From Doris montereyensis (taxonomy: Eukaryota > Mollusca > Gastropoda > Nudibranchia > Dorididae): DNA of 64,000 nucleotides. The position numbers and the translations under genes were made by a program. Location: assembly GCA_037039925.1 (NCBI GenBank), contig JAXRKP010000542.1:181001-245000 (forward strand). The letters are read 5' to 3'. Positions 1-64,000 of this stretch are shown here, one piece after another (within the stretch, counting starts at the first letter, position 1; each line of letters begins with the position of its first letter). The notes under the pieces were generated by a model. That model searched no databases. It was not told where the DNA came from and saw only the letters and a program-made list of their open reading frames with translations.

Positions 1-198
1 CTCCTCCAAGTCATTTTTAGTCACCCTCTAGATCTGTTTCCTTGTGGATTACATGTCAAGTTTTGTCTGGCTATGTTGGATCTTAGTCTTCTCATTATAA
101 TATATGGCCAATCCATCTCTTTTTCTCCTTAAATCTCCCAGAAAAGGCTTAAATGATGGCAAAAGTTGGACCAATGATAAAAACCTGCTAAGACTCAC

Positions 199-3100
199 CT
201 TGAGTCAGCATTAATCTTCGCAGATTCTTTTTCTTCTTCCAAAGCTCTGAGTTTTCTGTCTCTCTCACGCAGCTGTTTCTCATACGACTAAACAATGTAA
301 AGAAAGAAAATAACAACAAACAAATATAACCTTAGTCATCAAGAATGAATTTGCACCTGAAACAATCATCAATAAGTCATTGCATTGCAATGTGTAAGAC
401 ATCTAAAAATTGTTTTCTCATCAGCTATGTTTATCAGGTTTTGCAAATAAGAGTGAAAACAAACAGCTTGAAAGATGTGCTTGTGATCATATGTACATGT
501 ATTTACGGAAAAAAGTAAGCCCCATTCTCAGAGTTGAGCATAGGGTAATAAGGAGGAAATCTTGATTTTCGTAAGGAGGAAATCTTGATTTTCCTAAGGA
601 GGAAATCTTGATTTTCCTAGGCATGTGGCATAATGTAGTAGTTAATCATTGCACTCCATTATGCCTTAACTTTTGCAGAGTCTGTACAGACTTAGCTACC
701 CATTTCCTGGACTGGGAATCAAACTCAGGCCTCTTGGGTGGTAGTCAGGTGCTCTTTCGACTGAGCTACAGGCCCCCTCTAAAAGGGAGAAGTGAGTGAA
801 AACCAAAACGACAACAACAACAAAAACTCAGCAAACTGCTCCCAAGAAAAGAAAAATGGATTCAAATAAATGAAATAACTACAAAAAATCCAAGCTGGAA
901 AATTGATTCAACACACATAAAATCCATTGAAGATTATGAATGAATTTATTAAAATACAAAGAGAAAAAATGTAACACTTTCTTGTCTTGCTAAGTGCCTA
1001 CAATATAGCAATATTTACTGTATTACACTTATAAATTCGTATCAATACCTTATCGAAAGTAGACTGTTATGGACTAGGAAATATACTTACCCTTATGAGG
1101 GATTTGAAATTACCAGTACCAAGATGAGAGGCAGGTGATTCCTTTTTGTATGATTCAATCCTAGCATCAACACTGGTGGAATTATACAAATAAATAAATA
1201 AATTGATTCCTTTTTTTTAAATGTTTCGGGTGAACTGAATTGGGTTTCCATCAAATCTATCTAAAACAATAAGACCTCAACTTAAAAAGCAATGTAAATG
1301 CTGACAGTTACAGTTGCATCTGATACATAAAATGAGAAAGTTAGTTAAAATAGAATGAACTTAAAAGGTAAACGAACAAAATTGTAAACAATAGACAATT
1401 AATTAAGTAACAAGCCTTTTTTTACTGATGCAAATGCTGTTGACAAATCAATTACATTTAAGGAAATACAAATCTTATTATCTTTTCATTCAAGATGATC
1501 ACCAGAATAATCTACCTGAACTGAAGCAATATATAAATGCAATCTGTTCAGCAGGTTATAAAGACACTTGTCACAGTTTTTGCTTTGTTTTCCTTCTTTT
1601 TTAAAAATAAACAAATTGACATCGTACCCAACAGCCTGCAGCTGTTTCTGAAGAGAGTCAACCTGGTTTTCATAAGAGTCTATAATGTCCAGCAATCTGA
1701 CAGAAAAAAAATAAATTATAAATTAGATTATCTCATCCTTTTACACTACAACAGCACAGCCTGTATTCCCAAAACTCTTTGGGAACAGAAAATTAGTTCG
1801 TGGACTAAGTCTTTCGGGGAATATCGTAGGTGTACAAAGGATCTTGGTTGGGGCTTTGCCATGAATTCAGGGATTGTGTGTTTTCGTCGAAGAATACTGT
1901 ACTGTAATTGATTTCAGCATCTTAATTTATTTTTAGCTGAGGCTTGAGTAAAGTAAACTTCACAATGAAGATAACAATTCAAGAAAGACAAAGCAAAATT
2001 TGCTCATTTTATGTGAACTTCTCAGGCTGGGGATACGGGTAATATAAAAGTAATTAAAAATAACAATAGCAATAATAAAAATGATTAGGCATCTAAACCC
2101 ACGATGTGCTCAGAGGCATTTTACATCAGATACATAATGAAATAATTTGCATTCATTTTACAAATTATAAAAATTAAAAAAATCATTGCATATATCTTAG
2201 ACAAAATCAAACCAATTGCACAGACTCCACATGTCTGTCATGAATACAATCATCTGGAATGTGAAGTGTTTCAGTACATTTTTGAGTCTTACTTTTGGTC
2301 CATGGAAGAATGAGCCCTGGAAGCTCTCTTTTGGAAGTCCACAAATGCCTGGTTCTGACGTTTGCCTCGTTTATCTTCCTGTTGAGGGTCACAGGGAGAA
2401 TAAAAAACAAAAACAAACATTTTAAGTTAAAGCCATTTCAAGGTTGCTCATATCTAAAGCTACTTTTCTGCCTCGTTTTTTTGTTTGTTATACTTTTATT
2501 AAAGAAAACCAATGTACTTTTGGATTCATAACTGCATTTAAAACTGTCATACATGAAACTGAACCGTTTATACAATGAAAGGAAAGATTGTGTGTTTCTC
2601 TCTCCCTATCTCTTTCTAATAAAAAAGTTTCTGTAAATATATTTCAATATAGATTTAAGCCATCTATAATGGTCAACTTTGAAATCATTCTAATAGTTAG
2701 TTGACGATTTTACACATAAAACTTCTAAGCATACTGTTTGGAAAAGAATACGATTGAAAATTTAATGTTGACCTGTTTGAATTGTCAACTGTCACATAAT
2801 AAATGTTTGAAAATAAAAGTAAATGAATAAAAAGAAGATACCATAAAGAAAATCACAAAAAAATTATTTATTTAAACAATCAAATCCAAACCACAAGAAG
2901 CAAAACAAAAAAAACACTGCACAATTTCAAGACCTCTTGTCCTAAAATGAGAAGATCTCTTTGCAGTTTTTCTATTTCCTTCTCCTGCATTTCTACTTTT
3001 GCTTCCAGTTGCCGGCATTTTACGTTCATGGCAGCTTTGGTGTTTTTCATCCTCTCCCCATCATCTGCATAATGTGACGAAGATCTTGACAACTCTCCTT

Positions 3101-6100
3101 CAAGCTCCTGAACGAAAAAAAACCCACCCAGGAATAAATTGTTAAAAAACAGGAGACATTGCAAAAAGAAAAGTATAACAAAGAATATACCATATAAATT
3201 CTCAATAAGAAGTCCAAAACTAACAAGATGTGTCACGATTATTGATAAGATTTAGTGTGAACCCTGTTAATCGTTGCATGTGTGTCATGTATACCTAGGC
3301 CAGTCTGCAAGGTCTAAATGTAGCTTTTCCTTTTTACAATGGCAATCAGACAATCATTCACTGCCAACTTAAAAATGACGGTTGTTCTTAACTCATAGAT
3401 TACCATAGTCGCACGGGTGTGATCGCGCTACGCTTACACCATAGTACAATTGTCGCACATGTGTGATCATAACGCTGCTGGGCCATAACTGTAGAAAGAT
3501 CGCGAAAAGCGTCAAACTGTAACACAAAACCTGACCTCTTAGTTGCAGTCAGGTGCAGGCATAAATTACTGGCGCACGGCCGTCTGACAAGGGCTAAAAA
3601 TTGCACAATTTCTACCCATTCTAATTAAGGCATGAAACCCTTTTTCGGCTTAGTTTTTTCCACTCAAACGCTTAACATCTGCTCCTGTGTTTGTGAAAAT
3701 CCAGTATTCGTATCATTTGTGGCTTTTGTGTAGTGTACCTTTTTATGGAGTGGGTATATTTTAAAAACTGAGTAGGCTTTATCAGTAATTAGTGTCTTAT
3801 TATAAAAAAAACGGAAATTTATACAGCCGTCGAACAAAGTTTAATTGCAAGAGCTAAGATTCCTGTATCAGGCTATGTTAAATTCATTTAGGTTTCATCA
3901 TCAATTCTGGAGTTATGAATTTTTTCGAACCCCACCCACTTTTTTCCAGTATGGAATACAGGTTTATTTATTTGTTCACGGTCCTTCCCATTATCTGACA
4001 TGACATTCATGTTCGAGTCAACCATTTTTCGACAATAGTATCAACAGGTTACCTTCTTTCTGTTGAATACATGAAGTCAATTACAATTATTTGCATATTT
4101 AAAAACTTCAAGAGTACAATGGTATTGGGCAAATTCTATAATATCGATCGATAGCTAGCTAAAAAATGTATCCTGCCCTCTCTCTCTCACACACAAACAC
4201 ACACGCACACATACAATACACCTCCACATGCTTAATATTGCGAATGGATACTCAGCGCGAAAATAATATTAAGCATTTGAGGCAACTTTGATAATACTAT
4301 TATTGTTGATATAAAACAATGCATATCGCAAATAGGCATACAGTCGTCTCTCTCTCTCTCTCCCTTTGTGTTTCTGTCTCTGTCTCTATGTATCTGTCAA
4401 GGTGGCTTATATCGCAGTGCTTGTTAGTTAAACATAGCTAGCTTCATCATTTCAAATGAAACCTCCAATGTGTTTTCATCATCAGGTTTACAAATGTAGT
4501 GAGATGAGTTTCTGCCAGTTTGGTAATTATTGCAAGTTCGGTTTTCGAGATTTTGAAGTTTAAATTCATATCGTCCGCAATTAATTTCAATTTTCCTAGA
4601 CCAACTTAGAACTCTTCTTGCGTAATAATGAACGATGTCTTGGGTATAATTTTTGCGCACAATGGAAAAGTACTCAGCTCACACTTGGTGACCACACACT
4701 TATGACATTCAGACTAATAAATATGGTGAAAAAAGAACAATATAATATGATCATTTAATTGGTATTTCCACAACTGCCGACATGTAAGGCTTGCGCTGCC
4801 TTCTGACCGGTAGCTGACCTCGGTCAACGTGACCTAGTTGGCGAGCAGAAGAAACTAAGAGGTACAGGTTTTCGACGCCGTGCGCGTTTATACGATTGCA
4901 GTATGGAGCATTTTCTAGGCTTATTAGTCTACTTCCGTTTCCTACCAGAACATTTTTCAGACATTGATTTTGCTTTGCTTCCTCTCACTGTTGCTATATT
5001 TATTTAAATGTACAGGCATACATTGATTTTACATCATTGTATTAATTTTTTTATCTTAATACTTCCATTGATCACATATAATATAATAATATAAAAAAAA
5101 ACATACACACAAGCAAATGTCAGCACACAGTATATCAAATAATGTTAATACATGCCCTCTAAAAATCATCACCTTGCTGTTTCTGTCTTCATACTCTCTT
5201 AGCAATAATAGGTCTGGCAATAACTTATTCATTTAATTACCAACCAAACTGGGCGTAAAGAGGTTTTCACGAAAGACTAAGTTATCCAAATAAAAAAGGA
5301 TGACACATTATAACTGATAATCCCCGGAAGTTCATAATTAATAAATATAAAATAAGATTTATGTAGCAAACAAAAAAATTGAAGTAAAAGAAAAGTTAAC
5401 GTTATCAACATGATTTTTACTTTTATGATAATAACATAAATATAATGAATCCCCAATTCAGGACCTGAAGGCACAAATCTAAATATTTTCATGAAAGGAA
5501 ATGGAGCTGAGGTGTAAGACGCTACCTGTACTCTAGCCCTGGAGCACTCAAGCATGACTTTGATGTCTTTCGACTTTGCTTTTGCATCATCTGCTTCCTC
5601 TGCAGCTTGTTGCAGCTCACATCTGTCACATGAGTAAACAGTTAAGAACTTGTGGTTAAACAAATGCCAATGTCAAAATAAGACAGAGACAAAATTAAGA
5701 GTGTAAGCTCAGAACATAGACCTTGAGTGACCAAGCAGTGTGTTTAAAAAGACATACTAGAACCCCCTCATTAATTTTATGTTTCAGACTAAGCCCTAGA
5801 TTGCAATGTGTAATCAAAGCAATGTCTTTTCTTGTTTGTTCACTGGTTACATTAGACACATGTCCCCCATATGTGGTGATCTCAGATAAATCAAGAGAAA
5901 ACAGAAAGATGATTGATATGTAAAAGGGCGAAAGTAAAGAAGTTGGACCTACCAGCAGCACCTGCCAACCGCCCACAATCTAGCAATGTCAAAAATGAAC
6001 AACGCCAAAGGCACTTAAACCTGAAACTACGTCAAGACATGTAGTGGGAGCAGAGGTAACAGGTAAATAAATCATAAATACAGATTTACAAATGACTCGT

Positions 6101-6959
6101 TTTGTACCTAAACTGGTCATTTGTTTGGAGGATATCTTGCATCATGGTTTCTTTCCGACTCACTTCGGTTATAAGAGATACAAGCGATGTTCGAAGCGTC
6201 TGACTGGACTCTGGATCAAGACAAACATATCGACCTGAAATGGATTCATAACATTCACAGTTATTCTATTGATTCGATAAATCTTGATCAGTCACTGTTG
6301 GTATTTTTTTCCCATGGACGTAAATATACTTCCAGTCACAAGAGTTCTTTAGCTATTGTAAGAATAGGAAACATAATATTATAAAAATAATAATAATAAT
6401 ATATATAAAAGAAATGTTCATGTCTAAGGTCAGACCATCAGGTTTCAAGTTTCAATTTCATAATACATTAAATGACATTACTATCATTAGTGGCATATAA
6501 CCAAATGTTTTGTCCAAAAAGGACAATCATAAAATGGAGTTAAAACAGTATATGAAACAGACCACGGTTTTATTCAAAAAAATGTAAAACAACTTACCAC
6601 TTGACATAGACACCTCTTGAGAAGGAAGGACACGAATGGAAGAAATGCCTTGGCGGCTAAGGGTTCGGTTTAGATTAATCCACTCGTGTATTTCATCCTG
6701 TCACAAATGGTAAATCCCAAAATTAAACTTGAGAAAGAAGTAGAAATAGATTGTGCTTGCTATGGTAAACATCTTAAGTCATAAAAGGTAACGATACCTA
6801 AATCTCTAATTATGCCTCTATGAAATTAAATCGCTTCAGACCAGTGAGAACAGAGAAAAAGGAAATTTTGCAAATTGAATAACAAAATGAAAAAAATACC
6901 TTTGCACCGCTTACTCTTTCTTCTGTTAAACTTTCATCATCATATGCCTTTGAGTCCAT
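199..6959 (-). CDS. CEP70: CEP70, centrosomal protein of 70 kDa (5' half, nine coding exons)
   Basis: CEP70 is a coiled-coil centrosome/basal-body protein that binds gamma-tubulin and helps organise microtubules and cilia. Exons in transcript order are 6959-6900, 6697-6598, 6234-6108, 5622-5526, 3107-2934, 2378-2293, 1696-1628, 1172-1091 and 287-199. All have AG acceptors and GT donors, and the phases join without a break to give about 294 codons. Segments matching the vertebrate family in order include the N-terminal DEIHEWINLNRTLSRQGI, the SSQTLRTSLISLITEVSRKE block, the coiled coil KNTKAAMNVKCRQLEAK, LLDIIDSYENQVDSLQKQ, and SYEKQLRERDRKLRALEEEK. The start chosen is the first ATG after the 6959 acceptor region. 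The C-terminal half lies beyond position 1. Two donors (after 2934 and 1628) are weak. I recognised the family from memory of the human protein, without alignment software. Confidence 0.88.
550..620. repeat. 23-bp repeat, three copies, in a CEP70 intron
   Basis: AAGGAGGAAATCTTGATTTT occurs three times in a row, joined by CGT or CCT. Confidence 0.8.
635..783 (-). mobile_element. SINE family B copy, head part, in a CEP70 intron
   Basis: Reverse-complemented, it reads CCTGTAGCTCAGTCGAAAGA, GACTACCACCCAAGAGGCCT and GTTTGATTCCCAGTCCAGG, matching the family B head at 30654. Confidence 0.7.
3240..5520. other. CEP70 intron 4, no gene seen
   Basis: Apart from short CA/CT simple repeats (4170-4215, 4350-4390), I see no exon, RNA gene or clear transposon here. 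Open frames at 3400-3606 and 4424-4660 (minus) have no recognisable motif. Confidence 0.5.
5890..5985 (-). repeat. Dispersed repeat D (GGCGGTTGGC family), copy 1
   Basis: Reverse-complemented, it reads ATTGTGGGCGGTTGGCAGGT, GCTGCTGGTAGGTCCAACTT and CTTTACTTTCGCCC, then CATCTTTCTGTTTTCTCTTG. The same order recurs in the other copies listed. Confidence 0.65.
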
Positions 6960-7092
6960 ATCCGTTTTCTGAAAGATAAACATTTATAATATATGTTAAG
7001 ATAGAGAGAATTTAAAAACAGAGAAAAAAAGGAAAGAGAGCTCATTTCTCAATAGATAGAAAGATTTCTCGATAGACAGATAGAAAGGGAGA

Positions 7093-7279
<187 letters not shown>

Positions 7280-8164
7280 TATAATAGTACAATATGTTAT
7301 AGGAAATAAATGTACTGTCCATGGTGCCCAACAATCAGGACAATTTTTTGGGTGCTAATTCATAAGCCAGACACACTAGGTATTCATTACAAAGGTGTGA
7401 AATCGGCCCTTGATTGTCAAATGACCAATGTGGCACAGTGTTGACATGGGACAGCATGTTAAAAGCAGACTCCTGCACTGTCATAGCCCTTCATTATCCG
7501 TTTAACCTGTCAATCACCATGAGGAGATTTAACTATCCACCATGCATTCTTCATTGCGTGTCTAACCTTTCTACCGTCCAATAAAGCTTGACTGTGAGTG
7601 ACACCACCAATGCATGCCCCGTTTGATTTGATCAACTGGTCTGTGGCTACACAAATTGTTAGAAAGAGAGAGACAGACAGATAGACAAACAAATCGATAA
7701 ATAGACAGAGAGAGAGAGAGAGGATTAGAGAGATACAGAGAGAAAGAGAGAAACCAAAATCGTTAATTCCCAGATAATCGGGAAACCCTGCAAATCGATT
7801 GGAGGGCATTGTATTATAAAATTCCTATGTGTTTACAATCCACCAAGATTTCCCGATTGGAGAGGGTCAATTGTATTATAAAATTTATGTGAATATATTA
7901 TCCTACTTGCTCAACATTTTATAAACAATAACATATTTTTAAATTATATCTTTTTTCTTAATTCTATAATCAAAAGAAATCTTTATTTCTTTTTTTAAAT
8001 TATAGATATAATATGTCATAGACGCGTGTTTGTTCCTTTATTATATCCTATATGTGTAACATGATTAAATTTGGATTTCTAAAAACAACAAACATATTTC
8101 ATGTTATATAATATATGCCTATGTGTGGATGCAAGTGTAAATATACGTATAATCTATCTACATA

Positions 8165-8510
8165 ACATAATTATGAGTTGGTCGATTTTTTTGACAGGCC
8201 ACTAAAAGTAACCATATCTTGTATGTAGACTTTAAATCATCCCCAGATTATTTTGTTTGAAAAAAATGTTCTGCCAAAAGTGACGTTGAATCAATGTAAA
8301 TCTTATTGTTTCTCATCTTTGTAAGTATCGTTTTCATTCAGCTAGCCTGCCATTTTGAACAGGTTTAATCATTAAATAGCTGGAATAGTGGGTCAACCGT
8401 TCACGCCTACCCGCATAATCTCCCTAATAATCATCGAATACTAATCCAATCTAATAATCATACTTAGTTTTATTACTTAAATCCAGATTCTAAATATTTA
8501 TCGATTCCAG
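8165..8510. repeat. Dispersed repeat E, copy 1 (about 330 bp)
   Basis: It shares, in the same order and orientation, AAGTAACCATAT, ATTGTTT, TTTCATTCA, AACAGGTT and CAATCTAAT with 59285-59600. Divergence is high. No coding region is seen. Confidence 0.5.
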
Positions 8511-8834
8511 ATATGACTTTGTCTGACAAGTAAATTAGCTTTTTAAAGGTTTTTTAAAAACCCAAACGCCACGATAAAACTTTGTTCTGTTTTTATTAGT
8601 GGAGTTGCCAACTTTTCAGTTCTCAATAATGGAATTAAAGAATTGTCCATACCTTTTCGAGGGAAATGTGCTGTCTGGATCACTCCACAAGGTGTGTTTT
8701 TTAAAACATGATTGTTACATAATATTATAATTTTATTAATTACTTACAAATCCGTTAACTAATAGCTTTCAACCTGTTACATGCTGTCAAACCAAGGCAA
8801 TTTTCCATCGGGACAATTAGAGTCTTTTTAATTT

Positions 8835-8966
<132 letters not shown>

Positions 8967-8969
8967 ACA

Positions 8970-10420
8970 CATTTTTGGAAGTTGCAAATAATTTATTTCA
9001 AGCATTCGGAGGCATTTCATTAAGTGATACAGAATGCAGTATGTTAGCGTCATCATTGTGTTGAGTTTGAAAGAGCTGCCCTAAAGCCATGATAAATAAA
9101 GAGCAAAATGCGATTGGTAGCTGCAGTGAATTCGCGTAAGAGTAGCCCCCTACAATGCTTCTTCTACAATCGCGCTTCTTTAAATTACAACACAGTCTCT
9201 TTCTAGCATCAGTAACACACCACAAACCCACACTATTTACAGAAGATACCATTTTAGTGTGTAAAAAGGATGGTCAAGACAATTTCACAATTCACTTCAA
9301 TTCAATAAAAATCCTTTGTTCTCTGCAACAGAAGGGTCTATTCTTCACACCAAGACTAATCCAAGAAGCAAGTATATATAATGTGTTTTAAATAAAAAAA
9401 GGTCAGATCTAACAAATTAAGCTATAAATAGATCTTTAGATTTATTCTTTTCTGATACTAGTGATATCAACAACGAACAACAAATTCAGGTTGTGATTTA
9501 TTTAAAATTATTCACAGGAGTTAAGATTCCCAAACTCATCCTTTAACTTTATGCCCGTGTAAAGGCAAGCTGGAACAGGCTCAATTAAAAATAATAAAAA
9601 TATTGTCAGTCATCGTGGCCCGAAACCAAATAATGGTATTTAAGACAAAATGCATAGACCTAAAATCCAAGCTTTGGAGATCAGTTAGATGTCTTGTTCC
9701 AAGTATGTTTTTAAAAAACGCATGCACGTCTAAAAAGAATCCTTCATATTGTGAAAACGTACTTTCAGTCGGATTCGCTCTGACTCCGCCATATTGTAAA
9801 CAATGTTTCGAAGCGAAGGGTCAAGTAATTGATCAGTACACTGTGGTAATCATAGACTTGCTACACACAATCTTACCGTGACAGTAGGCCTACATGAAAT
9901 TCAAAACGGTATGGACAGACATTTTCAACATTATTAAAATCGAATGGATGGCTTCATTTTTCTCAAACGACTTAAAATTTGAATAATATAATCTGTGGTT
10001 GTCATATTTTTATTTTTTCTTGCTTTGAGTAACATAGATCTAATCAATAGGCTAATAACAGGGTTCTATATAAACTATACTGAGGCACTTCTATTTATGA
10101 CGTATAAAAGATCAAATCATAACACACCTACTACGAAATACGAAAGATAAGTAAGCTTTCTTTGACAACTCATTCCCTACGAACATATGTTATGACCGTA
10201 AGATTTGTATTTTTCAGTCTCTACATACGTTATTATATATTCATGTTCATTTTTAAACTTTGTTTTGATGTTGTTTTATACAGACAACACATGTACTGTA
10301 GATTTAGACATGCAGGTGATTTATTATAAACTACAAAGGCTATCTATCTAGATCGAGCTCAAGACACTTAGTCTTCACACGGGTACTGATATCAGCCAAA
10401 TCTAGATCTAGATTAGATAT
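8970..10420. other. Region upstream of CEP70, no gene recognised
   Basis: The CEP70 promoter and 5' non-coding exons may lie in 6960-9250. I cannot place them: no CpG-rich block or convincing donor stands out. Short open frames (9155-9391, 9603-9881) are unrecognised. Confidence 0.35.
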
Positions 10421-12606
10421 GGCAGGTTTCACAAAAATGGGACCCAATGATAACTTGAACTCTTCACTAATGTTTCTCAGTCTAATTGATATAACATTTG
10501 GTCCATGTAATCTAGATAAAAAACTAGAAATTTGCTTTAGATATTTAAATCTAAGACCTAGATCAAGATGCTTTAACTATAAAGAACAGCTATCTTTTGA
10601 TCTAGATGATATTTTAAATCTAGATCTAGATCAAGATGCTAACTATTAAAATATCTATTAGATCTTCCGAAAAAATCTTAACTCTAAATGAATTATGAGC
10701 AGGCTTCACAAAATGGTCCATCCCCATATTCCCTATTGTCTCGTTTGTCAAAATGTACATGTTATATTTCTTACAAGTGATTATATACCATGTTAAAGCT
10801 TAGAACATGAGGATTACATATATATGACTTACAATGATAGTGACTTTAAGAGATAGCAAAGGACTGTGAGGCGAGTAAATTAGCTTTTAAAAGTCATGTT
10901 TTTCAGTCAAGGGGCATCATTGTGAAAATTCTAGGTCCAATGCCAGTGACGTAATGTTACAGGTTCGAACAAGATTTGCCAGCCACGGGTCCCGTATTCT
11001 CGAGCAATTATCGATCGATAAAGGTTTTCCTGGGGCGCTCTATGTTTATTTAGTGATGTAACGCTTGGGCATCTGGTTTGGAGAGTTCCCTGACTTTTCC
11101 CTAGTTCTCAATAAGATGTGAAGTCTGTGTTTGTGTTTCCCGACACCTCAGGTGTGGAGTCCACGGCCGGTGCCTTACCGTTGATCAGATGACTCAGATG
11201 CCCGCGCACGTCCGGATCGTGTGGATGGATGAAAACCGATGACCTAGAATTTTTTTGTCCCATTTTTGTAAAATTCTGTGATTGTCATATATCGCTCATG
11301 TTTATACTATCCTTATTACATGTTACGGGTTTATCGTGTGTACCTTAGATTCTGCTGAAACCGGTACGGTAAACTTTACGAATTATATAACGAGTTTCCC
11401 ACAAAGTCCATGGAGGATGCGCCTTATATACTTACAGGCGAATTATATAACGAGTGAGGATGCGATATTTGCTTTTGCCAATAGAGAGAAAGGGAGGGAG
11501 GGAGAGAAAAAGAGATGTGGAAAGAGAGAGAGATGCACCAGCAACAAAACCCTCACCGAAAAGAAAGCGCTTGACGACAATGGTTCTTTTTCCGAACGTA
11601 GAGTCACTATTGTTGTAATGGACTTTTCTAAACCTCCCGTATAGCCAATTATCTTGTCTTTATTTATTAGAAAGTAATAAATCATGAAAGCCTGTTGATT
11701 GCTGGACTTCTTTACATAAGTTTTCACTCATGATAAGCCAAAGCAGGTTTTGCTAATGCAACCGAATCTAACCTGAACGGTCTCCGAATCTAACCTGATC
11801 ACAGTCTTCTTTCTGATGGTCGATCATCGTCTACATTTTTGTGCGGACGTCAGCGGTGGCCATTAGGGACATCAAAAGACAAAATATTCCGCAAAGCCAA
11901 CCGGACAATTCAAAAACAAAATTTTCTTGATATCTCAATAGGCTTACACAAGATGAACTACGAGAAAATAGCTTGACGCGATATAACCGTTATTAGATCC
12001 TAGATCGAAAAATTTTTTGTCCGGCCATAAGGTTTTGCAGACTGATAGTAGTCTCATGGTATTCTCACTCTCATTTAGAGTTATTTTGTCTTTTACAGGA
12101 TATATGACCATAGGAATACGTTTTGTTTCATTTTAGATCATAAAATGGCGCTTCCTACGTATTTTTCAACTTTTTTTTTCAGCTCTTACTGTGTGTTCAT
12201 TTGTAGACCACAGTTGTTACATAATAACGAAAATCTGAAACCTGCCTCACGGATCACTACAAAAAGATTTTTTTTAAAATTAGAACTCGCAAATTTTCTT
12301 TGAACAATTCTCTTTCACATGGAATTAAAGAAAACAGAATAAAAGGTCGTTGACCACACCTACCTTAAGGTGAAAAAGGACTTATTAAAAAGAGGGAAAT
12401 GTCATCAGTCTCAATTGCTGACGTTCGCACCCAAAAAATATTCACAAAACATACAAATTGAAAGCAAATTTCACAATGTGTTTTTATATCTACGATGTCA
12501 AAGCTATACATGGACCAAATGTTAAGAAGATTCATCAATTAAACTTTGAGAAAGATTAAGTGAAGAGTTCAAGTTATCATTAGGTCCCATTTTTGTGAAA
12601 CCTGCC
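10421..12606. mobile_element. TIR element with about 100-bp inverted ends (GGCAGGTTTCACAAAAATGGG)
   Basis: The left end at 10421 and the reverse complement of the right end at 12606 share GGCAGGTTTCACAAAAATGG, then AATGATAACTTGAACTCTTC, and later ACATTTGGTCCATG, over roughly 100 bases. No coding capacity for a transposase is seen between them; open frames at 10419-10649 and 11282-11644 have no recognisable features. A second, diverged left-end-like sequence starts at about 10701 and another partial end at about 12236, so the element may be nested. Confidence 0.65.
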
Positions 12607-12649
12607 TTATATACAATAAATAACGAAGCAATTATTTCCAACTGCTCAC

Positions 12650-15600
12650 GGCTGTGCAGGAGCATTAGTTTATTTTCTCGCCGATCGTTATGGTTGACCT
12701 CGGTGAGAGGTCAGCGAGAGTTTGCAGCAGGCGCACGCTTAAGCGTGCCGTTACTCTTGGCGTAGGTTGTGTAACATGGCCTTTTTAAAACAACTACAAA
12801 CACCACAAGAAGGAAGAATACACTTTCATTTGACTAAAAACATAAAGATCAAATTTTATTTGTTTTCCTGACACACTTTTAATCAGATATTTTCTTACAT
12901 GATAACTATATTATTAGGTACAAATCAGACAAAGTTTGACATATTTAATGACATCATCTTACTTCTTTCATTGCACATTTTGCTTCATTTTCTTTTTTTT
13001 TTTTAAAGAATACAATAATAAAGATGACGAATTTACCGTTTTAACTGTAATTACTGTAATCCCCCCACGTCTGGTTTTCTCATAATTAGCATTTCCGTAC
13101 TGTTATCTCTAATGAACACATTTTGGTGTTGTCGATTGAGAACACTCAGCTTCTCATTGACCTTGGTGTGCGTTTTACTAACTCAATTGTCTTTATAGGC
13201 ACAGTTGTATCATTCAGTACATGAACATTCCGTGGAAAATATGTTATTTCTGCTTCCTTGAAAAACAATAACGTTATGCAACATATTGCTATGCGATATA
13301 GATGACTATTGTCAAACAGTTTGTAAGGAATACCCTCTATTGTGTATCTTTAAATAAGTGATATTTTAGTCACAGTTCACCACATGAAATGTACAGTTGC
13401 TGCATAATAAAGCCGTAGTGAGAGATGCTGCTACAGTGTATGTGTTGATAATGTTTTAGTTTTATGATTTCTTCTTCAGTGGCACTAGTGATTGTAATCA
13501 TTGTGATGTTTGTAAAAGGCTGGTATTCATGACTGTGTGTAATTGTGATGATTCATTTCTTATTGCATTTGCCCTCTTCTCTAGTTTTACAACCGTTGAA
13601 TGAATAAGCTCCCGCCCTGTTCACCTAATAAACCTAACCCAAGTCTGTGTTGTTCAATAAAAGGAATGCAGTGTCTTTCTAAGATATGATGTTTAGGAAG
13701 GATGCTTGTAGGGAACAATTTACGCTACAGTTTCATGTACTTGTCTTTTTTGGTGTGAATGAGAGCTATAGTGTTTTCATCTATTGGCTGTGTGTGTGTG
13801 AAATGAGTGAATGAACTTGACTAAATGCTTTATTGAAGTTATTGAATTGACCTCTGATCTGAAATGATTTGTCCAGTACGTTCACGTTGTCTGTACATTC
13901 CTATGTTTTTGATACGATTTGTTTCGTGAGCTGTGTATACAAATTGTTTGTAAAATACCGATGGCAGTGATTGCCTATGACACTTCTACTATGGTATGAC
14001 TGGGGTGTGATTTTGTTTTTCTGTAAGATGTTGTCGAGAGTGTTGCAGATAGGTCCACATCGGGTACCAAGCTCAGCTTTTTCTAGCCTTTCTAATTCAT
14101 TTGCAACTAATTCATATTTCGTCTTCCATTCTATTTTTTCTTCTTCCTGAGACTGAGACGCCACTATAATGTTACACTGAAAAAAGTTAGATTTAGAAAC
14201 TAATTTGTTGTGTTTTAACCAATTACCCCCATACGTTTTTTAAAGTTTTTGACATTTTCATTCTTGCAAGCACTATCTCCATATATAAGCCTGTCTATTT
14301 CATCAGCTTGTGATGTTTAAGAGTAATTCCAGGAGGCAATGTAGGTATGGTGGTACTACTCTATGCAAAGGAATGTTGAGTATTGGTGAGTGAATGCAGT
14401 TGTTGAATGCAGATGCATGCTTCTTTACGCCTAGACCATGTAAGATGTATCTCTGGTTGTCGCTAAGGAACTCTGTTAAAGATCTATGGGGCTCCTCACT
14501 GTTCTGCTCAAAAGGTATCTCACTCTTTCATGTGAGACACCAGAGACAAGGATGTACCACAGGCACCAGAAAGGCCATAAGCTTTTGTTAAAAAATCATG
14601 ATCACCAAAAATGAATAATCTAATCTTTCTACCTTTCTACATCATACCATATAGACTTTCAAGTGGTGTCTTGAGTTCTTAAAAAAATATATCCAAATTT
14701 AGTCTGTTATCTTTTGTTCTAGCCATTGCAACCAAAATACTATTGAATTTGGAATTTGATGTGTGGTATTGGCCACTGCTAAGGAGAGTTTTAAACTTCC
14801 TTTTCCATGGTCTGCGCTTACCTTGATCCATATCTCATCTACTGGAATATTCCCGTCGTGCCATCTGAGTTTTTTTTCTGCTCATCAAGAATCTTAGAGA
14901 CAAATTCTGGAAGATTCTTGATATCAGCAAGGGGAGCTTCTGTGAGTGCACCATTTGAGTCTGTAAAAGGCCTGGACTTGATGATTACATCATCTGCAAA
15001 AACCTCTTTGCGAACTGCCACTCTGACTTTTCATTGGCAAAGTGAACACGGCCTTCTTTCAAGAATTGTCGGAGCACTCTTTCCTGAGACCATGTTAACC
15101 CCACAGTTTCCTTCATGGCCAAAGCGAATCTAGAAGATAACCGCAACCTGCATGAAACACCTGCCTGCTTACATATGTTTTGTTTTGTAGAGGGGCTATT
15201 TCTTTTTATTTCATGTGCGTGTTGATTTCGAATTGCTTCGTGTGATGGACCTCCTATATGTTGTCTAACCTTTTTTAATGCCAAGGATCGTTTTCTGCGT
15301 GTAGGTGATGCTACAATTACTGACGATTTCCTCTGTTTTGTAACTTTAGTCGGGTAGATGGGTTGGCCTTTTGTCTTACACTGAATAGTGTTGCTTTGTG
15401 ATTGTGCTAATGTTCTTTTTACTAAGTTTGTGAGTAGAACTTCTTCCTTATATGTGAGTGCCTGTTGTGCGTATGGAAGCTTGACTGAACAGATATTAGT
15501 AATAGGAGATGTTGCACAGTCTGTCATCTGTGGCTTTTGTTTGATTGGTGTAGAATGGATAAAATGCTGTGGGAAAACGACGGAATTGTTGATGAAAGTA

Positions 15601-16210
15601 TCTTCAGTGTCTGCATGTGAATTACTGATCTGATCTGTTGATTCTGTTGTATTGCTTTGAGTTAGTGTATCTGTCATCTCTGATGTAAACGAGGCCTCTG
15701 CTGATCGTGTTGTGATGCTTGACGTTAGCTCATCTGTCATGTTTGTAGTGACTGTAGGGTATGTTGGCTGTCGACTTGGTGTTGCTGGAGATTCTGATGA
15801 TGTCTGTTGCTTTCGTTTATTGTGTATCAGGCCTAGACCAAGCTGTGTGTGGTGACGGCAAACAGAACATTCTTGCTTGGTAAGGTCTGCATTAAAATCG
15901 CCCAAATGTGTTGGGACATTTGCGTTAAATTTCTGGCTGTTGTCAGAGCACTGCTATTATTTGTCCTCTTTTTTCAAATTGTTTTTCTCTTCTTGCAATT
16001 TAAGCACACAAATGAAGAGTGACAACCTTCAATGTCAGTGTCAATGTTTGTATCAAATATAATAAAAGGTCGTCTTTAAAACAAACGCATGAAGATTTAG
16101 AATAATACTGTCGTCTTTGCTGGCGTTTTAAAACATATTCACTGACAAGTGATTTATTGCGCGCCGGCTGGCGAACTAAAGGAACGCTCACAGCACTAGC
16201 CTGCACAGCC
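12650..16210 (-). mobile_element. Candidate DNA transposon carrying a decayed transposase-like gene
   Basis: An 11-bp sequence GGCTGTGCAGG at 12650-12660 is repeated inverted at 16200-16210. The trinucleotide CAC directly flanks both ends (12647-12649 and 16211-16213), as a 3-bp target duplication would. The interval contains the only long gene-like reading in the area, on the minus strand. Just outside the right end another GGCTGTGCA occurs, so the site may be a compound insertion. The boundary call is inference from short matches. Confidence 0.45.
13898..15905 (-). pseudogene. Transposase-like gene of an uncharacterised invertebrate repeat family, frame-broken
   Basis: Reading on the minus strand, 15905-14985 encodes a Ser/Thr-rich N-terminus starting MGDFNADLTKQECSVCRHH, a basic stretch SPTRRKRSLALKKVRQH, and LTWSQERVLRQFLKEG. 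One base is missing near 15013-15020. The frame then continues with ADDVIIKSRPFTDSNGAL and TTGIFQVDEIWIK to a GT donor near 14821. A middle exon (about 14800-14640) reads AVANTTHQIPNSIVF. A further segment (14600-14315) reads YGLSGACGTS, CLWCLT, a TGA stop, then YILHGLGVKKHASAFNNC. The last exon (14164-13901) includes ITPQSYHSRSVIGNHCHRY. I recall this order (DEIWVK, YGLSG..CLWC, YHG..VGNH) from repeated, uncharacterised proteins of corals and molluscs; catalysis is unproven. Confidence 0.6.
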
Positions 16211-16589
16211 CACGGCTGTGCATAACATAAGTATAAGAATTTTTTTGGGGGGAATAGATCTCTATATCTACTTTCTGTTAATCCCAACTAGATCTAATAT
16301 TTTGTTGGTCATGGGAGCTCGTTTATATGGGTGAGAGCAGATAGATCTGTGAGTGAGAGTCATTCGTGGTATTATTCTCATTCACTTTCTTGCTTCCCGC
16401 AAACTCAAAAGACAAAAGGATTTTTTTTTCTACATTTCTACTACTACTGCAGTAGCCAACAAAACAGGAATGTGAAATAGAAGCTATACTGCCTTAGGGA
16501 AGAAGGTAGGACAGAGACAGTTTTGGGCAATGAATTACATGTAATGCTCATTCCCTTTATTACTTTCTCATGCCTTCCTTAATGGGCTG

Positions 16590-17715
16590 TTCATTTGGAG
16601 TGTGTTCTATGGACAGAGAGAACAGAACCAGTTCGCTTCAGATATGTTCCATGGACAGAAAGAACAGAACCCGTTCATTCGGGTACATTTTATGGACAAA
16701 GTGAACAGAACCTGTTGACTTCGGGTATGTTCCATGGGCAGAAAGAACAGAACCTATTCATTTTAGGTACGCCCCCGTGGACAGAGATAACAGAATCTGT
16801 TCATATGGGGTATTTTCCATGGACAGAAAGAACAGAATCTGTTCATTTGGGGTATGTTCCATGGACAGAAAGAACAGAACCTGTTCATTTGGGGTATTTT
16901 CCATGGACAGAAAGAACAAAATCTGTTCATTTGGGTTACGTCCCATGGACAGAAAGAACAGAATCTGTTCATTTGGGTATGTCCCATGGACAGAAAGAAC
17001 AAAATCTGTTCATTTTGGGTTACGTTCCATGGACAGAAAGAACAAAATCTGTTCATTTGGGTTACATCCTGTTCATGGACAGAAAGAACAAAATCTGTTC
17101 ATTTGGGTTACATCCCATGGACAGAAAGAACAGAACTTGTTCATTTGGGTTACATCCCATGGAAAGAAGTTCAGAACTTGTTCATTTGGGTTACATCCCA
17201 TGGAAAGAAAGAACAGAACTTGTTCATTTGGGTTACATCCCATGGACAGAAAGAACAGAACTTGTTCATTTGGGTTACATCCCATGGAAAGAAAGAACAG
17301 AACTTGTTCATTTGGGTTACATCCCATGGACAGAAAGGACATGACTTGTTCATTTGGTGTTACATTCAATGGACAGAAAGAACAGAACTTGTTCATTTGA
17401 GTTCGTCCCATGACAGAATCTGTTCTTTGGATTCCATGGGCAGAGAACAGAACCTGTTCATTTGGAGTACGTCCCATGGACAGAGAGAATAGAACTTGTT
17501 AATTTGGGGTATGTCCCATGGACAGAGAGAATAGAATTTGTTAATTCAATGGGGTTCATTTGTTTCATGGACAGAGAGAATTGAACCTGTTCATTTGAGT
17601 ACGTTCCATGGACAGAGAGAATAGAACCTGTTAATTTGGGGTATGTTTCATGGACAGAGAGAATTGAACCTGTTCATTTGGGGTCACGTTCCATGGACAG
17701 AGAATAGAACCTATT
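16590..17715. repeat. 42-bp minisatellite, about 27 copies
   Basis: The unit reads GTTCATTTGGGTTACATCCC then ATGGACAGAAAGAACAGAACTT. Copies from about 17060 to 17400 are close to identical; outer copies diverge, with lengths from about 36 to 43 bases. Because 42 is a multiple of three and the unit lacks stops in several frames, long open frames (up to 249 codons on plus and 134 on minus, for example PWTERTELVHLGYI repeated) arise on both strands. No start context, splice sites or conservation argue for a protein. Confidence 0.93.
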
Positions 17716-18199
17716 CACTTTGTAGAAGTTGACATCGAGCACACCCAAAAGGAGATTATTAATAGGTGGTTGTTTGTTAAGGTATGAGATTAAAAGTTGT
17801 GACTTGGTTTGTTGGGCTTTTTTTGGAGGAAAGGAATGTTGTTTTTCAGTTGTCATTTCGGTCAATCTGACACAGTATAAAACGCAGGACTACAAAACAC
17901 AAGCAGTTTGAAAGTCAATGACACCTGACTGTGCCACATATCGGACTGGGATCAACCATGTTAGCATTGGCTTAGCCTTTCAAAACATACTGTATTGAAT
18001 GTAACTTATTTTTGTATGCTTGTAAATATAGTGACCATTTTTCTAAACATAAAATTTAGTGAGGTTATTTGATTTGCATAATACTGCATAGATGCTATAT
18101 TAACGTATTTATCTTTCGTAAATCTAAAAAATAACAGTTATGATGGTATGCGCCTGTTTTTTGTTACTGAAACAAAGATGAAAATTTACAAAACACAGT

Positions 18200-18352
18200 T
18201 TTTTTTCTCTTTGTTCAATTTTACCGTTTTCCACCCCATGCATCGAGCTCATGGTGAACTAAGAGGAAACAGCAAGATAAAAATGATAAATGAAAGAGGA
18301 AAAGGAAATAAGTGGAACCTACCGGTACCATCCGCCAACCGCCCACAATTGG
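18200..18352 (-). repeat. Dispersed repeat D, copy 2
   Basis: Reverse-complemented, it has ATTGTGGGCGGTTGGCGGAT, GGTAGGTTCCACTTATTTCC and ATCTTGCTGTTTCCTCTTAG. Confidence 0.65.
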
Positions 18353-18937
18353 AAAGTAAAAGGCTAAAATCAAAGTAGCTTTATTTCCTTAATTCAAATC
18401 AAGCCTGGAACTTCCTACCAAGATTATGTGAATAACGCTAAAGTAATGCAACCTTGAAAGAAAATCAATACTTGAGTAGTAGTAGAAGGCCGACCTGTAA
18501 TAATATTTTGATACAATGCTATTGTACAGGTGTCTGCTTTGATCAGGATGCTCTATACCTAATTGTTGTATTGTATGTGAGTGTATGTATGTATGTGTCT
18601 GAGAGAGGGAAAAAACAGAGAAAGAGAGGAAGGGGAGAGAGAGAGAGAAATTATATTTCGTTAAAGTTATAGGCCTAGTTGGTGTCAAAGAAAGGACGCA
18701 GCAAGAATTTCAGGCATGCACGGGCTCCAACCACTCGAAATAGAGGGAAAAGCATAATGTAAAGGCAGACCCAGTTGTAAATGAGGCAATACACAACTAA
18801 AAACACAAACAAAACGTAGTGATTACCATTGAATTGGTGTGTGTTGTGCCCCATGTCAGAGAAGTAGAAGAGGTACAGAACACGGGAACTGCACTCCCAC
18901 CAGTCTATCGCGAGCCCCCTCACCCTTTTTTCCCTCT

Positions 18938-18946
18938 TCTCTCTCT

Positions 18947-19037
<91 letters not shown>

Positions 19038-19102
19038 TCTCTTTCTCTGTCTTTCTGTGTGTGTGTGTCTCTCTTTTGCTTTTTTTCTCTCTCTCTCACT
19101 CC

Positions 19103-19189
<87 letters not shown>

Positions 19190-19237
19190 CCTCCCTCCCT
19201 CCCTCTCTCTCTCTCTCTGTCTTTCCTTTCTCTCTTT

Positions 19238-19274
<37 letters not shown>

Positions 19275-19345
19275 CCCTCCCCCCTCTCCTCTCTCTCTCT
19301 CTCTCTCACTCTCTCACTCTCTCACTCTCTCTTTCCTGTCTGTCT
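18938..19345. repeat. (CT)n microsatellite cluster
   Basis: Several pure CT blocks are separated by short variants (CACTCT, CCCT, GTGTGT). Long Ser/Leu open frames in several frames result from it. It runs directly into a SINE fragment at 19349. Confidence 0.97.
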
Positions 19346-19348
19346 TTC

Positions 19349-19445
19349 TCAAAGAACACAAAGTTGGGTCTAGCTTTGCCAAGTTTCGAGCCCGGGACCT
19401 CATGATCCCCAGCCCAGCAGCCTAACCACTCAGCCACCTGGCATA
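19349..19445 (-). mobile_element. SINE family A fragment (head part)
   Basis: CAAAGAACACAAAGTTGGGT, TTTCGAGCCCGGGACCTCAT and AGCCTAACCACTCAGCCACC match the tRNA-like head of the family in reverse. The body is missing, replaced by the adjoining CT repeat. Confidence 0.75.
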
Positions 19446-20060
19446 GGTCACATATTATTTTCACTTTTAGTCTTCGGTGTGAGATGTTGTTCCGGGTATG
19501 TCATATATGTGTAAATTCTCCTAAATTTTTTTACTAAAATCTCTTCCAAAAATGATATTCCTGACTGCTACTAGGCCTGTGGTAAGTTGGTGTTTGACTT
19601 CTTGTTTGCCTGACTTGCAACCCGCTCACCATCCAACCTGCATTCCCCCTATCAAACCCAAGGTTAGGCCCTCCGGCATCTAATCCCAACAGCTGTGTTG
19701 CTAGGCAATGATGGAGAGTCGCCCCCAACAAAGATCCAAATTCTGAAATGAGATCTAGAGGAATTATTGTCTACGAAAGGTTCTTTTACGCAGGAAATAA
19801 AAAATTTGACTAAAGGATATCTAAAGACAGTTTGACATATGTTATGTTCACATATGAGTGAACTTTGTTCACTGGTAAAGTTTGAATAGATCTATCACAA
19901 TGCTAGTGACTTTTAATAATTATAGCCCTCTTCTGATCTTACCTACAGAAATATATTGCTTCCATTTATGCATAGAACAATCTTTCATCTTTTCTTTTCT
20001 GATGTTTTGTCAACAAGAAACTTGAATTTACTGTCTCTGTCTTTCATTTTCAGAATAAAG

Positions 20061-23000
20061 ATGACACAGAATAAAATTTACAAGCACTGCCCATTGATAT
20101 TCACTACAACAAGCTTTTGGGTAGCGTATTATCCTTAAAAATAGTTTTTATTCAGTCTCAATCTTATGTTTGTTTGTTTGTTCATCCATGTCCACTTTTT
20201 AGGTATTCATAGGTTTGGAAAGAATTCTTTAAATTATTTTCTAAACAGCCGTTGGATCGCCATCGACTCCATCAGGTTCCTTGGGAAAGACTTACGCATT
20301 TTTCCTACTTTCTACCCAGGTACAAATGAGTACAAACACAACGCCCACCTAGCATCAAGTGACCATTTTGACTGGGAAAAATTCTGCTAAATATTTACAT
20401 ATATCCATGATATGATTCAAGACACAGGGCATTCAGCTTTTGAGGCACATACCCTGTCTAGCAATTATGATCCATTAAAAACTGTCCTGTCACTTGAAAT
20501 ATAAATTTTATTTAAATACAAGTATTGTTTCAATGGTCATTACATGTGAGGACAGTTTGTTATTTGCAAATTTGTTTTGCATGCTTCACAATTTCATAAA
20601 TGATGTAGAATAGTGAGTGTTTAATTGTTATTATAATTTTTATTCTTCATTCTTGATTACAAGAAAGGATCACAATGTAATCTGATTAAGTGAATTAGCT
20701 CCTAGTAAAGTCCTAGATTACATTTTTCATTATCTGATTTTCTTAGTTTACTGCCACCTATCTCACTCATTCTCTCTCGCCCTCAGACTGGTTGGTGAAT
20801 CGGAGACATTGTACTCAACAATGTCAGGCCTATATCACTGTCATCAGAGATAAAACTAAGAAAGCTGTAGAGGCGAGTCAGCAAGACAGTCATGCCGATG
20901 CTAGAACACAACAAATCTTGAAAATGGAAGGCAAGAAATATAATATATTTTATATATCTTTGTTTAGGATTTTATATCATCCAACTATATATGATCTAAA
21001 TGAGAAGTTGAATATAGCTCTTCTTCTTCTTCTTCTAAATGGACATGGGATGCTTGAGCTCAGAAAGAGAAGTTGAAACAGCGACATTTTGGGTCGTGCA
21101 GCTTAATTCTTTGATGATCGAGGACCCATAGTTACATTAGGTTAAAAAGCCCCCCTCCCTTCAATGCCAAAGCTCGCTTTGCTCCTCTCTGGGGCAGAGT
21201 TACTGTTGGTCATGGCAGGATTTTATGGGTAACGCAGCCATTGTTCGTCATGGAGGATTTTATCGGTAACACAGCCATTGTTGGTCATGAAGAATTTTAT
21301 GGGTAACACAGCCATTTTTGGTCACTGAGGGTTTTATGGGTAAGCCAGCCATTGTTGGGCTGGACTCCCAGGAAAAGGACCTTGATTTGGCAAGCGAGGG
21401 AAGCACAATACGGGGGGGGGGGCTGAGAGCCTCCAACATATGTCCCTGACCAAATATTGTTCTTCAATTCTATTGAAATGTTGATCTTTGATTTCGTTGT
21501 TTTTTTATCCCATTTGTCAATATTTTGCTTTATAGTTTTTGTCTAGTCTTTAATGGAATGATATTTAAATATAAATGACGCATTTCAAAATGTTTGGAAA
21601 ATATGTCAGGGCTTTCAAATAGATTTTGTTTAATCTGCTTTAATCACTCTTTTCATTGAACTTATCATCAAATAAGTGTGCTATTTATTTTATGCTATTA
21701 TCTGTAGCAGTTTGTTTTTGTTTGCTTGTTAATCCTCGTCAGATCTTTTTTGCAGATTTATATTCTATGAATCACTAATGAAACAATGTGTGTGGTTTGA
21801 TTTCAGATTTAAATTATCATTTAGTTAAAGAACTATTTGAGCTGTTGAAAAATACAGACACTGGAAAGAAGAATTTGATTGGTCAATATACTAATCAAAG
21901 CATGAAGGTAATTATGAAAGAATATTATTAAAAGCATTAAGAAATATTTATTATTTTAAAAGTTTTTTACACAGTTCATGCCTGAAATTTGTGTTGTGTT
22001 AAAAATGTGTGTAAGTGTAATAACTGAAATTGATATGCCTTTGGAATTATGTACGTTATTTTTTGTTTGTTTTATGTTTTATTGATATAAATGGATATAT
22101 TGATCTTTCGAAAATTATAAATAAAAAAGAACAAATTGCATGAGTATTATAGTACAATTAAGTTATTTAATGTGTGTCGTGTAAGATTCCGATTAACAAT
22201 AAGATTTGAAGTTTGAAGAAAAGTCAAAGCTGGCTGTAAGTATTTTGATCATCTTAAGATGTACTTGTACTTAAGACGGGTTGCCAAATGTTGCTTTCTT
22301 CACCTGGCTGTCACTCACAAATGTTAGCGTTATGTACGTTGAGATGAAAGACAGTGAAGATGGTGAATGGTTTTGTCAGTAATATTTTTTATCAACATCA
22401 CCGCCACACATTTCTTTTCAGAACTGGGCAGAGATTTTGAAACTGTACGAAAAAGACAATACATTTTTAGGTGAGTCGTAGATGAGGGGTTATATTTTAA
22501 TATAAAGAGCTTTCTATGTCATATTTCTATACATTTCCCCTTTGTTCCCAATGACCTTGCTTTTAAATTATGGCTGCGTTTTACAGACTCAGTATGTTAC
22601 AATCCTACACCAATACTAGTATTTTTCTTCTTTTTTCGAGGGGGGAGGGGTCAGTTTGCCTTTTTCACAGTCCTTAGACATGAAGAGAATCCCATCAAAA
22701 CTAGCTACTTTTAGATCCATGAGCAATACAGATACAAGGGAATAAACAGAAGAAATGTCTGTTTGCTGTGACAGCCATTTTGAAACTGTTATCCTCATGA
22801 TCAGCATCTGTCACTAAGATAAGATAAGGTACAACTTTATAAGGTACAACTTTATTGTCCAAAAGTGGCACATTGTTTTGGTGTTAAAATACCTTCAATA
22901 CAATATGAAATACAACATATTTTTATTATAAATAAATTATTCTCCACACACAAACAGCTAACACATTTAAGCATTACGAGATTGAAACATGTATAATAAA

Positions 23001-26000
23001 ACATACAAAAGAATTCACATATTTCCAAATGCATTTAAACATAATCATTGCAATGAATAATGTTCAAAAGAGCGGTGATGATAAAGAAACTGGTGATGGT
23101 AGTGATAATAATTTTACAGATGGTGGTAAAAATGATCTTTTATATGTTTATTTCTGGCATAAAAAATTAATGGGTCTTTTGGAACATTTGGGCATTTTAA
23201 TTTTAGGTGTTGATGGGTGGTTTTGGTTTGTAACAATAGCTTAAATTTAAATTTTCGTTGAACAGTAGGATACAAACATTTCATCAAAGGATGGGAAAGT
23301 GCAGTGGGATAATTTACCTATTTTTAAAAAAATTCTATTAAAACACACTTTCCAATGACTTATGGGAGATTGACATCAGAATGAATCAAATGGGAAATAT
23401 ATGAGATTGTAATTTCAAGTTTGAAGTTAAAACTATGTTTTTAAGTTTGCCGTTTAGTTTTCATCCTCACTGTTATTTCAAGTTTGAAGTTAAAACTATG
23501 TTTTTATGTTTGCCGTTTGGTTTTCATTCTCACTGTAATTTCAAGTTTGAAGTTAAAACTATGTTTTTATGTTTGCCGTTTGGTTTTCATTCTCACTGTA
23601 ATTTCAAGTTTGAAGTTAAAACTATGTTTTTAAGTTTGCCGTTTGGTTTTCATTCTCACTGTAATTTCAAGTTTGAAGTTAAAACTATGTTTTTAAGTTT
23701 GCCGTTTGGTTTTCGTCCTCACAACAGCTGAAGCAGCAGTCACCCTAAGTCGTAACGTCAACTACGAAGTTCCAGCATTGAAGAAGCAAATCAGTAAATG
23801 TCAGCAAACTCAAAAGGTACTTGAAGTTATTACTTACCGTCAGTGATTATTATTTTTGTCCTTTCTGTTGGCTTATGTTATTTTGTAACAGAGAATTAAC
23901 ATAGCCATTAGGGAAAATAACATTGACCATCAAATCAATCATTATGTCTGTTTAACTCCTGCCTTTGTCCTCCCCTGCCTTACTACTCTTAGATACGTGT
24001 CCTATGATATACAATGGATAAATATCTCTATGGTTTTTTATATACAGTATTTATATATCCTATGATATACAGTGGATAAATATCTCTATGGTTTTTTTAT
24101 ATACAGTATTTATATGTCCTATGATATACAATGGATAAATATCTCTATGGTTTTTTATATACAGTATTTATATGTCCTATGATATACAATGGATAAATAT
24201 CTCTATGGTTTTTTTATATACAGTATTTATATGTCCTATGATATACAATGGATAAATATCTCTATGGTTTTTTATATACAGTATTTATATGTCCTATGAT
24301 ATACAATGGATAAATATCTCTGTAGTTTTTTATATACAGTATTTATATGTCCTATGATATACAATGGATAAATATCTCTATGGTTTTTTATATACAGTAT
24401 TTATATGTCCTATGATATACAATGGATAAATATCTCTATGGTTTTTTTTATATACAGTATTTATATGTCCTATGATATACAATGGATAAATATCTCTATG
24501 GTTTTTTTATACAGTATTTATATGTCCTATGATATTATTGATATACAGTGGATAAATATCTCAAATGTTTTTTTTTATATACAGTATTTATAGATTTTAA
24601 ACATTAAATGTCGATTCATCGCTTATCTTTGAATTTGTCTTCATGCCAGGACTGTTCTCGAAAGGAAAATGAATTTGCAACAAATGCAGAAGATTTACGC
24701 AAGCAGTACGCTGCTGCTTGTAAGCAGATGGGCATCAAAGTGAGATTTTAGCATTATTTGTAAACATTAACTTTACTGTTCATTCTTTGTCTTTATTATG
24801 TGTTGTCTTAAAGTTTACCATGTTTTTTTTGCTTTTCAGTACCGGTATTGAAAATTTGCTTTTCAAGATTCCAGAAGTCCTTGAAAATTTTGTGAAGCTT
24901 TTGAAAGAATATAATACGAAGGCTTTGAACAAGTGTTCAAAATTGTTTGTTTTGATAACAGGCTTAAATTTGCCTTTACACGAATGTTGGAAAGTTGAAT
25001 TTTCAAGTCAGGGCAAACTGCACTAGAAATTCGAACTGCTAGCAGAAAAAGGTGTTGCCTTTCAATTTCAAATGACTTCATTTACTTATACTATATTTAT
25101 AATATTTATGTGAAAACGGCTTCTTAATTTTCTTATCAGACTTGAACAGGATTTGTGATTACGAATTGGTTTTAGTTTAACAGTTTTATTATTCTGTGTT
25201 TTCGGGCTGTCGTTTTTGTTTGTTTAATTTAAACTATTATTATATGTTTATAAGATAACGCATTTTTCATATAGAGACTTTTTTTAACGTGATGGGATTC
25301 ATGGGAAAAAGAGAGGAGAAAGGTGCTTATGAGTCAATGATGATACAACATGAAATAGAAACAGATGAAGAAGTGTTGGAATAATTCATAGTTCCATTCA
25401 CTGACAAACTCAACTGAATATGATGTCATTTGTTTTGGTTTTGGTTCTTTAACTCCTAGGGTGAAAAAATAAAAACAGAACTGGCAGCACTAGTCACGGA
25501 TCTTCCCCAAGAGCTGAGCAAATTGGCAGAGTCTGCCAAGTCACTGCAAGAAGCTGTGCAATATTACACTGACTTTTCATCTTTTGTCATCCAAAAGTGA
25601 GTTTGTTAAAGTTGACTTTAGGTTAAGTTTCAAATCTTTTTTTAATATTGGGAACATAAAAAGCTTTTCTTTTCTTTTTTTTAGAGGAGTTGATGTTTAA
25701 AATTAAAAATGTTCGTTCAGACAGTGACATAATGAAAAAGATGGAAAGGCAGAGGAGGGAGGTAAGGAGAGATAAAGAGAGAGGAGGGGGAAAGAGAGAG
25801 AGAGAAGGAGAGGAAGGGTCGGAGAAAGTTAGCATGAGAGGGACAGAGAGAGAGAGGAGAGAGGGGGACAGAGATAAAGAGTGTATGTATTTAGGTGGGG
25901 GTGTATGTGTGTTTAAGACACAGTAAACAATAACCAAAAGTTTTAGTGATCAAACATCATATTTTATTGTTTTAATGATATTGGTATATTGTGTTGTAAA

Positions 26001-28572
26001 TATGCGCTGCATGTAATATATTATCCTCAATTGGATATTGAAATGGACATTGAGTATATTTGCCAAATTATTGAACTGCGCAATATAAGTGCTATTTATT
26101 TTTATAATCATTTTTCCATATAAAAAATATAGATCTATTACTATTAGTAAATTCAATGTCTAATCACCTCCAAAGTTTCTACGTCCTTAAAGAAATGACA
26201 AATATACATTTTCAAGGAAAATAGTATTAATAAGTAAAACATTATTTCACATCTAATCTTACCTGCTGGTCCTATATCAAATAAAAGTTATCTTCATTGA
26301 TTTCACTTATGGTACATACATAAATGTTCATCGAATGTTCAACGTACAATTTCATGTTCATTCTTTCTACTTACACTTGTTTTGGTATAACAGCATATTG
26401 GTTTCATAGCAAATGAGTGCATTACGTTACTCCCATCTGTGGCTATAGTTGTAGTTGTAAGAAAATTTCTTTCAAGGCCCTTGTGGCCTATAGAGCCGGA
26501 GCCTATCCCAGTTTCTAAGGCGTGAAGCGAACAGGTGATGATAATTTATAATGTCCTCCTGGACAGGATGCCCTTCAGTTACAGGTTTTTTACTCCCAAG
26601 CTGTTGCTAGTATCCATCTGCACCTGGGTCGAGTGGGGAAAATTTGTGTTAAAGTAAAAATAAGTGTCTTTCCCAAGGAATACAACGTCGGGCTTGGCAT
26701 TACTAAGATTTGAACCCAGGACCTCGTGATCCCAAGTCTGGCAACCTAGGCCACCAATACGACTGCCATAGTTGTACCAAGTCTTAAATATTTAAATATA
26801 TGCTATTTTGATTATTTACCTTATTCCCTCCCCCACCTTTCTTATTTTTTATTTTTCATTCAGTGACACGCTTCCCTCTGAAAACCTTGGCGTTTTGCGG
26901 CATATTCTCAACAAAGGCAACACAACCACTTTTGAGTGGCGTACAGGGAGGGTACCCAAGGTCGTGGAAGACGTGAAAGTTTCCATTGATTTGATGGATG
27001 AGAAAGACGCTGTAGAGTCTACGGGTAATGTTTCTAGTGTTGTAGCCAGATTTAAGGGAGGTGTCGTTTTAAATTTGTAAATCTTAGACAATGCATGTGC
27101 TTGATGCGACTCAGGTTATGGTGTAAGGATCAGCACTGCCCCTAGAAAATAATGTCAATTTAGTGCTGCGGGGAGTTTGGAGGGGCGGGGGGGATCAGAT
27201 TTTTTTATTTTTAAGGAAAGGAGAAGAAGGAAGGGGGGGGGGAGAAAGAGGGGGGGGGGGGTATGGTTGTTATATCTTTTGGAAGAGTTGTTATTTTGTT
27301 TTGTTTTATTATTGGTGGGGGGGGGGATTACAATGTATGTTTATTTCTTTAGATTGGGGTTGTGGGGATTGTATTTGGGTTTGGGTTTTATTTCTAAATA
27401 AATGCCTTAGCATGGACAAATAATTGTCTTCTACAGACTTTCCTCTCATGTCTGTGTTCAGATTGTGGATGTGCATTGTAGGCAGTTGCAGGGCACTGCT
27501 AGTAGCTCTTACTTCTTTCCTTTAACTCTTTTACGTATCTTTCATTTTGCTGTTTCCTCTTGATTCACCCTGATATAACTTCGTGTGGTGGGTGCATACA
27601 TTTCAATGAAACAAGTAAACAAACAAACAAAATAGATGTCCATTATTTGTATTGTTTCATTAGATTGGGGGTTTTTTGGGGTGTTTTTTTTGTTTTTTTA
27701 TTTGAGTCTTTGTTGAAGAGTTGTTTTGTTTGAGTTGTTTTTACAATAAATTCTTATTGTAGTTTTAATTTTGAGTTTCATTGTGTTTTTTGTTGTTGTT
27801 GTCAATCTCATTGTCATGTTGTCTTTCTTTTACATGTCACTGATAGACGCCCCGCAGATATTGACTGGGGTGCAGCTGAAGCTGGTAGTGGAGACATAAA
27901 CTACGGAGATGAGATTGATTTTGACATTGGCGACATCACGATGGAAAGGGAGGGTGTTTTGTCAAGCAATGGAGAGGTTAGTAATAGCATTGCCGTACCT
28001 CTGTATCTTTAGGCATCATGTGTCTAATAAAAATAAAGTTCCTTCAAGTTCAAGGCCGTTACGGCTCATTGAGCTGGAGCTTATCCCGGTGTCTATATGG
28101 CGTGGAGCAGAAAAGATGAAAATAATCACCTTCTGGACAGGACGCTAGTATGGCGGATGTTTTTACTCCCAAGCTAGTGCTTGTACCCATTTTTCACCTG
28201 GGTCCAGTGGGGATATGCGTGTTGAGTATCTTTCCCAAGGAACACGTCGGGCCTGGCTTTGTCAAGGTTCAAACCTGAGACCCCATGATCCTCAGTCTGG
28301 CAACCTAACCACTCACCCCCTCGGCACCACATCAATTGCCTAGCACTAGCAGTAGGGCTAAGAATATTCAAATTTAGCAATCAAATTATGTTATCGTGCG
28401 AGTGTGCCGAAATACATTTATTTTCAGAGTTGTGTAGGGTATCACTATCAGTTACCTTGTAGTTGCAGAGATGTTGAGTGTAATGTTTACCAATAGATCT
28501 ACAGGCCTAGTTATAAATTTTCTTTTTATTGCTTATCTTATCATTTTGCCCAATTTGCTTATTATAAATGTC

Positions 28573-28615
<43 letters not shown>

Positions 28616-31600
28616 TATCTATTTTTATATGTATTAATAGTAATAATAATAATATAATTCATTTCTATAGCGCCCACTCCCATCTTACGACAGCTCTAGG
28701 CGCATAATATGATATAAACATGTGAATACATTGCTGTTTTATTTTATTTTTCATACTCTCATCATGAGTCATGTCATTAGGTTACGTATTGTCCTTCTGG
28801 GTTTTTTTTCCAATCTCTGTACGTTCTTGATTTGTCATCAACTTACTTCTCATACTAACTACAGTCTCATTGTCTATTGACTCATTCCAGGCAAAATTGG
28901 AAAATCCAGACATTGATGAAATCGACTGGTGTATAGTGGACGATACCGCTCTGGAGGATGCAGGAGCCTCGGACGGTAAAGACGGTGTGGCCAGTGGCAA
29001 AGATGCTCTCAGCGTTATTGATAATCCAGACACAAGAAATGCATTTATCGACGATCTGATGGAAGTAAGATCATTTACATAACTTGAATTTACTGAGTTT
29101 TTCAGGGGTTTTTTTTTTTACATTGATTTGTTTTTTCATGTATATTGTTGTGGGTGGCTAACTATATTTTAGGCCGTGAGAAAGGATTTTGATGAACAAG
29201 AGTGAAAAGAAATTAAAAGGCAATTTCTGCTGTGATTTTTACTTTGGTCACTTTCACAATTTTGAAATACAATAAGTGCATGTAGTCAACCTGTGGGGGG
29301 GGGGGGGTGGTGCTGCTCTTGGGGTCTTGTCATATTTTCACTGTTGTTGGCATGTCTTTTATCGCTGTCATTTCTCTTTTCTGTTTTGGTTTGTTTCCTG
29401 TAAGATGTTTCGTTCGGTTGTATGAAGTTTTTATTTTGTTTTAGAGATTATTTTTATTGTTTTGGTGCTTTTAGGAAGACAGATGTTTGATGAATCATTT
29501 TCTATATGAATAATGATGTTGTTGATTACCCATGGGGATAGTAATTGGGAGAAGAAAGGGACATGGGAATTTGTTTTGCTTTTTACATTTTCTTCTTCCC
29601 TTCTTTCGTTATCAGTTCCCATTATAAATACTTTCCGGTATATGGGTTTAGATGCCTGAAGTGATCTTTCTCACTCCAAGCTACCCTGTCCTGGCATTTT
29701 CTGTTTCCTTCTGTGAAAGTTAAATTTCTTTGCTTTAATGTCTATTTTATATCTTCTTCCCACTTTCTATGAGGTCTGTCTTTTGATCTTTACCTTGGGT
29801 TTTAGCTATGTAGACTGATTTAGCTATTCTATTGTCATTCATTTCGTTTACATGCCCTAACTATCTGAGTTGATTTGTTTCTATCTTAGTTTTATACCAT
29901 TTTCTTCTTGTGTGTGCAACTTAAAAAAAAATATTGTTTGGGTACCGATAGCAGCAGCTTTTGTAATTTTTCCTGAAGTTATCTGGATTTCCATTTCACA
30001 CTTTTATAGGGTTCATTTATAATTTTTTATTTGTTTCACATCAAAAGACAGTCTCACACAAAACAAACTCTTTATTGGTAAACTGGTCTATTTCACAGCT
30101 CCAGGCATTCTTCACCCAGAGAGTGAATGAGCTTTCCATCAGTGGCGGAGACGACAGTCACATGGCCTCAGCTCCCAGTGACCTTCACCTTGATTTGAAA
30201 GAGGTCCAGGTCATGCTGGTGAAGGGCAAGGTCATCCTGGACACTTTGACCTCTGTCCAGATGGAGCATTTGTTGTTGATCAAAGACTCACCAGTGTAAG
30301 TGACATTTGAAATATAGCGTTGGGATTAACATATCATAATGTATTGCTGAAAAATAATTAGAATAATACATATATAGAGAGCAAATTGTTTGATGAAAAC
30401 ATGCTCCACCTGGTAGTCTATCGAAATTTTCAGATTGTTTTTGTCAGTATTGTTTGCGTTTCTTTTTATGGCGGGTTTTTTTTTTTCTTCAGTTGTTCTC
30501 TTTTTATTGTTGTGGGGGGAGTGGGAGAGGTTCGGTTTTGTTGGTTTGCCTCATACAGGAGTTTTTTTTTTGTTTGGAGGGGGGGGGGGGTGAATGTGTT
30601 AAATCAATGCAGCCGTATTAATTTTATTCATTTATCATTAGTGGATATAATATGGTGCTGATAGCTCAGTCATTAGAGCATCTGACTACCACCTAGGAGG
30701 CTGTCGTTTGATTCCCAGTCCGGGCAAATTTTCATGGCCCTCCTGTCGACCCAGCGGCGAAATGGGTTGCTATTCAGATTGGGCAACAGTAAAGGCAGCA
30801 TGGAGAGCAATGGCAAACTACCACATTATGCCGTATGCCTGTCAAAATCAGGGCTCTACTCCTGATTACCATATGGTCAGCTCTGAGTATCAGACTTACT
30901 TTACTTTCCTTTAGTAGAATTGTCCTTATCATCATCTTTATTCTCAGCCGTCATCCATGCTGTTGTATTACCTGTGCCATGTTATTGATATTTGACATTT
31001 TCTTTTCTTACTCAGCTACGTGAACCGCCTCAAGGACTCGTTGCGACAGAAAATAGTGCTGGCCGACAAGATGGTCCTCAGCATGAAGGGAATGGCCAAC
31101 ATGGGACAGGAAGCAAGCGAAGAGGAAACAGAGTTGCACCCCTTGCTAGATGCCTTCAAAAGCAGACCAAAATTATAAAAAACAGGTACTGTAGGACATT
31201 CGGAAAATAGAAAACACCGGAGAGATGTTGTGGAGTAAACATTTGTTACAGTGGCCAATTGGTGAGACTGCCGGACTTGGGATCATGGGGTCCCTGCTTC
31301 GAATCCTGTCAAAGCCAGGCCCGACGTTGTGTTCCTTGGGAAAGACACTTAAACGCACTTTCCCCACTCGACGCAGGTGCAAATGGGTACAAGCTCTAGT
31401 TTGGGAGTATAAACATGCGTCAGATAGTGTCCTGTGCAGGAGGTGATTATTGTCTCCCTGTTCCGCTTCACGCTGTAGAAACCAGGATAAGCTCCGGCTC
31501 CACGGGTCGTTACAGCCTTGAAGGAAATTGTACTGTATTGTTACGTAAATAAGTTTCGAAGATGAGATACATTTCTTAATTCAAATAATTGTCTTTCTTT

Positions 31601-32736
31601 TTCTTTTTTCTTTTTTTAAAATTTATTCACAAAATTGTCACAGTTTCATATGAAGAGTTCATGGGACAACTGGTCTTGGTCCCCAAAAGTAAAATATCAA
31701 GAAAATGTCTTGGCTAAGAAAAAAGTAAAGTATTAAAAAGTGCCTTGGCCCCCAAAAGTAAAATATCAAGAAAATGCCTTGGTGAAAAAGTAAAGTATTA
31801 AGAAAGTGCCTTGGCCCCAAAAAGTCAAGAAAAATATCAAGAAAATGGCCCCCAAAAGTAAAAATATCAAGAAAATCTTTGATCACACACAGTGTGCTAC
31901 CCTTTTTGTTTACAAGAAAGAAGCTTGAGTTTTACTTTTATACTGTTGTTATTATCACATATTTCTAAGGACTTAATTGAAACTTGAAGCTTGGTAACTT
32001 TAGCCCTATCGTTGTCCTAAGCGAAAGGTGAAAGAGCCGTTTGTCACTGTCACTCCATCTACCTGTCAATATCAATCTATGCCTATCATTTTGTATAGAG
32101 TTGTTTGGGCTTTTTGTTTGCTTTTCTTTCCTTCTTTTCTTTATCAGTTCTCAATCTACCTGTATATTTTCTCCGGGCTACCCTGTCCTGACATTTTCTG
32201 TTTTCCTTCTGTGAAAGTTAAATTCTTTGCTTAAGTGCTTCTTTTATATCTTCTTCACATTTTCTCCAAGGTGTGTTTTTGGTCTTTAATCTTGGGTTTT
32301 AGCTGTGTATACTGATTTAGCTATTCTCTTATCATTCATTTTGTTAAAATGCCGTTTATTTCTATCTTGGTCTTTATACCATCTTTTGGTTTGATATCTT
32401 ATTTTTGTGTTTCTGATTTGTTTTTTTTCTTCATTTTCGCTACTGCTCTTCTTAGATATTTCATTTCAGCTACATGTGCTCTACTGTATTCCCCACTGTC
32501 AATGTTCCAGGTTCACTGCCATAGAGGCAAGTAGGACAATAAACTGTGTTGCATTCATCCTTTGTGAAAATCAAGGACTGGGGTTTTTTAATTTTGTTGA
32601 TTGTTGTCACAATCACATGTTTGGTAATCAGTTTATAATTTTGGCTTTTGCTTTTCTCCTACAGCTGGAGGTGGAGATTTCCAAGAAGTACACTGACCGC
32701 AAAGTCAACATCATCGGGGAGATCAACACTATGTGA
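20061..32736 (+). CDS. CDK5RAP3: CDK5RAP3 (LZAP), UFM1 ligase complex scaffold, 13 coding exons
   Basis: CDK5RAP3 is the adaptor of the UFL1-DDRGK1 UFM1 E3 ligase that modifies ER-docked ribosomes. Exons are 20061-20120, 20787-20930, 21807-21907, 22422-22470, 23728-23816, 24650-24739, 25460-25596, 26864-27024, 27858-27976, 28891-29064, 30099-30295, 31016-31185 and 32665-32736. Diagnostic blocks are ALPIDIHYNKLL then DWLVNRRHC, LYEKDNTFL, SRNVNYEVPALKKQI, NTTTFEWRTG, the UFM1-binding type IDWG motif (exon 9) with a variant EIDWC (exon 10), and the C-terminus LEVEISKKY ending VNIIGEINTM. Intron 2 has a GC donor at 20931. Exon 1 and exon 12 are out of frame by one and two bases at A-runs (20073-20076, 31158-31161, 31177-31182). 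With those three bases counted, the exons total exactly 522 codons including stop; human has 506 residues. It is most likely an intact gene with sequence errors. Confidence 0.93.
20268..20335 (+). mobile_element. SINE family A body fragment
   Basis: CAGGTTCCTTGGGAAAGACT, TTTTTCCTACTTTC and CCCAGGTACAAATGAGTACA match the central body of family A. Head and tail are absent. Confidence 0.55.
21195..21360. repeat. About 40-bp tandem repeat in CDK5RAP3 intron 2, four copies
   Basis: Copies of GGTCATGGCAGGATTTTATG followed by GGTAACACAGCCATTGTT, each slightly diverged. Confidence 0.75.
22818..22862 (-). repeat. Possible LINE 3' end in CDK5RAP3 intron 4
   Basis: AAGATAAGATAAGGTACAAC and TTTATAAGGTACAACTTTATTGTCC resemble, in reverse, the short-repeat 3' ends of CR1/RTE-type LINEs. 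The AAGGTACAACTTTAT word is duplicated. Confidence 0.35.
23411..23726. repeat. 63-bp tandem repeat, five copies, abutting CDK5RAP3 exon 5
   Basis: Each unit contains TTTCAAGTTTGAAGTTAAAA and TTTGCCGTTTGGTTTTCATT. The final partial unit, GCCGTTTGGTTTTCGTCCTC, forms the pyrimidine tract of the acceptor at 23727. The array therefore seems to have grown from the 3' end of intron 4. Confidence 0.9.
23992..24590. repeat. About 59-bp tandem repeat in CDK5RAP3 intron 5, ten copies
   Basis: The unit is TATGTCCTATGATATACAAT, GGATAAATATCTCTATGG and a T-run followed by TATATACAGTATTTA. Copies differ mainly in T-run length (five to eight). The array ends about 60 bases before the exon 6 acceptor at 24649. 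Confidence 0.92.
26466..26768 (-). mobile_element. SINE family A copy in CDK5RAP3 intron 7
   Basis: In reverse orientation the tail CTTTCAAGGCCCTTGTGGCC comes first, then GAGCCGGAGCCTATCCCAGT, TTTCCCAAGGAATACAACGT and the B-box-side sequence TTTGAACCCAGGACCTCGTG. Confidence 0.85.
27475..27600 (+). repeat. Dispersed repeat D, copy 3 (CDK5RAP3 intron 8)
   Basis: GGCAGTTGCAGGGCACTGCT, CTCTTACTTCTTTCC, ATCTTTCATTTTGCTGTTTC and TTGATTCACCCTGATATAAC are in family order. Confidence 0.65.
28040..28338 (-). mobile_element. SINE family A copy in CDK5RAP3 intron 9
   Basis: TTCAAGGCCGTTACGGCTCA, GGAGCTTATCCCGGTGTCTA, CTTTCCCAAGGAACACGTCG and TCAAACCTGAGACCCCATGA appear in the family order. Confidence 0.85.
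28575..28616. repeat. (ATT)n microsatellite
   Basis: Fourteen or so ATT units in CDK5RAP3 intron 9. Confidence 0.95.
29640..29945 (-). mobile_element. Decayed non-LTR retrotransposon fragment, copy 1
   Basis: It shares CTACCCTGTCCTG, TTCTGTGAAAGTTAAAT, ATCTTCTTC, CTTGGGTTTTAGCT and ACTGATTTAGCTATTCT with 32150-32560. On the minus strand the pieces resemble the C-terminal end of RTE/endonuclease-reverse-transcriptase polyproteins, but no frame is continuous. Confidence 0.4.
30654..30912 (+). mobile_element. SINE family B copy in CDK5RAP3 intron 11
   Basis: The tRNA-like head has an A-box region GATAGCTCAGTCATTAGAGC and a B-box-like GTTTGATTCCCAGTCCGG. The unrelated body includes GCATGGAGAGCAATGGCAAA, and the tail has TTACTTTACTTTCC. 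It is not a functional tRNA: the head does not fold into a complete cloverleaf. Confidence 0.75.
31243..31545 (+). mobile_element. SINE family A copy in CDK5RAP3 intron 12
   Basis: The head GTGGCCAATTGGTGAGACTG is followed by the B-box-like GCTTCGAATCCTG, TTCCTTGGGAAAGACACTTA, GCAGGTGCAAATGGGTACAA and the tail CGTTACAGCCTTGAAGGAAA. Confidence 0.85.
31660..31880. repeat. Short tandem repeat around CCTTGGCCCCCAAAAGTAAA
   Basis: Five to six imperfect copies of CCCCAAAAGTAAAATATCAA followed by GAAAATG(C/T)CTTGG lie in CDK5RAP3 intron 12. The minus-strand open frame here is only the repeat. Confidence 0.75.
32130..32560 (-). mobile_element. Decayed non-LTR retrotransposon fragment, copy 2
   Basis: Same family and orientation as 29640-29945, and longer. 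It has the minus-strand reading around GSEP(G/W)T typical of the end of a reverse transcriptase. Many stops. It sits in CDK5RAP3 intron 12. Confidence 0.4.
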
Positions 32737-32900
32737 TGACAGAATGGGATAGAAATGTACATTAGGCAAAACGAAAAAATGAATTGTTGAATGTTCAATA
32801 TAGTGAATGAAATTTTGCATGGAAATATTATATTATTATCATTATGACTGTATACATGTAGTTGAGCTTGCACATGTTCAGAAATAAATTCTATGTGGGT
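32737..32900 (+). promoter_or_regulatory. CDK5RAP3 3' UTR with polyadenylation signal
   Basis: The stop codon TGA at 32734-32736 is followed by a short AT-rich stretch with an AATAAA hexamer at 32883-32888 and a GT-rich segment (gtgggttgtggtttgttc) just after it. That is the usual arrangement of a cleavage/polyadenylation site. No other signal is closer. Confidence 0.55.
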
Positions 32901-33087
32901 TGTGGTTTGTTCGATTATGTATTTTTGCAAAAGCAGCATGTGTTTATTTATATTGGTAGCTTATTCCTTATCTTTCTTCATCATAAAGTCACATGAATCT
33001 GAGGATGAATGTAATATATTGCATCTTTTAACACACATTAAAATATTCCTGTAGTTTTATTTTCAAGACACGTATTTATCCTTTTAA

Positions 33088-33893
33088 CCCTTTCCTGTCT
33101 ACTGCGACCGAATGCGACATCAGCCTCGATGCTTAAAATGCCCAAATGCGTCTCTCGCTTAATCAACGTTCTCTTTGTATTGCCTTAACAACATGATCTC
33201 GCACTGTGCGAGACTTTCGGTAATCACGTTATGCACGAGACTTTGAGCTCTTTTGTGGGTAAAAAAACTATGATCACCTGCTGCTCAAAGGCAGCTAGAA
33301 GGAATGCACCTGAAGCACCAACCATTTAGGGCATGGTAAGGGTTCACATTGCTGAACATACTCTGAGCAAAATGCCAGACGCAAAAGGTGATGTTTTCAA
33401 TGTGCAAAGGAAGGCATCCAGATGGCCAGTGGCCGCGCCAGGGAAACATCAACTGGATGTCACCTATATGGTGTTCACCTTCATGGGGGCGACTGATACT
33501 CAAGTTACATGAATATTCAAGAAACTAAGACAATGAAAATTGCGAAAACAACTTTTTAAAATGTGTACAAAAAGTATGAAAACATAACGAAAAATATTCA
33601 AAAATGTGTTTTTTATTATTTTAATTTTCAACTTTATTTTTCCAATTAAAAGTTTATAAAAGTTATATATAAGTATCTATTTTCTGAAAGCTTATTTTCT
33701 CTCTATTTTATGATATATTTTTTTCGTTGGAATTGAAAGATTATTTAGTTTCTAAAATTAAATTTAACTGAGACAGGTATACTTTTCATAAGAGTTACAT
33801 CCCTTCGTTTAGACACAGACTGAACAGAAAGTGAAGGCTTAGGCACACAGACTAGAATTAGAATTAAGGGGAGGACCCTTAGGCAGGAAAGGG
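33088..33893. mobile_element. piggyBac-like MITE
   Basis: TTAA (33084-33087) is followed by CCCTTTCCTG, and the inverted CAGGAAAGGG ends at 33893. CCCTTT ends next to TTAA are typical of piggyBac elements. The right flank reads TAAT rather than TTAA, so that copy of the target site has changed or the boundary is off by a base or two. The one open frame inside (33503-33285, minus) has no recognised motif, so the element is classed as non-autonomous. Confidence 0.55.
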
Positions 33894-33982
33894 TAATGAT
33901 GAAAGTGGATGTGTCTGTTTATTTTCTTTTACTTTTCAATCATCCAATTGACTTTTACTCATGTTTCATTTTAAGCCCTTTC

Positions 33983-34276
33983 CAAAGCGGCAATAATCTA
34001 GTGGTTAGACTACCAGTTGTTGGATCACGAGGTACTGGGTTCAAATCTTGACAGTAATGACAGTGCTAAGTTCAATGTTGTAAAAGCTTTTAACATGTGG
34101 CTCTCCACTCATCCAAGGTGCCACAAATTAGAATCAGTATCAGCTGGAAAGTAAAATCTGCAACAGACTAGTCTCATTTAGGAGGCCTTGCATTCTCCCC
34201 CATTTTGCTTCATCAGAAATCAGGATACGCCCTGGCTCTGTGGGCACCGACGGCCTTGAAGGAACTTTTATTTTAT
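33983..34276 (+). mobile_element. SINE family A, full-length-like copy (plus orientation)
   Basis: The head has tRNA promoter-like boxes, an A-box-like TAGTGGTTAGACTACCAG and a B-box-like GGGTTCAAATCTTG. The body contains TTTTAACATGTGG and the tail ends in the family signature GACGGCCTTGAAGGAACTTT. Length is about 290 bases. SINEs of this type are moved by LINE machinery. Confidence 0.8.
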
Positions 34277-34279
34277 TGG

Positions 34280-35500
34280 TGCTAATTCTCAGAATTTTTA
34301 GGTGAACGATATCCCAAATAAAACACAGGTAACCTTTACTTAGACATGATGTGTGTTATCTTGAACAAACTTTTATTGTTATGTTTATCTTATCAAAGTC
34401 AAAGATATATCCATAAGGCTGTACTTTTTATGGCATTCAGATAAGGGATTTTTGTTGTCGGATAGTGTATATTAGGTGGATTGCTTAAGCTAATGAGCTA
34501 ATGTAAATGTCTTTCTCCAAGCTGTTGTCGATTCGGGCTAGCTGTAAGCCAAATTTATCATTTGTTTTTTGACCCATAAGTTATTTATATCAATAGGTGG
34601 AAAAGGAGAAAAAGAAGACCAAAAAATTGACATAGGCATACATATATGTATATGACGGTGGTAGAATTTAGAGATTTATTTTAGTTGGGATTGGGTTGGA
34701 TTGGTTTTTTTACCTTTGTAATCTCTGTCGACTCAGATAAAATCGATGCAAAGATAATGGTTTAAAAGGGGCAGAAATGAAAAGTTCCATTACTTGATTC
34801 AATTGCACATTTTGACAAATTTTGAGTACCAGTACTTTGTGTTTTTAAACAACGGCATCATTGGACATGACCTATTGTTGGTTTAGAGTTATATTGTTCT
34901 TACTACACATAAACCCATGTTGAGAAATAGTATGGGATGATAAAGTTCTCGGCTGGAAAGAGAATGTGTGAAATGTTTTAGAGACAGAGACCAAGTTTTG
35001 TTACAATTTCTCATGATGGTCGTGAACCTGATAATAATTCTATCTCCAAAATTGTCAAATTTATATTTAGGACAATTATTATAATTGTGGCATGACGTTA
35101 TCTCTTGACTGTTATGTTATTCAAAGAGTTTCACATGTTTTAGGGGTTATTTTGGAGGGACACAAATGTCTGTAATGTTTCTGTCAAATGAAATTGGTTT
35201 TATTTGTTAGGGCTATCAGAGTTTCTTTCTGTAATACTACATACATAATACTTTACTATGTGCCTCACATAACTAATTGTATGTGATATATGTGCAGAAT
35301 AAATAAAATTATATGAGATAGAATCTCCTCTTTTGTGATATTATGTCATGTTTTTGTTTTCACATTCATTTAATTTAACATAACATAGGAATTAAATGGC
35401 ACATGACTCATGCAAAAGCCATTCATGTTCAGATTATACTTGCCCCCACACACACCCCTAAAAATAGATTGACAGATTGAAAAACATTTAATATGAGTTT
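34280..35500. other. No gene seen
   Basis: AT-rich intergenic sequence between the SINE at 34276 and the 71-bp tandem repeat. No open frame, inverted ends or tandem structure stands out. Confidence 0.5.
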
Positions 35501-35529
35501 CCTCACGTGAGCGTAAAACCCACCCCCTG

Positions 35530-35930
35530 GTTCAGGTAGGTTCTTCAAACACCTGGTCTCATTGGAGACGGATGATAAAAAGGGAGGTCGTGAATGGGGA
35601 ACACAACACTGTGTCTGTTTTTCAACCAAAAAGTCTCAAGGGTTTGAGCCCTGACAGATTGAAAAACATTTTCTTGAGTTTTCGGGTGAATAGGGAACAC
35701 AACACTGGTTCAGGTAGGTATCGACACCTGGTCTCATTGGAGACGGATGATAAAAAGGAGGTCGTGAATAGGGAACACAACACTGTGCATATCAACGCCT
35801 AGTCTCATTGGAGACGGATGATAAAAAGGAGGTCGTGAATAGGGAACACAACACTGTGCATATCAGCGCCTGGTCTCAGAGACGGATGATAAAAAGGTCG
35901 CATTATAGGGAACACAACACTGTGCATGTG
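35530..35930. repeat. About 71-bp tandem repeat, four to five copies
   Basis: The unit contains CTGGTCTCATTGGAGACGGA, TGATAAAAAGGAGGTCGTGA and ATAGGGAACACAACACTGTG. The first copies carry inserted sequence, and the last is shortened. No coding role is seen. Confidence 0.85.
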
Positions 35931-37315
35931 AAAGATTCCTTGGTTGTTTACAGTTACAGACAGTTCAAGCCGGGCAAATAAAAAAATCCACCAAAAACCC
36001 TGAGATCACCTTAATTGTGGATGTGGGTAAAATCAAATCAAATCAAATGTCATTCCAAGCATACTGCAAACGACATGTACTAATATAGGAAATATAAAAT
36101 CGTTGGTGCATGAGAATATTCTTAACTGTGTGCTTGCTAGTGTATTTCAATTTCAGATAGAGGGACTTGACTTAATTGACTACTGTAGATTCCCACAGGA
36201 ACGTATAGCCTTAGCAACACTCCTCCATCTGACTGGGTTCTGGGAAATACTCCTCAGTTTGAGTCATGCCAATCTAGAGGCTTCGACTTCGACTTCTGCT
36301 TTCAGTGCCATGCATGTTTGGGTCGGTTTACTTCGCCCTTTCTCTGCGGATAACAATCCAGTGTGGCTTCCTCAATGTGTGCTCAATCCAGCCCCATTCC
36401 TTCTCCCTGATTTGTCATCAGAGAGAGGGAAGAGGGTATGGCAGGTTTCACAAAATGGGCCATCCACATTTCCCTCTTTGTGCATTTTTTTCGCAGTTAA
36501 GGAAAATTATGTATTTATATCAAATTAAAGGTAAAAACCTAAGGATTGTGAATGTGTACGTGACAGAGACAGCAAATGTCCGTGCTGCGAGAAATAAGTG
36601 TTTGAAAAAGTGGTGGCTTCTGACAAGGAACACAACTGTGAGAATAGCAAATTAAGTTAAACTGTACTGACTTCTACCGACTAGACCAACTATTTAGACA
36701 TAGAAGTGACATAGACAAAACAAATAGCAGGTGACTGTACTCACAATATGTTACACTATAACAGTGAACATTTAAAACATTACCTGAAATCATGATAACC
36801 ACAAAGGAGGATGAAATAAGAAAAAAATTGATAATCCAAGGGAAATAAGTGAAGGAGATAATTTAATTACATACACACAACATTTTTAAAATGTATAACA
36901 CATCACATCCTTTGAAAGTATCCATAATGCTGGCAGGGGCTGAAAAAGATAAATAGAGAAAAATTAATGGGTAATTTGAAGGGGGTTTATTCGTTGTAAG
37001 AGTGATACCTTAAGTTGAAATACACTAAAAAGTCCTTCAGCTAGCAGAAGGCTCTTTGGATTAAATTGGAAGGAACATGACATAAGAATGTGTCAATGAA
37101 GCTGTTTCATCGTGTTTTAATGACTAATCCACAGTGGATTAAATACACTCATAAAAAATAATCTGCAATGCATTAATTACAACCATTTACGGTAAGTAGA
37201 CCAATTATATGAGATCAATCGTACATGCTGCAAGAATTCTAAATTGTACATCTGAAAACACAATCATAAGACTAATAATAAATATAACAATTATGCAGAG
37301 AAATTAAAGAGAGAT

Positions 37316-40300
37316 CTACAGTAGATAATTATACTTAAAATACGAACCACTACAAATCAAAGGAGTAGCGGCCTCTGTTGTCCACAGTGGGGGGTCAAGG
37401 ACTTCCCATTCCACCAGGTCGGGATCATCCAAAGATAACGGCCACTCATCCTTGATGGCAGGAAAAGTGTAGTGACCTCCCTGGCCCACTCATGTAGGAG
37501 ACCACAAGGTCAGCCCCCTCACTAGTGGGACTAAGGGCTGTCACCACTGTCACATAAGCGACATTTTTCCTGCCAACGCTGTGAGTCAAATAGGACATAA
37601 GAGCCCACTTGTGGCTTAACTCTACAGAAAAATAAATGTAACAAATTAATATAGTCATAAATGATATATAAAGATATGTCAATACTACAAATCAGAACAA
37701 AAAATTAAATTAACGTACATAGGAGTGGCCGTTATCTCAGTTTCCTCCTGTGCGTCAGCAAAGGCTGTGTCGAGAACACTGGGGGCACTGAAAGTAATAT
37801 GTAAAATTCCAATATAAATAAAACAAAATGAAAAAGTTAATAAATCACCTCATACTTGCTCTCCGCTTTCAAAATAGAAGCATTAAAAATAAAACAGGAA
37901 AAAAATATAAAGGTTGAAGAAAAAAGGCAAAGAAAAATAATTACCTGTTTTTCAATTTGAAAACTTCAAAGTCCAGCATACTCTTTGCTGACACAACAGG
38001 AAGGCTTGGCAAGCCGACATCCTGTACAGAAACATGCCAGCTTATGCAGCGGATGATATAATCGGCCACTCTCTCAACCTGTGATGAGGTGAAATAACTT
38101 AAGTGCAAGACGAAGCAATGGTAAAAATGAAAATATGTATAATAAAACTCTAACAAAATAATAAACAGAAGATCTGAATGGAAACAAACACAAAACCTAA
38201 AGGATAACGTTTATCTGACTCTTTACCTGGTGGAATTGGCATGTCCCTGGGACAGTAGAAATCGGTGTCTCTGGACGCTGGCGACGAACTTCCTCCGGGT
38301 CGACAAGGAAGAACTTCCTCACAAGGGTGGAAGTCTCCTTGCCCGTGGCCTGCCTCGCCCACTCAAAGAGGTCCCTAGCATTGGTCACATTCACCTGGCC
38401 ACCCTGTACTGCTAGGGCCAGCATTTGGGAGAGGACACCAGTCTCACCATCAGCCTCCCCTTGCCATGCTCCGAACCAAAGTAAACTCTTTGGACGGCCA
38501 GGCCAGAGAGGAGGCTTAGATCAGCAAAGGAACCTCGTCCCTTGTACTGCGCAGCACAACCATCACTAAAAAGATAGGCCTTTTTCAGATTTGCATTATG
38601 CTGTGTAGCATAAGCAAGAGTTGTCAAGGTGAAATGATGTACCAAATGGTAATCATGAGTGATGTCATCACTTAGGTACATCAGTGAGTGATATTGAGGC
38701 AGCCTTCGGGAGACCGAGTACAGCACAATTGGATGAAGCGTGATTTGCTTCTTTCCGAAATGTGCTGACTTAACCTCAGCATTGAAAGAGGCATTTCGGT
38801 TCTCCGCAAAGTCCATGACCATGAGCACCTCGTCTGGGAGAAAAATTCAAAGAAAAGATATTACAACCATGAAAATCATACAAGTTGGTGAGGTATGGAC
38901 ATGAAACAGTGAAGCTAACCATACCTTCCTGAAGGGTGTTCTTTAATTCCTGACATTGGTGGCATTGCCAGAAGGCGGTGAACAGATGCCTTCTGAACCA
39001 CACCCCTTTGTCGGTCTGTCCAAGTTCCCCTGAAACTCCTCTAGAAGGTCGCTGTGAAAAATATAAAGATATGCTTAGAATAGGGAGGAAACTCTCTAGA
39101 GGGTCACTGTGAAAATAGAAAGTTAGTATAGAACTGAGAAACTCCCTTAGGAGGTGGCTGTGGAAATGTACATATATGTATATATATATACACACCAGAT
39201 AGGGATTGAAAACTTGCATATATGTAAAAGAAATGAGTGACGAAAATATACTTACGACACAGTGCCTTTGAAGGCATACACGTCCACCTTATAGGAGCCA
39301 GGATCCTTGATCGCCCCCAATGTGTCCAGGAGACAGACAGCTCGAGCACCGACTTGCACTGCTCCTGAATGGATGCAACAAATCTTTACATCCATCACAG
39401 GTCCCTGATGAAATAAATTACATTTCAAACATAAAGTCTCAAAGCATTTTACAGAGGGAAAGGGGTAAAATAAATGTAAAAATATACTTGCCAGCTATGC
39501 AGTCGGGTCGAGCCAAGAGCTGCCCTCCGGCGGGCAGCACAAGACGTCCCGAGCATTTTCGTTTTCGCCCGAAACCGAGCAAGTACTGCCAGCTCTGCTG
39601 AGTGCTCGATTAATAGCATTCAATTTGTAGCTGGGGAAAAAACAATATTAAATATTTAAAACATTTGCATAAACATACATCATGTTAAAATACATATGTG
39701 TGGATGCAAGAAACATGCCCTGGAAAGAAAAAGAAAAAAGATGTTAAGAAACAGTAATAAGAAAGTATATAAAAACTAACTCACCGCACATTCAAACAAT
39801 ACATGCACAAGCATGTTTCAGGGGCCAACAGAGCCAAGCCTTTCACATTACATGGCCGTAGCTGGCAGAACAGGGTGTACCCAATTTTTGTGTCAGGGTA
39901 CTCCGCCCTGAACTGCCTAAAAGCACCACGCAATGTGAGATTCATCACATATGCTGGCCCTGCTTTTGGTGGTGTACCTCTTGTGAGGGAGACGGCGACT
40001 CACGTCCAAATCGGGTGTGGAAAATCTTAGAGGGGAAAAAAAGAAACGAAAAAATGGTAGAGGGACAATACCATAAGTATTGGACTTCCAAGTAATACAT
40101 GATATATTGCATGTTAACAGATGTTATAAAATGCTTTTTTGTGTGTTGTGGTGTCACGTACCTTTACCAGGATTTCAAGGCTAGACCTGGCCTGCCTCGC
40201 AGGTGTCACCCTCGGTGACTTCTTCAGCTGATTTACAACAGTACTTGAGGGTGACCTCTTGGCCGTAGCCGGGAAGAGTTGCTTGCGAGGCGAGACCAGG

Positions 40301-41750
40301 AATCCTAGTTTCCTGAGTGCCTTCCTCTTCTCAGGCGTCCGAGGGTTGCCAGGTTCTTGACGACACGAGCATACGTACGAGGCGACGTCCGCCTGCTCAG
40401 TGTCGCCTTCAAAATGTGTGTCAAATTGTAGATTGTTTTTAGCAACCTCCTCGAGTCTTGGTGGATGGGCCAGGCGAAGAGTCAAGTGCTGGAAGGGGAG
40501 TCTGTAGGGGTGCTGGAAGTGGAAGGGGGTCAGTAAGGGTACTGGAAGTGGAAGGGGGTCAGTAGGGGTACTGGAAGTGGGAAGGGGTCAGTAGGGGTAC
40601 TGGAAGTGGAAGGGGGTCAGTAGGGGTACTGGAAGTGGAAGGGGGGGTCAGTAGGGGTACTGGAAGTGGAAGGGGGTCAGTAGGGGTACTGGAAGTGGAA
40701 GGGGGTCAGTAGGGTACTGGAAGTGGAAGGGGGTCAGTAGGGGTACTGGAAGTAGAAGGGGGGTCAGTAGGGGTGCTGCAACGGGGGGTGGAATGGATCC
40801 TGGAACTGGAGTTGGAAGAGGTGCTGGAAGGGGGTCAGTAAGGGCGCTGGAAGTGGAAGGAGTCCAGGAACAGGGGATGGATGGAAGGGGCGTTTGAACG
40901 GGGATGAAAAGGTACTGGAAGGGGCGCTGGAATGGGGAACGGTAGGGGTGTTGCAACGGCCTTCTTGGTCGAGGCGCGGGTGCACGACGGGTACGGCTTG
41001 GGCTTTTCTTATTCTTTTATAGCGTTGGTTTTTCTCCCGTATCCGTCTTTTCTTTTGTGCACTCTGCCGAGCCCTAGATTCTGTCCGCAATCTGAAAAGA
41101 CAATGATTAAAAAAAATATCTGAAAACAACATCTCAATATTTGCCACTCACATGATTATATTATAAAAACTTCAATAAAGAAAGACATGACATACATGTA
41201 GCAAACTGCCCATATATACAAGGGTACAGTGAGAGTTAACACAGAAATATCGTCACAACATACCTATTCTTATGAAGTCGGTATTCTTCAGGTGTCATGT
41301 CCTTTGAGCGTTTCCCCAATGCCTGATGGCTGGACTTCCTCAGGCGCCCACACGCGGACCTTGTCTTCTGTTGCTGCCCCACCCTTCTTTTTGTAGTAAT
41401 ACCGCATGGTACGTATGCTGTTGTAAAACAAGATGAATGTGTTAAATATTTTAATAAGGCGAGTAATGGCTTAGTATTTTCACTGCTAGTATATGTGGAA
41501 TGAAACAAGCTCAAAAAGAAGCTGAGACAAATAAATAATTTAAAAAATAAACATTTACACTTTCTACATACCGAGCCAGTTCAGCTCCCTCTCGTGCTCC
41601 TGTTCCATGGCTCATGTGTGCGGCTCGTTGAGCCACTTCCCCCGTTTTTTCAGTCTCCTGGCCGTTGCTCTCTCCCTCTCCAATCTTTTGTTTTTCCAGA
41701 AAACTTTCCAAGTCATCTTTCGAAAATCCTGGAAGTCATCTTAAAATTAA
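37316..41750 (-). CDS. Multi-exon DDE-like gene, probably transposon-derived
   Basis: Exons in transcript order, approximate at the first, are 41750-41572, 41417-41264, 41091-40162, 40025-39785, 39630-39492 (GC donor), 39404-39256, 39051-38925, 38833-38227, 38078-37945, 37787-37719 and 37621-37316. The N-terminal exons are basic (RTESRARQSAQKKRRIREK). Next come DTKIGYTLFCQLRP and CLCMYC, then a Cys cluster CIAG followed by TCDGCKD across an intron. The core is VLMVMDFAENRNASFN, ITLHPIVLYS, YLFSDGCAAQYKGRG and VYFGSEHGKG, then VTNARDLFEWARQATGK. The spaced Asp residues (MDFAEN, SDGC, and one after HGKG) suggest a DDE nuclease fold; this is inference. The same architecture occurs in many uncharacterised, multicopy invertebrate proteins. 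At least seven frame slips are present, mostly at homopolymers. It could be a domesticated gene or an intron-bearing transposon. Confidence 0.62.
40495..40785. repeat. 29-bp minisatellite inside the DDE-like gene
   Basis: About ten copies of a 29-30-bp unit, CTGGAAGTGGAAGGGGGTCA plus GTAGGGGTA, lie in the 930-base third exon. On the minus strand they encode Pro/Phe-rich repeats such as LLTPFHFQYP. Unit length is not a multiple of three, so copies shift frame against one another, and G-run length differs between copies. Confidence 0.85.
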
Positions 41751-42439
41751 AAAAATAGATATTAGAAAACGGACTTAAATCTTTAAGGAACTGTTCAAAG
41801 AATGTTCTGAATTTATTTTATATCTATAGCCCCCCCCCCCCCCCCCCCCTTTCATTCTGTTTTGGGCTAATGCAGTCTGGAAGTCATCTTCAAATTTAAA
41901 CATCACGGCTAAACTCTTAAGGAACAATTCAAAGAATATTCTGATTTTTATTTCTAATTCAGAACTAGATCTAAGTATGCATGAGATAAAAACAAAATAG
42001 CCCCCCCCCCCTCATTCCAGTATTTAAATGCATTCCAATTCCAGTTACGTATAAAGCATGTGGTATACATGTCTCTCTACAAAAATAAAGTTTTACCAAA
42101 TCATCTTCAAAAACTAATCTATTTAATTTCCAAACTACCTAGATCTAGCAACAGGATGCCATAATCCCAAATAAACAATAGTTAATATTTGTTTAGAAAC
42201 GTTTGGCCAGTACAAACACACACAACACTCAAACATGTACACACACACTCGCCAACACACGTGGTCTTGAAGGCTCAACAAAATCAGGAAAATAATTGTT
42301 GTAGGGCACCACACGCGACTAAAGTAACAACTTTGCGATAAACTAAGAAGAGCCCAGGTCTAGTAATCTAAAATAGCGATGTTGGTTGAATTGAAAACCA
42401 ACGACAGCGTACTACGCTTGTAACGATGTCCTTGTGGGA

Positions 42440-43120
42440 CCAGAAAAAAGATCGCTACATCAGAAGTAAATTACAACCGGTGGAAGACAAATTCAAGGGA
42501 AATAATCCCTTTATAATTATAACTTTACTGAACAATTATTATTGGGTTACTTCCCTCACCTGGATAACACGTCGTGACCACGTGGAAATACACTGTATTA
42601 TTGTAATACTAGCCTACACACACATTGTCATAGGGCGCTAAGCTGCTAAAAATAGACACAATTGAGCGGACTCTTCACGTGTGCTGTGAAATGTATTGGG
42701 CCTAGCATAGTAATAGTATGCTGTCGACTTTAGGGTAGGCCTAGTAGTGTAGGGTTGAGTCTATAGGCTAAGCAAAGTGGGCATAATAATTATTGTACAT
42801 TGGTAGGCCTACACTACGCATACCAGTCAGCAGTCAGTACTGTGTGCTTGTACATTGCACATCGTTAGGTCAAAAATAATCACGGGGAAAAAAATCCTTA
42901 CATCCCTTGTCTTTTTACTACGTACATGTATAAACTTTAAGGGCCGGTGATAAGAATACACTTCACTACAACCGTCACGACGGATGTAGTGAAGTCAATA
43001 CAACCGTTTGATTTTTACTGAGTTTTTGTGACATCGGTGCCCGTTCCAGGAAGGGAAAAAGATTGCTACATCCGAAGATCTCTACAACCGACTTCGCTAC
43101 AAGTGGAGTCGACTGTACAA
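42440..43120. repeat. Repeat with CTACATCxGAAG...TACAACCG ends
   Basis: AAAAAAGATCGCTACATCAG with TTACAACCGGTGG (42443) recurs directly as AAAAAGATTGCTACATCCGA with CTACAACCGACTTCGCTACA (43058). It ends AGTGGAGTCGACTGTAC, which resembles a pogo/Tc1-type terminal. Low confidence. Confidence 0.3.
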
Positions 43121-44019
43121 CTTAGTACAAGTATAATGCGCACATATTGTCCAAACTCATAAGTCAGCATCTCTACTTTCACTCGTTCACATGCTAGCTT
43201 AGATCTCTGGGTGCTCATGCTCCAGTCTAGTCTATCTCTACTTTCCCCGTCACAAAGACTCTTCTCCAATGCTGATGGTCGCCCGTCTAGCGTCTCTACT
43301 TTCCTACGTCAGCACAAAGACTCTTCTCCAGTGCATGGTAAGCCGTCTACTAGCCTCTACGTTCCCCGTCCGCACAAAAACTCGTCTCTTTTGCTGATGT
43401 CCACTACACTCCGTGTGTCTACTAGCTACAGCCATTCCTATTTTCAACCAGTGCCTTGTTAAAAACTTCTCATTAATTCAACAGTACACCATTTATCTTG
43501 AAATTCTCACACGATATTCTTTAAAGTACTAAATATTTTTTGGTTACCGCTAATCATGCCTTTACAGCATGGAAATGCCTTTAAATGACTCCTAGATCTA
43601 AACTTGATCACATTGTCAAATCATGAGGATGTGTGGCTGGATGGAGTCTTCCAATTAAAAAAACTCATTTAAAGTTGCACAGAATCACAAAAATACTTTC
43701 CTTTCACAACAGAATGGAATTTCAAATGAAAATGGTGCGTGGTCGATCTGGCTCATTTGACAGCTTGGAATGGAATGAACAAGATGATGGCCGACCATCA
43801 GGTTATATAGTCATCCTGGGTAATGTCTCTTTGACATGGGGGGACAATATTTTTTACAAACTATCATATCAATCTTGATCGTTTTTCAACATAAATGAAT
43901 GTAAAAATGCACTCTTCTTCCTTTTTCAGTAGAAAAACGGGGATTATAAGATGGATTTATATCATTTTTCCCATGACGTCAGGTCTATTTAAAGACAGAC
44001 ACTCTTACATCCGCAGCGT

Positions 44020-44388
44020 AGCAAATTAAATTTCCCACGTGGTCACGATGAAACAAAGAAATCTTTCCTTCACTCTAAAAATCAATCAAGCTTCCCTCTT
44101 TGCTCAAGCAGAAATAATCAAAATTTGTAGGGTCTCCCTTGCCAGTTGTCTGACAACGTCTGAAAAGAGGGAAATACGGCAGTCTCGATTCCTGACGTTC
44201 GTGACACAAAGCACAGCACAAAATGTAATCAAAAGTCATAAATTTTATGTTTGTTAATATTTGAAAACCAATTCTTCTAAACACATGGTAAAAAATTCAA
44301 GGACATTCATTGATCCTGCTGTGAAATAGAAGCAATGAGAAAGTTTCTAGTTATCTTGAGGACCCATTTTTGCTTTTTGAAACCTGCC
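44020..44388. repeat. Related right-end copy of the GGCAGGTTTCAC family
   Basis: This stretch is similar to 12240-12606 in the same orientation: GAGGGAAAT, AGTCTC, CTGACGTTCG and the terminal GAAACCTGCC all recur in order. No coding region is seen. Confidence 0.5.
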
Positions 44389-45040
44389 ATGTGCATACTA
44401 ATGATACTTCTTGAGCAAAGCTTTCCAAAAATAATCAGGCTAATTGGAGGGGAGAAAAAAGGCTTCCCAGACCCAGATTGTTGATGTGGTGAAAGTGTTC
44501 AGCAGACATAAATCAAGACCATCATTCCATTCTGGTTACCATACTCTGAAAAAGAGACAATTCCAAAATTGATGTCTACCATTTCAAGATTTGATGCCAT
44601 GTGGAAAGAATAGAATTTCATCCTCCAAGGTCCCGAAGATCTTGCCCATCACACCAAGGGCCCAGACTTGAGCCATTATTCCTTCATTTGATAGGTCTTT
44701 GGCAAGACGGTATTGTAGAGACTAGAAGTCCACCTAAGGAACATGAACATATAAATATGGTTCAGCTGAAATTTGCACAAGTTTTGCTTCAATTCTTGTA
44801 CTGGATTATTAAATAAGTTTTCCATTTTTTTAAAAACATCAACAAACAAAAGATTTAATAAACAAAACAAAACAAAAAAAACACACACACAAATGACAAT
44901 GTCTTTTAGTAGGCACTTTCACTTTCATTAAGTCTACAAATATTTTGTCGCTCACTAAGACGAGTCGTCTGATGTCAGAAGAATGATATTTTCCTACTTT
45001 GGAAACAAAATCTTTGGACACTTTCAGGTGATATCGGAGT

Positions 45041-46150
45041 TTAGGGTCCTAAATTATTTTTATCGAGCATATAGATTTGATCCTACATTTTAATTTGTCA
45101 GAGTTTGTCACACTTTGTCGACCCTGCTGGTCCCAAAGTATTGAAGCGTTTTAGTCTCATGCAAAGAAGATCAAGCTAATGCATGGCACATCTCACAATC
45201 CCACTTCATCAGCTACCTACGGGAGTTTGAATGGAGATGGAAAAACGACACATTTGCTTCATCTGGCGGAAACACATTTGGGAAAATTCTAAATGAATTA
45301 AAGTGCAATACCCTGTGTAACTTTTCTTGAACCTGAAGAAATAAATGGTTTTTTTTAAAGGTAGTGTTAATTGCTACAGAGTGAGGATGTAGCAATTAAC
45401 ACCACATTAATTGCTACAGAGTGGATTGGTAGCTCTTCTGCGTTTGGAGAATATATACATGATCTCATCAGCAACACCCTCAACCAACCTCCCACCACAT
45501 GATATGATCCCACCAGCAACCCCCTCCAACCAACAACCATTACCCACCACATGATCCCACCAGCAACACCCTCCAACCAACAACCAACCAACCACCCACC
45601 ACACATTATGATTATGATCCCACCAGCAACACCCTCCAACCAACCACCCACCACATTATGATTATGATCCCACCAGCAACACCCTCCAACCAACCACCCA
45701 CCACATTATGATTATGATCCCACCAGCAACACCCTCCAACCAACCACCCACCACATTATGATTATGATCCCACCAGCAACACCCTCCAACCAACCACCAC
45801 ATGTTCTTTGACTTTGAATTTGATACATTATAGATTTGGCCTCCTCACATTTTTGGACCTGACAAATCTGAACCGGAAATGTTTAGGCTATTCACTCTTC
45901 CTGTTTAGGTCACTCTGTATCAATTAACATGGTGTTAATTGCTACATCCTCACTCTGTAGCAATTAACGTGGTGTTAATTGCTACATCCTCACTCTGTAG
46001 TAATTAACGGGGTTAATTGTTACATCCTCACTCTTAGCAATTAACGCTACCTTTCTTTAAAACAAAATATTTTTAAAGTTATTCATAAAAAATCTTGTTT
46101 TTAAGTTTAAATAAATCTTGAAAAAAAAAATAATAATTTAGGACCCTAAA
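45041..46150. mobile_element. Foldback-type element with minisatellite core
   Basis: Outer ends TTTAGGGTCCTAAATTATT (45041) and its inverse AATAATTTAGGACCCTAAA (ending about 46149) enclose a second inverted pair. On the left GGTAGTGTTAATTGCTACAG starts at 45360. On the right AGCAATTAACGCTACC ends at 46052, preceded by three more tandem copies of the roughly 46-bp TGTAGCAATTAAC unit. The minisatellite below lies in the centre. No coding capacity is seen. Target duplications are not evident. Confidence 0.6.
45470..45800. repeat. 50-bp minisatellite
   Basis: About six copies of a unit containing GATCCCACCAGCAACACCCT and CCAACCAACCACCCACCAC. The last four copies are nearly identical at 50 bases each. 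Frames across it on the minus strand are open only because of the repeat. Confidence 0.9.
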
Positions 46151-48344
46151 TCAAGATCATGTACTTTCAATCTTCCTCAGCCTCGTGGAGTAGTCCTACT
46201 TCTGCTTCTAAATAATCATTGAGAATTTTTAAGTTTTGTTTTTAGTTCACTCTTTCTTTCTTTCCTTTAACAAAGTGAATTCAGTCTCCAATTTGTATTT
46301 CTAACCTTAAACTTAGTCAAATCTTTGGAAACACACGTCCTCCTAAGTAGCAATTTTTTATTGTTGAGCTCCAGACTTCGCACTTGAAATTTTAATGTTC
46401 TTATAGATCTATTATCTTTTAATTGAGCTATCTTTTTCTCTTGCCTTGAAAGTCTTTGATTTTTGGCCCTGCGAACCTGAGTTCACAAACTCTGTGACTC
46501 TCTTCAATGCATCTCCTTTTCCTTCTGGCTAAGCATATCAGCATTTTTATTGAAGATATTAAATCTGTTTTCCATGACTATCTTGGCAAACAAATTTAAT
46601 TCATTCTTGGAAAATCTTGGTTTTCATTTTCGAATTGCCGCCATTGTTTTGCCAAATATGAACCGGATGTAATCCTTCACGATAGCTTCAATAGTTTGTC
46701 GTTAAAGGAAAATTTCGATGACAAGGCTGGAACTTAATAGGGAATACAGTAGTCGCTGGTTAAATGCACGCTGTTTGGGAGAAGAGAAAAGCGTCCAATA
46801 ACGTGTACCGTGCAGTAATGAGAAGCCATAGCCGGATTGACCATTAGGCAAATAAATCACGTGCCTTAGGCCAGCCAGAAATCTAGGTCACAACATAAAA
46901 GGGGAAATGATTATATATGGGTATATCAGGTGATGACAAAAATTTCCCTTCTTTTTAAATAAATAAATTTCATCCTTCTTTTTTGTCACACGTTCATATA
47001 TTTTGCAAACCTCTCTTGAGGAAGGCAGGTGACTTGTACGGTTCGAGTTTCAACAACGATTTTTATTAATAATATATATTCAAAGGTCTCACTGTCTGCT
47101 TCAGATTGAATAATTTCTTACTGTCGACTTAACAACACCGTACCGTCTGCTGTAAAAATAAAAGGAAATGACAATAACAGAAACAATAGCATGTCGTAAA
47201 AGATTACATCATGAAAACAAAACATTGAGTAAAATAAGCAAAGATCTGATACTGGGTTGAGATCTAATTACACATGAACAACCAAGAAATAAACACGACT
47301 TCTTCATGGACCAGGCAATTAAGATCGAGCATATAGATTATAAAACCCTTATTTTGGTAATGAGTGACATGATAAAAGCGCTCCTCTGAATAGAAAACAT
47401 TCATAATAACATAGGCCTATGCACATCGTCGCCAGGAGGGAATGACAAGTACATGTAAACAAAACAACAGGAGTAATGTAAAGACCATCAAGGTGACTTT
47501 AACAATGATAAAAAGTATATTTAAAAGGGACTCTATACTGTAGTTGTGGCATAAATAGCAAACAGTTATTATAAGGTTCATTTAATATGACAGGGGAAGG
47601 CTGAGTAACAGTTACAGTGTTTTGACCAACATGGGAATGATATAAAATTACAATGTTTTATTGTTTTGATATATCAATTCACAACAATATTGTTGCAAGT
47701 GATCCAGCTGTAGTGAAGAGATTTTGTCCCTTCTACAATAAGGGCTTTGTTTACAATAAACAATTGAATATACACTTCTTTGGTCTTTAAGTGCACAGAT
47801 ACTATTTACACATTTATTATAAAGTAGAGGCCACATTGAATAGGGGAAAGGAGCGGGCCACGTTTCTATGAAACTACGTCTTACATTGACTGATAATCTT
47901 TATTCTGGCTCTCAGACCATAGCCTAAGTGCTCTTTAAATGCACGAAAGGGGGTGGTGGGGCAGAAGGAAAATATTAAGCATGGAATCACTGCCATATGC
48001 TTGCTGGTCACTAAATAGAAGGCAAAATAGACCAATGACCAAGACTTTAGCGTTTAATGAGGGAAGTTCAAAGTAAATATAAGTGGGGAAATCAATATAT
48101 CAAAACTAATTCAAGTTTGTTTCTTTTTCTTTTAAAGCTATCTCTCAATTTTGTTTAAAAGTGTCACTACTGATACATTACAATGGCATGACAACAAAAT
48201 ATTTGCAGGTAACAGAATGTGAATATGATCAACTTACCCTGGATGATTCTCAAACACATATCTCACCACCAGATGCACACAGAAAGAAGAGAGTGAGCAA
48301 GTCAATAACCAGATTATATATATAGTAGATCAGAAGGAAATGTG

Positions 48345-48835
48345 AGGGCGTCATGAATCCAAACTGATTGGCTCAAAAAGACAAAACTGCATTCTTAGGC
48401 TAGGCGCGCACAGGGGCGACAGTTTTCTAGTCGCCCAAGTGTAAACAATGAATTAAAGAAGCACCATTCTTAGGCAACTCCAGTTTCTGGCAACTAAAAA
48501 GTTTGTGTTTGCCACTACTTGCCGGTTCACTAAACAGTTGCGCAACTAAAGTTGCCATGCGCACCTTAGCCTTAGCTCACAACAGTTCCATGGCAACGAA
48601 AGCGGTGGTGAGTTTAAACCGATTGGTTCAAGCAGATAATACAATATTCTTAGCTTGCAACAATTCCCATGGCAACGAAAGCTGATTGGCTCAAAACAAC
48701 ATTATTGCTAACAACAATGTCATGAGGAGGCCAGCGAAAGGGTTGGGGTGAGCCCAGGGGTGGGGGTGGGGGTGACAGTCCAAAATGATGGGCTCAAAAT
48801 AATCAAAACATACAATAAAAGAGGTGAGTGTAGGA
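48345..48835. promoter_or_regulatory. Diverged tandem repeats carrying inverted CCAAT boxes, upstream of the hAT gene
   Basis: Three to four degenerate copies of a unit of roughly 70-100 bases contain GATTGGCTC or GATTGGTTC (about 48368, 48618 and 48684), a mutated relative at about 48786, and CCATGGCAACGAAAG (48588, 48668). ATTGG is an inverted CCAAT box. The location between the left end and the transposase makes a promoter role plausible, but this is inference. Confidence 0.4.
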
Positions 48836-48984
48836 GGGAAGAAGCAGACAGTGTAGACGGACAAATACACTCAAACGCACACTCAGTACAAAACTGAAAA
48901 CTACTCAGATCTCAGACATAACAGTGTCACATTTTGATGAGCAATCGCCTCGCAATACGCCTGTGAAGCACAACGACTGGAAAC

Positions 48985-50430
48985 GTGTTATGTGATGTTG
49001 TGTTGCGACAATTACTTTTATCTGTGATAGAGGTTTTGGCTTTTCGGTGTGGTAATGAAATTGTTTGCTCCCGAGACAAAGGTAATTATTTGGGCATCTT
49101 GGAGTTGATTAAGCAGTGTAATCCATCTATTTTTGTTGCAGCACATACAGACCAGCTAGCCATCATTCTTCGCTGTCCGTTTGATGTATCATCAACCTGG
49201 GGAGCGTTTTCTGAAATTCGTCATTATCTCTAGTCACACAGGGCAGAATCTTGCTGACACCAACTTCGAAAATTGGCGTGGTCAGACATATGATAGTGCC
49301 AGCATGAAGCAAATCTTGAAAAGGAAGAATAATTCAATGGACTATAATATTCCTTATGTTTCCCACTCTTTGAATCTATTTGGTCAGTCAGTTGTGGATT
49401 GTTGGGTTGAAGCAGTTTTTGTTGTTGAATAAGTACAGCGCCTGTTTACATTCTTTGTAGCATCAACTCATCTTTGGGTGTCCTGACAACCCATTTTATG
49501 AGAGCCCTGAATGCCCTTTTCCCAAACATCCATCAGACACTCGATAGTCTGCCCGAGCTAATGCCACGGAAGCAGTTTCCATGGGGTACCACCAGTTTTA
49601 ACATGCTCTCCAGGTAACCTCTGGGGGTGCTTCTTAGAATGGCAGCTCACGAAATAAAGCAGATGGATTGGCAAAACAATTAGATACTACTGAAGTTTCT
49701 CTAATGTGTTTGGAATTTTGCAGCGCTTCAACCACAGTTTGCTGCAAAGTCCCACCATCGAAAAATCACCACCTATTGTTCTTCTAAAGAGCTTGGACGA
49801 ATTTATCCATGAATACCGAGAGAAGTTTGACCATTATGAGCATCAGGCACATAATTGTTGTGATAGCAGAATACTATACAAGTTAAAGTCACACCTTTTG
49901 TGTCATCGTCGGTCAACTGAAAAGTGCACTGCAAAAACGTATTGAGGCATATTCCATGGTGCTGCAGAAGGTTTGGTGTTTTGACTGAGTATGATTATGT
50001 CTGATGAATATATCGAGACTGGTATTTCAAGACTTATTGGTGTGTATTCAAAATACTTGTCTTCCGACTTTCAATCAGAATTTGGTCAATTTATAATATG
50101 TAGGTAAAAAGAGCAGAGACCCGATGAAATAGCACCAACTGAAAGTGCTCAGGCGATGTTTCACATGATGCACACTATTGGAGTTCATCATACATTTCTG
50201 AACACGGAACTAGCAATCCGAATTTATCTATCTCTAATGGCTATGGACTGCTCAAGGGAACGCCCTTTTTTAAACTAAAAAGAACTAAAGATGTTGAATG
50301 ATCAACGATGGGTCACAACGTCATGGTATACTGTCACTCTCTGCATTGAAAGTGATTGGCTTTGTACAATTGACTTTAAAAAGCTTACTGACGAATGTAC
50401 AGTCGCCACTGTGCACAAAGTTGTAATGTA
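48985..50430 (+). pseudogene. hAT transposase, ZMYM1-like (TTF-type) lineage, degraded
   Basis: Blocks in order are VLAFRCGNEIVCSRDKGNYLG, with an ELIKQCNPSIF continuation (49036-49130), HTDQLAII, then after a frame slip ERFLKFVIISSHTGQNLADT, GQTYDSASM, YVSHSLNLFGQSVVDCWVEAV (49180-49430). Next come SPPIVLLKSLDEF (about 49740) and the C-terminal dimerisation-type block, LNTELAIRIYLSLMAMDCSRERPF (50200-50270). These match the order in hAT transposases related to zinc finger MYM-type protein 1. There are several stops and frame changes and no N-terminal TTF zinc finger, so it is not expected to be active. Confidence 0.8.
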
Positions 50431-51229
50431 GCTTTTGTAAGCTTATAATAATTATTGTACTGTAAAAAAATAATTGGTTCTTCTGATTTTTGTTATGTAA
50501 TCAATTATCTATATCTAAATTCAACTTATATCCCTTGTAATGAAGGGATGTATGTGACTCAAAATATCTATATTTTCAGGCCGCCTGTCAATCTGCGTCT
50601 TAGGGTCAGCAGGGCCTTAATCCGGCTCTGTGAGAAGCTACTCAAGTAACTTTTGTAAACTGTAAGTGTGTACAATAATCACATGTATCGGCTACTCTGT
50701 CAAGCACTCTCCATCAAATCACAATCATTCTGTGTGTTGTTGACACGTGAGTCTGTTCTATTGATCATACAGTAGACTCTGGCGAAATGTGCGACGAGTG
50801 TGCCGCTGTAACTGTACCCTAGTACAAGGTGATGACGATGACATCTCACAACTCACACGGGTTTTCCTATATATTAAATTATATAGACTGTTGATTTTCA
50901 CGGTCTTTCCTTTTTTTTCTCTCTCGTTTAATGCATTGAAGACGAAGTACGGATTTCACAGATTCTCATGATGTCACAATTTTGTAGTTTTGAGTGTGCA
51001 ATTATGCGTACCTGGCGTGCATTTATGGATACTTATTATATCAAATAGCCTTGGACTATTTAAATTGTCACGTCACATTTAATATCCAGTCTACAAGAGC
51101 GAAATAGAGAACTGACGAAACTTTGATACTTCATATGTTTTCATATCCGGGTTACGAGAAGCGGTTGACATGGCAGAGACAACTTTTTACTAGTACTGCT
51201 AATTTGGAATTTCCAATAGGTATAGAATA

Positions 51230-51264
51230 TCTAGCTAGATCTAGATCTAGATCTAGATCTAGAT
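51230..51264. repeat. (CTAGAT)n hexanucleotide repeat
   Basis: Five consecutive AGATCT/CTAGAT units. The same word recurs less regularly at 10400-10640 and 52850-52865. Confidence 0.9.
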
Positions 51265-51376
51265 TTCAAGAAATTTAATTCTGTTATATTTTATATAAAT
51301 AAACAACAAAAACATATTGTTATATATCTAGCACCTGGTTTCTTATGACAGTTTCAGCACAAATTATAGATATATT

Positions 51377-51830
51377 AAGTAAGGATGAACTGTCTGCCTC
51401 CAATGTGAACGCGACTCAACTAACTGCAAGACATGCCCCTTTGTGGACGGCTCCACAACCATTCAGTTCCTAGACAGACCTGGACAGTGAATGGGCAATT
51501 CTCCTGCGCCTCTCGTAATGTAATTTATGCTCTTTGCTGTAGTCATTGTGGAATGGCCTATATCGGAGAAACTGGCTTGCAACTCTTCAACATATTTGGC
51601 CATCACAGGAGGGATTTGAAAACTGCGAAAGCAAGCCGTTGCCTTTGCATTTTAATGGACCAGGACATCGAGGAACCCATGACCTGAAAGTGTGCATTCT
51701 CAGGTCATGTACCTGCGGTGCTGGGTCTAGAAGTCTATAGAGAACCGACTTATAGTAAGATTGGGCACAATCAACCCTGATGGTATGAACGTCTTACACC
51801 ACTTCATATAATTTTTTCTGCTGGAGTAAC
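51377..51830 (+). pseudogene. Penelope-like retroelement, GIY-YIG endonuclease fragment
   Basis: The plus strand reads NCKTCPFVDGSTTIQFLDRP, then in another frame SCASRNVIYALCCSHCGMAYIGETGLQL, followed by HHRRDLKTAKA and LHFNGPGH. The CCSHCG cluster and YIGETG are typical of the GIY-YIG endonuclease at the C-terminus of Penelope-like elements. The IGHNQP-type tail before the end is also typical but lies across further frame changes. The reverse transcriptase is not in the window, so this is a truncated, mutated copy. Confidence 0.75.
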
Positions 51831-52423
51831 TCCCATAGTCGGACACACGCTATCTATCACTATCCATGACCCTTCACCATCCTATACCCTACCCCATCCG
51901 CCCCCTCCCACCACCCCATGAAAATATCCCACCTTACCCTGTCCTCCTTCCCCACCCCTTCCTATCCCGGGCAAAGTTGGGTCCCTCTGGTAGTTTACAC
52001 TCTGTGTGCTTATCTATGGTACTCAATGGTAGGCATCTTTGCACACATTTTTTACGTTCACCACTTACCGGAAGCAACTTGCGCATGGTTTCTTACTATT
52101 ACGGAATACACCCTATTTCATCGCTAAGGAGAAAACACTTTTATTAAAGACTTCGAAGCTTCAAACCATCAACTAGTGCTAATTGGCATTTCAGATAAAA
52201 GTCGTTTACTCTGTTCCCTTATTCCATCGATACATTTGTAATTTGTATACATTTCGCACCTTTAGTGTACATTTTTGCCTTTATTGATACTTCCTTTCAT
52301 TCATTCTCTATCATTTCTTCTTTCTAACCCCGTGAGATATAGATCTAGTCTTATAGTATCCTATTTTTCGTTCTTGTTTCCCATACTCATACCTCTCTCT
52401 CCCTCTCTTTCTTCCTTGCCTTT

Positions 52424-52427
52424 TTTT

Positions 52428-52518
<91 letters not shown>

Positions 52519-52531
52519 CCTCTCCCTCTCC

Positions 52532-52609
<78 letters not shown>

Positions 52610-52635
52610 GATTCTCTCTCTCTCTCTCTCTCTCC
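52424..52635. repeat. (CT)n microsatellite
   Basis: About 210 bases of CT with CCCTCTCC interruptions, between the Penelope-like fragment and the hammerhead-like motif. Confidence 0.96.
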
Positions 52636-52887
52636 TTCTCTAGATTTCCTCATCTTTTATTACTTACAAACTTTTCATGTTTTTATTTCATTCTAGATCT
52701 GAACCTTCCATTCTCACGCCTATGTATTCTTCACATGATCCCCTTTACTTACATTTCTTATCATCACTGTCTTTTTCTTTCTTTTCTTCCTCCTTTCTGT
52801 TTTTTTCTTCTGACATCACATTGTGATGCCTGAGGTAGTGCTTAGATTTAGATCTAGATTCTAGAATATATATTTCTCATTTGTTGT

Positions 52888-52911
52888 CTGATGAAGGGTT
52901 ATACCCGAAAC
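52888..52911 (+). ncRNA. Hammerhead-ribozyme-like core near the Penelope-like fragment
   Basis: CTGATGA (52888-52894) is followed by a GGG/CCC hairpin (52896-52898 with 52904-52906) and GAAAC (52907-52911), then GTC. This is the conserved strand order of a hammerhead core with a short stem II. Hammerhead motifs are established components of Penelope-like elements. I could not find a convincing closed stem I/III and cleavage site, so activity is uncertain. Confidence 0.55.
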
Positions 52912-54467
52912 GTCACGTGTTTGTTCTGTCTTTATAAGGGGAGTTGTCACTTATTTTCATATTTCTGCCTCGTACTTGTAGTCATAGTCATAAAAATTGA
53001 AAAGCTGTTAACATTATTATTATGGTTACTTACTTGTAGTTTTGATGACCATGAATCTCATCTGAAACTGAATCAGTTGAGTTATCGTTACATTACATGT
53101 ATGACAATATGCAAAGTTACTGTCTTAATGCCTGCCGCCATAATGCTTGTTCTCCTAAATGCCCGAATCTCAGCAAAAATGATTTTTTTCTACATTTAAT
53201 TGCTCACCTAGTCTTGTGTAACACTCGCGTGCCTAAGAGGCAAAATAGGTCATCGCTTAGTTCGAGCAGTTGTGTAGGTGCTTCTATTCGAGTGGTACTT
53301 CTATTCGAGTGAATCTCACATGGTTTCACAAGTAGGTCGGGAAATACCTTATATTATGATGTCACAAGGTCAAAGGATGGGATTCCTACTCTTATTCGCA
53401 TTATTCATTGGGGAAAAATTAATTTGCAATTCTCAGCGGTCGTGCATTGTGTCACCTGTCCGGTCACCTGTGACTGCATCTCAGTCACTATGTGTTGGCT
53501 CTTGGTCACCTTACTTTTGGACTCTTCTTGCAAACTTGGTCACACAAATGATGAAATAAGTTAAAACTGGTATTTTAGAGTTTAGGAACTTATTTTAACA
53601 TTTAAAATCATGACAATAACACACATTAAACTAGATGTGGCATTCTCCCTGCTCGATTGTCTCGGTCGCTTGCCACACTTATGAGCACTTTGTCACTCTT
53701 TTGTCATCCAAATACTTATAATATATTATATAAATTGGTATTGCAAAGACAGAGAACACTTGAAATTGTTGCAAGACACTATAAACATCATTTATCTATT
53801 ATTTAGATATATATCTAGAAATCTAGGTCTATCTCTAAATGCCAGAATTGGTGACACACAATGTTTTTACCATCCAGGCACTCGGGCACCCCTTTTCCCG
53901 TCAAGCTTGGAAAACTTGGACAGTCAATTTCGATGACTCATGTCCTAAAAATAACTAGTCATGTGTGCCTGTAAAGCGGAACCAGAGCTGCACATGCTTA
54001 GAAGTCACACAACCCTACTATTTTGTTAAGCTTAAATGTAAGCAAGCCGACTCGTCACCTGGCAGTGCCAGTGGCACGGATGTAGATCGATTTTTTTGGT
54101 AACAGTACTGATATATTTGGGTTCTTTCTAGGTCAAAGGTGGACATAAGAGGTTTACAAAGCGAATGATAGGAGTAATGTTAGGTTTACTTATTTGAAGT
54201 AGAAAGTATACAAAAGTGTGGCAATGATCGAGTAACCGACATATCGAGCAGTTGACACACAAACAAGACTCTAAATTTAGATGAAAACGCCCATTTGAAA
54301 ACCATAAATGTCCAGTCTCAATGGCAACTATGGAATCTTCTCCAAATTATCATAAAGTAGAGCTACGTTTGTAATTGATGTAAAAATTCTTATCTTTTCA
54401 TTTATAATAATATCCCATCGCTAATAGGGCTAACTCATCAACAATTATGCCATATCAACAATTTATA

Positions 54468-54522
<55 letters not shown>

Positions 54523-55500
54523 ATTGTATTATTTTGTAACCACCCTTTCTAGACCGGTACTCCTTAAAAATTAATGTCCTGCTTGACCCGGAAGTGAATG
54601 CAACTAAAACAAATGGCCAGGTGGATTTTGATTTATTAGCCTATAGAGATGTCAAATAGTGTTAACTATCAGTAGTATCTGATTTATATATTGTTGAGTG
54701 TATACATTTTATTATATATGTATCTATCGGCACTCCTTTAGTCCCGTTTGGGTAGAATTTCTAAGATCGTGGTACTGATTTATTTTTTGCTGGTGACTTT
54801 TAATTCAATATAAAGTAAAGATAATACTTATCAAACCATGTTTACATATAAATTATTCTAGCACATTTCAATGGACAAAAAAATCATGCAGTTATTAGAT
54901 AACTTGACTAAATTTCACGTTTAGAAATGTGGCCAATATATAAACTTGCCAATGTCACCTAAAACCTAAAATCAATACAATAATACAATGTCAATTGAGT
55001 GTCTCACAAATCTCTCTAGATACTAATAAAAGGGTTTGTCACAGACCAATACGTTACAGTCTGTTGATATTGACATTTGAACTGCTCATGTTCAAACTAT
55101 CAGTCCGTTGTCTTAAGTTTCCCACTCTGCAGGGTTGGCCGAAATTACCATAACCCGTCTCATACAGTATCCTATGAAATAAGGTTGCAACTGAAAATGA
55201 CCTCTCAAATGCACGCCCTTACTTTTTTCCCTTGCTTTTACCTCACAAAAACCCATCCCTAACTTTTTTTTTTACCCCATTAAAAAAATCTTTATGTCCC
55301 TTGGGGATGCTCAATTACAGAAATCCTTTCAGAGAATGTCATCACCAACATGGCTATGATGAACCTAAAGTGTTTGTCATTAAGTGAGTGCAATATTGTC
55401 AGGAAAAAAAAAAAAGTTACTGGTGAATATATGAGCTTTCCAATCATTTTAAACAGTCCTTTAAAGTAGATGATTAAGTTGAGTTGTTTTTTTTTCTTTC
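52912..55500. other. No gene seen upstream of MFSD5
   Basis: Apart from the TA repeat there is nothing recognisable. Open frames at 52891-53199 and 53278-53559 have no motif. An MFSD5 5' UTR exon must lie somewhere upstream of the acceptor at about 55507 but is not identifiable. Confidence 0.4.
54463..54525. repeat. (TA)n microsatellite
   Basis: About 60 bases of alternating TA with two TT/TA interruptions. Confidence 0.95.
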
Positions 55501-55558
55501 TCACCAGCTGTGACCATTGTTACCTACCAAGAGGAATAGAAGCATCTAATGAATCAAA

Positions 55559-56927
55559 ATGATGATCTTGGCCTATTTCATCTTCATAGCCTTGGCTATC
55601 TTGTGCCTGCTTTTCCAATACTGGGCTCATCGGACACGTCGTAATGTCAACGTGGGAAACAACCCCAGTTCATCAAGTTTCAAAGAGGCTACTTTGCCGT
55701 TTACTTGGTGGCCATGTTTGCAGACTGGCTGCAAGGCCCCTACTTATACAAACTGTACAGCTATTATGGTTTCCATGAACAGCAAATAGCTGTCCTGTAT
55801 GTCTTTGGATTTGCAGCATCTGTTATTTTTGGAGCATGGACCCCAATAGCTGCGGGTCAGTTTGGCCGTAAAAAGTTGTGTATCTTCTTTACCATTGCTT
55901 ACTCAGTATCATGCATGTTGAAGTTGTCTCAGAGCTATGGCATCCTATTGATTGGACGGCTGGTGGGTGGACTTGCCACATCAGTTCTTTTTACAGCATT
56001 TGAAGCCTGGTATATCCATGAGCATTTAGAAACACATGACTTCCCCAAGGAGTGGATTCCGATTACATTTCAGAGAGCCTCTATGTGGAATGGTATACTG
56101 GCTGTGTTGGCAGGAATCACGACCAATGTTTTTTCTGAGTGGATCGGTTTAGGTCCTGTAGCTCCATATATGATGGCAGTGCCATTTCTTATTTTTGTTG
56201 GGGTCATCATCTCAACGCACTGGAATGAGAATTACAGTATGCATAAGGTGAAATTCAGTGGATTGTGCTATGAAGGACTTCGTGACATAGTCTCAAATAA
56301 AAGAATTTTTGTCATTGGAGCCATGGAAGCACTCTTTGAAAGTGTAGTGTATATTATCATCTTCTTGTGGACACCAATTCTTGAGCCTGGAAAACCGTCT
56401 CTGGGGATCATCTTTTCCTGTTTTATGATCTGCATCCTCATTGGACAGGCAGTGTTTCAAATTTTGTCATCCAGAGGCATCCCCATCACAAAATCCTTCT
56501 TTTTGTTGTCATTCTTTCCCTTGTGTCGATACTCACTTGTGTTTACTCAACTAACCCACATACTCGTCACCTCAATGCTTCGCTTATTGCTTTCTTGTTG
56601 TTCCAATTCTGTGTAGGTCTGTACTTTCCAGCTATGAGTGTTTTGAGGGTGAGAGTGATTCCAGACATGCACCGTTACGCCATCATGAACTGGTTTCGTG
56701 TTCCGTTAAATCTCATCTCCTGCGCTGTACTTATGTTACTTCATGAGGATGTTTTCTTACATGGGAATTACCTCATCCTTTTGGTGTGTGTTGGCCTTCT
56801 CTCTCTCATGTTGTTAGCGACACTCCAATTCATGAAGATGCCTCTATCGCAGGAGGAGCTGGATGAGGAACAGGGAAACAAAGACATGTTGCTCATGGAA
56901 TCTGAACACATTCACAATATCTTTTAA
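55559..56927 (+). CDS. MFSD5: MFSD5-like major facilitator transporter, single coding exon (two apparent frame breaks)
   Basis: MFSD5 is a 12-helix plasma-membrane carrier of the major facilitator superfamily, linked to molybdate uptake. The reading covers MMILAYFIFIALAILCLLF (first helix), ADWLQGPYLYKLYSYYGF, LYVFGFAASVIFGAW, GRKKLCIFF (the loop 2-3 signature area), FEAWYIHEH, WIPITFQRAS, WIGLGPVAPYM, ALFESVVYIIIFLWTP, then GLYFPAMSVLRVRVIP and NWFRVPLNL. The frame slips at 55663-55666 (CCCC) and again at 56500-56504 (TTTTT). One extra base at each gives 457 codons including stop; the human protein has 450 residues. An AG acceptor at about 55507 after a T-rich tract suggests a 5' UTR intron, with the first ATG at 55559. 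The rest of the sequence is well conserved, so it is probably functional. Confidence 0.9.
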
Positions 56928-58925
56928 TATCTTTTTATTATAATTCACAACATTCATTTTGAAATGTCATGTCAGCACATCTCAAGCATATCTGGTGTTA
57001 AAGACAATTATCATATTTCAAAGATAGCAAGGCTGTAATAATATTCTGCGTTATATATTTTGAAATCAATTGTTTGTTATATATATACATTGTCACATCT
57101 ATTCTATCTATTTACGAAAAGAGGGAAGCATCGTGATCTAATAATGGAATTTCACCTCTGTCTTTATCCTCTGTATTAAAATGAGACAAAAATGTTTGTG
57201 GAAGCTGAGGACATATATGTTTCTATACACATGGAACTCGGAAGTAGCGGAATCGCCGTGACTGACCACAAAATCTTGTTTTTTCCAGGCTTGCGCGATG
57301 TTAACAGTATGATAGAAATCAGCTAAAAGTCTAGTCCTTTGTCTGTCTACGTTTGTGCCCACACTTTTTGTTGATTATCTGGTTTTGTTTCTTTTTTCCA
57401 AATGTCACACAAATTTTTGTTCTTAGAATTTAAAATCTTGAATGTACAGGTGGCACATGCCAAGACTTTCTTCCCTTCCTCTCAGTTTTCATTCCTTGCA
57501 CCACCAAGCTGCCATCACTTGGCACTAACCGACTACAGACTGATCCAGGTGACTTGAAATCATTGGCACTTGACGAGAGAGGTGCTATTAGTCTAACCTA
57601 CCTCCCGTGCCCTCCTCTCCCCTTGCTATCATCATCAATTCTCTATTAATTTTCAATTTGTGTAATGCAGTTCTACAATGTGCTAGGTGTACATGCATGC
57701 CCACCGACTGGCCATACTTTGTGATGACAAGATGACACCTGACGAGATCTAGTCATTTTTGTTATCGCACGTGTTGGCTTTTTGTTTACCAATTTTTTAA
57801 ATTATAAATGTACGATTTGCCTTTTGCCTCTTAATCTTATTTATGTTACAGTAATATTAGACTTAGATGAGATGTGACAAGATGATCTTGTTAAATTCAA
57901 GTTGGCTATCTTTTTTTATCTCGCTACCTACACATTTTTTTTTTTATATTGGCTTAGAAAAGGGGAGATATAAACAGGGATTTGGATTGATTGCGATATT
58001 TCCGAGTTTTTCGTTATTTCTGAGCTCACTACTTTCGAGTTCCACTGTATATAGTGCAACATGCATTTGTCGAACTTGCTGGACTAACAGATATTTATAA
58101 TTTCGAGGAATCCATGATTCAGGGAACACGTAAATGCATTAAGTGCTCTTACACTTTCACTACAACTACAATTATTTGTTCTATTCTTGGCCATTTCCAA
58201 GTGACAAATGTAGATAAAATAATAAAACATTGATTGGAAGAAATGGAGGCGAACAGCGGATTGTAAATATATTGGTAATGCAAGGTATAAAGAGATGGAT
58301 GAGGTGAGAATGTAGCTCAGAGCATGGGTCATTGGCTGGCAGGCTTTTAGACTACTGTGAGACAGGAAGAAATTATTATTGCTTCACACTGCTTGAGCAG
58401 CAGTCTAATGGTTTAGAGAATCCATAAAAACGTTTGACTTTTGTGTGAAAAAATTTAAACAAAAAAAGAAATAAGTTTGGATGACGCCGTTTGTTCAAAG
58501 AAGCTGTGAATTCGACGAATGTGTGATTGACATGTATATGCATGTTATTAGCTGTCTATAATATACAAAAATGTCATATATATATCCTGAATGCTATATA
58601 TCAAGTACAATTATTAGATCTATTGAATCAGTACTTGATGTATATAATAATGCATACCGGGTAGTATAATTAATTATTGATCAAAGAAATGCAACAAAAC
58701 TTAGATTGAATTCTTCACTTCTTTAAACTTCTTACCTGAGAAGGAAGAAAAACATACCCAAAACCATAGAGAATCTCAATGTGATGCGATGTCACAATAG
58801 TAAAGGGAATAATGATACATATTAAGAAGATAAAGAAAATAAGAAGAATATAATTAGTACTATAATAGTAGAACCTACAGTTATATATAATATATATAGT
58901 AATGATATACAATAATATAATAAGT
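56928..58925. other. MFSD5 3' region and intergenic sequence
   Basis: No clear AATAAA lies close to the MFSD5 stop, so the 3' end is undefined. The minus frame 57362-57138 and others have no recognisable family. Confidence 0.4.
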
Positions 58926-58927
58926 AA

Positions 58928-59195
58928 AGTTCCTTTAAGGCCTATAGAGCCGGAGCTTATCCCAGTTTCTATAGCGTGAAGCGGACCAAGTGACAATTAT
59001 CACCTCCTGGCCAGGACGCTAGTCTGACGAGGTTTTACTCCCAAGCTAGTGCTTGTACACATTTGCACCTGGGTAGAGTGGGGAAAATACGTGTTAAATG
59101 TCTTTCCCAAGGAACATAACGTCGGCCCTGGCTTTGCTAGATTCGAACCCGGGACCTCATGATCCCCAGTCTGGCAGCCTAACCGACGCCACACA
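58928..59195 (-). mobile_element. SINE family A copy
   Basis: TTCCTTTAAGGCCTATAGAG, GGAGCTTATCCCAGTTTCTA, TTTCCCAAGGAACATAACGT and GATTCGAACCCGGGACCTCA are in order. The last contains an intact B-box complement. Confidence 0.87.
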
Positions 59196-59284
59196 CAATA
59201 ATAATATAATGATAACAGTATTAATGATATTGATAGTGATAGAAAAAATAATTCTACAGTTATCTATATATATATATGATATAA

Positions 59285-59600
59285 TTCTGAGATGGTCATT
59301 CTTTTGTGCGTCAAAGGCTCTGATGCCAAGCCACCGAGAGTAACCATATTTTGCATCATATAGGGTCTATATGATCCCAAGATCATTTTCCTTTCATGAA
59401 ATTTCTACCAGAAGGAGCAGTGACATTAGATTTAGGAGAATTTCATTGTTTTCACATCTTTGAGTAGAATTTTCATTCACCTAAGCCACTATTTTTAACA
59501 GGTTCTATAAATAAAAAGTTAGAATAGTATCGTTTACGCCCAACCTCTTATTCTTAACCTCAAAATCAAGTACTGACTCAATCTAATTAATCGTACTTGA
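59285..59600. repeat. Dispersed repeat E, copy 2
   Basis: This is the partner of 8165-8510, with GAGTAACCATAT, CATTGTTTTCACATCTTTGA, TTTTCATTCACCTAAGCC and CAATCTAATTAATCGTACTT. Confidence 0.5.
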
Positions 59601-59904
59601 TATTACCTGGGCTATAACATTATGTTTCATGGTCATGGTATATATTCCATCTTCAGACTTCAAGTATTTGAAATGTATGATGCAGCTACGATGAGGAATG
59701 AAAAATACCTCTTGAAGTGACATGCCGTCCGTCAACTGTAGCATAATTGTTGTAAGCCCTAGTGCATGTATTCCCAAATGTGCTCTGTATTTCTTTTCTC
59801 TAAAAATTGATATCGTCCTAGAACTTCTCTATGAATTTCTAAACGCTAATGCCAGATATTTTTCACTCTTGAACATATTATATATAATTATACGTATTAC
59901 ATTG

Positions 59905-60110
59905 GAATCTCTCAAATCAGGAACCCGGGCAATCAGGAAACCCGGCAAATCGGGAAGAATTTCCAGGAACAGAATTGTTTTTAAATATTTTACCTCTCTA
60001 AATGGGAAAGGTCCCCGGCTAATTGGGAAAATTTGGTTTGAGCGGCTGACACCTTGTCTCTGGATTACCGAGTCCCACTTGTCCAGGAGGTGATGTATTA
60101 TCACCTGCTT
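59905..60110. repeat. pogo/Tigger-like terminal sequence
   Basis: TCAGGAACCCGGGCAATCAG, AAACCCGGCAAATCGGGAAG and GGCTAATTGGGAAAATTTGG resemble the terminal repeats of pogo-like elements. A related block (AATCGGGAAACCCTGCAAAT and GATTTCCCGATTGGAGAGGG) lies at 7770-7870. Both adjoin a copy of repeat E. No transposase is seen. Confidence 0.4.
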
Positions 60111-60129
60111 ATTTTCACACCACATAAAC

Positions 60130-61090
60130 TTAGATTTATAGCTTTGGCTCTACAGGCTGTAATATAAATGGCCTTGAAGAATCTTTACTATATTAATATT
60201 ATATATATTGTATTGTATAAAATTTGATCACTTGCGCAATGTTCCAAATGTAATGGTTCTGTATTTAGATACATGTGTGACGATTTACCTAAACAATAAT
60301 GCAGTCAAGTTTTATTCACTCCAATGACAATTCTGTTTGGACTATTTGAATATATGTTTTTGTGCATACGTGAAGTGAAAGTCAATGTTAGTGAGTTTCC
60401 AACCTGTGGTCAAATTGTGGATATATGACCATTAATGAGTTATTGACGGGTGTGACATATTGACCTCGTTGCTCATTGAGGGTGAAAGTGGATGCTCATT
60501 CTTTCTCAGTACATGTTATAGGCAATATAAAATTGTCGTCCATTACAATAGGTATAAAATATTTTATTTATTACAATGTACTTTATTCCATCGTGGCACA
60601 TGCATTTGATAAATCTGTGTGATAATTGTATCATGTCATGTTGTATAATAACGACAGCAGTGGGGTATAAAATATGTATTTATTAAATTGCAATTATAAT
60701 ATTTATAATTGCTGATGTGTTGACGATATGTAATGTTCTTTCTTAAATGGGTTCTTGATTTGTTGTAGAGGTGCTTTTGTGAAGCTGTGTGTCTACACAC
60801 ATGATAGGCGTGTTTTATTCATTCACTTGTACTTGTACTTTACTACTTGTACTTGTAGAGTCAGTTTGCTGAAGTTGTGAATTTGATTCTATTGATGTCC
60901 AAAGGTTTTTTTTTCTGTCTATTCCTTGTGTTTGTCTTGTCTTCATTCCTACGGGCTTTAATATTATTTCATGTCCTTATTTTTCACTTTTGACATGCCC
61001 CTTGTCTCTCTGTTTGTCTTGGTTGAAATATAAAGTACCGTAGCTGTGGCATTATCATGGTTGTAACAATGCAAGGTCATATATTCATCT
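60130..61090. other. No gene seen
   Basis: AT-rich sequence with a small ACTTGTACTTGT cluster (60826-60860) and no coding or repeat signature beyond that. Confidence 0.45.
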
Positions 61091-61094
61091 GCAT

Positions 61095-61215
61095 TCTAGT
61101 TGGTGGGTGTTAATGGTAGGCCCTACTTTTTTCCTTTCACCCTTTTGCATATATTGTTTCATCTTGCTGTTTATTTTTAATTCACCCTGAAATCATTACA
61201 AATGGGGGACGAGGT
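61095..61215 (+). repeat. Dispersed repeat D, copy 4
   Basis: GGTGGGTGTTAATGGTAGGC, TTTCCTTTCACCCTTTTGCA, CATCTTGCTGTTTATTTTTA and TTCACCCTGAAATCA are followed by AATGGGGGACGAGG. Confidence 0.65.
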
Positions 61216-61364
61216 AAATTCCAATTAGACAAAACAAACAATCGGCATTCTTTTTAATTTTTTTCTCTTATAATTACAATTGATTATTATACACACAAAT
61301 GTGCTGGAAGGCAATGTTTGAACTATCATGTCATAATGTAAATTGTATGCTTCCTTTTATCTTT

Positions 61365-61495
61365 GGTCGGTGGTTGGCGGGTGCTCCTAGTGGTAGGTCC
61401 TATTTCTTTTCTTTCACCTTTCAACTTATCTTTCATATTGCTGCTTCCCCAGAGTATATAGTGGACAGTGTAAATTGAAATGAAATAAACAAACA
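61365..61495 (+). repeat. Dispersed repeat D, copy 5
   Basis: GGTTGGCGGGTGCTCCTAGT, GGTAGGTCCTATTTCTTTTC and ATCTTTCATATTGCTGCTTC. A short sixth start (GGTTGGCGGGCGCTACTGGT) lies at 62570. Confidence 0.65.
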
Positions 61496-62221
61496 AATTT
61501 AATCTTTGTTGAAGTGTGTATCTTCATGGCAGGTGGCACTATTTGACTTTGACTAAATCTACATAGAGCTGAATAGGACGTGTACTATTCCACAACATGG
61601 CAAATGGCGCAAGTTGCATGTATACCACCCGTAGCAATTGATAATGTTACTGCGTGAGATACAATGAATAGATTGGATTGGATACAATAGAAATTAATAA
61701 TTGATGGAGACAATGAAGGAAATGTCAAGGAAGTGGAAAGATTGGTACACAAAGAAGAGTACTTTATATCAATTCATGTACAGCAATGATATATTTCCCA
61801 TGCAAGACGTAACCTGCACTTTTCCCGGATTGTGGCAAATAAGGGAAAGAGTCTGTGCTCACTACTCATCATTGTAACTCAAAGGTCACTTGGATCTTCT
61901 TCTATTTCTATTATCAAGCATTTCAACCACTTGCCGTTATCCTTGAACTTTTCATTGATCAGATCATGAAGCAACCATAAATGAGATGTATGGCTGTGAA
62001 GCTTGTAGAACGTAGGCCTACAAATTCTGGGTTAAAACCCTCAGCATAATTTGCTAATGTCTTTTTATTATTTTTAAAAAAGAGCTGTTTTATCTGCCTT
62101 GATAAATCGTTTTCTCCTATTTACTACTGGCATTACTCACTGACAACCCAACTCAACCCCTCCCTGCCTACCCGATGTGTTTTGGGTTGCTTTGCAGCTT
62201 ATGCCCAGTCACCTTAAGTAA

Positions 62222-62525
62222 GTAAAGTTCCTTCAAGGTCGCACGGCCCATGGACCCGGAGCGAATCCCGGTTTCAATAGCGTGAAGTGGAACAGGTGAC
62301 AATAATCCCCTCCTGGCCAGGACGCTAGTCTGACACAGGTTTTTACTCCTATTACCTAAGCCAGTGCTTGTTGTACCCATTTGCATCTGGATAGAGTGGG
62401 GAAAATATGTGTTAAGTGTCTTTCCCAAGGAATACAACGTCTGACCTAGCTTTGCTAGGATTTGTACTCCGGATCTCATGATTCCCAGCCTGGCAGCCTA
62501 ACCGTCGGCCACCGACGCCACAGCC
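62222..62525 (-). mobile_element. SINE family A copy
   Basis: TAAAGTTCCTTCAAGGTCGC, GAGCGAATCCCGGTTTCAAT, TTTCCCAAGGAATACAACGT and CCGGATCTCATGATTCCCAG are in order. Confidence 0.87.
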
Positions 62526-63381
62526 ATCCTTAGAATGTAGTATTATCTGTGATCATTTCAAAGTGAATGGTTGGCGGGCGCTACTGGTTGGTAGATAAAT
62601 AAGAATAAGATAGACAGACAGTCAAAGACAGGGTAGAGGAGGAAAAGAGAGTTAGATAGACAGAGACATAGAAAGAGGGGATGGGAGAGTCAGACAGACA
62701 GAAAAAACACACAGAGAGAGGAGAAAGGAGGGAGGGAGAGAGAGAGTGATAAAGGGTTTCAAGTGATTGTGAATATGAGCTAATTAAATGATTCATTATA
62801 CTGAGATTATGGAGAAGGTTAATTCTTAAGAGAAAAAAAAGAAAAACATTACAAATTGCAAATATTTTACATACATGTATACAATATGTATTTTTTATTA
62901 TTGTTTGCTCATTTTTGTTGAGTTCTGTTATTTTGCCATTGTATGTATTCCCACCCATCCCCTTCTATTTTATTTTGATGTCGTACCATTAACATATCGC
63001 TGTACATATGAGCTCCAAAGTGAAACGCTTCATTATGACAAATGCACTTATTTGAGAATAATAATATTAATATCTTGCAGACATTCATATTCGCTATATG
63101 AGAAACCAATTAATGAATTATTTTTGATTTTGTTGATGGCTTCCGCTTTGGGTTTGTTACAAATTAAAATATACTTTAATGTTTTGCAAATACCTATTGT
63201 CTCTTTCTGTTTCTTTCTTCTTTTTAAAAAATATTTTAAAATAGTTTTTATCTCTTCATTTGTTGATGTTTCAAATTGTCTGTAAAGACTAAAACTAATG
63301 TAAACAAATGAAGACATGGATCATTGTGATGTAAGATATACATGTACATAATAATACTTATAGCTTCAGTTATCTCAGAGA

Positions 63382-63541
<160 letters not shown>

Positions 63542-63807
63542 AAGTATATATGGCTGTATGCAAAGTGAATTACAACATCCCCATTTGCATGACACAGTAC
63601 AAGCAAATTACGATCTTTCCGAGAACCATACCTGTACCAGATTAGAACAAGTTGCCTCAGGAGGCTGTGTGTGACGGCTGGCCTTTCATCTCTAGAACCC
63701 CTTTCCCACCCCAAACCTCCTGACCACCATTCCCCACAATTTCCCCTCCACCTCCCAGTCCCATTCATTTCTTTACTTCCCCCCCCATCCCCCCACGACT
63801 GCTGCAG

Positions 63808-64000
63808 TGAATTCTCACAACAGCGCAATCTTCGGCAATCTCCCCAGATTACGGCAGAACTATCAACAAAGTGATGTTGGTCGTAGTATAAAGGAAGGAG
63901 AAGAAGACAGTAAAAAGTCAGATGGCATGGGACGATTACAAAACAAATACAATAGAATACATGAGGTTGATTATGACGATTCGACGTGTAAACAGAAAAT
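63808..64000 (+). CDS. Probable internal exon of an unidentified gene, cut by the window edge
   Basis: A long C-rich pyrimidine tract (63770-63800) leads into a CAG acceptor at 63805-63807. The frame starting two bases later is open to the end of the window, about 63 codons. It is hydrophilic and charged, beginning NSHNSAIFGNLPRLRQNY and including KEGEEDSKKSDGMGR and NRIHEVDYDDSTCKQK. Composition is less biased than in neighbouring repeats. I do not recognise the family; a cytoplasmic linker or tail is possible. The exon call rests only on the acceptor and the open frame. Confidence 0.4.

Follow-up and report, generated by a model that had tools for sequence, protein, structure and literature searches.

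The gene on the minus strand at 37345..41740 of the window (the whole 64,000-nucleotide stretch of the Doris montereyensis genome analysed here) raises the question of whether it is a host gene or part of a mobile element, and to which group such an element would belong. The initial annotation had described an eleven-exon DDE-like gene without a named superfamily, either a transposase lineage with introns or a domesticated one. A motif search recovered its motifs on the minus strand where that annotation had read them: CLCMYCLN (39813-39790), CIAG (39501-39490), TCDGCKD (39402-39382), MDFAEN (38816-38799), SDGCAAQYK (38567-38541) and HGKG (38468-38457). Ten introns of 87-204 bp separated eleven exon-like blocks between 41740 and 37345, with GT-AG borders in nine cases and GC-AG in one, all no more than four bases from the positions first read. 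Since each of the ten introns has such a border, the eleven-exon reading is sound; it is uncertain where exon 1 begins.

Exon 3 (40163..41090) encodes a basic N-terminal stretch (LRTESRARQSAQKKRR...), after which comes a minisatellite (40490-40778, period 29 bp, 9.9 copies) that is proline-rich as coding sequence and has stops in all three frames. The Cys motifs (39382..39813) probably form a metal-binding N-terminal part. Exon 8 (38226..38833) holds the catalytic core, as indicated by conservation and by the predicted fold of homologues, and from the motif positions its Asp codons lie at 38813-38811 (MDFAEN), 38564-38562 (SDG) and 38451-38449 (EADG). Exon 11 (37345..37621) corresponds to a region of the homologue P0001 that was modelled as strands (residues 814-876), and would thus encode a C-terminal beta-rich domain.

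Reading the translations revealed seven frame changes, one each in exons 4, 5, 6, 7 and 8 and two in exon 11, all of which the initial annotation had overlooked. The frame change in exon 8 sits between HGKG and EADG. With the stop-bearing minisatellite in exon 3, they mark the gene as broken. That the frame changes reflect assembly errors in a gene that is intact in the animal seems quite unlikely to us. The HGKG-EADG break does adjoin a run of G, and the copies on contigs C2114 and C309 are open across it, but six different exons are affected by frame changes, and the C3463 copy has the same break, which fits an inherited change, although a homopolymer error could recur.

The source genome (513 Mb, 3500 contigs) was searched for further copies. 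The 126-aa core gave 25 six-frame matches on 18 contigs and the DNA of window 37300-39300 gave 16 matches, the window's own being included in both counts. Five further copies among the latter were 89-95% identical and spanned exons as well as introns. The copy count that the initial annotation had proposed as a check therefore shows that the gene is not single-copy. A retrocopy or a segmental duplication alone was ruled out, since the copies keep their introns and share their ends.

We retrieved eight copy loci and compared the window with them by BLAST. Homology to the other copies stopped at 36437-36485 on the low side and at 44369-44392 on the high side; two of the homology limits, the low one in C2114 and the high one in C3463, were contig ends. 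Outside simple repeats, the aligned pieces were mostly 83-93% identical, with 75% at the C2657 high side. An inverted repeat of 17 nt with 94% complementarity was found at these limits, pairing 36438-36454 with 44374-44390. On the homology limits and inspection of the ends, the whole transposon copy extends over 36440..44388 on the minus strand (7949 bp), so that the gene, contrary to what the initial annotation implied, is only part of an element. The length includes about 720 bp (42403..43125) that were inserted later and are absent from the C2114, C3463 and C2657 copies. The terminal inverted repeat on the gene's 3′ side, GGCAGGTTTCACAAAATGGGCC..., lies at 36440..36463 (plus strand), delimited by the inverted repeat and by recurring terminal base pairs. 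Its counterpart on the 5′ side lies at 44359..44388 (minus strand) and reads inward GGCAGGTTTCA...AAAAATGGGTCC. This latter end recurs in C2114, C1707 and C2657 and in six complete non-autonomous copies described below. C1707 and C2657 are forms with internal deletions. The outermost bases were lost at the low end of C1707 and the outer part at the low end of C3463, and neither the window nor any of the eight copy loci read showed a complete, intact copy.

The window gene is a decayed transposase gene of a multi-copy cut-and-paste DNA transposon, which settles the choice left by the initial annotation in favour of a transposase lineage with introns, as copies share exons, introns and ends. A host gene domesticated from such a transposase would account for the usable splice borders of the ten introns, but it is scarcely credible for a gene that has seven frame changes, lies within its own inverted repeats, and has its introns and ends in common with other copies.

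Several repeats were observed in and around the copies. The insertion at 42403-43125 may itself be another small mobile element. A unit of about 230 bp near the gene's 5′ side (42042-42270) was single in the window copy and formed at least five tandem repeats in the C2114 and C3463 copies (L025 5571-6914; L026 1536-2698). A minisatellite array similar to that in exon 3 was present in the C2114 copy with 6.7 copies. In C1918 (L027), the parts of exons 1-4 at window 39823-40386 and about 40960-41708 were matched by blocks present about three times. Elsewhere in the window, 28049-31534 contained other dispersed repeats, common to the C1707 and C2657 neighbourhoods, and 55645-56927 contained open frames of a multi-spanning transporter, which is probably a real host gene and presumably MFSD5-like.

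A search with the low end of the element (36438-36700) listed 41 matches from 590 first-look candidates (40 scored). Among these listed matches, 28 covered the terminal 41-45 bp alone, at 93-98% identity. We retrieved 11 of the 28, plus the longer match in C1455, and extended ten of the 11, leaving out C3081. The far end, identified by resemblance to the opposite end of the window element, was reached in six of the ten extended copies and was not found in C69, C195, C36 and C843. The non-autonomous copies were 854-2120 bp long and, by BLAST, had in common with the window element their ends and two stretches of 20 and 40 bp. In the six complete elements a second, inverted terminal motif (GGCAGGTTTCAGATTTT or near) was noted 338-365 bp inside the right end.

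The flanks of the six complete copies pointed to a 4-bp target-site duplication. It was perfect in four (TTAT/TTAT in C2823, AGAT/AGAT in C1698, AAAT/AAAT in C10, ATAT/ATAT in C1802) and retained three of four letters in the other two (ATAT/CTAT in C3435, TTAT/ATAT in C3107). Over the six copies 22 of 24 flank letters matched, a value equalled by 12 of the 720 re-pairings of the same flanks. The window copy (GTAT low, ATGT high) had no perfect duplication and C2657 (ATGC/ATGT, with altered terminal bases) had no match; both stand outside the six-copy count. The C1802 element lies within a sister copy, and by eye its joined flanks had two bases more than the corresponding place in the sister sequence, so this site gives no clean empty-site proof. 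The first copies inspected had given rise to the idea of a 2-bp (AT) duplication, or of an element start at ATGGCAGG. It was ruled out, as TTAT/TTAT, AGAT/AGAT and AAAT/AAAT need 4 bp. The search for terminal repeats and duplications proposed in the initial annotation was thus borne out by shared ends, the 17-nt inverted repeat and the perfect duplications. A transposase of the window type probably moved this large ends-only family; since the sharing is limited to the ends and the 20- and 40-bp stretches, mobilisation in trans is an inference.

To place the transposase, its read-through translation with X at the frame changes was used as a query, and 7992 candidates were scored. This recovered 23 proteins (E down to 3e-119), with named sources in the sea slugs Plakobranchus and Elysia, the clam Mya and the sea spider Nymphon; a second search added Aplysia. 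Together with the matches of the core in the source genome, these proteins place the gene well above chance. Among the nearest relatives were P0001, P0003, P0007 and P0009 from Plakobranchus and Elysia, with 39-48% identity across 62-89% of the part used as query. These predicted proteins are 446-893 aa long and lack the frame changes seen in the window copy. They are deposited as '(S)-beta-bisabolene synthase', a name that is likely to be a propagated annotation error. A search with the distant relative P0021 (E 1e-22) returned 888 proteins, and the named ones among the 120 listed came from arthropods and Hydra. One of those listed, P0030, has the UniRef name 'Cc8L18.2-like protein', and Cc8L18.2 is presumably a gene name from Cotesia bracovirus.

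In support of the Cys motifs, residue C381 of P0001 was invariant across 11 proteins and nearly invariant across 21, while D540 and D661 were invariant and D623 nearly so in 17 proteins. In the core tree, the window sequence fell in a clade of 13 rows (99/96), the others being eight sea-slug proteins and four further rows. The P0021 class and P0023 formed a separate branch (98/96; midpoint root), at a great distance from the mollusc clade. A search with a profile of the full alignment gave only four matches and was probably swamped by N-terminal words. In searches of limited sensitivity, 27 pattern matches in viral contigs and 40 in prokaryote contigs yielded no confirmed relatives. A de novo search for terminal inverted repeats with a perfect 4-bp duplication at 12 relative loci (8 distant, 4 nearer) found no candidate at ten and one candidate at each of the other two, neither with the window element's terminal repeat.

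No Pfam model reached the cut-off in four pieces of the window protein, where one chance-level match appeared, or over the core of ten relatives and three P0021-class proteins. In P0006, Pfam identified a fused MULE/ZSWIM part that is unrelated, and other relatives gave weak noise. In P0002 and P0015 an OTU-like protease stretch follows the Cys-rich part, below the Pfam cut-off (E 0.13 and 0.0063); P0015 is VRTN-like by its NCBI name. The rve integrase domain, expected of retroviral integrases and Ginger, was not found in the four window pieces (E up to 10) or in ten relatives (E up to 1), for which a remote kinship is possible. Likewise, no PDB chain related by sequence was found.

The fold was predicted on two homologues of the window protein, and an RNase H fold was found over the core in these models, as the initial annotation had proposed for the nuclease. 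In the predicted model of P0001, D540 lies at the end of beta1, D623 after beta4 and D661 in the last helix. In structural alignments, the predicted fold and the positions of the acidic residues matched retroviral integrase cores and Mos1/SETMAR. In Foldseek searches of the PDB, the first model had no match at E 0.001 or below (a SPARTA Argonaute chain came nearest, at 1.4e-3), and the second had two (best 7.9e-4, NurA, TM-score 0.13-0.14). The one match with E up to 0.001 in a viral structure library, a phage terminase, gave nothing useful on the fold. Since Foldseek alone gives little, the case for an RNase H fold rests on VIA-align and the fold topology. On these predicted models, the core is an RNase H-fold DDE/D enzyme with a DDD triad.

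We suggest the following mechanism. The basic N-terminal and Cys-rich metal-binding parts would probably bind DNA, the D-D-D triad of the core would bind divalent metal and carry out DNA cutting and joining, and the C-terminal beta-rich domain would complete the transposase. After binding to the inverted ends (GGCAGGTTTCAC...), the enzyme would excise the element, whose joining to a staggered 4-bp AT-rich target would leave the 4-bp duplications. The same enzyme probably also moved the ends-only elements in trans. The ends, the intron-bearing copies, the 4-bp duplications in relatives, the conserved Asp residues and the broken frame are features that can be read in the sequences themselves.

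The window element is almost certainly a DDE/D-type cut-and-paste transposon, and very probably a decayed autonomous copy of one. As for the named group, Sola, subgroup Sola2, is the most likely, and we favour it with some confidence on likeness to published descriptions rather than on protein comparison. The Sola group goes back to Bao et al. 2009, as cited in a passage of PMC4455052. Its marks, as given in the passages on Sola in PMC10741241, are a DDD transposase, 4-bp duplications, a size of mostly 2-9 kb and terminal inverted repeats of 11-1124 bp. For amoebal Sola2, part of PMC3627910 describes terminal repeats of 12-21 bp and AT-rich duplications of 4 bp, among them ATAT, AAAT and ATTT (AWWT). 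The triad, duplications, terminal repeats and size of the window element match these descriptions, apart from TTAT and AGAT, which lie outside AWWT, and the initial annotation's view of an undescribed system without a named superfamily is not supported.

The element could instead belong to a non-Sola DDE/D superfamily, perhaps unnamed, that includes the Cc8L18.2-like proteins, which would dispute the name only. We consider this possible but rather doubtful. It would agree with the lack of a Pfam model at cut-off over the core (4 window pieces, 10 relatives, 3 P0021-class proteins) and with the great distance of P0023 and the P0021 class from the mollusc clade, and 4-bp duplications are also known in superfamilies besides Sola. 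Against it, the DDD triad, the 4-bp AT-rich duplications, the terminal repeats and the size all fit Sola, as does the Cc8L18.2-like name of P0030 if its presumed origin is right. In Cotesia, according to part of PMC7822920, Sola2 elements are abundant and one bracovirus gene family consists of Sola2-derived MITEs. In the literature searched, Cc8L18.2 was not mentioned, nor was Sola2 together with OTU and transposon. It also seems unlikely that the mollusc clade is a separate unnamed superfamily or a distinct division of Sola, with arthropod and cnidarian relatives unnamed or misnamed in databases. The many introns, the basic N-terminus, the C-terminal beta-rich domain and the OTU-like insert in P0002 and P0015 may speak for such a clade.

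This kind of element is already known. The additions are an intron-bearing clade in which gastropods have a share, together with defined ends and a large family of non-autonomous elements. With ends, duplications and a gene now defined, unnamed or misnamed invertebrate proteins become recognisable as transposases. The one co-mention of Sola2 and gastropods in the literature searched was a bivalve-centred survey, a passage of which states that among the analysed molluscs Sola appears restricted to bivalves (PMC10294476). If the Sola label is true, the clade, which includes the gastropods Plakobranchus, Elysia and Aplysia, widens this range. The survey classified ORFs of at least 300 aa (PMC10294476), a criterion that an intron-rich transposase would probably often escape.

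Among known systems, retroviral integrase cores and Mos1/SETMAR transposases were about 6-13% identical in sequence when aligned by structure, and neither an rve nor a mariner Pfam model matched over the core (4 window pieces, 10 relatives). The integrase acidic triad ends in Glu, whereas the third acidic residue of the window family is Asp. The Cc8L18.2-like proteins (P0021, P0030 and relatives), related by sequence search, share DFAEN, HP, SDD..HD, DG..QYK and HGK..DG with the window family, but differ in their separate branch and in having SHGKS.CDG.GGTVKR in place of SEHGKGEADGETG. Unlike Sola2, the window element has ten introns, and TTAT and AGAT duplications occur beside the AWWT type, which AAAT and ATAT fit. 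Like Sola2, it has a conserved DDD triad placed in the predicted model, 4-bp AT-rich duplications, short terminal repeats and a size of 7-8 kb; the 7949 bp with the insertion and the terminal repeats fall in the published Sola range.
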